This document shows positions 1 to 64,000 of a DNA stretch of 64,000 bases, piece by piece (within the stretch, counting starts at the first letter, position 1; each line of letters starts with the position of its first letter). The notes beneath the pieces were generated by a model that did not search any database, was not told the origin of the DNA, and was given only the letters and a program-made list of their open reading frames with translations. Origin of the DNA: Bacilli bacterium. GTDB taxonomy: Bacteria > Bacillota_I > Bacilli_A > ML615J-28 > CAG-698. Made by a program: the position numbers and the translations under genes. The stretch lies in contig JAGCUR010000001.1 in NCBI GenBank assembly GCA_017962745.1, positions 1-64,000 of the forward strand, written 5' to 3'.

Positions 1-315
1 AGTCCCAATGTGTCTGTTGTGCCTCTCAGCACAGATATTCATCATCGCCTTGGTGAGCCGTTACCTCAGCAACTAGCTACTGCACCGCAGGCCCCTCTTT
101 AAGTGGTGCATTCGCACCTTTAAATATTCGTCCATGCAAACAAATATACTATCCAGTATTAGCAGTCGTTTCCAACCGTTATCCTCGTCTTAAAGACAGG
201 TTACCTACGTGTTACTCACCCGTTCGCCACTGACTAATAAATTAGTCCGTTCGACTTGCATGTATTAGGCATGCCGCCAGCGTTTATCCTTTGCCAGGAT
301 CAAACTCTCAAAAAA
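1..315 (-). rRNA. rrs: 16S ribosomal RNA, 5' part only
   Basis: The reverse strand reads as the start of a 16S rRNA gene: the conserved AGAGTTTGATCCTGGC lies at 293-308, followed by the ACGCTGGCGGC and GTGAGTAACACGTAGG signatures. The gene runs off the left edge of the window. The mature 5' end is placed about 7 nt before the conserved block by analogy with E. coli and is approximate. The bases after CCTGGC are AAAG rather than the near-universal TCAG, which alters helix 1 (see findings). Confidence 0.96.
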
Positions 316-370
316 TATATTTTATTTCACCTATTTTTGAAAAATTTGCTTCTTGCTCCACCTGTTATTC

Positions 371-391
371 TGTTTAGTTTTCAAAGACCTT
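371..391 (-). promoter_or_regulatory. BoxA-like antitermination site in the 16S leader
   Basis: On the minus strand the 16S leader contains TCTTTGAAAACTAAACA, very like the BoxA-containing leader of Bacillus rRNA operons. In those operons it binds NusB/NusE (S10) and prevents premature termination. It lies about 60-75 nt before the 16S 5' end. Confidence 0.6.
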
Positions 392-423
392 GTTGCTAGC
401 GACTTTTTTGCGCCAGCTTCACC

Positions 424-453
424 ATTATATTACATCTGATCCCTCATTGTCAA
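424..453 (-). promoter_or_regulatory. rRNA operon promoter, proximal
   Basis: The minus strand has a perfect TTGACA (448-453) and TATAAT (424-429) separated by 18 bp. It lies about 110 bp before the 16S 5' end and is the nearer of two tandem promoters, as is usual for rRNA operons. Confidence 0.75.
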
Positions 454-501
454 TATAATTTTTATTTTTCAATATGGGGTCGGACCTATATAACCTTTTT
501 C

Positions 502-530
502 ATTATACTCCAGAACATATATAAAGTCAA
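502..530 (-). promoter_or_regulatory. rRNA operon promoter, distal
   Basis: The minus strand has TTGACT (525-530), a 17-bp spacer and TATAAT (502-507). It lies about 75 bp upstream of the proximal rRNA promoter, giving the tandem arrangement typical of strongly expressed rRNA operons. Confidence 0.65.
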
Positions 531-574
531 TAAAAATTAGCAAATTTATTAACTTTTTTGCACATTTCGGAATT

Positions 575-604
575 AAAAAAGGTGGCACTTAAGCCACCTT
601 TTTT
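575..604 (-). terminator. Rho-independent terminator after prs
   Basis: AAGGTGGC and GCCACCTT form a GC-rich stem around a six-base loop, with a run of T on the minus strand after it. It lies just past the prs stop and separates prs from the rRNA promoters. Confidence 0.85.
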
Positions 605-619
605 ATATACGATATATGA

Positions 620-1594
620 TTAATTATCGAACTCTTTTGCGTTATATGTGAATAGTGTCGAGATAGGTTTTCCGTCCATAATATTTAAAATACCTTGACC
701 AAGAATCTTGGCGATCGATAGTTGTAAAAACTTAGGGCACATTCTATCTTCAGGAAGTTCAATAGTGTTTGTAGCAACAACCATCTTAATTGGACTTTCC
801 ATAATTCTTTGCACAGCTTCACCCGATGCAATTAGGTGAGTGCATGCCACATATATATCTTTAGCACCAGCATTAGCTAAAGCGTTAGCTGCAGCTGAAA
901 TAGTTCCAGCAGTATCAACAATATCATCAACTAGAATACAATTCTTACCTTCTACTTCACCAATGATATTTAATACTTCGGCTACATTAGCTTTAGGACG
1001 ACGTTTATCCATAATAGCGATTGGTGCATCAAAGTTGATTGCAAACTTTCTAGCACGTGTTGTTCCGCCGTGGTCAGGTGAAACAATCACGATATCTTCT
1101 ATTTTTTGCTTTTTGAAATAATGAACTAGTACAGGGTTAGCTTCAAAGTTATCAATTGGAATATCATAGAATCCTTGAATTTGGGCTGCATGTAAATCAC
1201 AAGCAACAACTCTATCTGCTCCGGCAGCTTCAAGTAAGTCAGCAACTAATTTTGCACTGATTGGTTGACGTGATTTAGCTTTACGATCTTGTCTAGAATA
1301 ACCATAATATGGCATTATAACGTTAATTGATCTTGCAGATGCTCTCTTTAGTGCGTCGATAAAGATTAATAATTCCATATAGTTTTCATTTACTGGAAAA
1401 GATGTAGATTGAATAATAAATACGTTATATCCTCTTACAGTTTCAGGGATATTGATGTTTACTTCACCATCAGCAAAGCGGCTTGATTCGCAATCTGATA
1501 GGGGAATTCCGATGTAATCTGCTATTTCTTGACCTAGCTTCTTGCTTGAAGAAAGAGCAAATAACTTGATTTTTGATCCATGTACTTCTGCCAT
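620..1594 (-). CDS. prs: Ribose-phosphate pyrophosphokinase (PRPP synthase)
   Basis: This cytosolic enzyme transfers pyrophosphate from ATP to ribose 5-phosphate, giving PRPP for purine, pyrimidine, NAD, His and Trp synthesis. The 324-residue length is normal for class I enzymes. Visible motifs are the catalytic flexible loop YYGYSRQDRKAKSRQP (96-111), the CDLHAAQIQGFYD segment (132-144) and the PRPP-binding loop VDDIVDTAGT (222-231). I place the start at the ATG at 1594, which follows GGAGG with good spacing. An in-frame GTG 15 bp upstream lies before that ribosome site and is rejected. The gene has its own promoter and terminator, so it is probably monocistronic. Confidence 0.97.
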   Translation of the reverse strand: MAEVHGSKIKLFALSSSKKLGQEIADYIGIPLSDCESSRFADGEVNINIPETVRGYNVFIIQSTSFPVNENYMELLIFIDALKRASARSINVIMPYYGYSRQDRKAKSRQPISAKLVADLLEAAGADRVVACDLHAAQIQGFYDIPIDNFEANPVLVHYFKKQKIEDIVIVSPDHGGTTRARKFAINFDAPIAIMDKRRPKANVAEVLNIIGEVEGKNCILVDDIVDTAGTISAAANALANAGAKDIYVACTHLIASGEAVQRIMESPIKMVVATNTIELPEDRMCPKFLQLSIAKILGQGILNIMDGKPISTLFTYNAKEFDN

Positions 1595-1622
1595 TGAAAA
1601 AACCTCCACAATTTACAATTTA

Positions 1623-1651
1623 ATTATATATCTACAAAAATACTATTTCAA
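1623..1651 (-). promoter_or_regulatory. Promoter of prs
   Basis: The minus strand reads TTGAAA (1646-1651), a 17-bp spacer and TATAAT (1623-1628), about 30 bp before the prs start. Confidence 0.6.
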
Positions 1652-1687
1652 CGATTTATAAAAGTAAAATGCTTTCAATATATATAA

Positions 1688-1720
1688 AAATAATGCATAG
1701 TCTAATACTATGCATTATTT
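1688..1720 (-). terminator. Terminator of spoVG
   Basis: AATGCATAGT and ACTATGCATT pair around a short loop and are followed by A/T-rich sequence. The stem overlaps the last codons and stop of spoVG (1708). The stem is AT-rich, so strength is uncertain. Confidence 0.6.
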
Positions 1721-1980
1721 TCTTCACTCATCGCTACTTCGTATGCGTTTAATACTTTTTCAGTAATTAAATCACGAACACTTTGTTCGATTGGATGAGC
1801 GATATCTTTATACTCTCCATTAGCACATTTGTGCGAAGGCATTGTAATAAATAAGCCATTGTCACCTTGAATAATTTTAATTTCATGTACAACAAAGCAA
1901 GCATCAAAGGTAATTGAAGCAACAGCAACTAGACGGTTTTTACCATCAATTTTTCTTATTCTTACATCAGTAATTTCCAT
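1708..1980 (-). CDS. spoVG: SpoVG-family RNA-binding regulator
   Basis: This small (90 aa) site-specific nucleic-acid-binding regulator is conserved across Firmicutes, including non-sporulating species, where it affects envelope, virulence and metabolic genes. The N-terminal MEITDVRIRKI, the central VHEIKIIQGDNGLFITMPS and the HPI..S.R..I segment are diagnostic. I choose the ATG at 1980, preceded by GGAGG five bases upstream. A longer start at 2004 would run through that ribosome site. The presence of spoVG does not by itself imply sporulation; no sporulation-specific gene is visible here. Confidence 0.95.
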   Translation of the reverse strand: MEITDVRIRKIDGKNRLVAVASITFDACFVVHEIKIIQGDNGLFITMPSHKCANGEYKDIAHPIEQSVRDLITEKVLNAYEVAMSEENNA

Positions 1981-2022
1981 TGTGTCCTCCATATTTGTTT
2001 GCATTTTTAATATTGCAATTGC

Positions 2023-2051
2023 ATTATAACAATTATAATTGCTTTTTGCAA
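2023..2051 (-). promoter_or_regulatory. Promoter of spoVG
   Basis: The minus strand has TTGCAA (2046-2051), a 17-bp spacer and TATAAT (2023-2028), about 40 bp before the spoVG start. Confidence 0.6.
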
Positions 2052-2068
2052 GAGGATAATGGCATAAA

Positions 2069-2941
2069 TTACATATTATGTTTGCTTGTAACTAGCATTA
2101 CATTATAGTTTTGATTCTTTAATTTTTTATAAACGAAGTCGGCATCGCTTTTTTTGTTAAAAGCAGCGATTACGGTACTACCGCTACCGCTCATAATCGC
2201 TTTTGCTTTAATATCGTTATCAATAATTAGATTATTAACATTATCGATTATATTAGATATTTTAGGGCTATAATCGTTAACTGATATAGCCGCATCAGTT
2301 AAATCGTTAAACATATTATCGATTACTAAATCATAGTTATTAGTATGAAAACCGCTAATCATATTATCTACTTTTTCTAAATCATCACTATATATCTTAT
2401 TTGCTTCATAGACATCTTTAGTATGACAATGATATCCTGGTAATATTAGTAAATAATATAATTTTAAATTAGTATCAATATAATTAACATTTTCACCAGT
2501 GCCAGTAAGTATTCCGAGCCCACCTAATAAGAAATATGGCACATCACTGCCGACACTTAAAGCAATGCTCGCTAACTCATCAAAGCTTAAGCCTAAATTC
2601 CATAACTTATTTAGCGTAACAAGTGTCATTGCCGCATCGCTTGATCCACCACCAAGTCCTGCTCCATATGGAATATATTTCTCTAAATGAATCCTAACGC
2701 CATAATCTTTAGCAACTGGACATTTATCCTTTAAGGCATATATTGCTTTAACAACTAAGTTATCTTCATTTTCTAAAGAATTGTCGCTACATGTAAATAT
2801 GATATCTTCACATTTAGATATATGTAAAACATCATATATACTTATTAAATCCATAATAGTAGCAATATTATGATAGCCATCTTCCCTTTTGTTAATAATC
2901 TTTAATGCTAAGTTTACTTTAGCATATGCTTTAACTCTCAT
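2069..2941 (-). CDS. ispE: 4-diphosphocytidyl-2-C-methyl-D-erythritol kinase
   Basis: IspE is the GHMP-family kinase that phosphorylates CDP-methylerythritol in the MEP pathway, so the cell probably makes isoprenoids by that route. The 290-residue protein has the N-terminal KVNLALKI motif (8-15), the ATP-binding PYGAGLGGGSSDAA glycine-rich loop (91-104) and the C-terminal MSGSGSTV motif. It starts 2 bp after the rsmA stop, in the same operon. The rsmA-ispE pairing is common in Firmicutes. Confidence 0.95.
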   Translation of the reverse strand: MRVKAYAKVNLALKIINKREDGYHNIATIMDLISIYDVLHISKCEDIIFTCSDNSLENEDNLVVKAIYALKDKCPVAKDYGVRIHLEKYIPYGAGLGGGSSDAAMTLVTLNKLWNLGLSFDELASIALSVGSDVPYFLLGGLGILTGTGENVNYIDTNLKLYYLLILPGYHCHTKDVYEANKIYSDDLEKVDNMISGFHTNNYDLVIDNMFNDLTDAAISVNDYSPKISNIIDNVNNLIIDNDIKAKAIMSGSGSTVIAAFNKKSDADFVYKKLKNQNYNVMLVTSKHNM

Positions 2942-2943
2942 TT

Positions 2944-3786
2944 TTACCTTCTTAATTCTTTATATAATTTTATAATCATATCTAAATCTAATTCTTCAGC
3001 TCTAGCTGATTCTTTTAGATTTAGGCTATTTAGACTATTTTTGATTAATTCTTTGTCAAAGTGGTATTTAGAACTAGATAAGTTGTTAACTATCGTTTTT
3101 CTCCTCATACCAAATAATGCTTCCACAAATCTAAAGAATTCATCTTCATTATCTAAGTTATAATCGTTTTTCTTGCGCTTAACCGATAGTAAAATGCTAT
3201 CTACATTAGGCACAGGGAAAAAGAAATTTCTTGGGACATCAAATTCGATTTTAGCATTACTTTTATAATTCATAATAACTGATAACGCGTTATAGTCTTT
3301 AGTCTTAGGCTTACCCGATAATCTTTGCCCTAATTCCTTTTGCATCATAAAATACATATCACTTATTTTATTACTAGCTAGTAATTTAAATAATATAGGT
3401 GTTGTGATGTAATAAGGAATATTAGCAACTACTTTCGCATTATTAGCACCATTAAATAGTTTATCGATATCTAAATCGATATCTACATCCAAAAAATCTT
3501 TGTTAATAATCGTTACATTATTATATTTAGATATCGTTTTAGATAAGATATTAACCATATCGGTATCTATTTCATAAGCAATAACTGCTTTAGCGTTAAT
3601 CGCTAGAAATTCAGTTAGCGATCCTAAGCCTGGTCCAATTTCTAAAACATAATCATCTTTAGTAATATTTGCTACTTTAATGATATGTTCTAGGATGGCA
3701 CTTGAAGTTATAAAGTTTTGGCCAAATTTCTTTTTCGCAAATAATTCATATTCTTTTAATATATCTTTAGTATCATTTACTATCAT
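2944..3786 (-). CDS. rsmA: 16S rRNA dimethyladenosine transferase (KsgA/RsmA)
   Basis: RsmA dimethylates the two adjacent adenosines in the 3'-terminal hairpin of 16S rRNA, a late checkpoint in 30S assembly. The 280-residue protein shows KKFGQNFI (19-26), the SAM-binding VLEIGPGLGSLT (47-58) and the catalytic NIPYY motif (122-126). The start overlaps the end of the upstream aldo/keto reductase by 14 bp, suggesting translational coupling, and ispE follows after 2 bp. Confidence 0.96.
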   Translation of the reverse strand: MIVNDTKDILKEYELFAKKKFGQNFITSSAILEHIIKVANITKDDYVLEIGPGLGSLTEFLAINAKAVIAYEIDTDMVNILSKTISKYNNVTIINKDFLDVDIDLDIDKLFNGANNAKVVANIPYYITTPILFKLLASNKISDMYFMMQKELGQRLSGKPKTKDYNALSVIMNYKSNAKIEFDVPRNFFFPVPNVDSILLSVKRKKNDYNLDNEDEFFRFVEALFGMRRKTIVNNLSSSKYHFDKELIKNSLNSLNLKESARAEELDLDMIIKLYKELRR

Positions 3787-4894
3787 TAACTAATTCTCTT
3801 ACTTTCACTAAATAATCAGGTATTTGGATATGTTGAGGACATTTAGCAACGCAAGTTTTGCAGTTTACACATCTGGCAGCCTCTGCGTTATTATTTTTAA
3901 TCATGCTATATACCCACTTAACATCGCCAAGGCTTTGATACATTTCATAATCATTTAGTAATCTTAAGTTGCGCGGAATATCAACGCCTTTAGGACAAGG
4001 CATGCAGTATCTACATCCTGTACATCCTACCACTTCAACTTTGCGTAATGCGTCACTTACTTTTTTAACTAAAGCAGTTTCTTCTTCGTTTAATGGTACA
4101 AAGTTAGATGCAATTTGTAAGTTTTCATCAAGTTGGGCAACTTCATTCATACCACTTAAAAATGTCATGACACCTTTTTGACTAGCAACCCACCTTAAAG
4201 CCCAAGTAGTTAAGCTATCAGATGAATATTCATAAAACATATTAGCGATATTTTTATTGAATCCACAAAGTTTACCACCTTTTAATGGTTCCATTACGAT
4301 AATTGGAATATGTCTATTTACTAATTCTTGATAACCTTTTACGCCTTGTTGAATCTCGTAATCCATATAGTTAAATTGAATTTGGCAGAATTCCCAATCG
4401 AAGTAGTTTAATATTTCCATAAAAGTATCATATCCATCGTGGAATGAAAAACCGATATGTTTAATTTTACCTTGTTCTTTCCATTTCTTAACATGATCTA
4501 AAATATGATATTTCTTCATATGTTCAAAACGATCTTTGCTCATCGCATGGATTAAATAAAAATCGATATAATCAGTTTGTAAGTTTGCTAGTTGCTTATC
4601 AATCATTGCATCAATTTCAGCTGGATCAGTTAAATTCCAAAACGAATACTTAGTAGCTAAGTAATATGTATCTCTTGGATATATTGATATCGCTTTACCT
4701 AAAGTCGGCTCACTTTGTCCACCCAAGTATACATAAGCAGTATCAAAATAATTAACGCCATTTTCATATGCTTTTCTAACTAACTTAATTGCTTTATCTT
4801 CATCTACTTTACCATCATGAGCTGCAAATCTCATGCATCCAAATCCAAGGATTGATGTATTAATATCTTTTTCATACCACTTGTTATATTTCAT
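3773..4894 (-). CDS. Aldo/keto reductase with C-terminal 4Fe-4S domain
   Basis: The first ~280 residues are an aldo/keto reductase TIM barrel: GFGCMR near 17-22, the catalytic D51 and Y54 region (YFDTAYVY), K82 and a LIHAMS segment. The C-terminus has two ferredoxin-type cysteine clusters, CTGCRYCMPC (291-300) and CVNCKTCVAKC (342-352), each followed by P. This architecture belongs to the 'predicted oxidoreductase of the aldo/keto reductase family' with two 4Fe-4S clusters, common in anaerobes; the physiological substrate is unknown. The gene is first in a tight cluster with rsmA and ispE. The start has an AGGAGGT ribosome site. Confidence 0.9.
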   Translation of the reverse strand: MKYNKWYEKDINTSILGFGCMRFAAHDGKVDEDKAIKLVRKAYENGVNYFDTAYVYLGGQSEPTLGKAISIYPRDTYYLATKYSFWNLTDPAEIDAMIDKQLANLQTDYIDFYLIHAMSKDRFEHMKKYHILDHVKKWKEQGKIKHIGFSFHDGYDTFMEILNYFDWEFCQIQFNYMDYEIQQGVKGYQELVNRHIPIIVMEPLKGGKLCGFNKNIANMFYEYSSDSLTTWALRWVASQKGVMTFLSGMNEVAQLDENLQIASNFVPLNEEETALVKKVSDALRKVEVVGCTGCRYCMPCPKGVDIPRNLRLLNDYEMYQSLGDVKWVYSMIKNNNAEAARCVNCKTCVAKCPQHIQIPDYLVKVRELVNDSK

Positions 4895-4918
4895 TATGTA
4901 TACCTCCTATAAAAAACA

Positions 4919-4944
4919 TAAAAACTCTTCAATGAAGAGTTTTT
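4919..4944 (-). terminator. Terminator of the dnaX-recR operon
   Basis: AAAACTCTTC and AAGAGTTTT pair around AATG, followed by T-rich sequence on the minus strand. It lies just past the small membrane-protein gene ending at 4951. Confidence 0.75.
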
Positions 4945-4950
4945 TAAAAA

Positions 4951-5211
4951 TTAACACGATGCAAAAAAGGCTAGCCCTACTAGTGCTGCTAGAATAAATA
5001 CAATAAATACAAAAAGCTTTGGAATCTTTTTAAATACTGCAATTAAACCAGCTAAGATTAATATAAATAACAAAACTGCTACACATCCGTAGATTATGTA
5101 GTGCTTTGTTTCACCAAAACTTAAAAGGTGTCTAATAAAGTCGACGCCCTTTGCGATGAACCCTTCTAGCAAGCTAAAAAAGCTCATTAATTTTTCTTTA
5201 ATTCCTTCCAT
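4951..5211 (-). CDS. Small two-helix membrane protein, unknown function
   Basis: This 86-residue protein has a soluble amphipathic N-terminus (about 1-37) and two hydrophobic helices, YIIYGCVAVLLFILILAGLIAV (38-59) and LFVFIVFILAALVGLAFFA (66-84), separated by a basic KKIPK turn. I do not recognise the family. It starts 27 bp after recR with an AGAGGTAG ribosome site and ends right before a terminator, so it is the last gene of the dnaX-ybaB-recR operon. That linkage is suggestive only. Confidence 0.7.
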   Translation of the reverse strand: MEGIKEKLMSFFSLLEGFIAKGVDFIRHLLSFGETKHYIIYGCVAVLLFILILAGLIAVFKKIPKLFVFIVFILAALVGLAFFASC

Positions 5212-5238
5212 AAGTCTACCTCTTTTTAAAAGATTATA

Positions 5239-5835
5239 CTACATTTTCTTCTTACCTTCAAGCGCTTTTGCAAGAGTTATCTCATCTAGATACTCAATAT
5301 TAGCACCAACTGGTAATCCATATCCAATACGATATACATTTACATTCATATCTTCTAATATTGATTTTAAATATAAAGCTGTTGTTTCGCTTGGAATATT
5401 TGCGCTTAAAGCAATTATTACATCCGTAATGTTTTCAGCTTTAATGCGATTAATTAATTTATTAATATTTAAATCATCTGGTCCAATACCATTAAGTGGC
5501 GATATAACGCCACCTAACACATGGTATTTACCTTTAAATGAACCTACTTGTTCAAAAGCAATTACATCTCTACTTCCTTCTACAATCATTAATTCATTAG
5601 TTCTAGAATCATCACTACATATATTACATATATCTTTATCTGTAATTAATCCGCAGATTTCACATTCTTTAATGTTATTAATTGCTTCTTTTAAGTTATC
5701 CGCAAAATCTATACAATCATCTTTATTCATTTTAGTAATTGTATAAAAAGCTAATCTTTCAGCTGTTTTGGGCCCAATGCCGGGATATTTAGAGAAACTT
5801 TTGATAAGTTTATCTAAACTATCAGGATACTTCAC
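5239..5835 (-). CDS. recR: Recombination mediator RecR
   Basis: RecR acts with RecO (and RecF) to load RecA on SSB-coated single-stranded DNA. The 198-residue protein has the helix-hairpin-helix PGIGPKTAERLAFY (18-31), a four-cysteine zinc finger (C58, C61, C70, C73) and a Toprim domain starting near MIVEGSRDV (83-91). The start codon is GTG, overlapping the ybaB TAG stop by one base (TAGTG), with GGGAGG upstream; the two genes are probably translationally coupled. Confidence 0.96.
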   Translation of the reverse strand: MKYPDSLDKLIKSFSKYPGIGPKTAERLAFYTITKMNKDDCIDFADNLKEAINNIKECEICGLITDKDICNICSDDSRTNELMIVEGSRDVIAFEQVGSFKGKYHVLGGVISPLNGIGPDDLNINKLINRIKAENITDVIIALSANIPSETTALYLKSILEDMNVNVYRIGYGLPVGANIEYLDEITLAKALEGKKKM

Positions 5836-6146
5836 TAGAACATTCCTCCCATACCGCCAAGTAATGCTTGATATTTACCCATCTTTTCTTCAGTAACTTT
5901 ATCAATTTCTTCATATGCTTGATTACATGAAGCTACAATTGCATCATTTAATACTTCGCGATCATCTTCATCACTAATTTCAAAATGAGGATCAATATTG
6001 ACTGTTACAAGTTCTCTATTACCCATAACTTCAACTTTAACAACACCGGCGATACTACCATGAAATACTGTATTTTCAATTTCGCGTTGGGTTTGTTCCA
6101 TTTCTTTTTGCATCTGTTGAACTTTTCTAATAAGTGCTTGATTCAT
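5835..6146 (-). CDS. ybaB: Nucleoid-associated protein YbaB/EbfC family
   Basis: This small (103 aa) dimeric DNA-binding protein is nearly always encoded between dnaX and recR. Family features seen here are the N-terminal helix with Q-M-Q-K-E-M-E, the V-x-V-x-x-x-G-N-x-E-L core and the C-terminal KYQALLGGMGGMF. It starts 15 bp after dnaX with a strong AAGGAGA site. Confidence 0.95.
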   Translation of the reverse strand: MNQALIRKVQQMQKEMEQTQREIENTVFHGSIAGVVKVEVMGNRELVTVNIDPHFEISDEDDREVLNDAIVASCNQAYEEIDKVTEEKMGKYQALLGGMGGMF

Positions 6147-6160
6147 GTATTTCTCCTTAT

Positions 6161-9100
6161 TTATTCAATTCTAATAAACTTACCAAATTTATTCTTAGCA
6201 TCATCTAATACTTTTTCATCTGGATCTTTATAACCTTGTTCAGGTTTAATGATTACTAAAGACGGATCAGTAATAGGTGATAATGTTGGGAATCTAATAC
6301 CTAATTGATATTGGCTTACATATTCACTACGTTTTTCATTCCAAATCTTTTCTGGTAATGCTACATAGTTATAGTTTTCACCAAATAAAATCATAAATAA
6401 CTTAGCTGATAATGCTTTGAAATCAGGTTTCATTGCTTGATTACAGATTGTAGAATTAGCAAATGTTAAGATAAATTCTTTATTACCTACCGCTACTACA
6501 TTACCTTGTCTTAATACACCAATAATACCGCTAAATTCAGGTGTCATATTAGAATCTAACATATTCCATGCACGTTTAATTCTAGCGCTATCATTTCTAG
6601 CTGATTCAGTACGTGATTCATGCAATACTTTTTCAATTGCTCTAACATCATATGTAGAGAACTTATCAGCTGAATCATTAGTATCATTACTAATAGGACG
6701 TGGATTTTGCATACTTTCACGCACTTTTTCTCTATCTACTACTAATGGTTCTTGCGATTCTTTTTCACTACGTAATATTTCACTAGTTGATGTAGCAACT
6801 TCCGGTGCAGGTTTAGTTTCAACTGGTTTAACTTCAGCTGGCTTTTCTTCCACAACTGTAGAAGGTTTATAAGTAGGTTTATCTTCAACAATTACGCTTT
6901 CTTCTTCGTCGTCAGCATAATTTTCCACTTCATCTTCTTCATCTTCATCAGCATTGATATTTACATCTTCACTAACTTCTTCAGTAATTTCTTCTTGAAC
7001 AGGTTCAACTGTCTCTTCAACTTGTTCTTCTTCAACGACTTCTTCGTTAATTTTTTCTACTTCTTCAGGTTGCTCTTCTACTTCCTCTTCTACGATATCG
7101 CTAGATACTTTTTCTTCTTCGCTAGTTAATTCGCCAGATGAATCGTTTGTGTCTTCAATATCATATACTGAAGATTCTTCTTCAGAAGCGGGTTCAGTGT
7201 ATATATCTTCTTGAGGCTTTTGTTCTTCAATATAGATATCTTCTTTTACTTCTTCAGTAATTTCTTCTTTAACAGGTTCAACTGTCCCTTCAACTTGTTC
7301 TTCTTCAACAACAGGTTCTGGAGCATTATATGCACCACTCATTCTTTCATTACGAATAATTGAAGCATCGCTTTCTTGGTAGTTATAGTCAATGTTGCTT
7401 GCTTCTTGAGTGAATAATGGCTTAGATGCATTTCTTTCATCTTCAATAATCTTCGCAGAATTAGAAAGAGGTTTTTCTTCTTCAACAGGAGTTTCCTCAA
7501 CTTTTGCTAAAGAGCCAAAATTAACATTTACAATATTAGGCTTAGCATTAGATTGGCCAACTTCATCATCAAATAACATCATTTGGCCTTCCGCAGTTCT
7601 AGCTCGTTTTGGTTCATTAACGGCTTTTCTACCTTGATATGCAATAACTTCTAAAAGTTTCTTTTCAAGATAATCAACTTTATCAGCTAGTTCTGGATCA
7701 AGTGCATTTTCTTTAGCTTGTGCACTAACTTTAGTTAAGGCAATCTTTAAAGAATCGATATCTTCTTTTAAGTATGCGATGTCGCCACTATAATCGATAC
7801 CTGCTTTTCTAGCTTCTAATGCTTCAATTCTTGTAGTGATTTCTGTTAAATCAACTGTTTGTGATTTAGAAGATATATATTCTACTTGATTACGTAATGT
7901 AGTATTAGATGCTTTTAATACTTGTACTGTTTCTTGTAATTCTTCTAAATCTTTCTTTAGATCAGAAATAATCGATGTATCAATTGTTACTTCACCATCG
8001 CTAGTAGCTACTGGTCTATTTTCTAAATCATCAACTCTTTGAATTAATTTATGTAATTCTAACTTACTTAATTCACTAATGACACGGTTGATTTTAACTT
8101 CGTTCGCATTAACTTTTTCGTTATCAACAGCTTCGCCGTTGCCACCATTAGCACTAGCTACACCATTTTCTTCGATTTCAGTTAATCTATTTTCTAAATC
8201 ATTAATTCTATCTAAATAATTTAAGCTAGTTTCGCTCATATTAATCATTTTAATTAGTGCAATTTCTAGATAAATATGAGGAGCAGTCGAATACTTAATC
8301 TTATTTTGGACATCGCTTAATACTTCTACATAATAGAATATTCTATTATCATCGATATGTTCAGCTAATTCTTTGAATTTTGGTTTTTCAAAGATATATT
8401 TTGCATATACGGCACTAGATACGTTTTTGTAAAGTAGCATATCGCGGTAGAATTGTAATAATCCACTAACGATTTTATCTACTTCTTTACCGCTTTCGAT
8501 TAATGCATGAACGATTTCTAGAGCACTAGTTACGTTTCTTTCTTCAAATGAAGAAGCAAGTTCAATAACTTTATCATAACTTAAGCTACCAGTTACTAAG
8601 TTAACATCTTCAATTGTTACTTTTTCATCAGAATATGATATCGCTTGGTCAAGTACGCTTAAAGCATCACGAAGTGCTCCTTCAGCGCTTTCGGCGATAC
8701 TAGTTAAAGCTTCTTCAGTTATCTCTACATTTTCTTCGTTACATACTAGACGTAATTTTTTACTAATTTCACTAACAGTTAAAGCTTTAAATTCAAATCT
8801 TTGGCAACGTGAAGCAATAGTAGATGGGATCTTTTGTACTTCAGTTGTAGCTAAGATAAATACAACATGTGCAGGTGGTTCTTCTAATGTCTTTAATAAA
8901 GCATTAAAAGCACCAGTCGATAACATATGTACTTCGTCGATAATATAGATTTTGTATTTAGTTCCGCTAGGTAAGAATTTAGCTTTTTCGCGAATATCTC
9001 TGATTTCATCAACACCATTATTTGATGCGGCATCGATTTCGATTACATCAGGGCTAATTCCATCGGCAATTTCATAGCAGCTTCTACACTTATCGCATGG

Positions 9101-9313
9101 CTCTTGAAGAACTGGGTTTTCACAATTTAATGTCTTTGCGAAAATACGAGCAACAGTTGTCTTACCTGTTCCACGAGGTCCAGCAAATAAATATGCATGC
9201 GAAATCTTGTTGTTAGCAATTGCGTTTTGCAATGTCTTAACAACAACTTCTTGTCCTACAACATCTCTAAATAACTGTGGTCTGTACGTACGATAAAGTG
9301 CTTGATATGCCAT
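6161..9313 (-). CDS. dnaX: DNA polymerase III gamma/tau subunit, unusually long
   Basis: This is the clamp-loader ATPase that loads the DnaN clamp and couples polymerase to helicase. Residues 1-360 are canonical: Walker A GPRGTGKT (45-52), zinc cysteines C64, C73, C76 and C79, Walker B IYIIDEVH (122-129). Predicted coiled-coil heptads follow (about 365-580), then a highly acidic Glu/Val-rich stretch (about 660-855) with an internal duplication, then a folded C-terminal domain (about 885-1050). At 1050 residues it is nearly twice the ~560 typical of Bacillus DnaX, with the excess in the linker. No frameshift is needed to read it. It heads the dnaX-ybaB-recR operon. Confidence 0.95.
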   Translation of the reverse strand: MAYQALYRTYRPQLFRDVVGQEVVVKTLQNAIANNKISHAYLFAGPRGTGKTTVARIFAKTLNCENPVLQEPCDKCRSCYEIADGISPDVIEIDAASNNGVDEIRDIREKAKFLPSGTKYKIYIIDEVHMLSTGAFNALLKTLEEPPAHVVFILATTEVQKIPSTIASRCQRFEFKALTVSEISKKLRLVCNEENVEITEEALTSIAESAEGALRDALSVLDQAISYSDEKVTIEDVNLVTGSLSYDKVIELASSFEERNVTSALEIVHALIESGKEVDKIVSGLLQFYRDMLLYKNVSSAVYAKYIFEKPKFKELAEHIDDNRIFYYVEVLSDVQNKIKYSTAPHIYLEIALIKMINMSETSLNYLDRINDLENRLTEIEENGVASANGGNGEAVDNEKVNANEVKINRVISELSKLELHKLIQRVDDLENRPVATSDGEVTIDTSIISDLKKDLEELQETVQVLKASNTTLRNQVEYISSKSQTVDLTEITTRIEALEARKAGIDYSGDIAYLKEDIDSLKIALTKVSAQAKENALDPELADKVDYLEKKLLEVIAYQGRKAVNEPKRARTAEGQMMLFDDEVGQSNAKPNIVNVNFGSLAKVEETPVEEEKPLSNSAKIIEDERNASKPLFTQEASNIDYNYQESDASIIRNERMSGAYNAPEPVVEEEQVEGTVEPVKEEITEEVKEDIYIEEQKPQEDIYTEPASEEESSVYDIEDTNDSSGELTSEEEKVSSDIVEEEVEEQPEEVEKINEEVVEEEQVEETVEPVQEEITEEVSEDVNINADEDEEDEVENYADDEEESVIVEDKPTYKPSTVVEEKPAEVKPVETKPAPEVATSTSEILRSEKESQEPLVVDREKVRESMQNPRPISNDTNDSADKFSTYDVRAIEKVLHESRTESARNDSARIKRAWNMLDSNMTPEFSGIIGVLRQGNVVAVGNKEFILTFANSTICNQAMKPDFKALSAKLFMILFGENYNYVALPEKIWNEKRSEYVSQYQLGIRFPTLSPITDPSLVIIKPEQGYKDPDEKVLDDAKNKFGKFIRIE
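6965..7310 (-). repeat. Duplicated acidic segment inside dnaX
   Basis: Two near-identical stretches of about 65-70 bp (roughly 6965-7036 and 7246-7310) encode the related peptides EQVEETVEPVQEEITEEV and EQVEGTVEPVKEEITEEV. They are in the same orientation about 280 bp apart within the Glu-rich linker, consistent with an internal duplication. Confidence 0.8.
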
Positions 9314-9360
9314 AATTTTTCTCCTAAAATCTTATTTTTCGCGATTCTTACTCATTTAGC

Positions 9361-9388
9361 ATTATAGCACGCATATACTTTATTTAAA
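9361..9388 (-). promoter_or_regulatory. Putative promoter of the dnaX operon
   Basis: The minus strand has TATAAT (9361-9366) and a weak -35 TTTAAA (9383-9388) at 16 bp, about 50 bp before the dnaX start. It is divergent from the asnS promoter. Confidence 0.45.
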
Positions 9389-9422
9389 AGTCTTTTTAAT
9401 AAAAAGGTCTTACCGCTATTCT

Positions 9423-9450
9423 TTGACAAATTCCTTATTGGTGGTATAAT
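9423..9450 (+). promoter_or_regulatory. Promoter of asnS
   Basis: TTGACA (9423-9428) and TATAAT (9445-9450) are 16 bp apart. The leader is only about 25 nt, so there is no room for a T-box riboswitch after this promoter. Confidence 0.75.
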
Positions 9451-9482
9451 GGATAGGCAATAGAATATTAAGGAGGTCTATC

Positions 9483-10868
9483 ATGAAAGTAAATGTGTCA
9501 TATCTTACTAAACATTTTAGAGAGATTAAAGAAGAAGTTTTAGTTCAAGGATGGATTAGAACTAACCGAAACCAAAAGGAATTTGGCTTCATAAATTTCA
9601 ATGATGGAACAAATTTAGCAGGAATCCAAATCGTATATGATAAAGATCTAGAAAACTTCGCGGAAGTTTCTAAATATCGTGTGGGTTGTGCATTAAGTGT
9701 AACTGGTAAAATTGTTTTAACACCTGATGCTAAGCAACCATATGAAATTCACGCTACCAAAGTAGTTTTAGAAGGTGATAGTCCCGAAGATTATCCAATT
9801 CAACCAAAACGTCATACTCGTGAATTTTTAAGAGAACAAGCATACTTAAGACCAAGAACAAACTTATTTAACGCTACTTTTAGAGTAAGAAGCTTACTAG
9901 CATATGCAATTCATAATTTCTTTAGAGAAAGAGAATTCGTATATGTTCATACGCCAATCATTACTGCAAGTGACGCAGAAGGCGCTGGCCAAATGTTCCA
10001 AGTAACTACTCTTGACTTTGATAACTTACCTTTAACTGATGATAAAAAAGTTGATTTTTCTAAAGATTTCTTTGGCCGTCATGCTAACTTAACAGTTTCA
10101 GGTCAGTTAGAAGCTGAAACATATGCCTTAGCGTTTAAAAATGTATATACATTTGGCCCAACATTTAGAGCCGAAAACTCTAATACATTACGTCATGCAT
10201 CAGAATTTTGGATGATTGAACCAGAAATGGCATTTTGTGATTTAGATGGTGATATGGATGTTATTGAAGATATGGTTAAATATGTAATTAGATATATCTT
10301 AGATAACGCAAAAGACGAAATGACATTTTTTGACCAATTCGTTGCCCCTGGTAAAATTGATCAATTAAAGGCATTACTTGATTCACATATCGTTAGATTA
10401 CCTTATACAGAAGCTATTAAAATATTTAAAGAATCAAGTCATAATTTTGAAGTAAATATTTCCTATGGCGACGATCTTACTTCAGAACATGAAAAATTCT
10501 TAACAGATACCTATTTTAAAGCTCCAGTTTTCGTTACAAATTGGCCAAAAGAGATCAAAGCTGTCTATATGAGACAAAATGATGATGGTAAAACTGTAGC
10601 TGCTGTAGACTTACTTGTTCCTGGAAGTGGAGAACTTGTTGGCGGTAGTCAAAGAGAAGAAAGATTAGATGTATTACTTGCTAGAATGAAAGAAATGGGC
10701 GTTCCGGAAGATTCTATGTGGTGGTATACAAACTTACGAAAATATGGTGGATGTTATCACTCTGGATTTGGTTTAGGTTTTGAAAGATTAGTAATGTATG
10801 TTACTGGCGTAGAAAACATTCGTGATGTCTTACCATATCCTAGAACACCTAAAAACTGTGAATTCTAA
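9483..10868 (+). CDS. asnS: Asparaginyl-tRNA synthetase
   Basis: This class IIb synthetase charges tRNA-Asn directly with asparagine. The 461-residue protein has an N-terminal OB-fold anticodon-binding domain (about 15-95, [22 protein letters not shown]), class II motif 2 at FRAEN (228-232) and motif 3 [10 protein letters not shown] (430-439). The C-terminal ending PRTPKNCEF is typical of AsnRS rather than AspRS. AGGAGG lies six bases before the ATG. The gene stands alone on the plus strand between its own promoter and terminator. Confidence 0.95.
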
Positions 10869-10871
10869 AAC

Positions 10872-10905
10872 AAAAAGACACTATAGATATCTATAGTGTC
10901 TTTTT
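10872..10905. terminator. Bidirectional terminator between asnS and the surface-protein gene
   Basis: A perfect 24-bp palindrome (10877-10900) is flanked by five A on the left and five T on the right. It can end both asnS and the convergent gene that stops at 10910. Confidence 0.9.
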
Positions 10906-10909
10906 CTTT

Positions 10910-13513
10910 TTAACTAGATGGAATCGAATGTGTTTTACATACTTTCCAATAATCAACAATATTATTCAAGAGAACAGTACCATTAGCTATTATCTTATAT
11001 GCATATGGGAATTTGTTTTCCGAATTATTATCGTTATCCCGCAAGTATACTGTTAGATTAATCGCGGACCCTGTGGAATTGTTTATGCTAATGATATATA
11101 ACCCATTATCATAATCACCATCAGTTGTTTTAGCAGATTTATCAAAATATACTGTTACATCAAATTTATCAAGTGATCCACTCGGTGCATCAACAGCGAA
11201 TTGGAATAAGTTGTAGTTATCTAATACATCTGGACTAGTTCTAAAATCTACATCAAAGATTTCGCTTACAGCGTTACCTACTGTATCAACGCTTTGAGGA
11301 ACATCATCATTACCGTTAGAGCCGATATCTAAATATAGTAGATATCCTCCATCAGATGCTGATGAGCCAATAGCAAATTCGCCTTCGCCAACTGGAATTT
11401 CAAAATAATAAACTGCATTCTTTACTGGTGGCTCTTTAGTTAAGAATTGTAAATCAAATAATTTTGTACAACCTGCTGTGCTTTCATTGTTTGTAACATA
11501 TACATAATCACCAGTTGTATTATTCTTCCAAATACTCTTGATTTCGCTAGCGCCAGTAATAGCATTATTACTTCCTCTTGTTACTTTATATAACGAGAAG
11601 AAACTCTTAGCTGTTGAATCGGAATATGAATAATAGAATGATCCAGCAAATACAGTTATATAACCTTCTTCTTTTAGATTAAAATCAATTGAATTTAATA
11701 GTACTGGATAATTTGTGTATGTTGAACCATTGATTATAGCTGAAGGAATTGAAGCAGTCGAAGAAGAACTTACACCGCCACCCATAAAGTGAAGTCCGTG
11801 AACTCTTTTTGAGCCCGATAAAATAGCATCTAACGAACTTCTTGCGTCTTCATATCTCTTTAAATCTAAATCAGTGTCATACGCTTTTTTAGTGTAACCT
11901 GATAGCGCACTATTAACTGTTGAATTATTTTTATTATAATTATCAGAAATTCGATAATAATTAGAATTACTATAAGTAGTACTAGAATTAGTTAGTAATT
12001 CAAACTTTGATGAGTCATATGTTAGATATGTAGAATTACTATTATATTGTGCACCTGTATAACTAGTTGTTCCTAGTGATGCAGATATTTGCATATTAGC
12101 AGATGATGCGCTTCTTATTGTACCATCTGTTGAAGTCGAGGTATGACCACTAGATCCATATGCAAAGTTAGAACCAACAATATATCCAGTATTATATGAT
12201 GCTGTAGAATTATCACCATTTACTGATAATGGTAGATATGTTCCAGGTACACTTTCACTAGTGTACTTTGTGCTAGATACTTGTAAGCTATGTGCGCCAC
12301 TACCAACCATATTATAAATAGTATTGTTTGTTTCTGGATTTTTAGCTAGATATGTATTAGCGCTCGATCTAGTACCTCCACGATAAATTGATAATGCCAT
12401 TTCATCGTTTGAAGTATATTTTAGACATCTATCGGCTGTTTTATTGCCGTTTTTAAATGTCGCCATTGTAACATTAGAACCATTAATTATTTCATAAATA
12501 CGCATATTTAATTCATTGAAGGCGATTGAACCACCCCAGTTTGCGCCAGGATCATCGCCGATGTGGCTAGAGATTGTTTCTTCTAAGGTTTCCATTTCTA
12601 CACCTTGTGAGTTATCAACTCTACCAAACAATCCATAATTACTTTTTGCAGCATTGCCACCAGTAATTGTGCAATTATTAATATATGTATTTACGAATAC
12701 TTTCTTTTCATTATTATCAAGGATTGTTTCATCAATCGTAACATGTCCTGCTAAGTAGCCAACGTATGCTGTTTCATGATCGTCAGATATGTGACCTGCA
12801 CAAGTGATACTAGCATCTACATCAACTAGACTAATAGTTACATTTTCAAAATATGTATCCTTGATTACAGTTCTCTTTCCATTAACTCCTGATGCTTGTT
12901 TAACATATCCAAAAATACCGATATCAGCGGTTTTTCTTGTGATTGTTTCACTTAAATTAGCCGGATTAGGAATATCTTCTGAAGAAATAATATTTAAGTT
13001 CTTAATTGTTAATCCTTTTCCATCAAAAACACCATAGAATGGTATGTAAGATGTACCAATTGGCATTAGTGAATTTGATTCCGAATAATAAGCCATATTT
13101 AATTCTGTAGAATAAGTTGGATTCTCATTGCCATCAAGGATAATGTCACCTTGGTCGTTATATGCATATACTTTATATGCACCATTGCCATCAAAGTCAT
13201 ATCCTAATTGGAAATAAATAAAATCACTACCGAAATTTGAAGTAACTGTATTTCCGTTTATTGTAACGGAAATTGAAGTTTCTCTTTGGAAGAACTCAAC
13301 CATATGATAATAATGAATTGGTTTCGTAATTACATATGGATTTGATTGCGTTCCATCTCCGGTATGGAATCTTTCTTGTACGACTTTTCCTGATACTGCC
13401 GCATGAATAGTATTATCAGCTGATCTAATCCATGCATATGTAATTGACAACATAGATAGCGCAATTACCAAAAATGCGGCAATTGTTAAGTATAATTTCT
13501 TAGCAACTTTCAT
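10910..13513 (-). CDS. Large secreted surface protein with SipW-type signal and GLUG-like repeats
   Basis: I choose the ATG at 13513 (867 aa), after GGAGAG and 1 bp past the stop of the preceding gene; an earlier in-frame start would lie inside that gene. The N-terminus is a hydrophobic helix ending SITYAWI, like the other three proteins of this cluster. GDGTQSNPYVIT (52-63) and FYGVFDGKGLTIKNLNI (159-175) resemble the opening and repeat units of GLUG-motif or beta-helix adhesins. The middle (about 290-560) is very rich in Ser, Thr, Asn and Tyr. No LPXTG-like anchor or C-terminal membrane helix is evident. Function is inferred as an extracellular matrix or adhesion protein. Confidence 0.75.
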   Translation of the reverse strand: MKVAKKLYLTIAAFLVIALSMLSITYAWIRSADNTIHAAVSGKVVQERFHTGDGTQSNPYVITKPIHYYHMVEFFQRETSISVTINGNTVTSNFGSDFIYFQLGYDFDGNGAYKVYAYNDQGDIILDGNENPTYSTELNMAYYSESNSLMPIGTSYIPFYGVFDGKGLTIKNLNIISSEDIPNPANLSETITRKTADIGIFGYVKQASGVNGKRTVIKDTYFENVTISLVDVDASITCAGHISDDHETAYVGYLAGHVTIDETILDNNEKKVFVNTYINNCTITGGNAAKSNYGLFGRVDNSQGVEMETLEETISSHIGDDPGANWGGSIAFNELNMRIYEIINGSNVTMATFKNGNKTADRCLKYTSNDEMALSIYRGGTRSSANTYLAKNPETNNTIYNMVGSGAHSLQVSSTKYTSESVPGTYLPLSVNGDNSTASYNTGYIVGSNFAYGSSGHTSTSTDGTIRSASSANMQISASLGTTSYTGAQYNSNSTYLTYDSSKFELLTNSSTTYSNSNYYRISDNYNKNNSTVNSALSGYTKKAYDTDLDLKRYEDARSSLDAILSGSKRVHGLHFMGGGVSSSSTASIPSAIINGSTYTNYPVLLNSIDFNLKEEGYITVFAGSFYYSYSDSTAKSFFSLYKVTRGSNNAITGASEIKSIWKNNTTGDYVYVTNNESTAGCTKLFDLQFLTKEPPVKNAVYYFEIPVGEGEFAIGSSASDGGYLLYLDIGSNGNDDVPQSVDTVGNAVSEIFDVDFRTSPDVLDNYNLFQFAVDAPSGSLDKFDVTVYFDKSAKTTDGDYDNGLYIISINNSTGSAINLTVYLRDNDNNSENKFPYAYKIIANGTVLLNNIVDYWKVCKTHSIPSS

Positions 13514-13514
13514 A

Positions 13515-14318
13515 TTAGTTACTCTCCAAATCAATATAAATAGTGCCAATATCCGCTAAAAAATCACCAGGAGCTTCAGCGCTACCATAGCTATTAATAT
13601 ATTCACCAATTAATGCTGGATCATAATTGATTTCGATATTAATAATTATTTCAACATTATCGATATTGCTAACATCATTTGGAATATACATGCTATAGTC
13701 GCTATAATGCAATTTTAATTCAGCCAGTGATGCTTTAGTTTTAGAGTTGCCTGTTCCATCAAAGAAATTATCAGTGATAGCATCGTTTGTCTCTAAAGCC
13801 TCAATAGCACCATTAAATATACTTATTTTGTTGTTATTGTTTACTTCGTTTCCATATGTATCTTTTACTTTACTACTTGTAAGTCCACATCCACATTTAA
13901 CAATCGCAACATTTGATAATTTATTAGCCACTTTATTATTTTCTTTATATGTATTACTGCATGGAAACTTTAAAGATATATATGTATTTTGATCCATTGC
14001 TAGTCCTTTAGGAACTAACAATACTATTCTTATAATAAGTGGAGTATTAACGTTACGGTCAGTAAAAATAGTATCGTATTCTGACATTGTAATTGCTTCT
14101 TCTTCATCGTCTAGTAAGACATAGCTTGCTTTTGTAATACCATCGTATTTCAAAGCATAGCATGTAGTACTAGTAATTGATGAAGCGGGCTTTACATTAA
14201 TATCGATTCCATTTCCACCAACATTCTTATTTGGTGCAATCCATGAATATGTGGCAAGGATAGTTAATGATAAAGCTAAAAATATACATATAGACAGAAA
14301 TATAATTCTACTTTTCAT
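13515..14318 (-). CDS. Secreted protein with SipW-type signal, minor cluster component
   Basis: This 267-residue protein begins with a hydrophobic helix (about 5-24) ending ATYSWIAPNKNVGGNGIDI, matching the shape of its neighbours' signal peptides. The rest is beta-strand-like, with a CGCG pair near the middle and an acidic end. It has no family I can name. It starts after a hairpin that follows the 14370-15203 gene and overlaps closely with the large surface gene at 13513, so the two are probably co-translated minor components made from read-through of the attenuator. Confidence 0.65.
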   Translation of the reverse strand: MKSRIIFLSICIFLALSLTILATYSWIAPNKNVGGNGIDINVKPASSITSTTCYALKYDGITKASYVLLDDEEEAITMSEYDTIFTDRNVNTPLIIRIVLLVPKGLAMDQNTYISLKFPCSNTYKENNKVANKLSNVAIVKCGCGLTSSKVKDTYGNEVNNNNKISIFNGAIEALETNDAITDNFFDGTGNSKTKASLAELKLHYSDYSMYIPNDVSNIDNVEIIINIEINYDPALIGEYINSYGSAEAPGDFLADIGTIYIDLESN

Positions 14319-14333
14319 AATTATCTCCTTAAA

Positions 14334-14370
14334 AAAACCAGTTAACTTCTTTTAAAAAGTAACTGGTTTT
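14334..14370 (-). terminator. Intra-operon terminator/attenuator in the surface-protein operon
   Basis: AAAACCAGTTA and TAACTGGTTTT pair, and a T run follows on the minus strand immediately before the ribosome site of the next gene. The stem starts at the stop of the 14370-15203 gene. No promoter is evident between it and the next start, so it probably reduces, rather than blocks, expression of the two downstream genes. Confidence 0.7.
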
Positions 14371-15203
14371 TAATTTACTGGATCAGTAACACTGAATGTA
14401 ATTGCTACGCTTAAATTCTCAATTGTTAAAGAATTTTCACTTGTGCAATTTGTGTCTTGTCCTTCATACCATACATAAACATCAATTTGAATTGGTGTTG
14501 TAGTTGTAACAGTATTAGCTAAAATTAGAGTCGATTCAAAAGTAGATGAGGCAGATACTGAAGATGTAGTGTATGCAGGCGTACCATCTTGTGTTCCTGA
14601 AATTCCAAGGTATGATGTTTGTCCGCCAGTTACAGAATAAAAATAAACTTTATTATTTGTTGGGCATGCTACAGCAACTCTTAACGCTTTAGAAATATTA
14701 CTTTGAGTATTAGCTCTAGTAACAACAATATTTGATACATATAAATTAGATAGTGTGTCAGCTGCTTGGCCATCAACTTTTACCCAGAATGTATGTTTCA
14801 TTACACTGTATGTTGTTCCACTAACAGGAACTGTAGAAGTAGGTGTTACTTCAACAAATTCAGCACCAGTTTCAAGTGCACCTGTTGCGTAGTTGATGTA
14901 ATTAGCTTTCGTTTCGCTATTTGGAGCATAGAATTTTAATACTCCACTGGATAGCGTATCAATCGATGAAGCTGGAGACATCGTAGCAGCATCGTTAGAT
15001 GCAATTGATGATGTAGCTGATACAGCATAACCTGTTGATTGATTATTTGAAATCAGCAAGTTCTTAACAGTTTCAGCTTGCACTTGCATTCCCTCGGCTT
15101 GAACATTTCTGTTTTCGCTTAACCATGCAAATGTAGCACCAACTATTGCTATAAACGCTAACGATAACCATATTAGCGAAATGAATAGCTTTCCTTTCTT
15201 CAT
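14370..15203 (-). CDS. TasA-like secreted protein with SipW-type signal (paralogue 1)
   Basis: The 277-residue protein has a basic start, a hydrophobic helix and then VGATFAWLSENRNVQAEGMQVQ (21-42), the layout of SipW-dependent signal peptides as in TasA. The mature part is Ser/Thr/Val-rich and beta-like, with ISKALRVAV in the middle and a conserved VYVWYEGQDTNCTSENS near the end. It shares all these blocks with the gene at 15350-16231, so they are paralogues. No SipW-like peptidase lies in the window. The promoter has three 11-bp-spaced repeats identical in layout to those of its paralogue. Confidence 0.75.
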   Translation of the reverse strand: MKKGKLFISLIWLSLAFIAIVGATFAWLSENRNVQAEGMQVQAETVKNLLISNNQSTGYAVSATSSIASNDAATMSPASSIDTLSSGVLKFYAPNSETKANYINYATGALETGAEFVEVTPTSTVPVSGTTYSVMKHTFWVKVDGQAADTLSNLYVSNIVVTRANTQSNISKALRVAVACPTNNKVYFYSVTGGQTSYLGISGTQDGTPAYTTSSVSASSTFESTLILANTVTTTTPIQIDVYVWYEGQDTNCTSENSLTIENLSVAITFSVTDPVN

Positions 15204-15245
15204 ATTTTTCTCCTAAATACCCTTTTATCCTTTTATACTACTTAC

Positions 15246-15289
15246 ATTATACTAGCGGCATTATTAACCAATCATTAACCGAATATTAA
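15246..15289 (-). promoter_or_regulatory. Promoter with three 11-bp-spaced TTAATR repeats
   Basis: On the minus strand a TATAAT -10 (15246-15251) is preceded, after exactly 10 bp, by three TTAATR hexamers at 15262-15267, 15273-15278 and 15284-15289. They replace a consensus -35. Direct repeats on one face of the helix covering the -35 are the classic layout for OmpR/PhoB-family activators (for example PhoP boxes of Bacillus). The identity of the regulator is inference. Confidence 0.7.
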
Positions 15290-15305
15290 CGGATATTTAA
15301 AATGC

Positions 15306-15334
15306 ATAAAAAAAGACACTCTTGCGAGTGTCTT
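15306..15334 (-). terminator. Terminator of the second TasA-like gene
   Basis: AAGACACTC and GAGTGTCTT pair around TTGC, followed by a seven-base T run on the minus strand, 16 bp past the stop at 15350. Confidence 0.85.
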
Positions 15335-15349
15335 ATATTTCTAAAGAAA

Positions 15350-16231
15350 TTATTGTTGAGCAACTGGATCTCCAGAGCATTGGAATGATACTTTTACTAA
15401 TAATTCTTCAACATTTACAGAATTTGCGCTTGTACAAGAAGCATCTTGACCTTCATACCATACATAAACATAAACTGTTAATGTATTGCTAGAAGCACCA
15501 GCAGTTGCGCCTAATTTTAATTCACCAAGTGTAGCACTTGTTCCAACAGTTGTAATAGTTTCATTATCAGCGGCTAATGTTGTAGAAGTAAGTCCTGTAC
15601 CAGCAGCTTTGATTCCCTTATAAGAAGCACTGTAACCTGTAACAGGTGCGAAAATGTAACCATAAGTTGTTTCACCATTTGTACAAACAACACCAACTCT
15701 TAAAGCTTTTGAAATATTTTGTGAAGCAGCTGCATCACTAACTGTAGCAGTTACAGCACTGATATATACATTTTCGAATTTCTTTGTAGCATCGCCAACA
15801 GCAGTAATATAGAATGTGTTCTTAGAAACATATGTTTTGCCACTTGAAACAGCATCATCTGTGGCGATATTAGCAGCAACAACTGAACTAAATATTGTAT
15901 CATCAGTGGCAGCACCAGAGTCATATTCGATGTTAGCTCTATCAGCAAAGAAGAATGCGCCAGCTTTTAATCCTGTAGCAACAGTATTTGATGTTGAAGC
16001 AGGGCTTAAAGTAGTTGTAGCGCTGTTTGTAGCATCAGCACTGTAATCGAATTCAGTTTGAGTATCGCTATTTCTAATTAGTAAGTTAGAAGCTGTTTCA
16101 GCTTGAACATGCATTCCATCAGCACTAACATTTCTGTTTTCTGCAAACCATGCAAATGTAGCACCAACTATCATAATCATAGTTAATCCTAACCACATAA
16201 AAGCAATTATAATTTTTCCGTATTTTTTCAT
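15350..16231 (-). CDS. TasA-like secreted protein with SipW-type signal (paralogue 2)
   Basis: This 293-residue protein starts with a basic residue run, a long hydrophobic helix (about 6-24) and VGATFAWFAENRNVSADGMHVQ (22-43). The mature region is Ala/Thr/Ser-rich with NISKALRVGV and VYVYVWYEGQDASCTSANS, shared with the 14370-15203 paralogue. The composition and two cysteines (near VVCTNG and DASCTS) suggest a beta-sandwich with a possible disulfide. It is monocistronic, with its own repeat-bearing promoter and terminator. TasA is the functional analogue I infer; a filament subunit or other exported protein is equally possible. Confidence 0.75.
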   Translation of the reverse strand: MKKYGKIIIAFMWLGLTMIMIVGATFAWFAENRNVSADGMHVQAETASNLLIRNSDTQTEFDYSADATNSATTTLSPASTSNTVATGLKAGAFFFADRANIEYDSGAATDDTIFSSVVAANIATDDAVSSGKTYVSKNTFYITAVGDATKKFENVYISAVTATVSDAAASQNISKALRVGVVCTNGETTYGYIFAPVTGYSASYKGIKAAGTGLTSTTLAADNETITTVGTSATLGELKLGATAGASSNTLTVYVYVWYEGQDASCTSANSVNVEELLVKVSFQCSGDPVAQQ

Positions 16232-16286
16232 TTTTATCTCCTTATTAATGAATGAATACCTAGTCTTTTATTCATTTTACACTTAC

Positions 16287-16330
16287 ATTATAATATATGC
16301 TCTATTAATCGACTATTAATCCACCATTAA
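16287..16330 (-). promoter_or_regulatory. Promoter with three 11-bp-spaced TTAATR repeats
   Basis: On the minus strand TATAAT (16287-16292) is preceded after exactly 10 bp by TTAATR hexamers at 16303-16308, 16314-16319 and 16325-16330. The geometry is identical to the promoter at 15246-15289, and the sequence around the -10 (TATAATGTAAGT) is also shared, so the two paralogues are almost certainly co-regulated. Confidence 0.7.
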
Positions 16331-16349
16331 TATACGCTCTATATATAAG

Positions 16350-16382
16350 AAAAAAGCACTATTAATCATTTAATAGTGCTTT
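16350..16382 (-). terminator. Terminator of the trx-nuclease-patatin operon
   Basis: AAGCACTATTAA and TTAATAGTGCTT pair around TCAT, with T-rich sequence following on the minus strand. The stem overlaps the last codons and stop of the patatin gene. Confidence 0.8.
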
Positions 16383-17144
16383 AATTTTATCAATATTTTC
16401 CATTCCAAGCTTATAACCAGCTTCAAACGCTAGATTTACAGTCTTAATTTGGTATTGAGAAGCATCTCCTAGATCTACTGGTAAAAGTAGATCTGCTTGT
16501 TCTTCATCTTTTTTATATTTGGCTACTGTAAATTCTAAGATATCGGTTGCTCTAGTTACAAGTTCAATGAGATTTTTGATTTTCTTAGTAGGTCGTACAT
16601 CACCTAATACATCTACAGCTATTACAATATCTGCTCCCATTTCTCTAGTATATTTGATTGGAACTCTTTCGTTGATTCCACCATCAACAAGTAATCTACC
16701 ATTATCTTTAACTGGTTCAAATACAATTGGGATACTACAACTTGCTCTAACTGCTCTTAAAAGATTGCCATCGTGGTGCCATATCGTTTTACCTTCAAGT
16801 AAATCATATGAAACACAAGAAAAAGGAATATTTAAATTTTCAAAAGTAGCACCTTTTAAATATTTAGCTAATACTTTTTCGAGTTTTGCACCTTGAGCAA
16901 ATCCTTTATTATTATAAGGAAATGGATCGAGAGCTAATATTTGAAATAATCTTAACTTTTTCGCAGATGCAATCATTTCATCAGGTGTCATTCCATATGC
17001 ATAGCATGCCCCAACGATTGCACCCATTGAACATCCACAAATCCAATCAGGTTTGATACCATTTTCTTCTAATGCTTTTAAAAATCCAACATGAGCTATG
17101 CCTCTAGCTCCGCCAGAGCCAAGCGTTAATCCAAACTTTTTCAT
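16362..17144 (-). CDS. Patatin-like phospholipase (RssA family)
   Basis: The 260-residue protein is a predicted serine lipid acyl hydrolase. It has the oxyanion-hole glycine motif GSGGARG (9-15), the nucleophile elbow GCSMG (37-41, S39) and the catalytic Asp in LLVDGGI (near 154). The family's usual substrates are phospholipids or lysophospholipids. No signal peptide is seen, so it acts in the cytosol or at the inner membrane face. The ATG at 17144 overlaps the stop of the nuclease gene by one base (TAATG), showing translational coupling; longer starts lie inside that gene. Confidence 0.9.
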   Translation of the reverse strand: MKKFGLTLGSGGARGIAHVGFLKALEENGIKPDWICGCSMGAIVGACYAYGMTPDEMIASAKKLRLFQILALDPFPYNNKGFAQGAKLEKVLAKYLKGATFENLNIPFSCVSYDLLEGKTIWHHDGNLLRAVRASCSIPIVFEPVKDNGRLLVDGGINERVPIKYTREMGADIVIAVDVLGDVRPTKKIKNLIELVTRATDILEFTVAKYKKDEEQADLLLPVDLGDASQYQIKTVNLAFEAGYKLGMENIDKIKALLND

Positions 17145-18502
17145 TATTCTGGTAAACTCCAAATTAAATCAGCTAAAGATGGATAATCAATGAATGGATT
17201 TCTATTATTTTGATATGTATAAATTACATTATTTCTATTTCTTTCAAAATCATCAACAGGATCGATTCGATTCCATTCAAGTAATAACTCTAAATTACCA
17301 ATTTCATATGTAGTTTTGCCTAATGCATCGAATACTAATTCTAAATCAGCTTCACTAGATACATCACCTTCATATCTAACAGCCATATAGAATAACATTC
17401 TCGCGATATCACCTTTAACTTCATCGCGTGGTTCAAAGTAATAATCCGATTTTTTACATTTACTAGAACCTGTGGCATATGTATCACTTACTACAGTTGT
17501 AGCAAGTCCAAATTCTAAATTACCACGAGCTGAATTGACACTAACATCAGCTGGACGGATGTGGTGTGCATCATGACCGGCAGTTAAACCAGTATCACCA
17601 CCAAGTTTTGATAGTGGCCAAACGTGTTCTCTATTCCAACCATCTGCTTCGTTGTTTTGGGCAATGCCGCCGCCTTGGCTTCTGCCTGTATATAATAAAA
17701 TCATTTTTGATGGATCATTAGGATCAGCATCAGATTGAGGTAGAATAGTTTTTAATTGGGCATAACTACCACTAATATGTTCATCAATTAAGCTGTGTAA
17801 TATTGCTTTGATATCGTCAGCTTCCATTTCTGGTAAGTATCCGATTGTAGAATAATATGTTTCTGCAGTTAATTCTAATTCTTCTACACTAATTCTAACG
17901 TTTAATTCTTCGCCATCACTAATAGTAGCTTTACCTTTTTTCAAACATATCAATATATTACTATCAGTAATTCGAATAACCGATGAATCACTAGATGTAT
18001 ATGTTCTAGTAGTTTCTAGGCCAAATGTATTACCTACATATAATGTAGTAGCAAGTTTATCAATAGTAGTTCTATCGGCAAGTGATGCGCCACTAAATTC
18101 TGTGTATTTTTCAGTAATTTCTTTATAACTATTTACGATAGGTGGTGTAACTGTACCACTACCGCTACCGCCTTGGCCTTCACCTTCGCCAGTATTTGCA
18201 CCTTGCGATGAATCTTTAATATATATAACTAAAGTTTCATACCAATCTTCATATGTAACCATGACGATATATCTACCAGCTTTATCAAACGTATATGTTT
18301 TATCTAACATATCACTTGTTAGTGGTATGTATTCCGCGTCATTACCATCGCCAACTTTAATTTTTATATCGCTAATATTAAATGAACTTAATTCATAACC
18401 ATCAGAATTATAAATTAATTCATAACTATTATGTTCGCCGCTTCCGCAAGCAACTAGCGACATAGTTAATATAAGAAGTATATATATAAATATTTTCTTC
18501 AT
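17144..18502 (-). CDS. Lipoprotein with endonuclease I domain (secreted DNase)
   Basis: The protein (452 aa) has a lipoprotein signal peptide with lipobox MSLVACG (C19), then about 200 residues of beta-rich sequence with a Gly/Glu linker near 100-115. The C-terminal half is an endonuclease I/BsnB-type nuclease: WNREHVWPLSKLG, then GHDAHHIRPADVSVNSARGN (about 287-330) and RDEVKGDIARMLFYMAVRY. These residues are the metal-binding and catalytic core of the His-Me finger family. It is probably anchored outside the cell and degrades extracellular DNA or RNA. It overlaps thioredoxin upstream and patatin downstream by one base each. Confidence 0.88.
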   Translation of the reverse strand: MKKIFIYILLILTMSLVACGSGEHNSYELIYNSDGYELSSFNISDIKIKVGDGNDAEYIPLTSDMLDKTYTFDKAGRYIVMVTYEDWYETLVIYIKDSSQGANTGEGEGQGGSGSGTVTPPIVNSYKEITEKYTEFSGASLADRTTIDKLATTLYVGNTFGLETTRTYTSSDSSVIRITDSNILICLKKGKATISDGEELNVRISVEELELTAETYYSTIGYLPEMEADDIKAILHSLIDEHISGSYAQLKTILPQSDADPNDPSKMILLYTGRSQGGGIAQNNEADGWNREHVWPLSKLGGDTGLTAGHDAHHIRPADVSVNSARGNLEFGLATTVVSDTYATGSSKCKKSDYYFEPRDEVKGDIARMLFYMAVRYEGDVSSEADLELVFDALGKTTYEIGNLELLLEWNRIDPVDDFERNRNNVIYTYQNNRNPFIDYPSLADLIWSLPE

Positions 18503-18792
18503 TATGCTCTATTAATCCAATCAGTAATTATTTGTTTAGTATTGTAACCAGTCTTACGATCAATTTCTTTACCATCTTTAATTAATACTAAAGTAGGTAT
18601 TGAATAGATACCGAATTTATCAGCTAATTCCTCTTCTTGATCTACATTTACTTTGATTACGTATACCTTATCTTTTAATTCTTCTTTAATTTCAGAAATA
18701 ATTGGCGCAAGCATTTTACAAGGTCCACACCAATCGGCATAAAAGTCAACTAATACTAAGTTATTGTTATTAATAATTTCATTAAAATTCAT
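18502..18792 (-). CDS. trxA: Thioredoxin
   Basis: This 96-residue thioredoxin has the active site WCGPC at 21-25, the cis-Pro segment SIPTL and the usual length. The start at 18792 (MNFNEII) gives normal thioredoxin length. A start 15 bp upstream is possible but lacks a ribosome site. The stop overlaps the start of the secreted nuclease (TAATG). Co-expression with an exported protein could hint at redox maturation, but the thioredoxin itself has no signal peptide. Confidence 0.93.
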   Translation of the reverse strand: MNFNEIINNNNLVLVDFYADWCGPCKMLAPIISEIKEELKDKVYVIKVNVDQEEELADKFGIYSIPTLVLIKDGKEIDRKTGYNTKQIITDWINRA

Positions 18793-18839
18793 ATCTAACA
18801 CCCACATTTTTCTATATTATCTATTAATTAGATATATGC

Positions 18840-18868
18840 ATTATACTAAATTACATATCTATTTTCAA
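18840..18868 (-). promoter_or_regulatory. Promoter of the trx-nuclease-patatin operon
   Basis: The minus strand reads TTGAAA (18863-18868), a 17-bp spacer and TATAAT (18840-18845), about 50 bp before trxA. Confidence 0.65.
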
Positions 18869-18889
18869 GTTTAGCGCCTATATATAATA

Positions 18890-18914
18890 AAAAAGCGGGT
18901 ATTTCTACCCGCTT
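18890..18914 (-). terminator. Terminator of ppdK
   Basis: AGCGGGTA and TACCCGCT pair around TTTC, followed by a T run on the minus strand, 8 bp past the ppdK stop. Confidence 0.9.
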
Positions 18915-18921
18915 TCATATC

Positions 18922-21555
18922 TTATTTTCTAGGGAATTTGATTGCAGCTTGTGCGGCAGCAAGTCTAGCAACAGGAACTCTGAATGGAGAGCATGATACA
19001 TAATTTAGTCCAGCCTTATGATAGAATTCGATTGAATGAGGCTCACCACCTGTTTCACCGCAAACACCGCAGTGTAAATCAGGTCTAGTCTTTCTACCTA
19101 ATTCTACAGCCATATTAACTAATTTACCAACACCCTTTTGGTCAAGAGTCTTGAATGGATCTTCTTCGAAAATCTTTCTGTTGTAGTAGTCTACCATGAA
19201 TTTAGTAACATCATCACGGCTAAATCCATATGTCATTTGTGTTAAGTCGTTTGTACCAAATGAGAAGAATTCAGCTTCTGTTGCAATTTCATCAGCAAGT
19301 AATGCAGCACGTGGGATTTCAATCATTGTACCTACATGGTATTTCATATCAATTCCTGCTTCTTTAATTAAAGCATCTGCAGTATCACAAATGATACCTT
19401 TAACCATCTTTAATTCTTTAACTTCTAATACTAGTGGAACCATAATTTCAGGAGAAACCATCTTACCGCTTCTCTTAGAAACAGCGATCGCAGCTTTAAT
19501 GATAGCTCTAGTTTGCATTTCACAAATTTCTGGATAAGATACTGCTAAACGGCATCCTCTATGACCCATCATTGGGTTGAATTCATGTAAGCTTTCGCAT
19601 TTAGCTTTAATTTGTTCAACGCTTCTACCAGTTGCTTTAGCTAATTCTTCAATCTTATCATCTTCTTGAGGTAAGAATTCATGTAGTGGAGGGTCAAGTA
19701 AACGTACATTTACGTTCATTCCATCCATAATTTCATATAAGCCTTCGAAGTCAGCTTGTTGCATTGGTTCTAATTCTGCTAAAGCAGCTTTTCTTTCTTC
19801 TACAGTATCAGCTAAAATCATCTTTCTCATAGAGAAAATTCTATCTTTATCAAAGAACATATGTTCAGTTCTACATAGACCAATTCCTTGAGCACCAAAT
19901 AATTTAGCTTGTTTAGCATCTCTTGGAGTATCAGCGTTAGTTCTAACTAATAGATCACGTTTTTCATCAACCCATGCCATTAATCTTCCGAAGTAACCGC
20001 TTGATAAGTCTGGTTGAACTGTTTTAATTTCGCCTAAGTATACTTTACCAGTCGAACCATCAATTGAGAATGTATGGCTTGGACCATATTCTTTACCATC
20101 AATTGTAACGATTCTTCTTTCTTCATCAATAATTGCAGCGCCGCATCCACAAACGCAGCATTTACCCATTCCACGAGCAACTACAGCTGCGTGGCTTGTC
20201 ATACCACCTCTCATTGTTAAGATAGCTTCACTTGCTACCATACCAATGATATCTTCAGGAGATGTTTCAGCTCTAACTAAGATAACTTTTTCACCATTGT
20301 TGTGACGTCTTTCAGCTTCTTCAGCGCTGAATGCTAACTTACCTGTTCCAGCACCAGGGCCTGCAGGAAGACCTGTAGCGATTGGTCTAGCTAAATCAAG
20401 TTCGTTTTTATCGAATGTTGGTAATAATAATTTATCGAATGATACAGGGTCAATACGAAGTACTGCTTCATCTGGTGTGATTAAGCCTTCATCAACCATA
20501 TCGCATGCCATCTTTAAGGCTGCAGCAGGAGTACGTTTACCATTACGAGTTTGTAAGAAATATAGATTACCTTCTTCTACAGTAAATTCCATATCTTGCA
20601 TATCATGATAATGTGCTTCCATAGTCTTAATAGTTTCTACAAACTTATTATAAACTTCAGGCATTCTACGTTTTAATTCATCGATATGTAATGGAGTTCT
20701 AATACCAGCAACAACGTCTTCACCTTGTGCATTAGGTAAGTATTCTGCAGAAATAACTTTTTCACCAGTTCCAGGGTTTCTAGAGAATGCTACACCAGTT
20801 CCAGATGTTTCACCTTTGTTACCAAATGCCATTGATTGTACGTTAACTGCTGTTCCCCAAGAGTAAGGAATACCATTCATTCTACGGTAAACATTAGCTC
20901 TTTCGTTATCCCATGATCTGAATACAGCTTTAACTGCTTCAATTAATTGATCTTTAGGATCAGTTGGGAATTCTTCACCGAATACTTTCTTATAGTATTC
21001 TTTATATTTTTTAACTAATTCTTTTAATTCATCTGCTGTAACTTGAGTATCTAGTTTATAGCCTTTCTTTTCCTTTAAGTCTTCTAACATTTTATCCATT
21101 TCAGTTCTTGGATGACCTTTAGCAATGTTAGTGAACATTAAAACGAATCTACGATAGCTATCATATGCAAATCTTTCATTATTTGTTTCTTTAGCTAATA
21201 CTTCTACAGTCTTATCATTTAAACCTAAATTTAAGATAGTATCCATCATACCAGGCATTGAAACTCTAGCGCCTGATCTAACTGATACAAGAAGTGGATT
21301 CTTGTCTCCACCAAAATTTTTACCAGTTTTCTTTTCAACTTCCTTAACAGCTTCGAATATATCTTTTACGATATAATCTGGTAACATCTTACCGCTGTCG
21401 TAATAAAGTGTACAAGCTTCTGTAGTAATAGTGAATCCTTGAGGAATAGGAACACCGATATGTGTCATTTCAGCAAGTCCTGCACCTTTACCTCCAAGTA
21501 ACTCTTTACCTAAGCCATAAGCTTCTTCAAACTGATAAACGTATTTTTTTGGCAT
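18922..21555 (-). CDS. ppdK: Pyruvate, phosphate dikinase
   Basis: PPDK interconverts pyruvate + ATP + Pi with PEP + AMP + PPi. In fermentative anaerobes it often runs in the glycolytic direction as a PPi-saving pyruvate kinase. The 877-residue length matches the bacterial enzyme (~875). The N-terminal ATP-grasp domain begins GKGAGLAEM, the swivelling phospho-His domain carries GGMTSHAAVVARG (His near 455) and the C-terminal PEP/pyruvate barrel ends with the catalytic Cys in HCGVCGETGG (near 828). It has its own promoter and terminator. Confidence 0.97.
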   Translation of the reverse strand: MPKKYVYQFEEAYGLGKELLGGKGAGLAEMTHIGVPIPQGFTITTEACTLYYDSGKMLPDYIVKDIFEAVKEVEKKTGKNFGGDKNPLLVSVRSGARVSMPGMMDTILNLGLNDKTVEVLAKETNNERFAYDSYRRFVLMFTNIAKGHPRTEMDKMLEDLKEKKGYKLDTQVTADELKELVKKYKEYYKKVFGEEFPTDPKDQLIEAVKAVFRSWDNERANVYRRMNGIPYSWGTAVNVQSMAFGNKGETSGTGVAFSRNPGTGEKVISAEYLPNAQGEDVVAGIRTPLHIDELKRRMPEVYNKFVETIKTMEAHYHDMQDMEFTVEEGNLYFLQTRNGKRTPAAALKMACDMVDEGLITPDEAVLRIDPVSFDKLLLPTFDKNELDLARPIATGLPAGPGAGTGKLAFSAEEAERRHNNGEKVILVRAETSPEDIIGMVASEAILTMRGGMTSHAAVVARGMGKCCVCGCGAAIIDEERRIVTIDGKEYGPSHTFSIDGSTGKVYLGEIKTVQPDLSSGYFGRLMAWVDEKRDLLVRTNADTPRDAKQAKLFGAQGIGLCRTEHMFFDKDRIFSMRKMILADTVEERKAALAELEPMQQADFEGLYEIMDGMNVNVRLLDPPLHEFLPQEDDKIEELAKATGRSVEQIKAKCESLHEFNPMMGHRGCRLAVSYPEICEMQTRAIIKAAIAVSKRSGKMVSPEIMVPLVLEVKELKMVKGIICDTADALIKEAGIDMKYHVGTMIEIPRAALLADEIATEAEFFSFGTNDLTQMTYGFSRDDVTKFMVDYYNRKIFEEDPFKTLDQKGVGKLVNMAVELGRKTRPDLHCGVCGETGGEPHSIEFYHKAGLNYVSCSPFRVPVARLAAAQAAIKFPRK

Positions 21556-21613
21556 AATTTTTTCTTCTCCTTTTCTAAAATTTTTATAAATACATTTAAA
21601 TTATTTACAATTG

Positions 21614-21642
21614 ATTATAACTTAATATGCAATCATTAGCAA
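21614..21642 (-). promoter_or_regulatory. Promoter of ppdK
   Basis: The minus strand has TTGCTA (21637-21642), a 17-bp spacer and TATAAT (21614-21619). Its -35 overlaps one arm of an imperfect TTAGCAAAT/ATTTGCTAA inverted repeat after the upstream ttcA gene. That repeat lacks a T run, so I do not call it a terminator. Confidence 0.55.
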
Positions 21643-21663
21643 ATATTTTTAAAGATTTGCTAA

Positions 21664-22494
21664 TTACTCATCGTCTTCGATATCTAATTTATCGTAATAA
21701 TCGCTAAATTTTTCTTTCTTATCGCCAATCTTCCAAGCAAGACATGCATTTAAGTTAACATTTTCGGCACTACGATAAATATTGATATCTACATCTTCAA
21801 AATCTTTCTTTAAATTTTTAATTAATTCTTTAACTTCACGTCTTTTACTGCTTAACTCACAAGATGCAACAGGGCACCCACAACTCATCGCACTAAATTC
21901 CGAAAAATGCATCCAATTTATGATATCTTTTTCTTTAATTAGACACATCGGTCTAATCAGTTCCATGCCTTCAAAATTAGTACTGTGAAGTTTAGGCATC
22001 ATCGTATTATATTTACCACCATATAATACATTAATTAATACCGTTTCAATAACATCATTAAAGTGATGGCCTAAAGCGATTTTATTACAGCCTAGAGATC
22101 TAGCAAATTCATATAAAAAGCCACGTCTCATCCTTGCACACATATAGCATGGATGATCCCCACCGACTTTTTTGGCTACTCTAAAGATATCTGATTCTTT
22201 AATTACAATAGGTATATTTAAATATTCACAATTTTCTTTTAATTTAACCAAGTTTTCTTCGTTAAAACCAGGATTCATACATATATATACGACTTCAAAT
22301 GGAAAGTCAGAATGCTTATGTAATTCTTGGAAAAGTTTTGCCATTAAAAACGAGTCTTTTCCGCCCGACATACATACAGCTACTTTATCCCCTTCCTTTA
22401 ACATATCGTATTCTTGCAATGCATGAATAAATGGAGCATAAAGTTTAGTTCTATATTTTTTGATAATTGATCTTTCAATTTCTTTTAGTTCCAT
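21664..22494 (-). CDS. ttcA: TtcA-family tRNA 2-thiolation protein
   Basis: TtcA enzymes use an Fe-S cluster and ATP to thiolate cytidine 32 of certain tRNAs. The 276-residue protein has the PP-loop SGGKDS (43-48), the cluster cysteines in CYMC (C116, C119) with the family's ARMRRG following, GHHFND (142-147), YGGK and a third cysteine in SCGC (205 or 207). A related U-thiolating TtuA-like role cannot be excluded from sequence. It is followed by ppdK and preceded by a membrane-protein gene with its own terminator. Confidence 0.88.
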   Translation of the reverse strand: MELKEIERSIIKKYRTKLYAPFIHALQEYDMLKEGDKVAVCMSGGKDSFLMAKLFQELHKHSDFPFEVVYICMNPGFNEENLVKLKENCEYLNIPIVIKESDIFRVAKKVGGDHPCYMCARMRRGFLYEFARSLGCNKIALGHHFNDVIETVLINVLYGGKYNTMMPKLHSTNFEGMELIRPMCLIKEKDIINWMHFSEFSAMSCGCPVASCELSSKRREVKELIKNLKKDFEDVDINIYRSAENVNLNACLAWKIGDKKEKFSDYYDKLDIEDDE

Positions 22495-22510
22495 ATATAC
22501 CTCTTAATAT

Positions 22511-22536
22511 AAAAAGATTGCGAATCGCAATCTTTT
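22511..22536 (-). terminator. Terminator of the 22535-23479 gene
   Basis: AAAGATTGCGA and TCGCAATCTTT pair almost without a loop, followed by T-rich sequence on the minus strand. It begins at the stop codon of the upstream gene. Confidence 0.75.
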
Positions 22537-23479
22537 ATTCTTTTTCGTCTGATCCTTGGTATGTTAATACCATATAGAATATACCAGTTAGGGCACCGAT
22601 TAGAACGATTGTTACTAATGCTTCCCACCACCAATATGTTTTAAGTAAATATTTTGTATAACCAGATGCTAATGCATCGCCATTATAGCCAGATGTAAAT
22701 GAAGCAAGTTCTTCATCTGTTAAATCGATATAGAAGTTATCCACATTTAGACTATTTGTAGCATCATATACATATCTAGTTTTATCATCATCTGGAGTCT
22801 CACCATGACCTGATGATTTTTCTTCATCACAGTGGATTGCTAGAGTAATATTGTTGGATGGTAAATCAGTAGATTTAATTCTTAAAGAATAGATATATTG
22901 TTTGCCAACTTTGCTAGGATTTGCACCATAATCTACAAATACAAATGTTAAGAAATCCTCAGTATTAAATTCATAGTTTGTAGATTCAGAATCTGTATCA
23001 AAAGCATCGGCATTTCTAATTTGCATATATGTTGTAGTTGCCGCATTATCTTCAGTAAATGTAGCGTTAGAATCACCTTCATGTAGATAATATAAAGCTG
23101 CATGATTTACATTGTGTAAAATGAAATAATAATATAATTCATATGTATATCCATCACCACTAGCATTTTCAGTTCTCTCAACGACTTGATAGATATCTAA
23201 AGTACCTAAAGTCTTATCTTCATCGTATTTAATTTCTTTAGTATCGAATAATCTAAATTTATCTTTTGAATAAGTTAGATATCCTTCTAATTGTTCTTTA
23301 TAATTTTCTTTATCGTTACCTTTACGATCATATTTTATATTAGCAAAATATGTATTTTCATATGTAGGTAGATGTCTTTTGTATGTATATCTACACATTA
23401 AGAATGCTACTGTTAGCGGAATAATAATTGCTAACACTAAAGCAACGATTTTAAATATTTTATACCCTCTATTTTTCAT
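22535..23479 (-). CDS. Bitopic membrane protein with large extracellular domain, unknown
   Basis: The 314-residue protein has an N-terminal membrane helix (about 8-28, IFKIVALVLAIIIPLTVAFL), a charged, Tyr/Asp-rich domain of about 240 residues, a WWWEALVTIVLIGALTGIFYMV helix near the C-terminus and a short acidic tail. By the positive-inside rule both ends are cytoplasmic and the middle is outside. I recognise no family. The layout resembles the protein at 32880-33902, but I see no clear sequence identity. It stands alone between a promoter and a terminator. Confidence 0.7.
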   Translation of the reverse strand: MKNRGYKIFKIVALVLAIIIPLTVAFLMCRYTYKRHLPTYENTYFANIKYDRKGNDKENYKEQLEGYLTYSKDKFRLFDTKEIKYDEDKTLGTLDIYQVVERTENASGDGYTYELYYYFILHNVNHAALYYLHEGDSNATFTEDNAATTTYMQIRNADAFDTDSESTNYEFNTEDFLTFVFVDYGANPSKVGKQYIYSLRIKSTDLPSNNITLAIHCDEEKSSGHGETPDDDKTRYVYDATNSLNVDNFYIDLTDEELASFTSGYNGDALASGYTKYLLKTYWWWEALVTIVLIGALTGIFYMVLTYQGSDEKE

Positions 23480-23503
23480 AATAGCCTCCGTATTTCCTTT
23501 TAC

Positions 23504-23531
23504 ATTATATCATAATCTATCTTTATTTCAA
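23504..23531 (-). promoter_or_regulatory. Promoter of the 22535-23479 gene
   Basis: The minus strand has TTGAAA (23526-23531), a 16-bp spacer and TATAAT (23504-23509), about 25 bp before the start. Confidence 0.6.
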
Positions 23532-23591
23532 TCGTTTAGAAAATATCGGTTTTGAATTTAAGAAAATTTTAAAAATATTTTTTGAATTTTC

Positions 23592-23619
23592 TTGAATTTT
23601 TAAAAATTTGTGCTACAAT
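23592..23619 (+). promoter_or_regulatory. Promoter of the NfeD/stomatin operon
   Basis: TTGAAT (23592-23597) and TACAAT (23614-23619) lie 16 bp apart, about 20 bp before the first start. Confidence 0.55.
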
Positions 23620-23640
23620 GTAGTTGTGAGGTGATAAAAA

Positions 23641-24018
23641 ATGGCAATTACATGGTTCTCAAAAACCTTAAGAGGTTCTATTAGTATCTATGAAACTAAT
23701 ATTACCATCAACACAGTTGCAGCGGCTAATTTCAAAAATGCCTATTCAACACTTGTTGGATTTGATACCGAAAATAAGTCGCTAGTCATTAAAGCAATTT
23801 CCAAAGAAGAAATTGATATGGGATTGTACAACGAAACAGAATTGCATCCAATCGCTATTAAACCAAGTTATGGCAGAATTAGTGGTAAAAACATCATCAA
23901 AAACATATGTGAATTCTTTCCTTTAGATTTTAAAGCTAAGCAATTCTATAAGTTTTATACTAATTGGAATAAAGAGCAAAAGATGTTAGTTGTAGACTTA
24001 ACAAAGGAGGTGGAATAA
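23641..24018 (+). CDS. Conserved-looking hypothetical protein in the stomatin operon
   Basis: This 125-residue soluble protein has no signal peptide or membrane helix. It has short beta-strand-like stretches (GSISIYETNITINTVAA, KSLVIKAISKEEID), then IKPSYGRISGKNIIKNICEFF and a basic/aromatic end. I do not recognise the family. GAGGTGAT precedes the ATG, and the stop abuts the ATG of the NfeD-like gene directly, so the three genes form an operon and this protein may work with the membrane NfeD/SPFH pair. Confidence 0.75.
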   Translation: MAITWFSKTLRGSISIYETNITINTVAAANFKNAYSTLVGFDTENKSLVIKAISKEEIDMGLYNETELHPIAIKPSYGRISGKNIIKNICEFFPLDFKAKQFYKFYTNWNKEQKMLVVDLTKEVE

Positions 24019-24501
24019 ATGCTTACATTTTTAATTGATCTACCATTTGATCCATGGATTTTAATTTGGGCATTTATTATTATAACTACAGTAGTTGTAG
24101 AACTAGCTACCGATAACTTAGTAACCATATGGTTTACCCTTGGCGCGGTAGTAGCCTTAATTACATTAGCATTTGGCGCTAGCGAATGGATTCAAATCGT
24201 AACATTCGTTGGATCTAGTGCGATATTCTTAGTAGCAACGCGTCCATTAACAAAGAAAATGATGCGTCGTTCAATCATTAGAACTAATGCAGATAAAGTA
24301 ATTGGTACAATCGGTATTGTAACTAAACCATTTAGCGAAGGCGAAATCGGTGAAGTGAAAGTTGATAGTAACTTCTGGAGAGCAATTAACCTTGATGGTA
24401 AGAGCTTTAAAGAAGGAGAAAAGATAATGGTTGATGCCATTACTGGAACTAAACTTGTTGTTTCAAAATTAGAAGAAGAAAATAAAATTGAAGTATTATA
24501 A
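24019..24501 (+). CDS. NfeD-like membrane protein
   Basis: The 160-residue protein has three to four hydrophobic helices (about 12-32, 33-52 and 57-75), then a basic loop and a C-terminal OB-fold-like domain with GTIGIVTKPFSEGEIGEVKV and EGEKIMVDAITGTKLVV. That is the short NfeD type, which is usually encoded next to a stomatin-family SPFH protein and thought to act with it in membrane microdomains. Here the SPFH gene follows after 12 bp. A ribosome site (AAGGAGGTGG) lies inside the end of the previous gene. Confidence 0.87.
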   Translation: MLTFLIDLPFDPWILIWAFIIITTVVVELATDNLVTIWFTLGAVVALITLAFGASEWIQIVTFVGSSAIFLVATRPLTKKMMRRSIIRTNADKVIGTIGIVTKPFSEGEIGEVKVDSNFWRAINLDGKSFKEGEKIMVDAITGTKLVVSKLEEENKIEVL

Positions 24502-24513
24502 GGAGAAATATAA

Positions 24514-25473
24514 ATGAAAACATTATTTTTAGCAGGAATCGGTCCATTAGGAATCGTATTTATTATTATTGCAGTTGTTGTTTTATTAATTTTTATTAGT
24601 TGCATTCGTATTGTTCCACAAGCAAATGCATACGTAGTAGAAAGATTAGGCGCATATCGTAAAACATGGGGCACAGGAATTCACTTTTTAGCTCCATTCG
24701 TAGATAGAGTTGGCAAAAGAATGTCATTAAAAGAACAAGTTGTAGACTTCGATCCACAACCAGTTATCACAAAAGATAATGTAACAATGCAAATCGATAC
24801 TGTTGTATTCTATCAAATCACTGATCCAAAAGCATATGCATATGGTGTAGAAAGACCATCTGAAGCATTAGAAAAATTAACAGCTACTACATTACGTAAC
24901 ATCATCGGTGAAATCGAATTAGACGCAACTTTAACAAGCCGTGATTTAATTAACTCAAAGATGAGAAATATTCTTGACGAAGCTACAGACCCATGGGGAA
25001 TTAAAGTTAACCGTGTAGAACTTAAAAACATTCTTCCTCCAAAAGATATTCGTGAAGCAATGGAAAAACAAATGCGTGCAGAACGTGAACGTCGTGAATC
25101 TATTTTAAAGGCTGAAGGTGACAAAAGAAGTCGTATCCTTCAAGCTGAAGGTTTAAAAGAATCAGAAATTCTTCAAGCTGAAGCTAAAAAAGAAGCTTTA
25201 ATTCGTGAAGCTGAAGGTCAAAAACAATCACAAATTCTTCATGCACAAGGTGAAGCTGAAGCAATCTTAGAAGTACAAAAAGCTACAGCTGATGGTATTA
25301 GATTATTAAAAGAAGCTGGCGCAGATCAAGCAGTATTAACACTAAAAGCTTATGAAGCTTTAGCAGAAGTATCTAAAGGCCAAGCAACAAAGATTATTAT
25401 CCCATCAGAATTACAAAGTGTAGCAGGTCTTGCTACAGCTGTTACAGAAGTTGTAAAAGGTGAAAAGAAATAA
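24514..25473 (+). CDS. SPFH/stomatin-family (band 7) membrane protein
   Basis: The 319-residue protein has one N-terminal membrane helix (about 7-30), then the SPFH domain (IRIVPQANAYVVERLGAYRKTWGTGIHFLAPFVDRV, about 31-65, onward to 190). A long Ala/Glu/Lys coiled coil with repeated ILQAEG and REAEGQ units (about 195-270) and a short hydrophobic end follow. Proteins of this QmcA/stomatin type oligomerise into membrane scaffolds. It is co-transcribed with the NfeD-like gene, the usual partner, and ends the operon at a strong terminator. Confidence 0.92.
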   Translation: MKTLFLAGIGPLGIVFIIIAVVVLLIFISCIRIVPQANAYVVERLGAYRKTWGTGIHFLAPFVDRVGKRMSLKEQVVDFDPQPVITKDNVTMQIDTVVFYQITDPKAYAYGVERPSEALEKLTATTLRNIIGEIELDATLTSRDLINSKMRNILDEATDPWGIKVNRVELKNILPPKDIREAMEKQMRAERERRESILKAEGDKRSRILQAEGLKESEILQAEAKKEALIREAEGQKQSQILHAQGEAEAILEVQKATADGIRLLKEAGADQAVLTLKAYEALAEVSKGQATKIIIPSELQSVAGLATAVTEVVKGEKK

Positions 25474-25483
25474 TAAAAAATGT

Positions 25484-25513
25484 GCTAGTTAGATATCTAA
25501 CTAGCCTTTTTTT
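25484..25513 (+). terminator. Terminator of the NfeD/stomatin operon
   Basis: The 22-bp palindromic stem GCTAGTTAGAT/ATCTAACTAGC (25484-25505) is followed by a run of T. Confidence 0.88.
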
Positions 25514-25563
25514 ATTGTCTTTTATTTGCATATTTTGTAAAATATTCACGAGAGGTGATAAAT

Positions 25564-26484
25564 ATGCAATTTGAATTAGAGTTTATTAAAGCCTTACAAT
25601 CGATATCTAATGGCTTTTTAAATTTCATTGCGTCTGCTATTTCATTTTTAGGCGAACAATATATGCTTATTATAATGGCAGCGATCATTTACTTTATCAT
25701 TGATAAAGAATTTGGTGAAGTATTCTGTTTCACAACATTACTAAGTAATGTTATGAATGGTGTATTAAAATTATTATTTAATAGAACTAGACCATTCGTT
25801 AAAGATCCAGATGTAAAGAACTTAAAAGAATCAACAGCAACTGGTTCATCATTCCCTAGCGGTCACTCACAAGGTGCATCCGCAATGTATTTTTCAGTTG
25901 CTTATCATTATAAAAAGAAACTATTTTGGATTATAGCTTCAATTATTGTATTTTTAGTAATGTTTTCTAGAATTTATTTAGGTGCACATTATCCAACTGA
26001 TACAATCGCTGGTTGTGCATTTGGCTTAGTATTTTGTTTCCTAGGCCCATGGCTATATTCTAAATTTAGTAAAACTCCAGAACAAAAACTAATCTTCTTT
26101 AGTGCTATATGTTTAATAATTCTTCCATTTGTATTTATATATCTACCAAAAGATCGCGCAGAAGTATTATTAAGAAGAGATTTCTATACAGGATATGCAT
26201 GTATTTTAGCAGTCGGACCAACTGTATATATCGAAAATAAGATTACAAGATTTGATACAGAAGGTGTTCCACTATTAATGCGTATCTTAAGATGCGTAAT
26301 TGCTATCGTAATAGTCCTTGCAATCTACTTTGGTTTAGTTACATTATGGCCAAATAAGATTATCATTTTAGATATGATTAGATATTTCGCATTATTATTT
26401 GTAGGTATTGGAATATATCCATTAATATTTAGAAATACTGCTTTGTTTAGAGCAAAGAAGAAAGAAGAAAAGGCTACTGAATAG
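25564..26484 (+). CDS. PAP2-family membrane phosphatase
   Basis: This is an integral membrane acid phosphatase of the PAP2 superfamily. All three signature motifs are present: NRTRPF (73-78), the PSGH motif (98-101) and SRIYLGAHYPTD (near 136-147). About eight hydrophobic helices are visible, more than the core six. Substrates in the family include undecaprenyl pyrophosphate and phosphatidylglycerol phosphate; which applies here cannot be told. I use the ATG at 25564 after AGAGGTGAT; a GTG nine bases earlier lies within that ribosome site. Confidence 0.9.
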   Translation: MQFELEFIKALQSISNGFLNFIASAISFLGEQYMLIIMAAIIYFIIDKEFGEVFCFTTLLSNVMNGVLKLLFNRTRPFVKDPDVKNLKESTATGSSFPSGHSQGASAMYFSVAYHYKKKLFWIIASIIVFLVMFSRIYLGAHYPTDTIAGCAFGLVFCFLGPWLYSKFSKTPEQKLIFFSAICLIILPFVFIYLPKDRAEVLLRRDFYTGYACILAVGPTVYIENKITRFDTEGVPLLMRILRCVIAIVIVLAIYFGLVTLWPNKIIILDMIRYFALLFVGIGIYPLIFRNTALFRAKKKEEKATE

Positions 26485-26496
26485 TAGCCTTTTTAT
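26469..26496. terminator. Bidirectional terminator between the PAP2 gene and mnmE
   Basis: AAAAGGCTACT and AGTAGCCTTTTT pair around GAAT. The stem overlaps the stop of the PAP2 gene (26484) and faces the end of convergent mnmE (26493). Confidence 0.8.
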
Positions 26497-27854
26497 TTAC
26501 CTAAACAAAATCTAGAAAACATCTCATCAACTAAATCAGCAGTTGATAATTCTCCTAGTATTTCTAATAGATAATTATATGAATTAGTTAAATCTATATT
26601 TATTAAATCAATCGGATCATTATTTTCGATACCTTTTTTGGCTTCAATTAAGCTATCAAAACATCTTCTTAATAACCCCATTTGTCTTGAATTACCAATA
26701 TAAGAAGAATCAATATCGGTTATATCGCTTATTCGACAAATTTCTTTGATTTTTTCGGTTACTTTTTCGATATCATTTTCATTAAAACTTGATATCAATA
26801 AATAGTCATCTAATTCATCTAAATTTATCAATTTATTTAAGTCATTTTTATTAACAATTATGATTCTAGTTTTATCTTTAGTTTCTTTTAATAATTCGAT
26901 ATCAATTTCGCTTAATTTTTCACTATAATCAAATACTAAAATTACGAGTTCTGCTTCCGATAAAACTTGTTTAGATTTATTAACACCAATTTGTTCTACT
27001 TTATCGCTTGCATCTCTAATTCCAGCTGTATCAATTAGGTGTAATAAAACACCCCCAACATTGATATTGCCTTCAACGATATCTCTAGTAGTTCCAGCGA
27101 TATTAGTAACGATTGCCTTATCTTCTTTAAGCAATGCATTTAACAAACTTGATTTACCAACATTAGGTTTACCAATAATAGCCGTTTTGATACCATTTTT
27201 AATAATACTAGCTTGTTCAGCTTTATCAATAATTGCTTTAATATCGCTAATTAACATATCTACATTTGGTTTTAAGATATCTGTTGTAACTTGAATTTCA
27301 TCTTTGTATTCTGGATAATCAATATTTACTTCAATTTCTAAGATACATTTTAAGATCTTTTCTTTGAAATTAGATATCAACTTTTTAGTTTCACCACTTA
27401 AACCATAATTAGCCATCTTTAGGCTCGTTTTAGTTTTAGCTTCGATAATATCCATTACTGATTCAGCTTGAGTAAGGTCAATCCTACCATTTAGATATGC
27501 TCTTTTGGTAAATTCACCGGGTTCTGCTAGTCTTGCTCCCTTAGATAATACTAATTCTAATATCTTATTAGTTACATATATTCCGCCATGGCAATTAATT
27601 TCTACTACATCTTCGCGCGTAAATGTCTTTGGCGCCTTAAAGACGCTAACTAATACTTCGTCAATCACTTCATCATTATCATATATATGTCCATATGTAA
27701 TTGTATGTGGTTTTACTTTAGTTAAATCTTTATTTTTAAATATCGAATTGACGATATTTATGGCATCATCGCCGCTCAATCTAACAATTGATATCGCGCC
27801 ATTAGCTAAAGCGGTAGAAATCGATGCAATTGTATCCTTAAAATAATTATACAT
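26493..27854 (-). CDS. mnmE: tRNA modification GTPase MnmE
   Basis: MnmE works with MnmG to make 5-carboxymethylaminomethyl or related groups on wobble uridine 34. The 453-residue protein has the folate-binding N-terminal domain, the G domain with P-loop GKPNVGKSS (near 225), DTAG and NKND, and the C-terminal CLGK (variant of CxGK) at the very end, giving a full-length enzyme. MnmG is not in this window. The start is preceded by AAGGAAG. Confidence 0.96.
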   Translation of the reverse strand: MYNYFKDTIASISTALANGAISIVRLSGDDAINIVNSIFKNKDLTKVKPHTITYGHIYDNDEVIDEVLVSVFKAPKTFTREDVVEINCHGGIYVTNKILELVLSKGARLAEPGEFTKRAYLNGRIDLTQAESVMDIIEAKTKTSLKMANYGLSGETKKLISNFKEKILKCILEIEVNIDYPEYKDEIQVTTDILKPNVDMLISDIKAIIDKAEQASIIKNGIKTAIIGKPNVGKSSLLNALLKEDKAIVTNIAGTTRDIVEGNINVGGVLLHLIDTAGIRDASDKVEQIGVNKSKQVLSEAELVILVFDYSEKLSEIDIELLKETKDKTRIIIVNKNDLNKLINLDELDDYLLISSFNENDIEKVTEKIKEICRISDITDIDSSYIGNSRQMGLLRRCFDSLIEAKKGIENNDPIDLINIDLTNSYNYLLEILGELSTADLVDEMFSRFCLGK

Positions 27855-27918
27855 ATACTATTCTTCCTTTTTTCCATTTTAACATATAAATAATAACTTA
27901 ACAATTAATTTTGCTATC

Positions 27919-27946
27919 TTGCAATTATCATTTTATATGCTATAAT
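27919..27946 (+). promoter_or_regulatory. Promoter of the Fic gene
   Basis: TTGCAA (27919-27924) and TATAAT (27941-27946) are 16 bp apart, about 50 bp before the start. Confidence 0.6.
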
Positions 27947-27997
27947 GAATTAACAAATTCTAAATTTCTTATTATTTAACATCTGGAGGTATAAAAA

Positions 27998-28672
27998 ATG
28001 ATTAAATGTGGACTATTAGATTTAAAAGAAAAAGCAAATGCTTTATTCAACATCAATAACATATCTCATGACTTAAAAGTTAAATTAATTTACACATCTT
28101 TAGCGTTCGAATATCCTAATATTTCTTATTCTAAAGTTGAAGATATCTTAAATGGTAAAAATAACGATGCAGCGTTACTAGTAAATAACCAAAATAATGC
28201 TTTTGAATATATCGTTTCATTAATTAAAAGTGGCGAAGAGCTAAACGAAAACAAGCTTAAAGACTTACATGAAATTTTAATGAAAGATATCTTAGAAGTT
28301 AGCGGATTATATCGTAATGTAGATATATCAATTAAAGGATCTAATCATACTCCCCCAAGTCATATCAAAGTATACGATAGAATGAATAAATATTTTGATT
28401 ATTTAGCTCAAAGTCCTTCTGATTTATTAGAATATATATCATTTAGTCATTTACAACTTGCAAAAGTTCATCCATTCTTAGATGGAAATGGTAGATGTGC
28501 TAGATTAGTTTTAAATTACGAACTAATGAAAAATGGTTTTGCTCCTGTTTATATTCTACCTGAAGAAAGAAATGAATATTATAATACTTTAGAAGAATTT
28601 AAAGTAAATAAAGATTCAAATCCATTTAAAGAATTCTTATTAAAAATTGAAGCTAGATCTCTAAATTTATAA
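27998..28672 (+). CDS. Fic-domain protein (predicted AMP transferase)
   Basis: Fic proteins transfer AMP (or other phospho groups) to hydroxyl side chains of target proteins. The canonical catalytic motif HPFLDGNGRCAR is intact at 158-169, and the flap-like GSNHTPPSHI (114-123) precedes it. An N-terminal helix at about 32-39 (YTSLAFEY) aligns with the class II inhibitory motif S-x-x-x-E-G/N but has Tyr in the last position. No antitoxin gene is adjacent and the gene has its own GGAGGT site and promoter, so it looks like a stand-alone regulator. The target is unknown. Confidence 0.9.
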   Translation: MIKCGLLDLKEKANALFNINNISHDLKVKLIYTSLAFEYPNISYSKVEDILNGKNNDAALLVNNQNNAFEYIVSLIKSGEELNENKLKDLHEILMKDILEVSGLYRNVDISIKGSNHTPPSHIKVYDRMNKYFDYLAQSPSDLLEYISFSHLQLAKVHPFLDGNGRCARLVLNYELMKNGFAPVYILPEERNEYYNTLEEFKVNKDSNPFKEFLLKIEARSLNL

Positions 28673-28679
28673 TAATAAA

Positions 28680-28707
28680 AATAGGCTATAAATATAGCCT
28701 ATTTTTT
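28680..28707. terminator. Bidirectional terminator between the Fic gene and nagA
   Basis: AATAGGCTATA and TATAGCCTATT pair around AA, with A and T runs on the two sides, between convergent stops at 28672 and 28699. Confidence 0.82.
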
Positions 28708-29853
28708 ATATACAATTTCACCATTAATTATTACTAACGATATATCTATATTTTCATCAAATAATACAATATCTGCGTCGTTTCCAACTTTAATTTCGCC
28801 TTTTTTAAATTTTGAGCCTAATGCTTTAATTGGATTAATTGTTACCATGTTAATAGCTTCATTTAAATCTACGCCTGCTTTTAACATTGTTTTAACTAAT
28901 TGGTCGCATGTTGCGATACTTCCTGCAAAAGCGCTCCTGTCTTTTAATTTAGCAACGCCATCTTCAATAACGCACTCAGTTCCTTCGCCCATTTTTCCTA
29001 AATATGTTTCTTTTAAGTTAGTGCCTGCGGCGCGCATTGCATCAGTAATCAAAGAAATATGTTCGTGATTTTTAAATTTATATATATATTTTAGTAAATC
29101 GATTGGTAAATGTGACCCATCAGCAATTATTTCGATATCTAAATCATCGATTAAATATCCTGCTTCAATTATGCCTAAAACTCTATAACCATTTCTTCTT
29201 GTAATTGAAGAACAAGCTGAGTAAAAATGAGTAATTAAATTTGCGCCATTATTATAAGCATTTTTTACTATATCTAAAGTTGCATTAGAATGACCAATTG
29301 ATATGGTTATATTATTTTCTCTTAATAATTTAATTAATTCATTCGAATTAGCTAGTTCTGGGGCTAGAGTTATACGCGTAATTGCTCCGTTCGCGAGTTC
29401 AATTAATTCCTTAGCTTCTTCAATATTAGGATCGTGTAAGCAATCTATATTTATGGCACCACATTGTTCTTTATTTAAATATGGTCCTTCTAAATGTAAC
29501 CCTAATAGATTACATGTATAATTTTTAGCGTTTTTATATCTACCAATTGCTTTCTTTAAATCACCGATAGAGCTTGCTACTAATGTTGGGACCATAGATG
29601 TAGTTCCGTGAATCATATGTGCATATGTTATTTTTTGATATGTTTCATCGCCTTCATCTAAAAAATCATATCCACCGCCACCATGAATATGTATATCTAC
29701 AAACCCAGGGCTTAAAAATCTACCAAATCCATCAATATAATTATCTGCATCGATATCTTTAGCAATATTGGTAATAATGTCATCCTTAATTTCAATACAA
29801 TAATTATTTAATATTTCACATTTAGTGATAATGTTTACGTTTTTAATTATCAT
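28699..29853 (-). CDS. nagA: N-acetylglucosamine-6-phosphate deacetylase
   Basis: NagA removes the acetyl group from GlcNAc-6-P in amino-sugar catabolism and cell-wall recycling. The 384-residue amidohydrolase has the HIHGGGG metal motif (near 54-60), HLEGPYLN, GHSNAT, HFYSAC and ITDAMRAAG segments expected of the family. The start overlaps the end of nagB by 11 bp, so the two are translationally coupled. The HFYSAC in place of the usual HLFNAM is a family variation. Confidence 0.94.
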   Translation of the reverse strand: MIIKNVNIITKCEILNNYCIEIKDDIITNIAKDIDADNYIDGFGRFLSPGFVDIHIHGGGGYDFLDEGDETYQKITYAHMIHGTTSMVPTLVASSIGDLKKAIGRYKNAKNYTCNLLGLHLEGPYLNKEQCGAINIDCLHDPNIEEAKELIELANGAITRITLAPELANSNELIKLLRENNITISIGHSNATLDIVKNAYNNGANLITHFYSACSSITRRNGYRVLGIIEAGYLIDDLDIEIIADGSHLPIDLLKYIYKFKNHEHISLITDAMRAAGTNLKETYLGKMGEGTECVIEDGVAKLKDRSAFAGSIATCDQLVKTMLKAGVDLNEAINMVTINPIKALGSKFKKGEIKVGNDADIVLFDENIDISLVIINGEIVYKK

Positions 29854-30592
29854 TTTTATCTAATAAGCTTGCGCTTTCCTTATCTATATATAATATAGCA
29901 TTTTGATGACGACGCATAATTGTTGCTGGACATTTTTCGCTAATTGGTGAATTAATAGTATCGTATACCGCTTGGGCTTTTGTCAATCCTGGTACGCTAC
30001 ATATTAAATATGTGGCAGAAAATAAAGTAGGGATGGTTAAAGTTAGCGCTTCGATTGGAACATCATCTATTGTTTTAAAGCATCCATCATTTACTTGCTG
30101 ACGCCTGCACTTTTCATCAAGTTTAACTGCTTTAATTATTTCTTTGTCTTCGAAGTTAGCAACACCAGGGTCGTTAAATGCTATGTGGCCGTTTTCGCCG
30201 ATTCCTAAAAATACTACATCGATTGGGTGACTTTTTATTAATGCTGCATAATCTTTTTCACAGCAAATATAATATATGTTTTTAAATGTAACTTTTGAAA
30301 ATATATGTTCATTTAAATAATGGGCAAATGAAGCATTACTATCCATACCAAATCCGACATATTCGTCCATATGAAATGCATTAATTCTACACCAATCTAT
30401 ATCTTCATCTTTTAATAAATACTTTAGAGTTTCGTTTTGTGAAGGTGCAGCTGCAAAAATAACATTAATTTCATCTTTTTCTTCAAGTAACCCTTTTAAA
30501 ATCTTTGCAGCATCTAGTGCAGCATATTTACCTAATTCTTCGCGGCTTTCACAAACGCATATTTTCAGTTTTCCTTTATTAATTGTATACAT
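29843..30592 (-). CDS. nagB: Glucosamine-6-phosphate deaminase
   Basis: NagB converts GlcN-6-P to fructose-6-P and ammonia. The 249-residue protein has NAFHMDEYVG, LGIGENGHIAFNDPG and MRRHQNA segments of the family. The phosphate loop reads FAAAPSQNETL rather than the common ATGSTP, indicating a divergent subfamily. The start is the ATG at 30592 with GGAGG eight bases upstream; a TTG further out is rejected. It heads a nagBA operon. Confidence 0.9.
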   Translation of the reverse strand: MYTINKGKLKICVCESREELGKYAALDAAKILKGLLEEKDEINVIFAAAPSQNETLKYLLKDEDIDWCRINAFHMDEYVGFGMDSNASFAHYLNEHIFSKVTFKNIYYICCEKDYAALIKSHPIDVVFLGIGENGHIAFNDPGVANFEDKEIIKAVKLDEKCRRQQVNDGCFKTIDDVPIEALTLTIPTLFSATYLICSVPGLTKAQAVYDTINSPISEKCPATIMRRHQNAILYIDKESASLLDKNDN

Positions 30593-30611
30593 AATATATG
30601 CCTCCGACAAA

Positions 30612-30640
30612 ATTATACTTTAATAGTTATTTATTAACAA
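30612..30640 (-). promoter_or_regulatory. Promoter of nagBA
   Basis: The minus strand has TTGTTA (30635-30640), a 17-bp spacer and TATAAT (30612-30617), about 20 bp before nagB and abutting the terminator of jag. Confidence 0.55.
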
Positions 30641-30641
30641 C

Positions 30642-30666
30642 AAAAAAGAGGATATAAATATCCTCG
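30642..30666 (-). terminator. Terminator of the rpmH-rnpA-yidC-jag operon
   Basis: GAGGATAT and ATATCCTC pair around AA, with a six-base T run on the minus strand, 6 bp past the jag stop. Confidence 0.88.
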
Positions 30667-30672
30667 CTTTTA

Positions 30673-31260
30673 TTATGCTTTATATTCAATAAATAATTGT
30701 CTGTTAGGTTCTTCGCCTTCAGAATGTGTAGAAATATTATGCCATGTAGCTAGTTTATCGTGGATAATTTTTCTTTCATATGCATTTAGATTATCTAACT
30801 TAATTGTTTGTTTAGTTTTTAAAACTTGTTTAGCGAAATCTGTAGCCATTTTTTCAAGTGAAGCTGCGCGACGTTTACGATATCTACCAACATCTAGTAA
30901 AACAGTCTTTTGTTCTTCTTCAGAATAATATTTATTAACGATTATATTTAATAATGTTTGAATAGCTAAAAGATGTTTAGAATTCTTACCAATAAATACG
31001 CCATTCATATCTTTAACATCAATACTAAATTCGATTGTATTGCCTCTAGTCATTTTTTCGATATATCCTTTAGCGCCAAAGGCATCTAAGATGCTTTGAA
31101 GAAAAGCTTTAGCTTTGTCAACACCATCAACGATAGTGATAACTTCCACACCACCTTCAACTTTTGATGCATCTAATTCTTCTTTATCAACGCCAAATTC
31201 AATAGCTGCTAAATTTAGTGCTTCTTCGCAACTATCTACATTAAATATTTTTGCTTTCAT
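30673..31260 (-). CDS. jag: KH/R3H-domain RNA-binding protein Jag (KhpB)
   Basis: Jag/KhpB is an RNA-binding protein that, with KhpA, affects cell division and elongation genes in Gram-positives. The 195-residue protein has the Jag_N domain (about 1-50), a type II KH domain with GVFIGKNSKHLLAIQTLLN (about 97-115) and a C-terminal R3H domain (about 130-195, LNAYERKIIHDKLATW). It follows yidC after 3 bp, the conserved order in Bacilli. Confidence 0.94.
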   Translation of the reverse strand: MKAKIFNVDSCEEALNLAAIEFGVDKEELDASKVEGGVEVITIVDGVDKAKAFLQSILDAFGAKGYIEKMTRGNTIEFSIDVKDMNGVFIGKNSKHLLAIQTLLNIIVNKYYSEEEQKTVLLDVGRYRKRRAASLEKMATDFAKQVLKTKQTIKLDNLNAYERKIIHDKLATWHNISTHSEGEEPNRQLFIEYKA

Positions 31261-31263
31261 GTA

Positions 31264-32223
31264 TTACATTCCTCTTTCTGTTTTCTTTCTAAGTTTTTCT
31301 AAACGTTTTTCGCTTTGCATTGCTCCAAGTTGAGCTTGTAAAGCTGAATAAATATTACCAACTAACCAATATAAACCAAGTCCAGCAGGTCTTCTTATTA
31401 CTAAGAATACCATCATTACTGCCATACCATATAACATAATGTTCATCATTAATGTTGTTTGTTTTTGTTGATCAGTTTGTTGAGGACGGCGATATTCTGG
31501 AATAGAAGATTGTGATTTTTGTTTTTGTTTCTTTTGTCTAAGTTGTGATAATAAGATACTAGCAACTTGAGTGATACCTACAAGGCCGGCTAATATGTAA
31601 ATTGCCCATTTATCACCTGATGTTGCAGCTTCATCAGATATTTGGATTGTTAAGTTAATTCCAAATAAAGTTGTATGACCAGCGAATATATCTTTTAACC
31701 AGTTTGATCCTTCTAAAGCAAATGTTGCTGGCATTCTACTAACTGCATTAAAGAATCCGATGAATATTGGCATTTGAATAAATGGCATTAAGCAACTAGA
31801 AACACCAATTCCATATTTCTTATATAGTTGCATAGTTTCCATCGACATTCTTTGTTTAGATTGTTGATCATCTTTACCGGCATAACGTTGTTGAATCTTG
31901 TCTAATTCTGGTTGCATTAATTGCATCTTTAATGACATATCGTTTGTCTTAGCATAAATTGGCCAAGCAATTGTTCTAACGATTAAAGTAGTTAAAATAA
32001 TTGCTACACCATAATTGCCAAAGGCAACACTTTTACCCATCAACCACATTATTCCAGCAATTGGATAAACAAATATATCCCAAAAACCAGTAAAGCCAAT
32101 TAGTGGTTTATATAGTTCTGCTTCGTTAGTGTTACGATTAGCGCAACCAACTAAAACACTTAAACCAACAGCAATTACTAATATAAGAATATATTTATAA
32201 TAATCTTTGCGAATTTTGTGCAT
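31264..32223 (-). CDS. yidC: Membrane protein insertase YidC (lipoprotein form)
   Basis: YidC/SpoIIIJ inserts and folds membrane proteins with or without Sec. The 319-residue protein has a lipoprotein signal (SVLVGCAN, Cys near 27), then five membrane helices with the cytoplasmic hairpin MQPELDKIQQRYAGKDDQQ, the conserved Arg in the first core helix region (LIVRTIAWPIY) and a basic C-terminal tail. This is the short Gram-positive form. It sits between rnpA and jag. Confidence 0.96.
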   Translation of the reverse strand: MHKIRKDYYKYILILVIAVGLSVLVGCANRNTNEAELYKPLIGFTGFWDIFVYPIAGIMWLMGKSVAFGNYGVAIILTTLIVRTIAWPIYAKTNDMSLKMQLMQPELDKIQQRYAGKDDQQSKQRMSMETMQLYKKYGIGVSSCLMPFIQMPIFIGFFNAVSRMPATFALEGSNWLKDIFAGHTTLFGINLTIQISDEAATSGDKWAIYILAGLVGITQVASILLSQLRQKKQKQKSQSSIPEYRRPQQTDQQKQTTLMMNIMLYGMAVMMVFLVIRRPAGLGLYWLVGNIYSALQAQLGAMQSEKRLEKLRKKTERGM

Positions 32224-32236
32224 TTTTGTATCCTTT

Positions 32237-32572
32237 CTATTTATTAATTTTATTCAATATTTTATTAAACAATTGTTCAATTTCTTTTTTCTTTAAATCA
32301 AAACTTAATTCTGTCGCATTGCTTTTAATAACAATTAAGCATTGTAAACCAGTTAGCTTATCAAATAAGTTAGTTCTTACTATTTCCCTTACTACTCTTT
32401 TCTCGTAATTACGAGCGGGAGAAGAACCACATTTTTTGGAAACTGAAACCGCAATTTTAGCCTCATTACATATATCGTAATATATGGCGTAATATTTATT
32501 TCCAACGCTATTTTTCTTGCTAACTAATTTTTCAATATCTTCGTTGTGTTTTAATACATATTTTTGGTTCAT
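32237..32572 (-). CDS. rnpA: Ribonuclease P protein component
   Basis: RnpA binds the RNase P RNA and helps process the 5' end of tRNAs. The 111-residue length and the N-terminal aromatic/basic strands fit the family. The central motif reads GSSPARNYEKRVVRE, where most family members have RNR followed by KR; the second Arg is Tyr here. I use the ATG at 32572 after TTGGAGG. It follows rpmH and a hairpin, as in many Bacilli. Confidence 0.93.
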   Translation of the reverse strand: MNQKYVLKHNEDIEKLVSKKNSVGNKYYAIYYDICNEAKIAVSVSKKCGSSPARNYEKRVVREIVRTNLFDKLTGLQCLIVIKSNATELSFDLKKKEIEQLFNKILNKINK

Positions 32573-32587
32573 AAGGACCTCCAAAAT

Positions 32588-32627
32588 AAAAGACCTCTGG
32601 TTTATTTTTTTGACTAAACAAGAGGTC
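32588..32627 (-). terminator. Attenuator between rpmH and rnpA
   Basis: GACCTCTGGTTTA and TAAACAAGAGGTC (32592-32627) pair with one mismatch, and T-rich sequence follows on the minus strand, just before the rnpA ribosome site. It probably lowers rnpA-yidC-jag expression relative to the ribosomal protein gene. Confidence 0.75.
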
Positions 32628-32650
32628 CGAGATTTTAAATTATTATTAAA

Positions 32651-32791
32651 TTACGCAGTTAATACTTTGCGACCCTTTGCACGACGACGTGCGATAACAC
32701 TTCTGCCACCAACTGTCTTCATTCGAGCACGGAATCCGTGAGTAGTTACTCTTTTGTGTTTGTTTGGTTGGAATGTTCTTACTGTTGACAT
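32651..32791 (-). CDS. rpmH: 50S ribosomal protein L34
   Basis: Translation of the minus strand from the ATG at 32791 gives a 46-residue basic protein beginning [14 protein letters not shown], containing THGFRARM, and ending AKGRKVLTA. This matches bacterial L34 closely in length and sequence. AGGAGGTG lies seven bases before the ATG and a consensus promoter lies upstream. It is the first gene of the rpmH-rnpA-yidC-jag operon adjacent to the origin. Confidence 0.97.
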
Positions 32792-32825
32792 TGAGAGCAC
32801 CTCCTATACTATTTCTATCGTTAAG

Positions 32826-32854
32826 ATTATACTAATTTATTAGTTTTCTGTCAA
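32826..32854 (-). promoter_or_regulatory. Promoter of rpmH
   Basis: The minus strand has a perfect TTGACA (32849-32854), a 17-bp spacer and TATAAT (32826-32831), about 35 bp before the L34 start. Confidence 0.8.
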
Positions 32855-32879
32855 TCTTTTTTTATTTACACGTATCTAT

Positions 32880-33902
32880 TTAGATATCGTTTTGTTCTTT
32901 TTTAGCTCTTTTTGCACGGATTGCTCCAAGCACTACTACAACACTAATACAAACAATAGTTAATGCAACCGCGCTAATTGCAATTACTTTATTGATTGCT
33001 TTAGCCGTAAATACATTACATGTTGGGGCTTCAATTTCTTCTACATTTGCTAACAATTCTTCCATATCGCTAAAATTAGCTTTGTAATGAATTTCATATT
33101 CTTGATCGTCGAAATAACATATTAATTTACATGCGATTCCACTCGCGCCTAAATTACTAATTACACGCTCACTTGCTACGCTCCAAGTACCATTATTGTG
33201 CCCATACACCCCAACAAATGGTAATAGTTCATCATCAGTAATTAACCAACTTTGCATATCAATGTGGAAATGTTTAACTGTAGTAGTAGAAATACGCATT
33301 GTTACTAAATAATCATCGCCATCTTTACTAGCAACTGTGAAAAATCTAAACTGTACATCATCAAATGTGAAGAAATTACCATTAGTGTAATCTTTTAAGT
33401 TTTTAGGCTTATCAAATATTTCTTCTTTAAACGTTTTAATCTGGCGTTCGCCATTTGAATCAATATAATTTATTTTACCAAAATATGCTTTTGGTTCGTG
33501 GCCTTCGCCTACACTTGATGTACGCGCCCAAGAAGTAGTTCCACTACTTACTTCTGATAAATAATATTCGCTATTGTTTACTTGTTTTAGTTCCGAATGA
33601 TATTTAACAATTGTAAATTGTTGATCAGTTTTATCAGTTTCTGATGTTCTACTATTAATAGCTGTTCTTATTGAATAAGATTCTAGAACCTTTTCTCCGT
33701 TAAATGTTCTTTTATAAACCACTTGGAAAGAATTGTTTAATTCTGAATATTCAGTATAATGACTATAATTTGGCTCTACATAATAAGAATATTTAGGATT
33801 AATCGCTATTAATATTAAAACTAAGCAACCTATATATAGGAATGTTATTATAGCGAGTGTCGCTACATTAAATTTACCAATTAGCTTTGCGATATTTTTC
33901 AT
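32880..33902 (-). CDS. Bitopic membrane protein with extracellular domain, unknown
   Basis: The 340-residue protein starts at ATG 33902 after AAGGTGTAAG. A longer reading would run into the origin DnaA boxes and has no ribosome site. It has an N-terminal helix (about 12-35, TLAIITFLYIGCLVLILIAI), a roughly 250-residue domain rich in Tyr, Ser and Thr, and a C-terminal helix (AISAVALTIVCISVVVVLGAI) followed by a basic tail. I recognise no family. It lies between the dnaA origin region and the rpmH promoter, where Bacilli normally have nothing, so it may be a lineage-specific insertion. Confidence 0.7.
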   Translation of the reverse strand: MKNIAKLIGKFNVATLAIITFLYIGCLVLILIAINPKYSYYVEPNYSHYTEYSELNNSFQVVYKRTFNGEKVLESYSIRTAINSRTSETDKTDQQFTIVKYHSELKQVNNSEYYLSEVSSGTTSWARTSSVGEGHEPKAYFGKINYIDSNGERQIKTFKEEIFDKPKNLKDYTNGNFFTFDDVQFRFFTVASKDGDDYLVTMRISTTTVKHFHIDMQSWLITDDELLPFVGVYGHNNGTWSVASERVISNLGASGIACKLICYFDDQEYEIHYKANFSDMEELLANVEEIEAPTCNVFTAKAINKVIAISAVALTIVCISVVVVLGAIRAKRAKKEQNDI

Positions 33903-33993
33903 CTTACACCTTTTTTTATATATGTTAACTAATAAGATTTTATCTAATAACCACCTTTTTTGCAAGTATAACTTGTTTTGCTTAGCTTTCAAC

Positions 33994-34032
33994 TTATCCA
34001 CACGCTAGATATTTATTGAAGTTTGTGGATAA
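33994..34032. promoter_or_regulatory. Two DnaA boxes upstream of dnaA, in inverted orientation
   Basis: Perfect TTATCCACA at 33994-34002 (plus strand) and its complement TGTGGATAA at 34024-34032 flank a 21-bp AT-rich interval. They match the high-affinity DnaA box consensus exactly. With the boxes after dnaA they suggest a bipartite origin as in Bacillus. Confidence 0.85.
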
Positions 34033-34068
34033 GTTTAGATAGTTATGTTTAATTATTCATTTTTATGC

Positions 34069-34097
34069 TTTAAAAAATCCCTTCTTTGTGTTATGAT
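34069..34097 (+). promoter_or_regulatory. Putative promoter of dnaA
   Basis: TTTAAA (34069-34074), a 17-bp spacer and TATGAT (34092-34097) lie about 30 bp before dnaA, downstream of the inverted DnaA boxes, so DnaA could autoregulate from them. Confidence 0.45.
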
Positions 34098-34126
34098 TTG
34101 ATTTGAAGTGACAAGTAGGTGATTTT

Positions 34127-35530
34127 ATGTTTGATAAAGAATTATCAATTTTTAAAGAAGCGCTAAATAATTTTAAAAACGATCAATTATCAAAGGGCAA
34201 CGGCAGTGCTGTAGCTGTATTTGAAGATGTTTTTAAAGATATAAATAGCATTCATAAAGTTGAAAACAATTATATATATGTAATAGTTAGTGACATCCTT
34301 ACAAAATTCAAAATTGATAAGTTTTATTTAATATCTCTAAATGATTATGTAAAATCACTAACAAATGGTGAACTAGGATTAAAATTTATCACTTTAGAAG
34401 ATGCTAAAAAAGAAGAAATTGCTTTAGCTCCTGCTCAAGATAAAGAAAAAATTGATCCAGAACGCAGTAAGAGATTGCTTAGACCCGAATTTACATTTGA
34501 AAACTTTGTAGTTGGTGAAAGCAATAGATTCGCATATACTGAAGCAAAACAAGTTGCTAATTCTCCATATGCTTCATTTAACCCATTATATATTATGGGC
34601 CATGTAGGTTTAGGTAAAACTCACTTAATGCAAGCTATTGGTCATTATGTATTAGATAATAATATGAAAGCAAATGTTATCTATACTAGCGCAACACAAT
34701 TTGCGGATGATTATTTTAGAGCTACAATGACTAAAAATCCTGATGATATCATTAAATTCTCTAAATCTTATCAAGAAGCAGATTTATTATTAGTAGACGA
34801 TATCCAATTATTAGAAAATAAAGAAAAATCGCAAGAAGAATTCTTTAAATATTTCGATTATTTACACGAACATAATAAACAAATAGTAGTTACATCTGAT
34901 CGTCCTGCTAGTGAGCTTAAAATTATGGCTAGATTAAAATCTAGATTTAGCTGGGGTGAAGTAGTTCAACTTGGTATTCCTGATGTAACTTTAAGAATTA
35001 GTATTTTAAAGCGTAAATTATCATTCTTAATCGCTAATCCTAACAATGTTCCAGAAGAAGTGCTAGAAAAGATTGCATCAATCTATAAAAACAATGTTAG
35101 AGAACTAGAAGGTGCGCTAAGAACATATGTAAATTACTGTTTATCTTTTGAAAGTGAATTTAATGTGGATAACATCCAAAAAGCATTAGGTGCACATCTT
35201 CCAAAAGATACAGTCGAATTTAAAAATGATGATGTAAGAATTATTAAAGATGTTTTATGCACATATTTTAGAATTAATGAAAAAGATTTAATATCAGATT
35301 CAAGAAAAAGCCATCTAGTTTATGCTAGAAATTTAGCATTTTATTTAATGCGTGAAGATTTAGGCTTGCAATTAAAAGAAATTGGTGTCTTATTTGGTAA
35401 CAGAGATCACTCTACAATCCTTCATGGATATGACAAAATTAAAGAGTTATTAGAAAATGATACTAATGTAGTTTCTGATATTGATTATATTAGAAAAAAA
35501 TTCAAAGAAAGCATTGCGTCTAACGATTAG
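34127..35530 (+). CDS. dnaA: Chromosomal replication initiator DnaA
   Basis: DnaA binds the DnaA boxes and opens the origin. The 467-residue protein has a short divergent N-terminal domain (about 1-110), the AAA+ domain with Walker A GHVGLGKTH (158-166) and Walker B LLLVDDIQLL (near 221-230), and the C-terminal DNA-binding helix with the signature FGNRDHSTILHGYDKI (423-438). The stop is TAG. AGGTGAT precedes the ATG. It lies at the switch of gene orientation. Confidence 0.98.
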   Translation: MFDKELSIFKEALNNFKNDQLSKGNGSAVAVFEDVFKDINSIHKVENNYIYVIVSDILTKFKIDKFYLISLNDYVKSLTNGELGLKFITLEDAKKEEIALAPAQDKEKIDPERSKRLLRPEFTFENFVVGESNRFAYTEAKQVANSPYASFNPLYIMGHVGLGKTHLMQAIGHYVLDNNMKANVIYTSATQFADDYFRATMTKNPDDIIKFSKSYQEADLLLVDDIQLLENKEKSQEEFFKYFDYLHEHNKQIVVTSDRPASELKIMARLKSRFSWGEVVQLGIPDVTLRISILKRKLSFLIANPNNVPEEVLEKIASIYKNNVRELEGALRTYVNYCLSFESEFNVDNIQKALGAHLPKDTVEFKNDDVRIIKDVLCTYFRINEKDLISDSRKSHLVYARNLAFYLMREDLGLQLKEIGVLFGNRDHSTILHGYDKIKELLENDTNVVSDIDYIRKKFKESIASND

Positions 35531-35547
35531 TTATCCACTTATCCACA
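35531..35547 (+). promoter_or_regulatory. Two DnaA boxes between dnaA and dnaN
   Basis: Immediately after the dnaA stop, TTATCCACT (one mismatch) at 35531-35539 overlaps a perfect TTATCCACA at 35539-35547 in the same orientation. An AT-only stretch rich in TAATAATAATA follows and is a candidate unwinding region; I could not match a clean DnaA-trio. Confidence 0.8.
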
Positions 35548-35597
35548 TGCTTAATAATAATACAAATAACTATCTTAAATAAAAAAGAGGTGCAAAT

Positions 35598-36719
35598 ATG
35601 AATTTCGTTATAAATCGTGATCTATTTTTGTCTAACTTAAACGATGTTTCGAAAGCAATGTCTAATAAACCACAACAACCGGTAGCAGCAGGAATTAAAA
35701 TTGATGTTAAAGAAGATTCGATTAGCTTACTTGCTACTAATTCAGAGATTGCAATTCAAGCTATAATTCCAATTACTGCTCAACTTTCAATCGAAAGCAC
35801 AGGAACTGTTGTTTTACCTGGTAAATATTTATTAGATATTGTAAAGAAAAGTGAAGCTAAAGATATTAAAGTTACTAAATTTGAAACTAATGTAGTAAAA
35901 ATTATTGCAGGCAGAAGTGAAGTAACTATGAATACGTTAGATGTAGAAGCATTTCCAATTGTAAATCTTGATCGAAATGGTGTTGAATTATCAATTGATG
36001 TTTTGAATTTAAAACAAATAATAAAAAAGACAGCATTTGCAGCTGGAAATCAAGATGAACAATTAGTATTAACTGGCGTAAATGCAGTAACAAATGGTAA
36101 TAAATTAGAAGTTGTAGCAACAGACAGATATCGTCTTGCTAAAAAACACATTATTTTCCCTAATGAATTAGAAAAAATCAGTGTTATTTTTCCATCAAAG
36201 AGTTTAGATGATTTAAATAAGATATTAGATGACTCAGAAGATATTGTTAATATTAACATTTCTTCAGCTAAAGCTGTATTCACATTTAAGAACATTACAT
36301 TTAGAACTAGATTAATAAAAGGTGCGTTCCCTAACACTGATGCAATCATTCCTCATGATTTCATTACTAAGATTAAATTTAATAAAGCTGATTTAATGGC
36401 TACAATTGATCGTGCTAGTTTATTTGTTGCTCAAGATGCTACAAGTATTATCAAATTAGCGCTAAATAAAGATGGTAATGTATTAATTTCTTCAGTAAAT
36501 AATGAAATTGGATCAGTAGAAGAAATAATTAAACCTATTAGTTGTTCTGATATTATCCCATTCCAAACTGCTTTTAGCTATAGATACTTACTAGATTCTA
36601 TAAAAGCACTAGATTCTAACGAAATTATTATTTCATTTACTGGTGAAATTAAACCATTTGTCTTAACTGGCGAATATGATATTAACTATATTCAATTAAT
36701 TGTTCCAGTTAGAGCGTAA
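35598..36719 (+). CDS. dnaN: DNA polymerase III sliding clamp (beta subunit)
   Basis: DnaN is the ring-shaped clamp that tethers polymerase to DNA and is loaded by DnaX complexes. The 373-residue length and the three-domain pattern are normal. Conserved segments include VVLPGKYLLDIVKK, VTGVNAVTNGNKLEVVATDRYRLA and the C-terminal YDINYIQLIVPVR. It follows dnaA after 67 bp with an AGAGGTGC site and ends at a bidirectional terminator facing the convergent parA-like gene. Confidence 0.97.
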   Translation: MNFVINRDLFLSNLNDVSKAMSNKPQQPVAAGIKIDVKEDSISLLATNSEIAIQAIIPITAQLSIESTGTVVLPGKYLLDIVKKSEAKDIKVTKFETNVVKIIAGRSEVTMNTLDVEAFPIVNLDRNGVELSIDVLNLKQIIKKTAFAAGNQDEQLVLTGVNAVTNGNKLEVVATDRYRLAKKHIIFPNELEKISVIFPSKSLDDLNKILDDSEDIVNINISSAKAVFTFKNITFRTRLIKGAFPNTDAIIPHDFITKIKFNKADLMATIDRASLFVAQDATSIIKLALNKDGNVLISSVNNEIGSVEEIIKPISCSDIIPFQTAFSYRYLLDSIKALDSNEIIISFTGEIKPFVLTGEYDINYIQLIVPVRA

Positions 36720-36745
36720 ATAAATACATAAAACTGTATATAAAA

Positions 36746-36777
36746 TAAAAAGATAACCGTCTGGTTATCTTTTTTTA
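36746..36777. terminator. Bidirectional terminator between dnaN and the parA-like gene
   Basis: AGATAACC and GGTTATCT (36751-36770) pair around GTCT, with A-rich sequence on the left and a T run on the right. Copies of the CATAAA/TTTATG half-site (36727-36732, 36782-36787) bracket it. Confidence 0.85.
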
Positions 36778-36794
36778 CATATTTATGTATTTAT

Positions 36795-37580
36795 TTAATC
36801 TAAATTTAAACTCTTAAATAAGTGAGTTAGTTCTTTTTCCAATTGATCTTTAGCTTTTTGATCATATGGAGGTAGTTCTACCTTGTCGAAAGCACTAATT
36901 CCTTCAGTTTGTAAGTTCTTAATTATAGATTTATCAGAAATCGCAGGTAAAACTATCGCAGAAGATGTATATTCACTAGCTTCTTCTTGTAGCTTATCTA
37001 AAGAGAGTTTAGGAGCTCTCTTATTTTTGGCGTATCCATTAGGCAAAATATACTTTATCTTAGATAAATCAATGTCATTATCAATAAAATACTGGATTGT
37101 ATTGAAGAATCCACCTAATCCTAGGCTATCTAGGCCTACTACAATGATCACATGATCGCTCGCATCAAGCAATACTTCAGTTAATCTTGAGCTAGATGGA
37201 GGAAAATCAAAGAAAATATAGTCGAAATACTCTGCGTATTCTTTTAAAATACGGTTTACTACCTTTTCTTGGGCTCTTTCAAGGGTTAATTTCAACGAAA
37301 GCTTGTCTGTATTAAGAGTTTTTATCAAATAAAGGTTTTCTCTAACCTCTAAAAGCACATCTCCCATCTCTGCATAGCCTGCCATAAGGAATTCAAAGTA
37401 GTCATCATTGCGTTCTGTGACCAAATCTTCCTTTCCAAAGATCTTAAAAACGCTATTTTGGTCATCGGCACTAAGAACAAGTACTTTTTTACCTTGTGAA
37501 GCATAGAAATGAGCCAAATAACTGATGATTGTGGTCTTTCCTACACCACCTTTTTTACAAAAAGTAGAGATTAATGACAT
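36795..37580 (-). CDS. ParA-family partition ATPase (short, plasmid type Ib-like)
   Basis: The 261-residue protein begins directly with the deviant Walker A motif KKGGVGKTT (9-17), followed by SADDQNS (37-43) and FFDFPPSSS (123-131). It has no N-terminal helix-turn-helix, so it is the short ParA type (Soj, ParF, delta). It is preceded by a ribbon-helix-helix gene 2 bp upstream, a pairing typical of plasmid type Ib systems, rather than by a Spo0J-type ParB. Inferred role: ATP-dependent movement or positioning of the origin region via the RHH adaptor and the TTTATG repeat array. Regulation of DnaA, as Soj does, is also possible. A MinD-like role is less likely because no membrane-binding amphipathic end is seen. 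Confidence 0.9.
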   Translation of the reverse strand: MSLISTFCKKGGVGKTTIISYLAHFYASQGKKVLVLSADDQNSVFKIFGKEDLVTERNDDYFEFLMAGYAEMGDVLLEVRENLYLIKTLNTDKLSLKLTLERAQEKVVNRILKEYAEYFDYIFFDFPPSSSRLTEVLLDASDHVIIVVGLDSLGLGGFFNTIQYFIDNDIDLSKIKYILPNGYAKNKRAPKLSLDKLQEEASEYTSSAIVLPAISDKSIIKNLQTEGISAFDKVELPPYDQKAKDQLEKELTHLFKSLNLD

Positions 37581-37582
37581 AA

Positions 37583-37831
37583 TTAACGACCTTCTTTATT
37601 CAATCTAGCCTCAACAGCCTCTTCAATGTACGTAGAAATCTGGATTCCAGTCATTGCAGCAGCCACTTTTAAGCGTCTGTGAAGAGCTTTGTCCATAGTA
37701 GCTGTGTACTTAAGTCTAGAACCATCATTTACCTTAGGTGTTGGTGCTGGAGTTGGTGCAGGTTGTGTAGCCTGTGGACTCTCTAGCGGGTTAGTCCTTT
37801 TTTTGAATGGCATACCATTGTTTGAATTCAT
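37583..37831 (-). CDS. Ribbon-helix-helix partition adaptor (ParG/omega-like)
   Basis: The 82-residue protein has a flexible basic and Pro/Ala/Thr-rich N-terminus (about 1-38, containing FKKRTNP and APTPAPTP) and a C-terminal RHH fold. The fold comprises strand RLKYTATM (39-46), helix DKALHRRLKVAAAMTG (47-62) and helix ISTYIEEAVEARLNK (65-79). This is the layout of plasmid centromere-binding proteins such as ParG, whose mobile tail stimulates ParA ATPase. AGGAGG precedes the ATG, and a TTGACA with an adjacent TTTATG half-site lies just upstream, suggesting autorepression. It is the first gene of a two-gene operon with the ParA ATPase. Confidence 0.85.
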   Translation of the reverse strand: MNSNNGMPFKKRTNPLESPQATQPAPTPAPTPKVNDGSRLKYTATMDKALHRRLKVAAAMTGIQISTYIEEAVEARLNKEGR

Positions 37832-37849
37832 ATATTTACCTCCTACTCA

Positions 37850-38960
37850 AGTTTAAAATTGTCAATATTTATGTATAACCTTATAAAAATATTTATTGCT
37901 TTATGTATATACATATAAAAATAATTCTTGTTTTATGTTTTTATGTAAATATGTAAAATAATAATTATTTTTGTATGTATTTATTTACTCTTTTAAACCC
38001 TCAAAAATGGCTAAAAACAGCTAAAAATCACATTATCTCAGACTTAGCGATTTTGGATAACGCTTAAAAAACAATTATTGCAAAAAATAAGCCTGAAATT
38101 TAGCCTCAAATCGTTTTTATATCCGGATGTTAAAACTTATTTGCCCCCGGGGGTGTCGAACGATTTTAAAAGAAATTTTAAGGATGTCGATTTTTACATT
38201 TTTTGTGGGTTTTGACCATCTGCAATCATGATCTAAAGCAAAACTATACATTTTTATGTAAAAGAATAAAATAATATTTATTTTTATACATACAACCATA
38301 CAATAATAATTATGGTTATACATAAATACATAAAAATGTATTGAGCAAAGCAAACTATTTAGCTGATTAAGCCTTTTAAAGACTAAAATTTCTCGAAAAA
38401 ATGATCTAAAATTCCATGGATTGAGATGAGGTTTATACTGCTCTACAAGCCTTAACCGAAATACCTCTAAAATGACAGTATTTTTGCCTTGATTTTAGCT
38501 TTTTAACAAGTATCTTTTGCGATCAACTCAAAAATTTGCTTCTTACACTTAAAATTATACCCTTTTTTAGCGTATTTTCAAGAATATTTACATAAATATT
38601 TACGAAAATTAATACATTTTTACATAAAACCATAAAATTATTAGATTTTTTTCGCTGGATCTCGTGATTATTTTAAAAATGTCGCAGAAAATCTAACAAA
38701 ATTACCGAAATTGTGGGGTGATTAACATGTATTTTTATAAATTTTTATGTAAAACCATAAAGATGTATAGATTTAATTACATTTTTAGGTATTCTCAACA
38801 TTTTTTACAACCTAAAATCTTACAAAAACACCATATTAATCCTAAAAATAAGTAGTTATTTACATAAAACCATAAAGATGGACCATATTTTAAGCATAAT
38901 CTTAGCTTTTGAGCAAAAAACAAGTAAATATTTATGGTTTTACATAAAAGCTGACTTAAA
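37850..38960. repeat. AT-rich gene-free region with arrayed TTTATG/CATAAA half-sites (candidate centromere)
   Basis: No gene is supported from 37832 to 39136. By hand I count 16 TTTATG or CATAAA hexamers here, at 37868, 37900, 37932, 37940, 38253, 38321, 38329, 38591, 38624, 38631, 38744, 38756, 38863, 38871, 38931 and 38943. Two more flank the dnaN terminator (36727, 36782). Four units are near-identical 18-mers, TTTATGTAAAACCATAAA or TTTACATAAAACCATAAA, at 38619-38636, 38744-38761, 38859-38876 and 38931-38948 (the last inverted). The 18-mers starting TTTATG have inverted arms TTTATG/CATAAA. Hexamer arrays with direct and inverted arms are the usual targets of RHH partition proteins. From 38961 to the next gene I see only AT-rich sequence and a weak promoter. 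Confidence 0.75.
38144..38153. other. Isolated CCCCCGGGGG palindrome in the AT-rich origin region
   Basis: A perfect 10-bp GC palindrome sits in an otherwise AT-rich stretch, with the palindrome ATCCGGAT about 20 bp to its left and two direct TGTCGA copies to its right (38154 and 38186 areas). Its role is unknown. Confidence 0.6.
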
Positions 38961-39102
38961 AATTGCTTTGTATTGAGATAATTATTTAAATTGAAAAGAC
39001 GAGCAAAATCAAAAAATTGATTATAAGCGAAAAAATCGGCTTATTTTTTAAAATTTCTAAAACTTTTTAAATAAAAAACTATGAAAGACAAGCAAAATGT
39101 AG

Positions 39103-39108
39103 TATAAT
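39103..39108 (+). promoter_or_regulatory. Putative -10 element of the yaaA-recF-gyrBA operon
   Basis: TATAAT lies about 30 bp before the S4-domain gene. I see no good -35, so the call rests on the -10 and position. Confidence 0.4.
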
Positions 39109-39136
39109 CTATATAGTATTAGAAAAGGATTTTGCT

Positions 39137-39344
39137 ATGAAAACTATCTATATTCACTCTGAATACATTACATTAGGTCAATTACTCAAATTTGCGGGCA
39201 TTATTAGGAATGGTGGGGAAGCAAAAAGTTACCTTGCTACCCACGAAGTTAAGGTAAACGGTGAATTTGACAACCGTAGAGGTAGAAAACTCCGCGATGG
39301 TGACCAAGTATTCATTGATAATAAGGATTTTTTAATTAAAAACA

Positions 39345-39361
<17 letters not shown>
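39137..39361 (+). CDS. yaaA: S4-domain RNA-binding protein YaaA/RlbA
   Basis: This is the small S4-like protein normally found between dnaN and recF in Bacilli. The 74-residue sequence shows ITLGQLLKFAGIIRNGGEAKSYL and VKVNGEFDNRRGRKLRDGD, the S4 RNA-binding core. It overlaps recF by 17 bp. In the usual order it directly follows dnaN; here a 2.4-kb cassette (par genes plus repeats) separates them. Confidence 0.93.
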
Positions 39362-42408
<3,047 letters not shown>

Positions 42409-42421
42409 TTAGGTGCATAAT

Positions 42422-45046
42422 ATGAGTGAAAAAGATTACTTTTTTGATGATGATAATAATTTAGAAGAAGAAAAGCCAAAGTATGTGGAAGATGACGAAG
42501 ATGTTGTAGTCGATATTCCTGAACATATTGAAGGTCATCACAACGGTGGTATTAGAGAAATAGATTTAAACACTGAAATGCGTAAATCTTTCTTATCATA
42601 TGCGATGAGTGTAATCGTAAGCCGTGCAATTCCTGATGTAAGAGACGGATTAAAGCCAGTTCATAGACGTATTCTATACGGAATGAATGAATTAAGCGTA
42701 TATCCAAATACTCCTCATAAGAAATCAGCGCGTATCGTTGGTGAAGTAATGGGTAAATATCACCCACATGGTGACAGTGCAATTTACGAATCAATGGTAA
42801 GAATGGCCCAAGATTTCTCATATCGTTATCCACTAGTAGATGGCCATGGTAACTTTGGTTCAATCGATGGCGACTCTCCTGCTGCTATGCGTTATACAGA
42901 AGCAAGAATGAGTAAAGCTGCGATGGAACTTCTTCGCGATTTAGATAAAAACACAGTTGATTTTGCAGATAACTACGATGGATCTGAACAAGAACCAACA
43001 GTTTTACCTTGTAAATTCCCGAATTTACTAGTAAATGGTGCTAGTGGTATCGCTGTAGGTATGGCAACAAATATTCCTCCTCATAACTTAGGAGAAGTAA
43101 TTGATGCAATCTTAGCTATTATGAAAAACCCTGATATCACAATTGAAGGAATAATGGGTTATATTAAAGGCCCAGATTTCCCTACTGGTGGTTGCATTAT
43201 GGGTATAAGCCAAGTAAGAAAAGCTTATATGACTGGAACTGGTACAATTGCAGTTAGAGCAAAAGCCGAAATTAAGACAACTGACGGTGGTAGACCAGAG
43301 ATAATAGTAAGTGAAATTCCATATGGAATTAACAAAACTAGAATTCTAGAAAGAATCGCAGAAACTGTAAAAGATAAGATTATTGATGGCATTACAGATT
43401 TAAGAGATATATCTAATAGAGATGGTATCAAAATCGTTATTGAATTAAGAAAAGATGCTAACCCTAATGTAATACTTAATAATTTATATAAACATACACA
43501 ACTTCAATCAACATTTGGTATCAATATGTTAGCCTTACATAAAGGCCAACCTAAAGTAATGAATATCAAAGAGATGTTAAATTACTATATTGAACATCAA
43601 ATTGAAGTAGTGACAAGAAGAACACAATTCGAATTAGATAAAGCTGAAGCTAGAGCGCACATTTTAGAAGGTTTATTAATTGCTTTAACTGATATTGATG
43701 CAGTTATTCAATTAATTAAGAAAGCTAAAACTGGCGAAGAAGCTATGGCTGGTTTAATGAAGCAATTCAAATTAACTGAAATTCAAAGTAAAGCAATTCT
43801 TGATATGAAATTACAACGTATTACTGGAATAGAAATTGATAAAGTTAAAGAAGAATATGCGGAAAAGAAGCGTGTTATTCATGAATGTAAAGAAATTCTA
43901 AAGAGTACAGATAGAAAAGAAAAGATTGTTGCTCAAGAATTAACTGAAGTTAAAAATAAATTTGGTGATAAACGTCGTACAGAAATTGGTTTATCTGATG
44001 AACTTGATATCGAAGATGAAGATTTAATTCCTGTAGAAGATGTTATTATTACTGTAACTAATAAAGGATATGTAAAACGTCTTACAACTGATACTTATAG
44101 AGTACAAAATAGAGGTGGAAAAGGTATTAGTGGTGCCAAGATGAATGATGATGACTTTGTTGAAAAAGTTATCTATACATCAAGCCATGATACACTATTA
44201 TTCTTTACTAGTTTAGGTATGGTTTATAAGTTAAGAGCATTCCAAATCCCTACATATTCACGTCTTGCTAAAGGATTACCAATTGTTAACTTATTAAATC
44301 TAGATCCTAATGAAAAGTTAGCCGCTGTATTATGCGTTAGAGAAAAAGAACCTGAAGGATTCTTTATCTTTGGTACACGTGGTGGAATTGTAAAGAAAAC
44401 AGCTATTAGTGAATTTAAGAATATTAGAACTAATGGAATTAAAGCAATTCTATTAAATGAAGGCGACGAATTATTCACTGTTGCGATGACTGATGGCGAA
44501 AAAGATATCGTACTAGCTGCATCAAGCGGTAAAGGAATTAGATTTAGTGAAAGTGATATCCGTCCAATGGGTAGAATTTCTGCTGGTGTTAGAGGAATTA
44601 AGGTAGAATCACCTGAAAAGATGATTGGTATGGCAATTGTTAATACTGATGGTGATGAAATCGTAATGGTTACTGATAAAGGATACGGTAAACGTACTAA
44701 TGTAGATTCATTTAGAGTACAAGTTAGAGGCGGAAAAGGTGTTAAATCTATTAACATGACTTCTAAGAATGGAAAACTAGTATCACTAGCTGCTATAAGA
44801 GGAGATGAAGACTTAATGATCATTACTGATAAAGGTATGATTATTAGAACTAGACTAGATCAAATCTTAACTGTAGGAAGAGATGCTCAAGGTGTTAAAG
44901 TAATTGCTCTAAACGATAAACAATATGTAACTAATATTGCAATTGTTCCACACGTTGAAGAAGAAGTTGAAGAAGATACACAAGATATCGATTTAGATTT
45001 AAATTATCAATTTATTGATGAAAGAGAGAACGAACAAAATGATTGA
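42422..45046 (+). CDS. gyrA: DNA gyrase subunit A with acidic N-terminal extension
   Basis: GyrA carries the catalytic tyrosine that breaks and rejoins DNA. The 874-residue protein has [10 protein letters not shown] with the catalytic Tyr at 158 and a quinolone-region GDSAIYE (117-123). Six C-terminal beta-pinwheel blades with the GyrA box ([10 protein letters not shown]) follow. Compared with Bacillus GyrA it has about 36 extra N-terminal residues rich in Asp/Glu. The stop lies inside serS by 8 bp. The start follows TTAGGTG. Confidence 0.97.
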
Positions 45047-46316
45047 TATTAAACTAATTAGAACAAATCCAGAACTTGTTAAAGAAAATATTCGTAAAAA
45101 GTTTCAAGATGAAAAGTTACCACTTGTTGATGAAGTAATTAACCTTGACCAAGAAGTTAGAAACTTAAAAGCTACTGGGGACGCTTTACGTAGCGAAAGA
45201 AATCAAAGTAGCAGCCAAATTGGCGCCCTTATGCGTGAAAAGAAAATTGATGAAGCTAATAAGATTAAAACTAGAGTTGTAGAGATTAATGATCAGATTA
45301 CTGAAAATGAAGCAAGAACTAGTGAAGTTGAAGCTAAAATCAAAGAAATTATGATGAAAATACCTAATATCATTGATGATGCTGTTCCAATTGGTAAAGA
45401 TGATTCTGAAAATAAAGAAATTAAAAGATTCTTAGAACCAAAACTTAGACCATTTGATGTACCATATCATGTGGATATCTTAGAAAGAGTAAAAGGTATT
45501 GATTTAGATAGCGCTCGTAAAGTTGCTGGTAATGGTTTCTATTATTTAACTGGTGATATCGCTAGACTTCACTCAGCTGTAACAGCTTACGCTAGAGATT
45601 TCATGATTGGCAAAGGATTTACATATTGTATTCCACCATTTATGATTAGATCTAATGTTGTAACTGGTGTTATGAGCTTTGCTGAAATGGATGCAATGAT
45701 GTATAAAATTGAAGGCGAAGACTTATACTTAATCGGTACAAGTGAACATTCAATGATTGGTAAATTTATTGATACTATTTTAGATAAAAAAGATTTACCA
45801 TATACACTAACTAGTTATTCTCCATGCTTTAGAAAAGAAAAAGGTGCTCACGGCATCGAAGAAAGAGGAATATATCGTATTCACCAATTCGAAAAACAAG
45901 AAATGATCGTTGTTTGCGAACCTACTGATTCTAAAGAATGGTTTGAAAAGATGTATAACTATACTGTAGAACTATTTGTAAGTATGGGAATTCCAGTAAG
46001 AACGCTAGAATGTTGTAGCGGTGATTTAGCTGATCTTAAAGTTAGAAGTATTGATGTAGAGGCATGGAGTCCTCGTCAACAAAAATATTTTGAAGTTGGA
46101 TCATGCTCTAACTTAGGAGATGCGCAAGCTAGAAGATTAGGCATTAGAATTAAAGGCGAAAATGGTAACTATTTTGCGCATACTTTAAATAATACCGTTG
46201 CTGCTCCTCCTAGAATGTTAATTGCTTTAATCGAAAATTATCTAAACGAAGACGGAAGCATTACAGTTCCAGAAGTTTTAGTTCCATATATGGGTGGAAC
46301 AAAGGTGATTAAATAA
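45039..46316 (+). CDS. serS: Seryl-tRNA synthetase
   Basis: This class II synthetase charges tRNA-Ser and supplies Ser-tRNA-Sec in other species. The 425-residue protein has the N-terminal coiled-coil tRNA-binding arm (about 25-100) and a catalytic core with [18 protein letters not shown] (motif 2) and [18 protein letters not shown] (motif 3). The ATG at 45039 is 8 bp inside the end of gyrA. The stop overlaps the zinc-ribbon gene start (TAATG). Confidence 0.96.
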
Positions 46317-46777
46317 TGCGTTGCCATAAATGTGGATGCGAAAATCCAGATGATGCAATCTTTTGTACTAGATGCGGTAGAAAACTAGAAGAAACAAGCG
46401 AAAAGATTTGTCCAAACTGTGGGGCAAAGAATTTAAGCGATTCATTTTTTTGTAGCGAATGTGGAAGTATGCTTGAATATAAAAAAGAAGAGCATGTTGA
46501 GCAAATAATAGTACCAAAAGAGAGGATGAGCACATTTGCGATTGTCTGCTTAATAGTTGCTATTTTAGGAGCTGCTTTTACATTATTTGCGTATGGTGAA
46601 ATTGTAGCTTTAATTGGATTAACTATATCTGCTATATCTTTAATACTAATTGCTGTTGGCTTATTATTAAACAAGATAAAAGGCAATATAAAAATAGCAA
46701 TTGGCCTCGGAATATATGGCGTTTTAGGCAATATAATTTGGTTAGCATTTATTCTTTGGATGCTTCCGAATTTTTAA
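46316..46777 (+). CDS. Double zinc-ribbon membrane protein
   Basis: The 153-residue protein starts with two zinc ribbons, CHKCGCENPDDAIFCTRCGR (3-22) and CPNCGAKNLSDSFFCSECGS (33-52). A linker and two to three hydrophobic helices (about 72-94, 98-118 and 128-148) follow. Such 'zinc-ribbon domain-containing' membrane proteins are common in Firmicutes and unassigned. Translation is coupled to serS by TAATG overlap, and a terminator follows. Confidence 0.8.
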   Translation: MRCHKCGCENPDDAIFCTRCGRKLEETSEKICPNCGAKNLSDSFFCSECGSMLEYKKEEHVEQIIVPKERMSTFAIVCLIVAILGAAFTLFAYGEIVALIGLTISAISLILIAVGLLLNKIKGNIKIAIGLGIYGVLGNIIWLAFILWMLPNF

Positions 46778-46783
46778 AGAAAA

Positions 46784-46812
46784 AAGTAGGTGTTTTTACC
46801 TACTTTTTCATA
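46784..46812 (+). terminator. Terminator of the yaaA-recF-gyrB-gyrA-serS operon
   Basis: AAGTAGGT and ACCTACTT pair around GTTTTT, followed by five T, 7 bp past the zinc-ribbon stop. Confidence 0.8.
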
Positions 46813-46866
46813 TAGTTTTTTGATAAAAAAAAATAAAAAATTTGTATTAAAAAAATGATTAAAAAA

Positions 46867-46896
46867 TTGCACAAAAATAGCACATTTTTTGTGCAA
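46867..46896. promoter_or_regulatory. Inverted repeat before the ADP-ribosylglycohydrolase gene
   Basis: TTGCACAAAA (46867-46876) pairs with TTTTGTGCAA (46887-46896), with a third GCACA inside the loop. It ends 4 bp before the GGAGG ribosome site. It could be an operator or an mRNA hairpin; there is no T run on the plus strand. Confidence 0.4.
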
Positions 46897-46909
46897 AAAA
46901 GGAGGCAAA

Positions 46910-47698
46910 ATGTTAGGCGCAATTATTGGCGATATTGTAGGCTCAATTTATGAATTTGATAATATAAAAACTAAGGATTTTCCGTTCTTTGGAAGACGCT
47001 GTACTTTTACTGATGATTCAGTTATGACAATTGCAGTATATCTTGCTATAAAGAATGCCAAAAGTGATTATAGCGATCTAGAAGATAAAGCAATTTATTA
47101 TATGCAAAAACTAGGTAGAGAATATCCAAATAGAGGTTATGGTGGAAACTTTAGATTTTGGTTAATTAATCCTAATCCAAAACCATATAATAGTTTTGGC
47201 AATGGTTCTGCAATGCGTGTAAGCCCGTGCGGCTTTTATGCAAAATCGCTTGAAGAAGCAAAGATTCTATCAGCTAAAGTTACAAAAGTATCTCATAATC
47301 ATCCAGAAGGTATGAAAGGCGCCGAAGCTACAGCTGTTGCTATATATTTAGCAAGAAATAAAAAGACTAAAGAAGAGATAAAAGAATATATCAATAAACA
47401 TTATTATAAAATTGATTTCACTTTAGATGAAATTAGACCAGTATATTTCTTTAATGAGATATGTCAAAACACCGTTCCGCAAGCATTAGAAGCATTTTTT
47501 GAAGCAAATAGTTATGAAGATGCTATTAGAAATGCGATTAGTATTGGTGGTGATAGTGATACACTAGCTGCTATAACTGGAGCAGTAGCTGAAGCATACT
47601 TTGGAATACCTGAAGATATCAAAAATAAAGGTATTTCATATCTAGATGATAAGTTGAAAGATATCGTTAATGATTATTATGCAAATTTAAATAGATAG
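46910..47698 (+). CDS. ADP-ribosylglycohydrolase family protein
   Basis: The 262-residue protein is a DraG/ARH-type hydrolase that removes ADP-ribose from proteins, nucleic acids or metabolites. Metal-binding motifs are visible: GDIVGSIYEF (6-15), TFTDDSVMT (near 30-38) and the C-terminal GGDSDTLAAITGAVAEAYFG. The ATG at 46910 follows GGAGG. No ADP-ribosyltransferase or DraT is nearby, so the substrate is unknown. Confidence 0.92.
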   Translation: MLGAIIGDIVGSIYEFDNIKTKDFPFFGRRCTFTDDSVMTIAVYLAIKNAKSDYSDLEDKAIYYMQKLGREYPNRGYGGNFRFWLINPNPKPYNSFGNGSAMRVSPCGFYAKSLEEAKILSAKVTKVSHNHPEGMKGAEATAVAIYLARNKKTKEEIKEYINKHYYKIDFTLDEIRPVYFFNEICQNTVPQALEAFFEANSYEDAIRNAISIGGDSDTLAAITGAVAEAYFGIPEDIKNKGISYLDDKLKDIVNDYYANLNR

Positions 47699-47728
47699 TT
47701 AGGACAAAAGTCCTAACTTTTATTTTTA
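47697..47728 (+). terminator. Terminator after the ADP-ribosylglycohydrolase gene
   Basis: AGTTAGGAC and GTCCTAACT pair around AAAA and are followed by T-rich sequence. The stem overlaps the TAG stop. Confidence 0.85.
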
Positions 47729-47766
47729 TATTCGATATGTTATAATGCATACGTGAGGTAAAATAA

Positions 47767-48705
47767 ATGTATCATAAAATAGTACAAAAAATTAAGGAGT
47801 TTGACACTATTATAATTCACCGTCACTCACGCCCAGATGGCGATGCATTAGGTAGTCAAATTGGCTTGAAGGAGGCTATTAAAGCAACATTCCCACGTAA
47901 ACATGTATATTGTGTTGGAGATATGGTTGATAGATATAGTTTTATGGGTGAAATGGATAATGTACCTAATAGTTTTTATCAAGGTGCATTAGTTTTTGTT
48001 TTGGATTGTTCTGAAGAAAAGATGATATGTGATGATAGATATAAACTAGCTAGATATATCATCAAAATTGATCACCATTTATATAAAGAAAAATATGGCG
48101 ATTTAGAATTAGTCGATGAAAATGAAATAAGTTGTGCAAGTATTATTGCTAGATTTGTATTTTCTTCAGGTTTAAAGTTATCACTAGCCGGAGCTGAAGC
48201 ATTATACACTGGTATAGTAACCGATAGTGGTAGATTTAGATTTAATTGTGATTTTAGATCTACATATGATATTTGTTCAAAACTATTTAAATTCCCAATT
48301 GATGTAAACAATATATATAACAATTTATATATAGAAGAATTAGATACAGTAAAATTAAGAGCATCTTTGATATCTAAATTTAAAGTAGATGGTCAAATTG
48401 CATATCTAATTAATACTCAAGAAGATGTTAAGAAATATGGAGTATCTATTTTTAATATATCTCGTGGTATGGTTGGTATCATGGGAGGCATTAAAGGTAT
48501 CGATATCTGGGCTAATTTTACTGAAGATGAAGATGGTTCTGTAATTTGCGAATTAAGAAGTAGCAAATATAACATTAATCCTGTTGCTACAATGTTTGGT
48601 GGCGGTGGCCATAAGCTTGCTAGTGGGGCAACGCTAGAATCTTTAGATAAAGTAGATGAAGTATTAGCAGAATTAAAGAAAGTATTGGAGAAAAACAATG
48701 AGTGA
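47767..48705 (+). CDS. DHH-family phosphoesterase (NrnA-like), copy 1
   Basis: The 312-residue protein belongs to the DHH/DHHA1 family of NrnA oligoribonucleases/pAp phosphatases. Manganese-binding motifs are RPDGDALG (22-29), FVLDCSEEK, KIDHH (near 100-104) and IVTDSGRFRF; GGGGHKLASG of the DHHA1 domain lies near the end. Copy 1 has LDCSEEK where copy 2 has VDTGDEA, so the two may differ in activity. A TATAAT -10 lies at 47741-47746. The stop overlaps the start of copy 2 by 8 bp. Confidence 0.9.
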   Translation: MYHKIVQKIKEFDTIIIHRHSRPDGDALGSQIGLKEAIKATFPRKHVYCVGDMVDRYSFMGEMDNVPNSFYQGALVFVLDCSEEKMICDDRYKLARYIIKIDHHLYKEKYGDLELVDENEISCASIIARFVFSSGLKLSLAGAEALYTGIVTDSGRFRFNCDFRSTYDICSKLFKFPIDVNNIYNNLYIEELDTVKLRASLISKFKVDGQIAYLINTQEDVKKYGVSIFNISRGMVGIMGGIKGIDIWANFTEDEDGSVICELRSSKYNINPVATMFGGGGHKLASGATLESLDKVDEVLAELKKVLEKNNE

Positions 48706-49813
48706 ATTTAAAGAAAAAGTAACCGAAATTAAAGACAAAGTTGTTAAGGGCGCAAGTGATGCTATTGATAGTCTAAAAAAAGGCGCAAATACTATCTATA
48801 ATGCTATTGATTCTGCTAAATCTGATATCGATGATCCTAATTATAATATTAAAAAAGCAATATTAGATAAGATTAAAGAATACGATACAATTATAATTCA
48901 CCGTCATGTTAGACCAGATGGTGATGCTATTGGTACTAGTCAAGGTTTAAAAGCATTAATTAAGAATTCTTATCCTGAAAAAAAAGTATATGTAGCAAGT
49001 AGTGATAAAAGTGATTATTTAAGTTTCTTACCAAAAGATGATAATGTAGCTAAGGAATTATATGATAATGCTTTAGCAATCGTTGTAGATACGGGAGATG
49101 AAGCTAGAATTAGCAATCAAAACTACAAATTAGCTAAAGAAATTATTAAGATTGATCACCATGATACTAGTGCTGATTTTGGTGTAATTAATTATTGTGA
49201 TCCAACTAGTGCATCTTGTGCTAATTTAATTGTTAATTTAGCTACTACATTTAGATATGAATTAAAGCTAAATCAAGATGCTGCTACATGTCTATTTGTT
49301 GGTATCGTGACTGATAGTGGACGCTTTAGATACGCAAGTGCTGATTCTAGATGCTTTAAAGAGGCATCTAAACTACTTGAATATAATATCGATACACAAA
49401 GTATATATACAAAGTTATATGTAGAAGAAGAAAACAAATTCAATTTAAAGAAATATGTTTATTCTAAATATAAAATGACACCTAATGGGGTTGCATATAT
49501 CTATTTCAAAGATAATTTTGGTAAAAAACACGGTAATTTATCAAAAGAAGATATCACTTCTACAATCAATCTTCTTGATAGTATCAAAGGTAGTATGATT
49601 TGGATTTTATTTAGCGAAGGAAAAGAATCAACTCGTGTTAGACTTCGTTCAAGATATATCAATATTACTGAATTAGCATCTAAATATAACGGTGGTGGCC
49701 ACGAAAATGCTTGTGGATCAACAGTTTATAATAAAAAACAAGTTAAAGAATTACTAAAAGATGCTGATACATTATTAAAAGAATTCAAACTTAGCCATAA
49801 GGATTTATACTAA
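48698..49813 (+). CDS. DHH-family phosphoesterase (NrnA-like), copy 2, extended N-terminus
   Basis: The 371-residue protein has the same core as copy 1: IIIHRHVRPDGDAIG, IVVDTGDEA, KIDHHD, IVTDSGRFRYAS and GGGHENACGS. About 50 extra N-terminal residues precede it, forming an amphipathic Lys/Asp/Ala helix (for example KVVKGASDAIDSLKKGAN). The extension may mediate membrane or partner contact; this is inference. The pair appears to be a tandem duplication. Its TAA stop overlaps the surE ATG by one base. Confidence 0.9.
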   Translation: MSEFKEKVTEIKDKVVKGASDAIDSLKKGANTIYNAIDSAKSDIDDPNYNIKKAILDKIKEYDTIIIHRHVRPDGDAIGTSQGLKALIKNSYPEKKVYVASSDKSDYLSFLPKDDNVAKELYDNALAIVVDTGDEARISNQNYKLAKEIIKIDHHDTSADFGVINYCDPTSASCANLIVNLATTFRYELKLNQDAATCLFVGIVTDSGRFRYASADSRCFKEASKLLEYNIDTQSIYTKLYVEEENKFNLKKYVYSKYKMTPNGVAYIYFKDNFGKKHGNLSKEDITSTINLLDSIKGSMIWILFSEGKESTRVRLRSRYINITELASKYNGGGHENACGSTVYNKKQVKELLKDADTLLKEFKLSHKDLY

Positions 49814-50526
49814 TGATGTTTAAAAAGGTATTATTAGTAAACGATGATGGTATTTACCATTCTGCTTTTAAGGCAACCGTTGATGCATTTAAAAGATTAG
49901 GATGCGAAATAACAATTTGCGCTCCACTTAATGCTCAATCAGCTAAAAGCCATGCGATTGAAATTAGAAATACATTTGAAGTTATAAAAATTGATATCTT
50001 TGAAGGAGCTGAAGCATATGCAATTGATTCAACACCAGCCGATTGTGTTAGATTTGCTAAGTATTATTTAAACTGGGAAGGAGACCTAGTCGTATCTGGT
50101 GTAAATGATGGCCTAAATCTAGGAGATGATATCTTATATTCAGGTACCGTTGCTGCCGCAATCGAAGCAGGAATAAGAGGCTATAATGCACTAGCACTAT
50201 CTGCTTCAGTTGCTCATCCAGAGAACTGTACTGATATGTTAGAAGATATCTTAAAGTTTATTGAAGATAACAAATTATATGACAAATGGTGCATATGGAG
50301 CTTTAATATCCACCAAGATAGCAAAGGATTTAAGTTTGCGAAGCAAGGTTGCGTATATTTTGATACCTATTTCGCAAAAGATGAGACTGGAAAGTTTGCT
50401 CAACTAGGTCATCCGCAACACGAATTAGATATCGATAAAGATAGTGATGTATATTTATATCATCAAGGATATAGTCCCTATTCAGCTATAACATATGATA
50501 AATCGATTGCTAAATTTGAAAAATAA
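49813..50526 (+). CDS. surE: 5'/3'-nucleotidase SurE
   Basis: SurE is a divalent-metal nucleotidase acting on nucleoside monophosphates and exopolyphosphate. The 237-residue protein has the metal motif LLVNDDGI (7-14), the AIDSTPADCVRF segment, SGVNDGLNLGDD and YSGTVAAAIEAG, all family hallmarks. It is the third gene of an operon with the two DHH phosphoesterases, giving a group of nucleotide hydrolases. The start may be this ATG or the next codon, also ATG. Confidence 0.93.
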   Translation: MMFKKVLLVNDDGIYHSAFKATVDAFKRLGCEITICAPLNAQSAKSHAIEIRNTFEVIKIDIFEGAEAYAIDSTPADCVRFAKYYLNWEGDLVVSGVNDGLNLGDDILYSGTVAAAIEAGIRGYNALALSASVAHPENCTDMLEDILKFIEDNKLYDKWCIWSFNIHQDSKGFKFAKQGCVYFDTYFAKDETGKFAQLGHPQHELDIDKDSDVYLYHQGYSPYSAITYDKSIAKFEK

Positions 50527-50540
50527 TAAACATATGAATA

Positions 50541-50573
50541 AAAAATGTTAACGAATAATTGTTAACATTTTTT
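50541..50573 (+). terminator. Terminator after surE
   Basis: ATGTTAAC and GTTAACAT pair around an eight-base AT loop and are followed by seven T. Confidence 0.8.
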
Positions 50574-50636
50574 TAAATATCTTGATTAATAAAACTAATT
50601 AATGTAAAATGGGTTAAAGAAATCGGAGGTAATTTG

Positions 50637-51182
50637 ATGAGTAACGTTAATGATTCACTAATGAATATTGCAAAAGAGGTTGTAGAAAAGAGTGATAAAC
50701 CTTTAGCAATAAGCGAAATTGCTGAAAAAGTATTTAAAATTAAAGGAAAACAACCAACTAGCGAAGAAATAGTAAAATTTGGTATCGATTTTATGCTGTG
50801 TGGCGATTTTATTTGCTGTGGAAATAAGAGTAAAGAAAATGTTTGGGATTTAAAATATCGTCAATCAGTTGCTGTATTAGATAAAGATGTTATTGAAGAC
50901 TTACTTGAAGATGATGAAGATGTTAAGAATAATACTTTGACTGATGAAAATATTTATGATGAAGATATCGATAAGAGCTTAGATAGCATCAATGATGATG
51001 ACGATGATGAAGTTGAAGAAAAAGATGATATCGAAGAAGAATTAGGTTTAACTGAAGATACAGGTGAAGATAATATCGAAATGGTAGCTACACTTGAAGA
51101 AGATGATGAAGACGAAGAAGAAGATATCGATAGCGATGATTTAGAAGATATCGTTGAAGGTACTTTAAAAGATAAAGAATAG
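50637..51182 (+). CDS. rpoE: RNA polymerase delta subunit
   Basis: Delta is a Firmicutes-specific RNA polymerase subunit that improves recycling and promoter selectivity. The 181-residue protein has an N-terminal HARE-HTH winged-helix domain (about 1-85, KPLAISEIAEKVFKIKGKQPT) and a long disordered acidic tail of Asp/Glu (about 90-181). This is the standard two-part architecture. ATG at 50637 follows CGGAGGT; the preceding TTG is rejected. Confidence 0.93.
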   Translation: MSNVNDSLMNIAKEVVEKSDKPLAISEIAEKVFKIKGKQPTSEEIVKFGIDFMLCGDFICCGNKSKENVWDLKYRQSVAVLDKDVIEDLLEDDEDVKNNTLTDENIYDEDIDKSLDSINDDDDDEVEEKDDIEEELGLTEDTGEDNIEMVATLEEDDEDEEEDIDSDDLEDIVEGTLKDKE

Positions 51183-51190
51183 GAGACAAT

Positions 51191-52051
51191 ATGTTTGGAC
51201 TAAGATCAGATGGCAAAAGAATTAAAAATTTGCCACCTATTCAAAAAATAATGCCTCATATTATGAAGGCAAGACATGATTCACAAAATTTATTTAAATA
51301 TCCTTGTAGATGCGAACCACTTGATGCTTTTATTGCATCACAAAAAGAATTAGGTGTTCCATATAACTATATGCATTTAGTTATTGCATCTTTAGTTAGA
51401 GTAATTGCTCTAAGACCAGAAACTAATAGGTTTGTCATCAATGGAAGAATATTTAGAAGAGATAAAATTATGGTTAGTTTCGTTGTTAAAAAATCTTTAA
51501 GAGATGATGCAGAAGAAACTACTGTAAAATTAGAATTTAATGGTACTGAAAATATTGAAGATGTTAAAAAAGCAATGGATGAAGCAATTGCTAAGAACAA
51601 CCATTTAGATGCTAAAAATAATACTGACAAATTAGCTAAATTATTAACAAGTACACCTAACTTTTTAATTAAATTTTTAGTTGGTTTTGTTAAGTTTTTA
51701 GATAAACATGGTTGTTTACCTAAAAAAGTATTAAAAGCAAGCCCATTCCATACTTCAATATTCGTGACAAACTTAAAATCAATTAAGATTGATTACATAT
51801 ATCATCACTTATATGATTTTGGTACAACTAGTTTATTTGTATCAATGGGTAAAGAACAACTAACTCCAGTTGTATCTAGCGATGGTAAAGAATTAGAAAT
51901 CGGAAAAGTTATGCATTTAGGTATTGTTACAGATGAGAGATTCTGTGATGGATTCTACTTCGCTAATACGTTAAGACTATGGAAACGTATTATGGAAAAT
52001 CCAAATGTATTACTTGAAAGATTAGATGATATCGTACACGATATAAAATAG
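51191..52051 (+). CDS. CAT/E2-like acyltransferase-fold protein lacking the catalytic histidine
   Basis: The 286-residue protein resembles the catalytic domain of 2-oxoacid dehydrogenase E2 and chloramphenicol acetyltransferase: VGVPYNYMHLVIASLVRVIALRPETNRF-like middle and, near the end, TDERFCDGFYFANTLRLWKR (247-266). In active E2/CAT enzymes this position reads HxxxDG; here the His is Glu249 (DERFCDG). No lipoyl or E1-binding domain precedes it and no E1 or E3 gene is close. It is therefore probably not an active dehydrogenase E2 and may be a binding or assembly protein. It lies in an operon with rpoE and a small membrane protein. Confidence 0.75.
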   Translation: MFGLRSDGKRIKNLPPIQKIMPHIMKARHDSQNLFKYPCRCEPLDAFIASQKELGVPYNYMHLVIASLVRVIALRPETNRFVINGRIFRRDKIMVSFVVKKSLRDDAEETTVKLEFNGTENIEDVKKAMDEAIAKNNHLDAKNNTDKLAKLLTSTPNFLIKFLVGFVKFLDKHGCLPKKVLKASPFHTSIFVTNLKSIKIDYIYHHLYDFGTTSLFVSMGKEQLTPVVSSDGKELEIGKVMHLGIVTDERFCDGFYFANTLRLWKRIMENPNVLLERLDDIVHDIK

Positions 52052-52060
52052 GAGATAACT

Positions 52061-52480
52061 ATGACAGATAACGAAAAAGAAAACATTACGGTAGAAGCTG
52101 AAGAAGTTAATGATTTTCAAGAATTCAAAAATAAGTTAAAAGATAGATTTACAAAGAAGAAAAAATCAAAATGGCATGTAGTTAAAGGTAAAATTATAGC
52201 TATTACACCACTTGTAGCTCTTGCTACATTCTTATTAATCGGTTTTTTAGCTGATACATGGCACCCAACATGGCTAGTCTTTTTAGCATGTCCATTTGTT
52301 CCAATCTTTTTATCACTATTTGATGGTGGTAAAAAAGAAAAGATTGTAGCATTTGTATCAGTTGTAATAAGCGTTGCATACTTATTAGTTGGTTTTTTAG
52401 CTCATATTTGGCATCCAACTTGGGTTGCATTCCTTTTAATTCCAATTACTGCTATTTTAATTGGTTCAGATAAAGAATAA
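52061..52480 (+). CDS. Small membrane protein with two internal repeats
   Basis: The 139-residue protein has an acidic/basic soluble N-terminus (about 1-45) and four hydrophobic helices. The unit GFLADTWHPTW at 61-71 recurs as GFLAHIWHPTW at 111-121, exactly 50 residues apart, so the membrane part is an internal duplication of a two-helix unit. I do not recognise the family. It follows the acyltransferase-like gene after 9 bp in the same operon. Confidence 0.75.
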   Translation: MTDNEKENITVEAEEVNDFQEFKNKLKDRFTKKKKSKWHVVKGKIIAITPLVALATFLLIGFLADTWHPTWLVFLACPFVPIFLSLFDGGKKEKIVAFVSVVISVAYLLVGFLAHIWHPTWVAFLLIPITAILIGSDKE

Positions 52481-52490
52481 TTTAAAAAAT

Positions 52491-52520
52491 AGATATGTAT
52501 TTTTATATACATATCTTTTT
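52491..52520 (+). terminator. Terminator of the rpoE operon
   Basis: AGATATGTAT and ATACATATCT pair around TTTTAT, followed by a T run. A TATAAT at 52551-52556 then starts the fhs unit. Confidence 0.75.
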
Positions 52521-52581
52521 TAAAAGATGGAAAAATCAAAAATTGTATTATATAATGAAGTAGATATAGGCGGTGGATAAA

Positions 52582-54249
52582 ATGTTAACTGATATTGAAA
52601 TTATTAAACAGTCAAAAATGGTACCAATTAAAACTCTTACTGATAAATATGGCATTTTAGATGAAGAGTTATACCAATATGGTAACTATATGGCAAAGAT
52701 CGAGTTATCTTGCCTTAATAGATTGCAAAAGAAGAAAGATGGTAAACTAATTTTAGTTAGTGCAATTACGCCAACTCCAACTGGTGAAGGCAAATCAACT
52801 ACCACAATCGGACTGGTTGATAGCATGAATAAAATTGGTAAATGTTGCCTTGGTGCACTTCGCGAACCATCCCTTGGCCCAGTATTTGGTGTAAAAGGTG
52901 GGGCAGCGGGTGGCGGATATGCTCAAGTTAACCCAATGGTTGATTTAAATTTACACTTTACAGGTGACTTACATGCGATGACTACAGCTAATAATTTAGT
53001 AAGTGCATGTATTGATAATCATATATATCAAGGAAACAAATTAGGAATTGATCCAAATAATATATCTTGGAAAAGATGTATGGACTTAAATGATAGAGCC
53101 CTTCGTAAAGTAGAAGTCGGAATGTCTAGTAAAAAAGAAGTAGCAAGATATGATTATTTCAATATTACAGTTGCATCAGAAATTATGGCAATTCTTTGCT
53201 TATCTACATCTTTAGCTGACTTACGTAACAGATTAGATAATTCCTTAATCGCTTATACATTTGATGGTAAACCAGTTTATATTAAAGATTTAGGAATCAC
53301 AGGATCATTAATGGTTTTATTAAAACAAGCAATTAAACCAAATGTTATTCAAACACTAGAAAATAATATGGTTTTAGTACATGGCGGACCATTTGCTAAT
53401 ATCGCTCATGGCTGTAATTCGATTTTAGCTACAAAACTTGCCTTAAAACTAGCTGATTATGTAGTAACAGAGGCGGGATTCGGTGCTGATTTAGGAGCTG
53501 AAAAGTTTTTAGATATCAAATGTAGAGAAGCAGGCCTTAATCCAAGCCTAGTAGTATTAGTAGCTACAATTAAAGCGCTAAAATATCATGGTGGTGTTGC
53601 TATTAAAGATTTAAAAGAAGAAAATGTTGATGCCTTAAAGAAAGGCTTAGAAAACCTAGATAAACACTTAGAAACTATACGTACATTTGGCTTACCTTGT
53701 GTAGTTGCCATCAACAAGTTCTTAACAGATACTGATAATGAAATTAAAGTGTTGCTTGATTGGGCAAAGGAAAGAAATGTAGAAGTTAGTTTATCAGAAG
53801 TATATGCTAAAGGTGGCGAAGGCGGTATTGATTTAGCTAATAAAGTTGTAAAAGTATTAGATAAAGATAATGCTAAGTATACTCCTTTATATAGCATGAA
53901 TGATTCAATTAAAGATAAAGTATTAAAGATTGCGAAAGCTGCATATGGTGCAGATGATGTAATCTATAGCGATTCAGCCAAAGCTAAACTAGAAGAATTA
54001 GAAAAGACTGATGCTAAAGGATACTATGTATGTATGGCAAAAACACCTAATTCTTTAAGCGATGATCCAAAAGTAATCGGTAGACCTCGCCACTTCAACA
54101 TCAGCGTTAAAGATATACGTATATCGACGGGATCGCGCTTTGTAATTATTCTAACTGGTGATATAATGACAATGCCTGGTTTATCTAAAGAACCAATGGC
54201 AACTAAAATTGATATGTCTGATACAGAAGAAGTATTCGGATTAATGTAG
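52582..54249 (+). CDS. fhs: Formate-tetrahydrofolate ligase
   Basis: Fhs ATP-dependently makes 10-formyl-THF from formate and THF, feeding purine and formyl-Met synthesis. The 555-residue protein has the nucleotide loop TPTPTGEGKSTTTIGL (63-78), REPSLGPVFGVKGGAAGGGYAQV and the C-terminal GDIMTMPGLSKEP of the family. ATG at 52582 follows GGCGGTGG. The stop is TAG, and the ribosome site of folD begins at that codon. Confidence 0.96.
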   Translation: MLTDIEIIKQSKMVPIKTLTDKYGILDEELYQYGNYMAKIELSCLNRLQKKKDGKLILVSAITPTPTGEGKSTTTIGLVDSMNKIGKCCLGALREPSLGPVFGVKGGAAGGGYAQVNPMVDLNLHFTGDLHAMTTANNLVSACIDNHIYQGNKLGIDPNNISWKRCMDLNDRALRKVEVGMSSKKEVARYDYFNITVASEIMAILCLSTSLADLRNRLDNSLIAYTFDGKPVYIKDLGITGSLMVLLKQAIKPNVIQTLENNMVLVHGGPFANIAHGCNSILATKLALKLADYVVTEAGFGADLGAEKFLDIKCREAGLNPSLVVLVATIKALKYHGGVAIKDLKEENVDALKKGLENLDKHLETIRTFGLPCVVAINKFLTDTDNEIKVLLDWAKERNVEVSLSEVYAKGGEGGIDLANKVVKVLDKDNAKYTPLYSMNDSIKDKVLKIAKAAYGADDVIYSDSAKAKLEELEKTDAKGYYVCMAKTPNSLSDDPKVIGRPRHFNISVKDIRISTGSRFVIILTGDIMTMPGLSKEPMATKIDMSDTEEVFGLM

Positions 54250-54257
54250 GTGACAAT

Positions 54258-55094
54258 ATGATAATTGATGGAAAATTAATCGCACAAGAATTAAAAGATG
54301 AAGTTAAAGCAAAGTTAGCTAAGATGGATACTAAACTTACATTACTTGTAATCATGGTTGGTGATAATCCAGCTAGTAAAGTATATGTATAGAGTAAAGA
54401 AAAGAACTGCAAAAAAGTTGGAATGTTAACAAAAACTCTTCTTTTTGATGAAAATGTTCCTCAAAAGAAGATTATTGATGCAATTCAAACTGCTAATGCT
54501 GATCCTTCAATTCATGGTATTTTAGTACAGTTACCACTTCCTGCTCATTTAGATGAAGTAAAAATTATTGATGCAATCGATCCTAAAAAGGATGTAGATG
54601 GCTTAACTACTGTTAACCAAGGAAAACTATTTAGTGGTATTAATGACGGTATAATTCCAGCTACTCCAAAAGGTATTATGCACATCTTAAAGAAGTTATT
54701 TATTAATTTAGAAGGTAAAACGGCCGTAGTAATTGGTAGAAGTAAACTAGTTGGTAAACCAATTGCCCAATTATTATTATCTAAAAACGCTACAGTTACA
54801 ATGTGTCACTCTAAAACTGAGAACTTAAAAGATATATGTTTAGGTGCAGATGTGTTAGTTGTAGCCATTGGCAAAGCTAAATTTATTACTGCTGATATGA
54901 TTAAACCAGATGCAGTAGTAATCGATGTAGGAATTAACCGTAACTTTGGTAGAATTGATGGCGATGTAGATTTCGAAAATGCAGTAAGTGTTGCTGGTTA
55001 CATTACACCAGTTCCTGGTGGAGTAGGCCAACTTACAATTGCTTGCTTACTTGAAAACGTCATTGAATGTTATAAACTACAATCTAGAGAGTAA
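54258..55094 (+). pseudogene. folD: FolD (methylene-THF dehydrogenase/cyclohydrolase) with in-frame TAG
   Basis: FolD interconverts 5,10-methylene-, methenyl- and 10-formyl-THF. The reading frame from ATG 54258 (after TAGGTGA) through 55094 gives a full-length 278-codon enzyme, except that codon 45 (54390-54392) is TAG. It falls in SKVYV-stop-SKEKNC, aligning exactly with the catalytic Y-V-x-S-K motif; the TAG sits at a variable residue. The rest (ILVQLPLPAHLDE, DVDGLTTVNQGKL, VIGRSKLVGKPIA, GGVGQLT) is intact and in one frame. The fragment from ATG 54423 would lack the catalytic Tyr and Lys. It may be a recent nonsense mutation, read-through, or a sequencing error. Confidence 0.85.
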
Positions 55095-55097
55095 TAT

Positions 55098-55664
55098 ATG
55101 AAACTAATAGTAGGTTTAGGAAACCCTGGCCGCAAATATAATCATACGCGCCATAACGCTGGCTTTATGTTTGTCGATAGGGTAGCAGAAGATTGGAATT
55201 TAAAATTCACTCTTGATAAAGACAAAAAATGCGAAATTGCTATTACTAATGTTGGACCTGAAAAAGTAATATTTATAAAGCCAATTACATATATGAATAA
55301 TTCAGGTGAAGCAGTATCAGCAGTTAAAAACTATTATGATATCGCCGATGAAGATATATTTATCATCATTGATGATATGGATATACCATTTGCCACTCAT
55401 AAAATTAAACCATTTGGGGGCACTGCTGGTCATAATGGTATGAAATCAATTCAAAATTTACTAAATACCGATCAATTAAAAAGATTAAGAGTAGGTATTG
55501 GTAAACCAGATGGCGATAATACAATTGATTTTGTCTTATCAAAGTTTTCTAAAAAAGAAATTAAAGAACTTGATAATAATATATATAATTATGCATCAAG
55601 TATGATTAATGATTTATGTTCAATGAAGTTTGATAACTTCATGAACAAATATAATACGCTATAA
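55098..55664 (+). CDS. pth: Peptidyl-tRNA hydrolase
   Basis: Pth frees tRNA from stalled peptidyl-tRNA. The 188-residue protein has GLGNPGRKYNHTRHNAGF with the catalytic His19, KPITYMNNSGEA, IDDMDIPF, and GGTAGHNGMKSI. It follows folD after 3 bp; pth-mfd order is conserved in Firmicutes. A terminator hairpin follows. Confidence 0.96.
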   Translation: MKLIVGLGNPGRKYNHTRHNAGFMFVDRVAEDWNLKFTLDKDKKCEIAITNVGPEKVIFIKPITYMNNSGEAVSAVKNYYDIADEDIFIIIDDMDIPFATHKIKPFGGTAGHNGMKSIQNLLNTDQLKRLRVGIGKPDGDNTIDFVLSKFSKKEIKELDNNIYNYASSMINDLCSMKFDNFMNKYNTL

Positions 55665-55683
55665 ATTAAATATTTTGTAAAGA

Positions 55684-55710
55684 AGACTTAATGCATTTTA
55701 AGTCTCTTTT
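55684..55710 (+). terminator. Terminator after pth
   Basis: AGACTTAA and TTAAGTCT pair around TGCATT, followed by CTTTT. An in-frame ATG for mfd at 55691 lies inside this stem and is rejected as a start. Confidence 0.65.
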
Positions 55711-55723
55711 GTGCAGGTGGGTT

Positions 55724-58700
55724 ATGCATATACTAGATTATTTAAATAAAACTAAAAAAGTATCCGAATTTGCAAGTATTACAACTAAAAATACTTACAA
55801 ACTTTTCGTATACAATAGTGTAGCTAGTGCAAATATTTATCTAACTTATAAACTATTTAAAGAAAATAACGATACTATCTTTTATATATGTTCAAATATT
55901 TATAAAGCAACTCTTGCCTATGAAGCTTTTGTAAGCCTCGCGGGAATTGAAAATGTCAATTATTATGTGATGGATGATTTTTCTTCTAGTGAAGTACTCG
56001 CTTCATCTAGTGAATATAAATATGAAAGAATGTATACAATTGATGCGCTTATTAAAGGCAAAAAAAGAATCGTTGTCGCAAACGTTGCATCGATTCTTAG
56101 ATTAATTAATCCAAAAGTAGATATCGAAAACCATATAATTCACCTAAAAGTAAGCGATAATGTAGATATCAATAGATTAATAGATATCTTATTTGAAAGC
56201 GGATATAAAAGAACCGCTAGTGTAGAAGTAGTAGGCGAATTTAGTGTCCGTGGTGAAATTATAGATATCTATCCGATTAACTTAGACTATCCAATTCGTA
56301 TCGATTTCTTCGATAACGAAATAGAATATATCAAAACATTTGACCCTAGTACCCAAAAATCAATCGAAAGAATCGATAATTTAGATATCTTACCGATTAG
56401 TGAGATATATTATGATGATGCAAATAAAGTAATCGAAGCAATAAAAAAAGATGCTAAGAGTATTGAAACCCAAAATTATTTAAGTATTGAGTTAGATGAC
56501 TTCTCTAACTTTGATTATTCGCTTAAACTACTTAAATATATTAAATATTGTACAAATAACCCTACAAATATTATTGATTATGTAGATGAAAAGGTAATTA
56601 TATTTGAAGAATATAATAATATTTTAGAAGTAGAAACTAAAATTAATAAAGAAGCATACGAATTATTACCTAGTGAAGTAATAAAAGAGTTAGATTTAAA
56701 TCTGTTTATTCCCCTTTTAGATATTAATAACAATAAAATTATATATCTATCAGAGTTTAAACAAAGCCTAAATGGAATATATCTAACTGATATTTTAGAT
56801 ATATCTTCAAGTAGTTTAATTGACTATAAAGGAAATGTAGCGCTTCTTGCTCAAGAAATTAAAAATAGAAAAAGTACTACCATTATTGGTTATATTAGTG
56901 ACGAAAGAAAGAAATTACTTTTAGATATCTTTGCATCGCACGAAATTGATGTAAATATAAATAGCATAAAAGAGCATAAAATTAACTTAGTAGAATGCAA
57001 AGATAGCTTTAGTTTAGGTATTGAAGATATCTTATATATAAGTGAAGCATCAATATTTAAGAAAAGTTATGAAAAACTTGCGAAATATCGTTCATCTTAT
57101 AAAGATATCGTACCGATTAATTCTAAAGAAGATATCGAAATTGGTGAATATGTAGTTCATTATGATTATGGTATTGCTAGATATAAAGGAATTAAAGAAG
57201 TAAAACTAAATGATATATGTAATGACTACCTTGTTTTAGCATTTGCCAATATGGATTTACTTTTACCAGTTGAAAAAATTAGCATGATTGATAAATATCA
57301 AGCTAGTGAAGGAGTAGTACCAAGGCTATCCAAGATTGGAACTAAAGACTGGGAGAAGAAAAAAGCTGCTGTTAGGGAAAAATTAGCTAGTTTAGCTGAT
57401 TCACTAATTAAAGTACAAGCTTTGCGTGATTCAAGTAGTGGATATAAGTATGAAGTAGATGACGCTGAACAGTCTAATTTTGAAAATGATTTTATATATG
57501 AAGAAACAGCAGACCAGATAAAAACTATTAACGATATTAAAGCAGATATGGAAAAAGGTAAGATTGTCGATAGGCTAGTTTGCGGAGACGTTGGGTATGG
57601 TAAAACAGAAGTTGCCATGCGAATTGCTTTTAAAACTGTTATGAATGGTAAACAAGTAGCATATCTAGCGCCAACTACAATCCTTACTCGTCAACATTAC
57701 TATTTATTTAAAGAAAGATTTGAAAAATATGGTATTAATGTAGCTTTAATAAACCGTTTTGTTAGCGAAAAAGAAACAAACGAAATAATAAAAGGGTTAT
57801 CTAGTGGTGTAATAGATATCGTAATTGGTACACATGCATTGCTAAATGATAAAATTAAATATAAAAATTTAGGATTATTGATTGTAGACGAGGAACAAAG
57901 GTTTGGCGTTGAGCATAAAGAAAAGATTAAACAGTATAAATCACTAATTAATGTGCTTACGCTAACTGCTACCCCGATTCCAAGGACATTACAGATGTCA
58001 CTAATGGGAGCAAGACAGCTTAGTTTAATCGAAACACCACCAAAAAATAGATATCCAATTAAAACATATGTCTTAGAATATAACGATATCGTCATTAGAG
58101 AAGCGATATATAACGAATTAGCTCGTGGCGGCCAAGTATTTTATTTATATAATAGGGTATCAACGCTTAACCGCGTTGCTACGCACTTACATAAATTAGT
58201 ACCAGAAGCGCGTATTGCAATTGCTCATGGTCAAATGCCAAAAGAAGACTTGGAAGATATCATTCAATCCTTTATTGATAAAGAATATGATGTGTTACTT
58301 TGCACTACAATTATTGAAACAGGTATTGATATTCCTAATACTAATACATTAATTGTACAAATGGCAGACCGTCTTGGTCTATCACAAATGTATCAAATTA
58401 GGGGTCGAGTAGGTAGGTCAGATCGACTTGCTTATGCATACTTTGTATATGATGAAGGTAAAGTATTAACAGATAACTCAAGAAAAAGACTAAATGCAAT
58501 TAAAGAATTTACTAATTTAGGTAGTGGATATAAAATTGCTCTTCGCGACCTTGCCATAAGAGGTGCTGGAGATATCTTAGGTAAAGAACAATCTGGTTTT
58601 ATTGATGATATTGGCTTAGATTTATATATGAAATTGTTAGCTGAAGAGATGGACCGACTTAAAGGTATTAAAAAAGAAGAACCGGTTAATATATCTAATG

Positions 58701-59143
58701 AAATACAAGTATCTAAACATGTAGATAAAAGATATGTATCTGATGATGAGATTAGAATATATATCCATAAAAGGATTGATTCGATATCTAATTTAGAAGA
58801 AGAAGAATTATTAATTGAAGAATTAGAAGATCGATTTGGAAAATTAAGCGAAGAATTACTTTTATATATCGATAAGAAGTATTTAGATATATTAGTAGCT
58901 AGATGTAGTGTAGAGAAAATTAAAGAATTAGTAAGTTTAATTGAAATTACATTTACAACTGATTTTTCAAGTAAGGTTGATGCGGCAAGCCTATTTAGTA
59001 TTGCATATAAACTTAGTTCTAAATTTAGCTTCGAATATAAAAATAAAAAGATATTTGTTAAGTATATAAAACAAGGCACTAAAAAAGAGTGGATTAGTAT
59101 GATTTGCAAGTTTTTTGAAGGTGTCAAAGGCTTAAATATTTGA
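55724..59143 (+). CDS. mfd: Transcription-repair coupling factor Mfd
   Basis: Mfd displaces RNA polymerase stalled at lesions and recruits UvrA. The 1139-residue protein has the N-terminal UvrB-like module (about 1-320), the RNA polymerase-interacting domain (EIGEYVVHYDYGIARYKG, about 470-540) and a RecG-like helicase with GDVGYGKTEVA (near 620) and DEEQRFGVEHKE (near 721). The TRG motif and C-terminal autoinhibitory domain follow. The start at 55724 follows AGGTGG. Confidence 0.95.
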   Translation: MHILDYLNKTKKVSEFASITTKNTYKLFVYNSVASANIYLTYKLFKENNDTIFYICSNIYKATLAYEAFVSLAGIENVNYYVMDDFSSSEVLASSSEYKYERMYTIDALIKGKKRIVVANVASILRLINPKVDIENHIIHLKVSDNVDINRLIDILFESGYKRTASVEVVGEFSVRGEIIDIYPINLDYPIRIDFFDNEIEYIKTFDPSTQKSIERIDNLDILPISEIYYDDANKVIEAIKKDAKSIETQNYLSIELDDFSNFDYSLKLLKYIKYCTNNPTNIIDYVDEKVIIFEEYNNILEVETKINKEAYELLPSEVIKELDLNLFIPLLDINNNKIIYLSEFKQSLNGIYLTDILDISSSSLIDYKGNVALLAQEIKNRKSTTIIGYISDERKKLLLDIFASHEIDVNINSIKEHKINLVECKDSFSLGIEDILYISEASIFKKSYEKLAKYRSSYKDIVPINSKEDIEIGEYVVHYDYGIARYKGIKEVKLNDICNDYLVLAFANMDLLLPVEKISMIDKYQASEGVVPRLSKIGTKDWEKKKAAVREKLASLADSLIKVQALRDSSSGYKYEVDDAEQSNFENDFIYEETADQIKTINDIKADMEKGKIVDRLVCGDVGYGKTEVAMRIAFKTVMNGKQVAYLAPTTILTRQHYYLFKERFEKYGINVALINRFVSEKETNEIIKGLSSGVIDIVIGTHALLNDKIKYKNLGLLIVDEEQRFGVEHKEKIKQYKSLINVLTLTATPIPRTLQMSLMGARQLSLIETPPKNRYPIKTYVLEYNDIVIREAIYNELARGGQVFYLYNRVSTLNRVATHLHKLVPEARIAIAHGQMPKEDLEDIIQSFIDKEYDVLLCTTIIETGIDIPNTNTLIVQMADRLGLSQMYQIRGRVGRSDRLAYAYFVYDEGKVLTDNSRKRLNAIKEFTNLGSGYKIALRDLAIRGAGDILGKEQSGFIDDIGLDLYMKLLAEEMDRLKGIKKEEPVNISNEIQVSKHVDKRYVSDDEIRIYIHKRIDSISNLEEEELLIEELEDRFGKLSEELLLYIDKKYLDILVARCSVEKIKELVSLIEITFTTDFSSKVDAASLFSIAYKLSSKFSFEYKNKKIFVKYIKQGTKKEWISMICKFFEGVKGLNI

Positions 59144-59190
59144 TTTAATATGCAAATAAGAGTAAAATAGGTATTCAAGGAGGTGAATCT

Positions 59191-61422
59191 ATGAGTAACA
59201 GTGAAATATTACGATTAGAAAATGTTAGTAAGTTTTATAAAACTGCTAACAATGTAGCCATAGGAATTAGAAAAGTAAATGCTACTTTTCATATGGGCGA
59301 ATTCGTAATCATTACGGGCGCTAGTGGATCAGGTAAATCGACTTTACTTAATGTACTAAGTGGTATGACTTCTTATGAAGAAGGCGTAATGTACATTAAC
59401 GGTGAAGATTCAAGTTACTTTGGCCATAACGAATATGAAAAATACCGTAAAGATTACATAGCTTGTATATTCCAAAACTATAATATTATTGATTCATATA
59501 GCGTATATGAAAATATAGAACTGGCGCTAATTGCGCGTGGGGTTAAAAAAGAAGAAAGAAAACCACTTATTTTAGATGTAGCTAAAAAAGTGGGTATCGA
59601 TCATCGACTAAAAAATAAAGTTACTAAACTATCTGGTGGAGAAAAACAACGTACTGCAATTGCTAGAGCGCTAGTAAGCGATGCACCAATACTTGTATGT
59701 GATGAAATAACTGGTAACTTAGACCATGATACTTCAATTGAAATCATTAAATTACTTCATTCTTTAAGCAAAGATAAATTAGTATTAATGGTAACGCACG
59801 ATCCAGAAGAAGTTATGCAATATGCAACTCGCGTTATTTCAATGTATGATGGGTCAATTCAAAGCGATAAAGTATTAAAAGAAGTAGAATATTCTGAAGA
59901 AGTTAAAATTAAAGATACACAACCAATAAAAAAGAGTGAAATTGTGCATCTTGCTTTAAAGAGTTTTAAGAATACGCCAAAGAAAAGTATATTGTTAGTA
60001 TTAATATTATTATTAGCAACAATCTTTATTGGTTTTGCTTGTGCATCAGTTAATTCTACAAATGATTCTTCAAACTGGTTTGGATATTATAGCAGCCAAC
60101 AAAGTTATGATAAAAAAAGAATACTAGTTAAAAGGCAAGATGATGCGATCTTGAGCGATGCTGATTATAATTATTTTAGAAATATTGATAATGTTAGATA
60201 TGTATATCAAAATAATTATATAATTGATGATTCATTACATGTTAGTTATCAAAATTATGAAGAAGATATATATCTATATTATGATTGTTTTATTTATAAT
60301 AGAGAAATGTTAACAGAAGAAATGTTAACTTTAGGTAGGCTTCCTCAAGATAAAGACGAAGTTGTAATTGAAACTGTAGAATCTAATTATGCTGACTTAA
60401 AACGAATTCTAGGTAGCGAAATTGTTTGTGGAGACTATGGAGTTTCTTTCACAGCTAAACTTGTGGGAATAATTGTCAGCTCTGATGCATATGATTCTAA
60501 AATATATATTAGCGATGGGCAATTTAATAAATATCAAGAAGTAACATTATTTTACAAGAATAAAATTAGAACAAGTGAATGGTTATCTAACAATAGTAAT
60601 ATATGGTTAGTTAGTGATACTTTACCGAACAATAGTATTACAATTTATTCTAGTTATGAAATGGGTGGTGAAAAGCCTTATAATACTAAAATAATGTATG
60701 CAAAAAATGGCGAACAACAGACAATTAATGAAGTAGCTATTTATTATAAATATATAGTTGAATTTAATGATATGGTTGCTGATGCTGGTGTTGATATTGC
60801 CAATTACTTTAACAATATGGAATCATCTTATTTCACAACAGTAGTATTATCAAGAGATTTATTTGATATGATTACAACTACTGATGTTAAAGATACATCA
60901 ATTTATGTAAATGATGCAAAGAATGCTAACTTAGTTCAATCTACTCTTAATAATAATGGCTATATTGCAGTAATAGCATATTATGAAAAAGCCGATGAAA
61001 CAGGTAATATTTTAACTACAATTTTAAGTATATTCTTATATCTATTCTGTATTGCATTAGCTGGAGTTATATATTTACTATCTCATTTATCACTGAAGAA
61101 TATTATATATAGCGAAAGAAAAGATTTATTAATAATGAGATCTTTGGGAATTAGCGCAAAACAAGTAGGTGCTCAAATTTATATAAAACTAGTAGGCGTA
61201 AGCATGATTACAACTATATGTTTCCTTATTGTTAGTATTGTACTTCACGGCGTATATTTCCCAAGTACACATATATTCTACGCAATTTCTCGTATGCATG
61301 TTCTAGAAATGGTTTATATGGTTTTAATAATGTTAGGTATGACATTCTTGCTTGCTCGAAAGTTTGCTAAGAATATCTTTAAAGCAAATATTGCGTCTAA
61401 AGATAGGGAGGAACTACAATGA
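59191..61422 (+). CDS. ABC transporter, single-chain ATPase and FtsX-type permease (1)
   Basis: The 743-residue protein fuses an N-terminal ATPase to a C-terminal permease. The ATPase has GASGSGKS (43-50), LSGGEKQR near 149 and DEITGNLD near 170. The permease has one helix near 270, a roughly 300-residue extracellular domain and three helices at the end, the MacB/FtsX-type topology of one half-transporter. Substrates in this type 7 class include peptides and antibiotics (Bce-type) and lipoproteins; no two-component system is adjacent, so the substrate is unknown. It overlaps the next gene by 4 bp (ATGA). Confidence 0.88.
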   Translation: MSNSEILRLENVSKFYKTANNVAIGIRKVNATFHMGEFVIITGASGSGKSTLLNVLSGMTSYEEGVMYINGEDSSYFGHNEYEKYRKDYIACIFQNYNIIDSYSVYENIELALIARGVKKEERKPLILDVAKKVGIDHRLKNKVTKLSGGEKQRTAIARALVSDAPILVCDEITGNLDHDTSIEIIKLLHSLSKDKLVLMVTHDPEEVMQYATRVISMYDGSIQSDKVLKEVEYSEEVKIKDTQPIKKSEIVHLALKSFKNTPKKSILLVLILLLATIFIGFACASVNSTNDSSNWFGYYSSQQSYDKKRILVKRQDDAILSDADYNYFRNIDNVRYVYQNNYIIDDSLHVSYQNYEEDIYLYYDCFIYNREMLTEEMLTLGRLPQDKDEVVIETVESNYADLKRILGSEIVCGDYGVSFTAKLVGIIVSSDAYDSKIYISDGQFNKYQEVTLFYKNKIRTSEWLSNNSNIWLVSDTLPNNSITIYSSYEMGGEKPYNTKIMYAKNGEQQTINEVAIYYKYIVEFNDMVADAGVDIANYFNNMESSYFTTVVLSRDLFDMITTTDVKDTSIYVNDAKNANLVQSTLNNNGYIAVIAYYEKADETGNILTTILSIFLYLFCIALAGVIYLLSHLSLKNIIYSERKDLLIMRSLGISAKQVGAQIYIKLVGVSMITTICFLIVSIVLHGVYFPSTHIFYAISRMHVLEMVYMVLIMLGMTFLLARKFAKNIFKANIASKDREELQ

Positions 61423-63827
61423 GACTCCTAAATGTTAATAAATACTTTAATAAAGGCAAATCAAACGAATTACATGTATTAAATAATGTAAGTGTTGATT
61501 TTCCTGAAACTGGTTTAGTTGCAATAATGGGTCAAAGTGGATCAGGTAAAACTACTTTACTTAATGCACTTTGTGGATTAGATAAAATTAATAGTGGTGA
61601 AATAGAAGTAAACGAATATAGTATTTCTAAATATAAAAGTAAAGTATGGGATAAATTAAGAAACCAAGAATTTGGTTATATTTTCCAAAACTATAATATA
61701 TTTGAGGAAAGAACTGTTTTTGAAAATGTTAGCTTATCACTAGAATTTTTAGGTATGAAAGATAAAGCTGAAATTAAACACCGCGTAATGCAAGCTTTAG
61801 AGATGGTAGGTATGGATAAATATCGTAATCGTCTAGCTGGTGCTTTATCAGGTGGTGAAATGCAGCGTGTTGCTATTGCTAGAGCTTTAGTAAAAGACCC
61901 TACAATTATGATTGCGGACGAACCTACTGGTAATCTTGATGAAAAGAATACGATTATGATTATGAATATTCTAAAAAAGATTGCGCGAGATCGCTTAGTA
62001 ATTTTAGTTACGCACGAAAAAGAAATTGGTGAATTTTATGCCGACACAATTATTAGAATTCAAGATGGTAAGATAGTTGATATTACCGAAGGATCAAATA
62101 ATGAATTAAAGTTATATTCTGATAATACAATTTATCTTCAAGATTTAAATAAAGATTCACTTAATTCAAATAAAATCACTTTAGCTTCATATTATAGTGA
62201 TAAATTTGATGCAACTGTTAACGTAGAAGTAATTCTAGAAGGCAATGATATTATTATCAAAGCATCTTCTCCTGACAAGAAGATTAAATATGCTACAAAC
62301 GATTCAAATATTAATATTGTGGATGGTAAAAGACCACAGCTTACAAAAGAAGAAATTGATAAAAATATATCAGATGTAAACGAAATTGATCATCTTGATA
62401 AAAGTAAACTATCTTGTAAGTACAATATTGGTTTATTTAATCATATTAAAAAAGGATTTGAAAGAGTATTTGATTTATCTAAATTTAAAAAATTATTCAT
62501 TTTAGGATTTGTAATTAGTGCATGTTTATTAGTATTAAGTGTATCTGCATATGTAGGTGTACAGTCCGTAGACGAATCTACATTTCTAAATTATGATAGA
62601 AACTTAATAGTTATTGATTATAGATATACAGCTAATAGGACTAAAGAAGATATTGATGCAAAATATGCAAAAATACAATCATTAATTAATGATGGTAAGA
62701 TTAATGCTATATATCCGTGTGTTTCTAATACATATGCTAGTGAAGGTCCAGCTATTCAATATTTTAGATTTGATTCATTCGATACATATTCTATAGGATA
62801 TAACTTAGAAGCTACATTTATTCCTTATACTAGTGTAAATGGTTATAAATATGTAGTACCTAATCAAGGTGAAATTGTAATTGATAGGCTAATCGCTAAT
62901 AAATTATATTCTACAGAATTATCATATGGTAACACTATTCAAAATGATGATTTATTAAAACTCACAAAAGTTGTATTTGGTCAAAAAGAATATAAAGTTG
63001 TAGGTATATCTGAAGAAAACAACGGTGTAGTTTATGTTAATCCTAAAGATGAATATAATTTCTACTTCACTAACGTGCAAACTTATAATGGAGAACTAGC
63101 TACTGTTGTTTCATTAAATAAAGGCGAAACTGTAGTAATTGGTAATGTAGTTGATGAAATTGTAGGATCGAACGCACAAATTAATGAATCGCTTTATGTA
63201 GTTAAAGGTAATCATGAAGATTATAGTTTACAATATGATACATATTATTTATGTAAAGAAGATATGGATTATCAAGTATTCTATACATCGGTGAAAGTAT
63301 CTAGTTCAATCCTTGTTTCATCTAATTTAAAAGCAAAAGAATTGAAGAAGTTATTTGATAAGAGCGAAATTAGTAGCGTAGAATTAAAATACAAAATTGA
63401 TTATAAGAACGCAGCTGATGAAAAATTAATGGTGGCTAGAATTTTATTGCTATTTGCAGCAATAACTATTATTGCCCCACTAATCTTCTTATTCTTCTTA
63501 ATGAGATCTAATTTGATATCTAGAGTTAAAGAAGTGGGTGTTTATAGAGCATTAGGTTTATCGAGACTAAGTATTTTAAAGATGCATGCATCTGAAGCAC
63601 TAGCAATTAGTGCTACTGGCACACTTGCTGGCTGGATTTTAGGTGTAATAATAATTATAAAGGTTAGAACAGTAATATATGCGGATATGATATTTAGTGG
63701 TAATCCACTAGTACTTGTCGCTTGTTTAATAGTTAGTGTTTTAATTAATTTGTTTGTAGGATGCATTCCAATCTTGCTAATGTTACGCAAGACTCCTCAA
63801 CAAATCTTATCTAAATATGATATTTAA
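61419..63827 (+). CDS. ABC transporter, single-chain ATPase and FtsX-type permease (2)
   Basis: The 802-residue protein has the same plan as its upstream partner: ATPase with GQSGSGKT (38-45), LSGGEMQR and ADEPTGNLD, then a linker, one membrane helix near 360 (FILGFVISACLLVLSVSAYVG), an extracellular domain and three C-terminal helices including an FtsX-type VGVYRALGLSR segment. The pair probably forms a heterodimer, with the classic DEPTG Walker B here and DEITG in the partner. A terminator follows. Confidence 0.88.
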   Translation: MRLLNVNKYFNKGKSNELHVLNNVSVDFPETGLVAIMGQSGSGKTTLLNALCGLDKINSGEIEVNEYSISKYKSKVWDKLRNQEFGYIFQNYNIFEERTVFENVSLSLEFLGMKDKAEIKHRVMQALEMVGMDKYRNRLAGALSGGEMQRVAIARALVKDPTIMIADEPTGNLDEKNTIMIMNILKKIARDRLVILVTHEKEIGEFYADTIIRIQDGKIVDITEGSNNELKLYSDNTIYLQDLNKDSLNSNKITLASYYSDKFDATVNVEVILEGNDIIIKASSPDKKIKYATNDSNINIVDGKRPQLTKEEIDKNISDVNEIDHLDKSKLSCKYNIGLFNHIKKGFERVFDLSKFKKLFILGFVISACLLVLSVSAYVGVQSVDESTFLNYDRNLIVIDYRYTANRTKEDIDAKYAKIQSLINDGKINAIYPCVSNTYASEGPAIQYFRFDSFDTYSIGYNLEATFIPYTSVNGYKYVVPNQGEIVIDRLIANKLYSTELSYGNTIQNDDLLKLTKVVFGQKEYKVVGISEENNGVVYVNPKDEYNFYFTNVQTYNGELATVVSLNKGETVVIGNVVDEIVGSNAQINESLYVVKGNHEDYSLQYDTYYLCKEDMDYQVFYTSVKVSSSILVSSNLKAKELKKLFDKSEISSVELKYKIDYKNAADEKLMVARILLLFAAITIIAPLIFLFFLMRSNLISRVKEVGVYRALGLSRLSILKMHASEALAISATGTLAGWILGVIIIIKVRTVIYADMIFSGNPLVLVACLIVSVLINLFVGCIPILLMLRKTPQQILSKYDI

Positions 63828-63834
63828 GATATCT

Positions 63835-63866
63835 ATAGAGCATAGTTTACTATGCTCTATATTTTT
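63835..63866 (+). terminator. Terminator of the ABC transporter pair
   Basis: ATAGAGCATA and TATGCTCTAT pair around GTTTAC, followed by a T run. Confidence 0.82.
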
Positions 63867-63922
63867 ATATATTTGAAAAAATGGGGTTTTGCGTGTAAAA
63901 TGGTTATTAGTAGGTGTATAAA

Positions 63923-64000
63923 ATGAATATTGATATTATTAAATGCGTTATAAATAACGACTATTTGGCTTTGTCTAATATAACTAATGGTAAAAATGGC
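63923..64000 (+). CDS. Start of an unidentified gene, cut by the window edge
   Basis: An ATG at 63923, preceded by TAGGTGTAT, opens a frame of 26 codons (MNIDIIKCVINNDYLALSNI...) that runs to the window end without a stop. Too little is present to name it. Confidence 0.5.
   Translation, partial: MNIDIIKCVINNDYLALSNITNGKNG

Follow-up and report, generated by a model that had tools for sequence, protein, structure and literature searches.

The boxes repeated upstream of two neighbouring genes in the 64,000-nucleotide stretch of Bacilli DNA analysed here (the window) probably constitute, as judged from sequence comparison, an operator through which a dedicated two-component system activates genes for TasA-like surface proteins secreted via SipW. 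Instances of this operator lie specifically in front of genes of this kind, are conserved in related genomes, and are both associated in their distribution and physically linked with the gene encoding a SARP-like response regulator, P0001.

The paired three-box promoters of the window are real and lie well beyond chance expectation. At two locations on the minus strand (16330-16287 and 15289-15246; Table 1), three TTAATR boxes with an 11-bp period are situated exactly 10 bp upstream of TATAATGTAAGT, precisely as a preliminary description of the range 15246-16330 had reported. The first site, read on the minus strand from 16330, is TTAATG-GTGGA-TTAATA-GTCGA-TTAATA-GAGCATATAT-TATAATGTAAGT, and the second, read on the same strand from 15289, is TTAATA-TTCGG-TTAATG-ATTGG-TTAATA-ATGCCGCTAG-TATAATGTAAGT. 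The start codons of the corresponding genes are located 55 bp (gene 1) and 42 bp (gene 2) downstream of the end of the -10 element, and a terminator-like hairpin lies between gene 1 and promoter 2, which suggests that genes 1 and 2 form separate transcription units. Under a first-order Markov model of the window, three boxes followed by N10 and TATAAT are expected 3.0e-6 times in the 64-kb window and 7.3e-5 times in the 1.54-Mb genome, against two and four observed instances, respectively, and the reversed-pattern control for the three-box site returned no matches in the genome at up to 2 mismatches. Pairs of TTAATR boxes on the minus strand of the window likewise favour this period, with four pairs at 11 bp and zero to two at any other distance between 6 and 33 bp.

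Table 1. Positions of the genes and promoter elements in the window, and location of the weaker two-box sites in the genome.
Feature	Position	Strand	Basis
Gene 1: 293-aa SipW-type (TasA-like) surface protein	15350..16231	-	ORF; N-terminal hydrophobic/AW signal
Gene 2: 277-aa paralog of gene 1; first in apparent three-gene operon	14370..15203	-	ORF
267-aa protein, SipW-type N-terminus; second gene of gene 2 operon	13515..14318	-	ORF; no Pfam match
879-aa protein, SipW-type N-terminus; third gene of gene 2 operon, overlaps 267-aa gene	10910..13549	-	ORF; no Pfam match
Predicted operator 1: TTAATG 16330-16325, TTAATA 16319-16314, TTAATA 16308-16303	16303..16330	-	Exact match
-10 element TATAAT of promoter 1, followed by GTAAGTGTAAAA	16287..16292	-	Sequence
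Predicted operator 2: TTAATA 15289-15284, TTAATG 15278-15273, TTAATA 15267-15262	15262..15289	-	Exact match
-10 element TATAAT of promoter 2, followed by GTAAGT	15246..15251	-	Sequence
Terminator-like hairpin GACACTC-GCAA-GAGTGTC, then T run, after gene 1	about 15310..15340	-	Read directly from sequence, unscored
Weaker two-box site	before L013:6478, neighbour of the C8 TasA-like gene
Weaker two-box site	before three-gene SipW-type operon, contig C7, L014:6309-3649
Weaker two-box site	before racemase-like and HD-domain membrane genes, edge of C8 locus, L013:284-2382

Promoter 2 faces an apparent operon in which all three genes present a SipW-type signal sequence, and the window proteins have in common an N-terminus that is hydrophobic and carries an AW motif, as seen in SipW substrates. 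Searches against Pfam and NCBIfam identified no recognised domain and no family match in the TasA-like proteins of the window. The structural model obtained for the gene 1 product from two sequences was poor (pLDDT 45); its top PDB match was B. subtilis TasA (5of1), at a non-significant E-value of 0.04, and its other best structural match, also with a non-significant E-value, was the archaeal fibre protein CanA. The TasA-like label is reasonable but unproven for these proteins.

The products of genes 1 and 2 are paralogs sharing 40% identity, as would be expected if their promoters were alike only through gene duplication and the repeats had no regulatory meaning. Such an origin is highly improbable as a full account, given that the sequence outside the boxes and the -10 region differs between the two promoters, that the operators have stayed intact although the proteins have diverged by 60% in identity, and that further SipW-type genes, located on different contigs and in different genera, are preceded by the same operator.

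The remaining two perfect three-box sites of the genome form a tandem pair on contig C8, separated by 98 bp and located upstream of a SipW-type TasA-like gene (L013:7493). Allowing 0-1 mismatches to two boxes followed by N10 and TATAAT, seven sites were detected in the genome, distributed over six promoter regions of which five precede SipW-type genes; further two-box matches appeared only at 2 mismatches, a level at which the reversed-pattern control also yields matches. The pattern is hence not frequent at unrelated positions, and the genome-wide scan suggested in the preliminary description recovers the same sites at other surface genes, with the racemase-like/HD operon being the only sited operon without surface proteins. 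None of the seven sites was associated with a gene showing an evident phosphate link, as judged from the genes at the sites, and this speaks against the phosphate response that had been put forward for these promoters. No site was detected for a further SipW-type gene on C8 (L013:14265-14996), located after a tRNA-methyltransferase gene, which possibly reflects site loss or different control. A SipW-type operon at the equivalent place in G001 does carry a site (L210:2593-2561).

The alignment of 29 sites from five genomes outlined the consensus (A)TTAAKR-S-T-Y-N-R-TTAAKR-(G)(T)-N8-TATAAT, in which the TTAA and TATAAT columns, together with the 10-bp distance between box and TATAAT, were set at least partly by the search pattern. 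Between boxes 2 and 3, the spacer has the form S-T-Y-N-R, with T present in 29/29 sites and the preceding S in 25/29. Since both positions are conserved despite lying outside the search pattern, the repeat is best described as an 11-bp unit, TTAATRSTYNR, rather than as free-standing hexamers, and the conserved core deduced from the alignment is made up of two boxes and part of the spacer (TTAAKR-S-T-Y-N-R-TTAAKR-N10-TATAAT). The earlier view that spacer bases differ and that the hexamers and their phasing are what is conserved was therefore only partly right, the spacer between boxes 2 and 3 being conserved in part.

A clear third upstream box was observed only in genus g1 (G000, the genome analysed here, and G001), whereas in the relatives and in the three weaker copies of this genome the two promoter-proximal boxes are the clear ones. 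With TATAAT placed at -12 to -7, boxes 2 and 3 extend from about -39 to -23, and the distance from the 6-bp box to TATAAT, fixed by the pattern at 10 bp in the 29 sites, becomes 8 bp when the conserved GT that follows the box is included in it. Arrays of full operator plus -10 units were also observed before the main TasA-like genes (L202:930-1223, L095:3559-3708, L203:6376-6503 and L013:7287-7428), comprising five units in G013, three in G022 and two each in G011, G000 and G001, with a unit spacing of about 57-98 bp.

Receiver domains were identified in four proteins of the genome: a receiver-GGDEF-EAL protein, a hybrid kinase, the OmpR-type protein P0002 (L015:5206-5925) and P0001 (L013:3305-2424). 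The last two are its DNA-binding response regulators. In the OmpR/PhoB family, as illustrated by the PhoB pho box and by Bacillus PhoP, 11-bp direct repeats with TTAACA-like boxes replace the -35 element, and their geometry is nearly the same as that described here. The preliminary description had accordingly pointed to a PhoP/OmpR-family regulator, and P0002, the sole protein of the genome scoring over the Trans_reg_C cut-off, belongs to the family that typically recognises 11-bp direct repeats covering the -35 region. It is nonetheless unlikely that a PhoP/PhoB-like P0002 binds the boxes and activates these genes. Orthologs of P0002 (63-72% identical) are present in most of the family, at least 13 of these genomes lacking any exact site; P0002 is encoded on another contig with no site nearby; and G013, which has sites, yields no P0002 match at E<=1e-30, although in a draft genome this is weak evidence. 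The only OmpR-type regulator of the genome thus fails to co-occur with the sites. Given that SARP and OmpR/PhoB regulators share this operator geometry, the regulator was selected by co-occurrence and linkage and not by geometry alone, which leads to P0001.

Among 100 relatives, the three-box search returned exact matches only in G000 and G001, and the first impression of a genus-only motif was overturned when a pattern of two boxes with K at position 5 added G011, G022 and G013. Orthologs of P0001 were identified in five of the 28 family genomes, namely G000 and G001 (98% identical), G022 and G011 (60-62%) and G013 (57%), four of these five genomes being drafts or metagenome-assembled. Exact two-box sites amount to five in G000, three in G001, two in G011 and four in G022, against a total of one in the 23 genomes without P0001, and two or more exact sites are found in 4/5 P0001-positive but in 0/23 P0001-negative genomes (P = 2e-4). 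In G013, a tandem cluster detected at one mismatch comprises five units and separates the kinase from the TasA-like pair, and three units occupy this interval in G022. Sites precede SipW-type genes in all five P0001 genomes, so that the pattern has not been lost in close relatives. When TasA-like loci were fetched from the 28 genomes with a protein profile, blind to their promoters, a site at 0-1 mismatch was present in 9/9 loci of P0001-positive genomes and in 0/20 loci of P0001-negative ones, the latter coming from 12 genomes and lying in some cases in one operon, and hence not being fully independent.

The lone exact match in a P0001-negative genome (G008:C55) is located before a peptidase-like gene and was treated as chance. 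Distant loci encoding receiver-SARP-like proteins in G036, G098, G082 and Bacillus niameyensis were considered as regulon members and rejected: membrane kinases adjoin them, but clear SipW/TasA neighbours are absent. A lipoprotein of G001 (L241:2444-3175) matches the TasA-like profile in its C-terminal part; it has a lipoprotein-type signal and its gene no site.

P0001 is a 293-aa protein with a receiver and a C-terminal domain related to OmpR/SARP winged helices. The receiver matches PF00072 with an E-value of 7e-20, and residues D8, D9, D55, T83 and K103 are invariant. The winged helix scores below the Pfam cut-off (Trans_reg_C, PF00486; E 0.06-0.21) and matches the EmbR profile weakly (E 0.36). 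The structural model is of moderate quality (pLDDT 70), with a predicted order of strands and helices that fits a winged helix, and full-length structure matches include OmpR/PhoB response regulators. All four lineages that have P0001 orthologs share an identical helix region, DDKKLMNNFHVA-FSLR. A BTAD domain, which is part of the full SARP definition, was not matched in P0001 orthologs, and we therefore designate P0001 as SARP-like rather than SARP; a Bacillus niameyensis homolog (L105), 34% identical to P0001 over the aligned length, presents BTAD above the cut-off.

The C8 locus that encodes P0001 also contains the genes for the kinase P0003 and for SipW, together with four of the seven sites, and no more than about 5 kb separates the P0001 gene from the tandem pair. 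Because the enumeration of regulators covered response regulators only, a transcription factor of another type might bind the repeats, with P0001 merely co-occurring as part of the locus. We deem this quite unlikely, as no other evident regulator is encoded in the locus and RemA (PF04025), the repeat-binding activator of B. subtilis matrix genes, was absent from 12/12 genomes tested, with control genomes scoring positive.

The proposed assignment of the boxes to P0001 is in keeping with Streptomyces SARP operators, such as those of AfsR and PimR, where 11-bp direct repeats also lie just upstream of the -10 element, over the -35 region (PMC10936776, PMC5930380). AfsR recognises two 11-bp repeats centred at -29.5, and the 3' repeat of SARP operators generally lies 8 bp from the -10 element (PMC10936776), while PimR operators present three repeats, two of which are needed to bind and three of which work best (PMC5930380). 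In contrast to these systems, the repeats described here are AT-rich and found in Bacilli, the receiver precedes the DNA-binding domain with no full BTAD, and the targets are surface proteins and not antibiotic clusters.

A two-component system encoded together with sipW and a TasA-type fibre gene has been described in Clostridium perfringens, where BsaR/BsaS is encoded in the sipW-bsaA operon and required for its expression, with BsaR binding the sipW promoter (PMC7395162). This similar logic supports, by analogy, activation by the locus-encoded system here, although sipW lies inside the controlled operon in C. perfringens and has a separate TTGAC-type promoter in the present genome. The tapA-sipW-tasA operon of B. 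subtilis and B. cereus, subject to SinR repression and RemA activation (PMC13082335, PMC8481266), likewise places SipW-processed TasA-type proteins under coordinated control, but RemA is absent here. The open-access literature searched contained no description of SipW/TasA genes under the control of a SARP-type response regulator.

P0003 (L013:6305-4455) is a His_kinase/HATPase sensor of the 7TM/LytS type, and its ortholog in G022 (35% identical) has a 7TMR-DISM domain. The SipW protein P0004, whose gene adjoins that of P0001, matches NCBIfam SipW with an E-value of 1.6e-12, below the cut-off of that model, and the locus combines a SipW-type signal peptidase with substrates bearing a SipW-type N-terminus. 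Read by eye, the SipW promoters of the five genomes show TTGAC-type -35 elements and no boxes, so that the peptidase seems to be constitutive while its substrates are controlled. With regard to autoregulation, no boxes were detected between the regulator and SipW.

A winged-helix two-component activator acting over the -35 region is, on the sequence evidence, the best explanation for these promoters, in agreement with the two-component switch for surface proteins originally envisaged. Binding, activation, phosphorylation and the signal we infer as follows. The 7TMR-DISM/LytS-type kinase would sense an envelope or surface signal and phosphorylate P0001, monomers of which would assemble head to tail on one face of the DNA, one per 11-bp repeat. 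On the two promoter-proximal boxes, P0001 would substitute for the missing -35 element and recruit the housekeeping RNA polymerase, and the third upstream box of this genus would offer another contact. Additional copies of the promoter, as found upstream of the main TasA-like genes, could provide higher output or a sharper response. SipW would be produced constitutively from its own ordinary promoter, only its substrates being switched. From the matching sites that precede fibre-type surface genes, both elsewhere in this genome and in those of four relatives, it appears that a single sensor-regulator pair would activate all of these genes jointly; the genes for this pair most likely adjoin those for the main fibre proteins.

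These results take a local repeat pattern to a predicted set of regulator, operator and regulon in a lineage seen here through draft and metagenome-assembled genomes, and provide a rule (TTAAKR-S-T-Y-N-R-TTAAKR-N10-TATAAT) that flags surface-fibre genes without a recognised domain. They also suggest that SARP-like response regulators, described mostly from the regulation of antibiotics in Streptomyces, direct surface-fibre programmes in Bacilli as well. More tentatively, and as a conjecture that we would not favour over its alternatives, this might be a self-contained fibre regulon of uncultured Bacilli, in which a SARP-like regulator taken up by the SipW/TasA locus drives almost every SipW substrate from stacked arrays containing two to five complete operator-promoter units, their copy number setting the strength or the all-or-none character of fibre production.

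Several additional features were observed around these loci. The racemase-like/HD pair adjoins the regulator, as it does in G013, and its two-box site is kept in G001. The C8 TasA-like gene is followed (L013:8837-13676) by genes encoding a MoxR-like AAA ATPase, a repetitive protein rich in Glu and another SipW-like peptidase; G001, G011 and G013 show this arrangement too. A patatin-like phospholipase gene (window 16362-17162) is located just upstream of the TasA-like genes of the window, and a TasA-like gene of G001 (L092) likewise adjoins a patatin-like gene. Finally, TGTA occurs within 14 nt downstream of TATAAT in 14/29 sites, compared with 15/241 TTGA-type promoter-like matches (compare window 16287-16275 and 15246-15235), and is a possible start-site or leader element.
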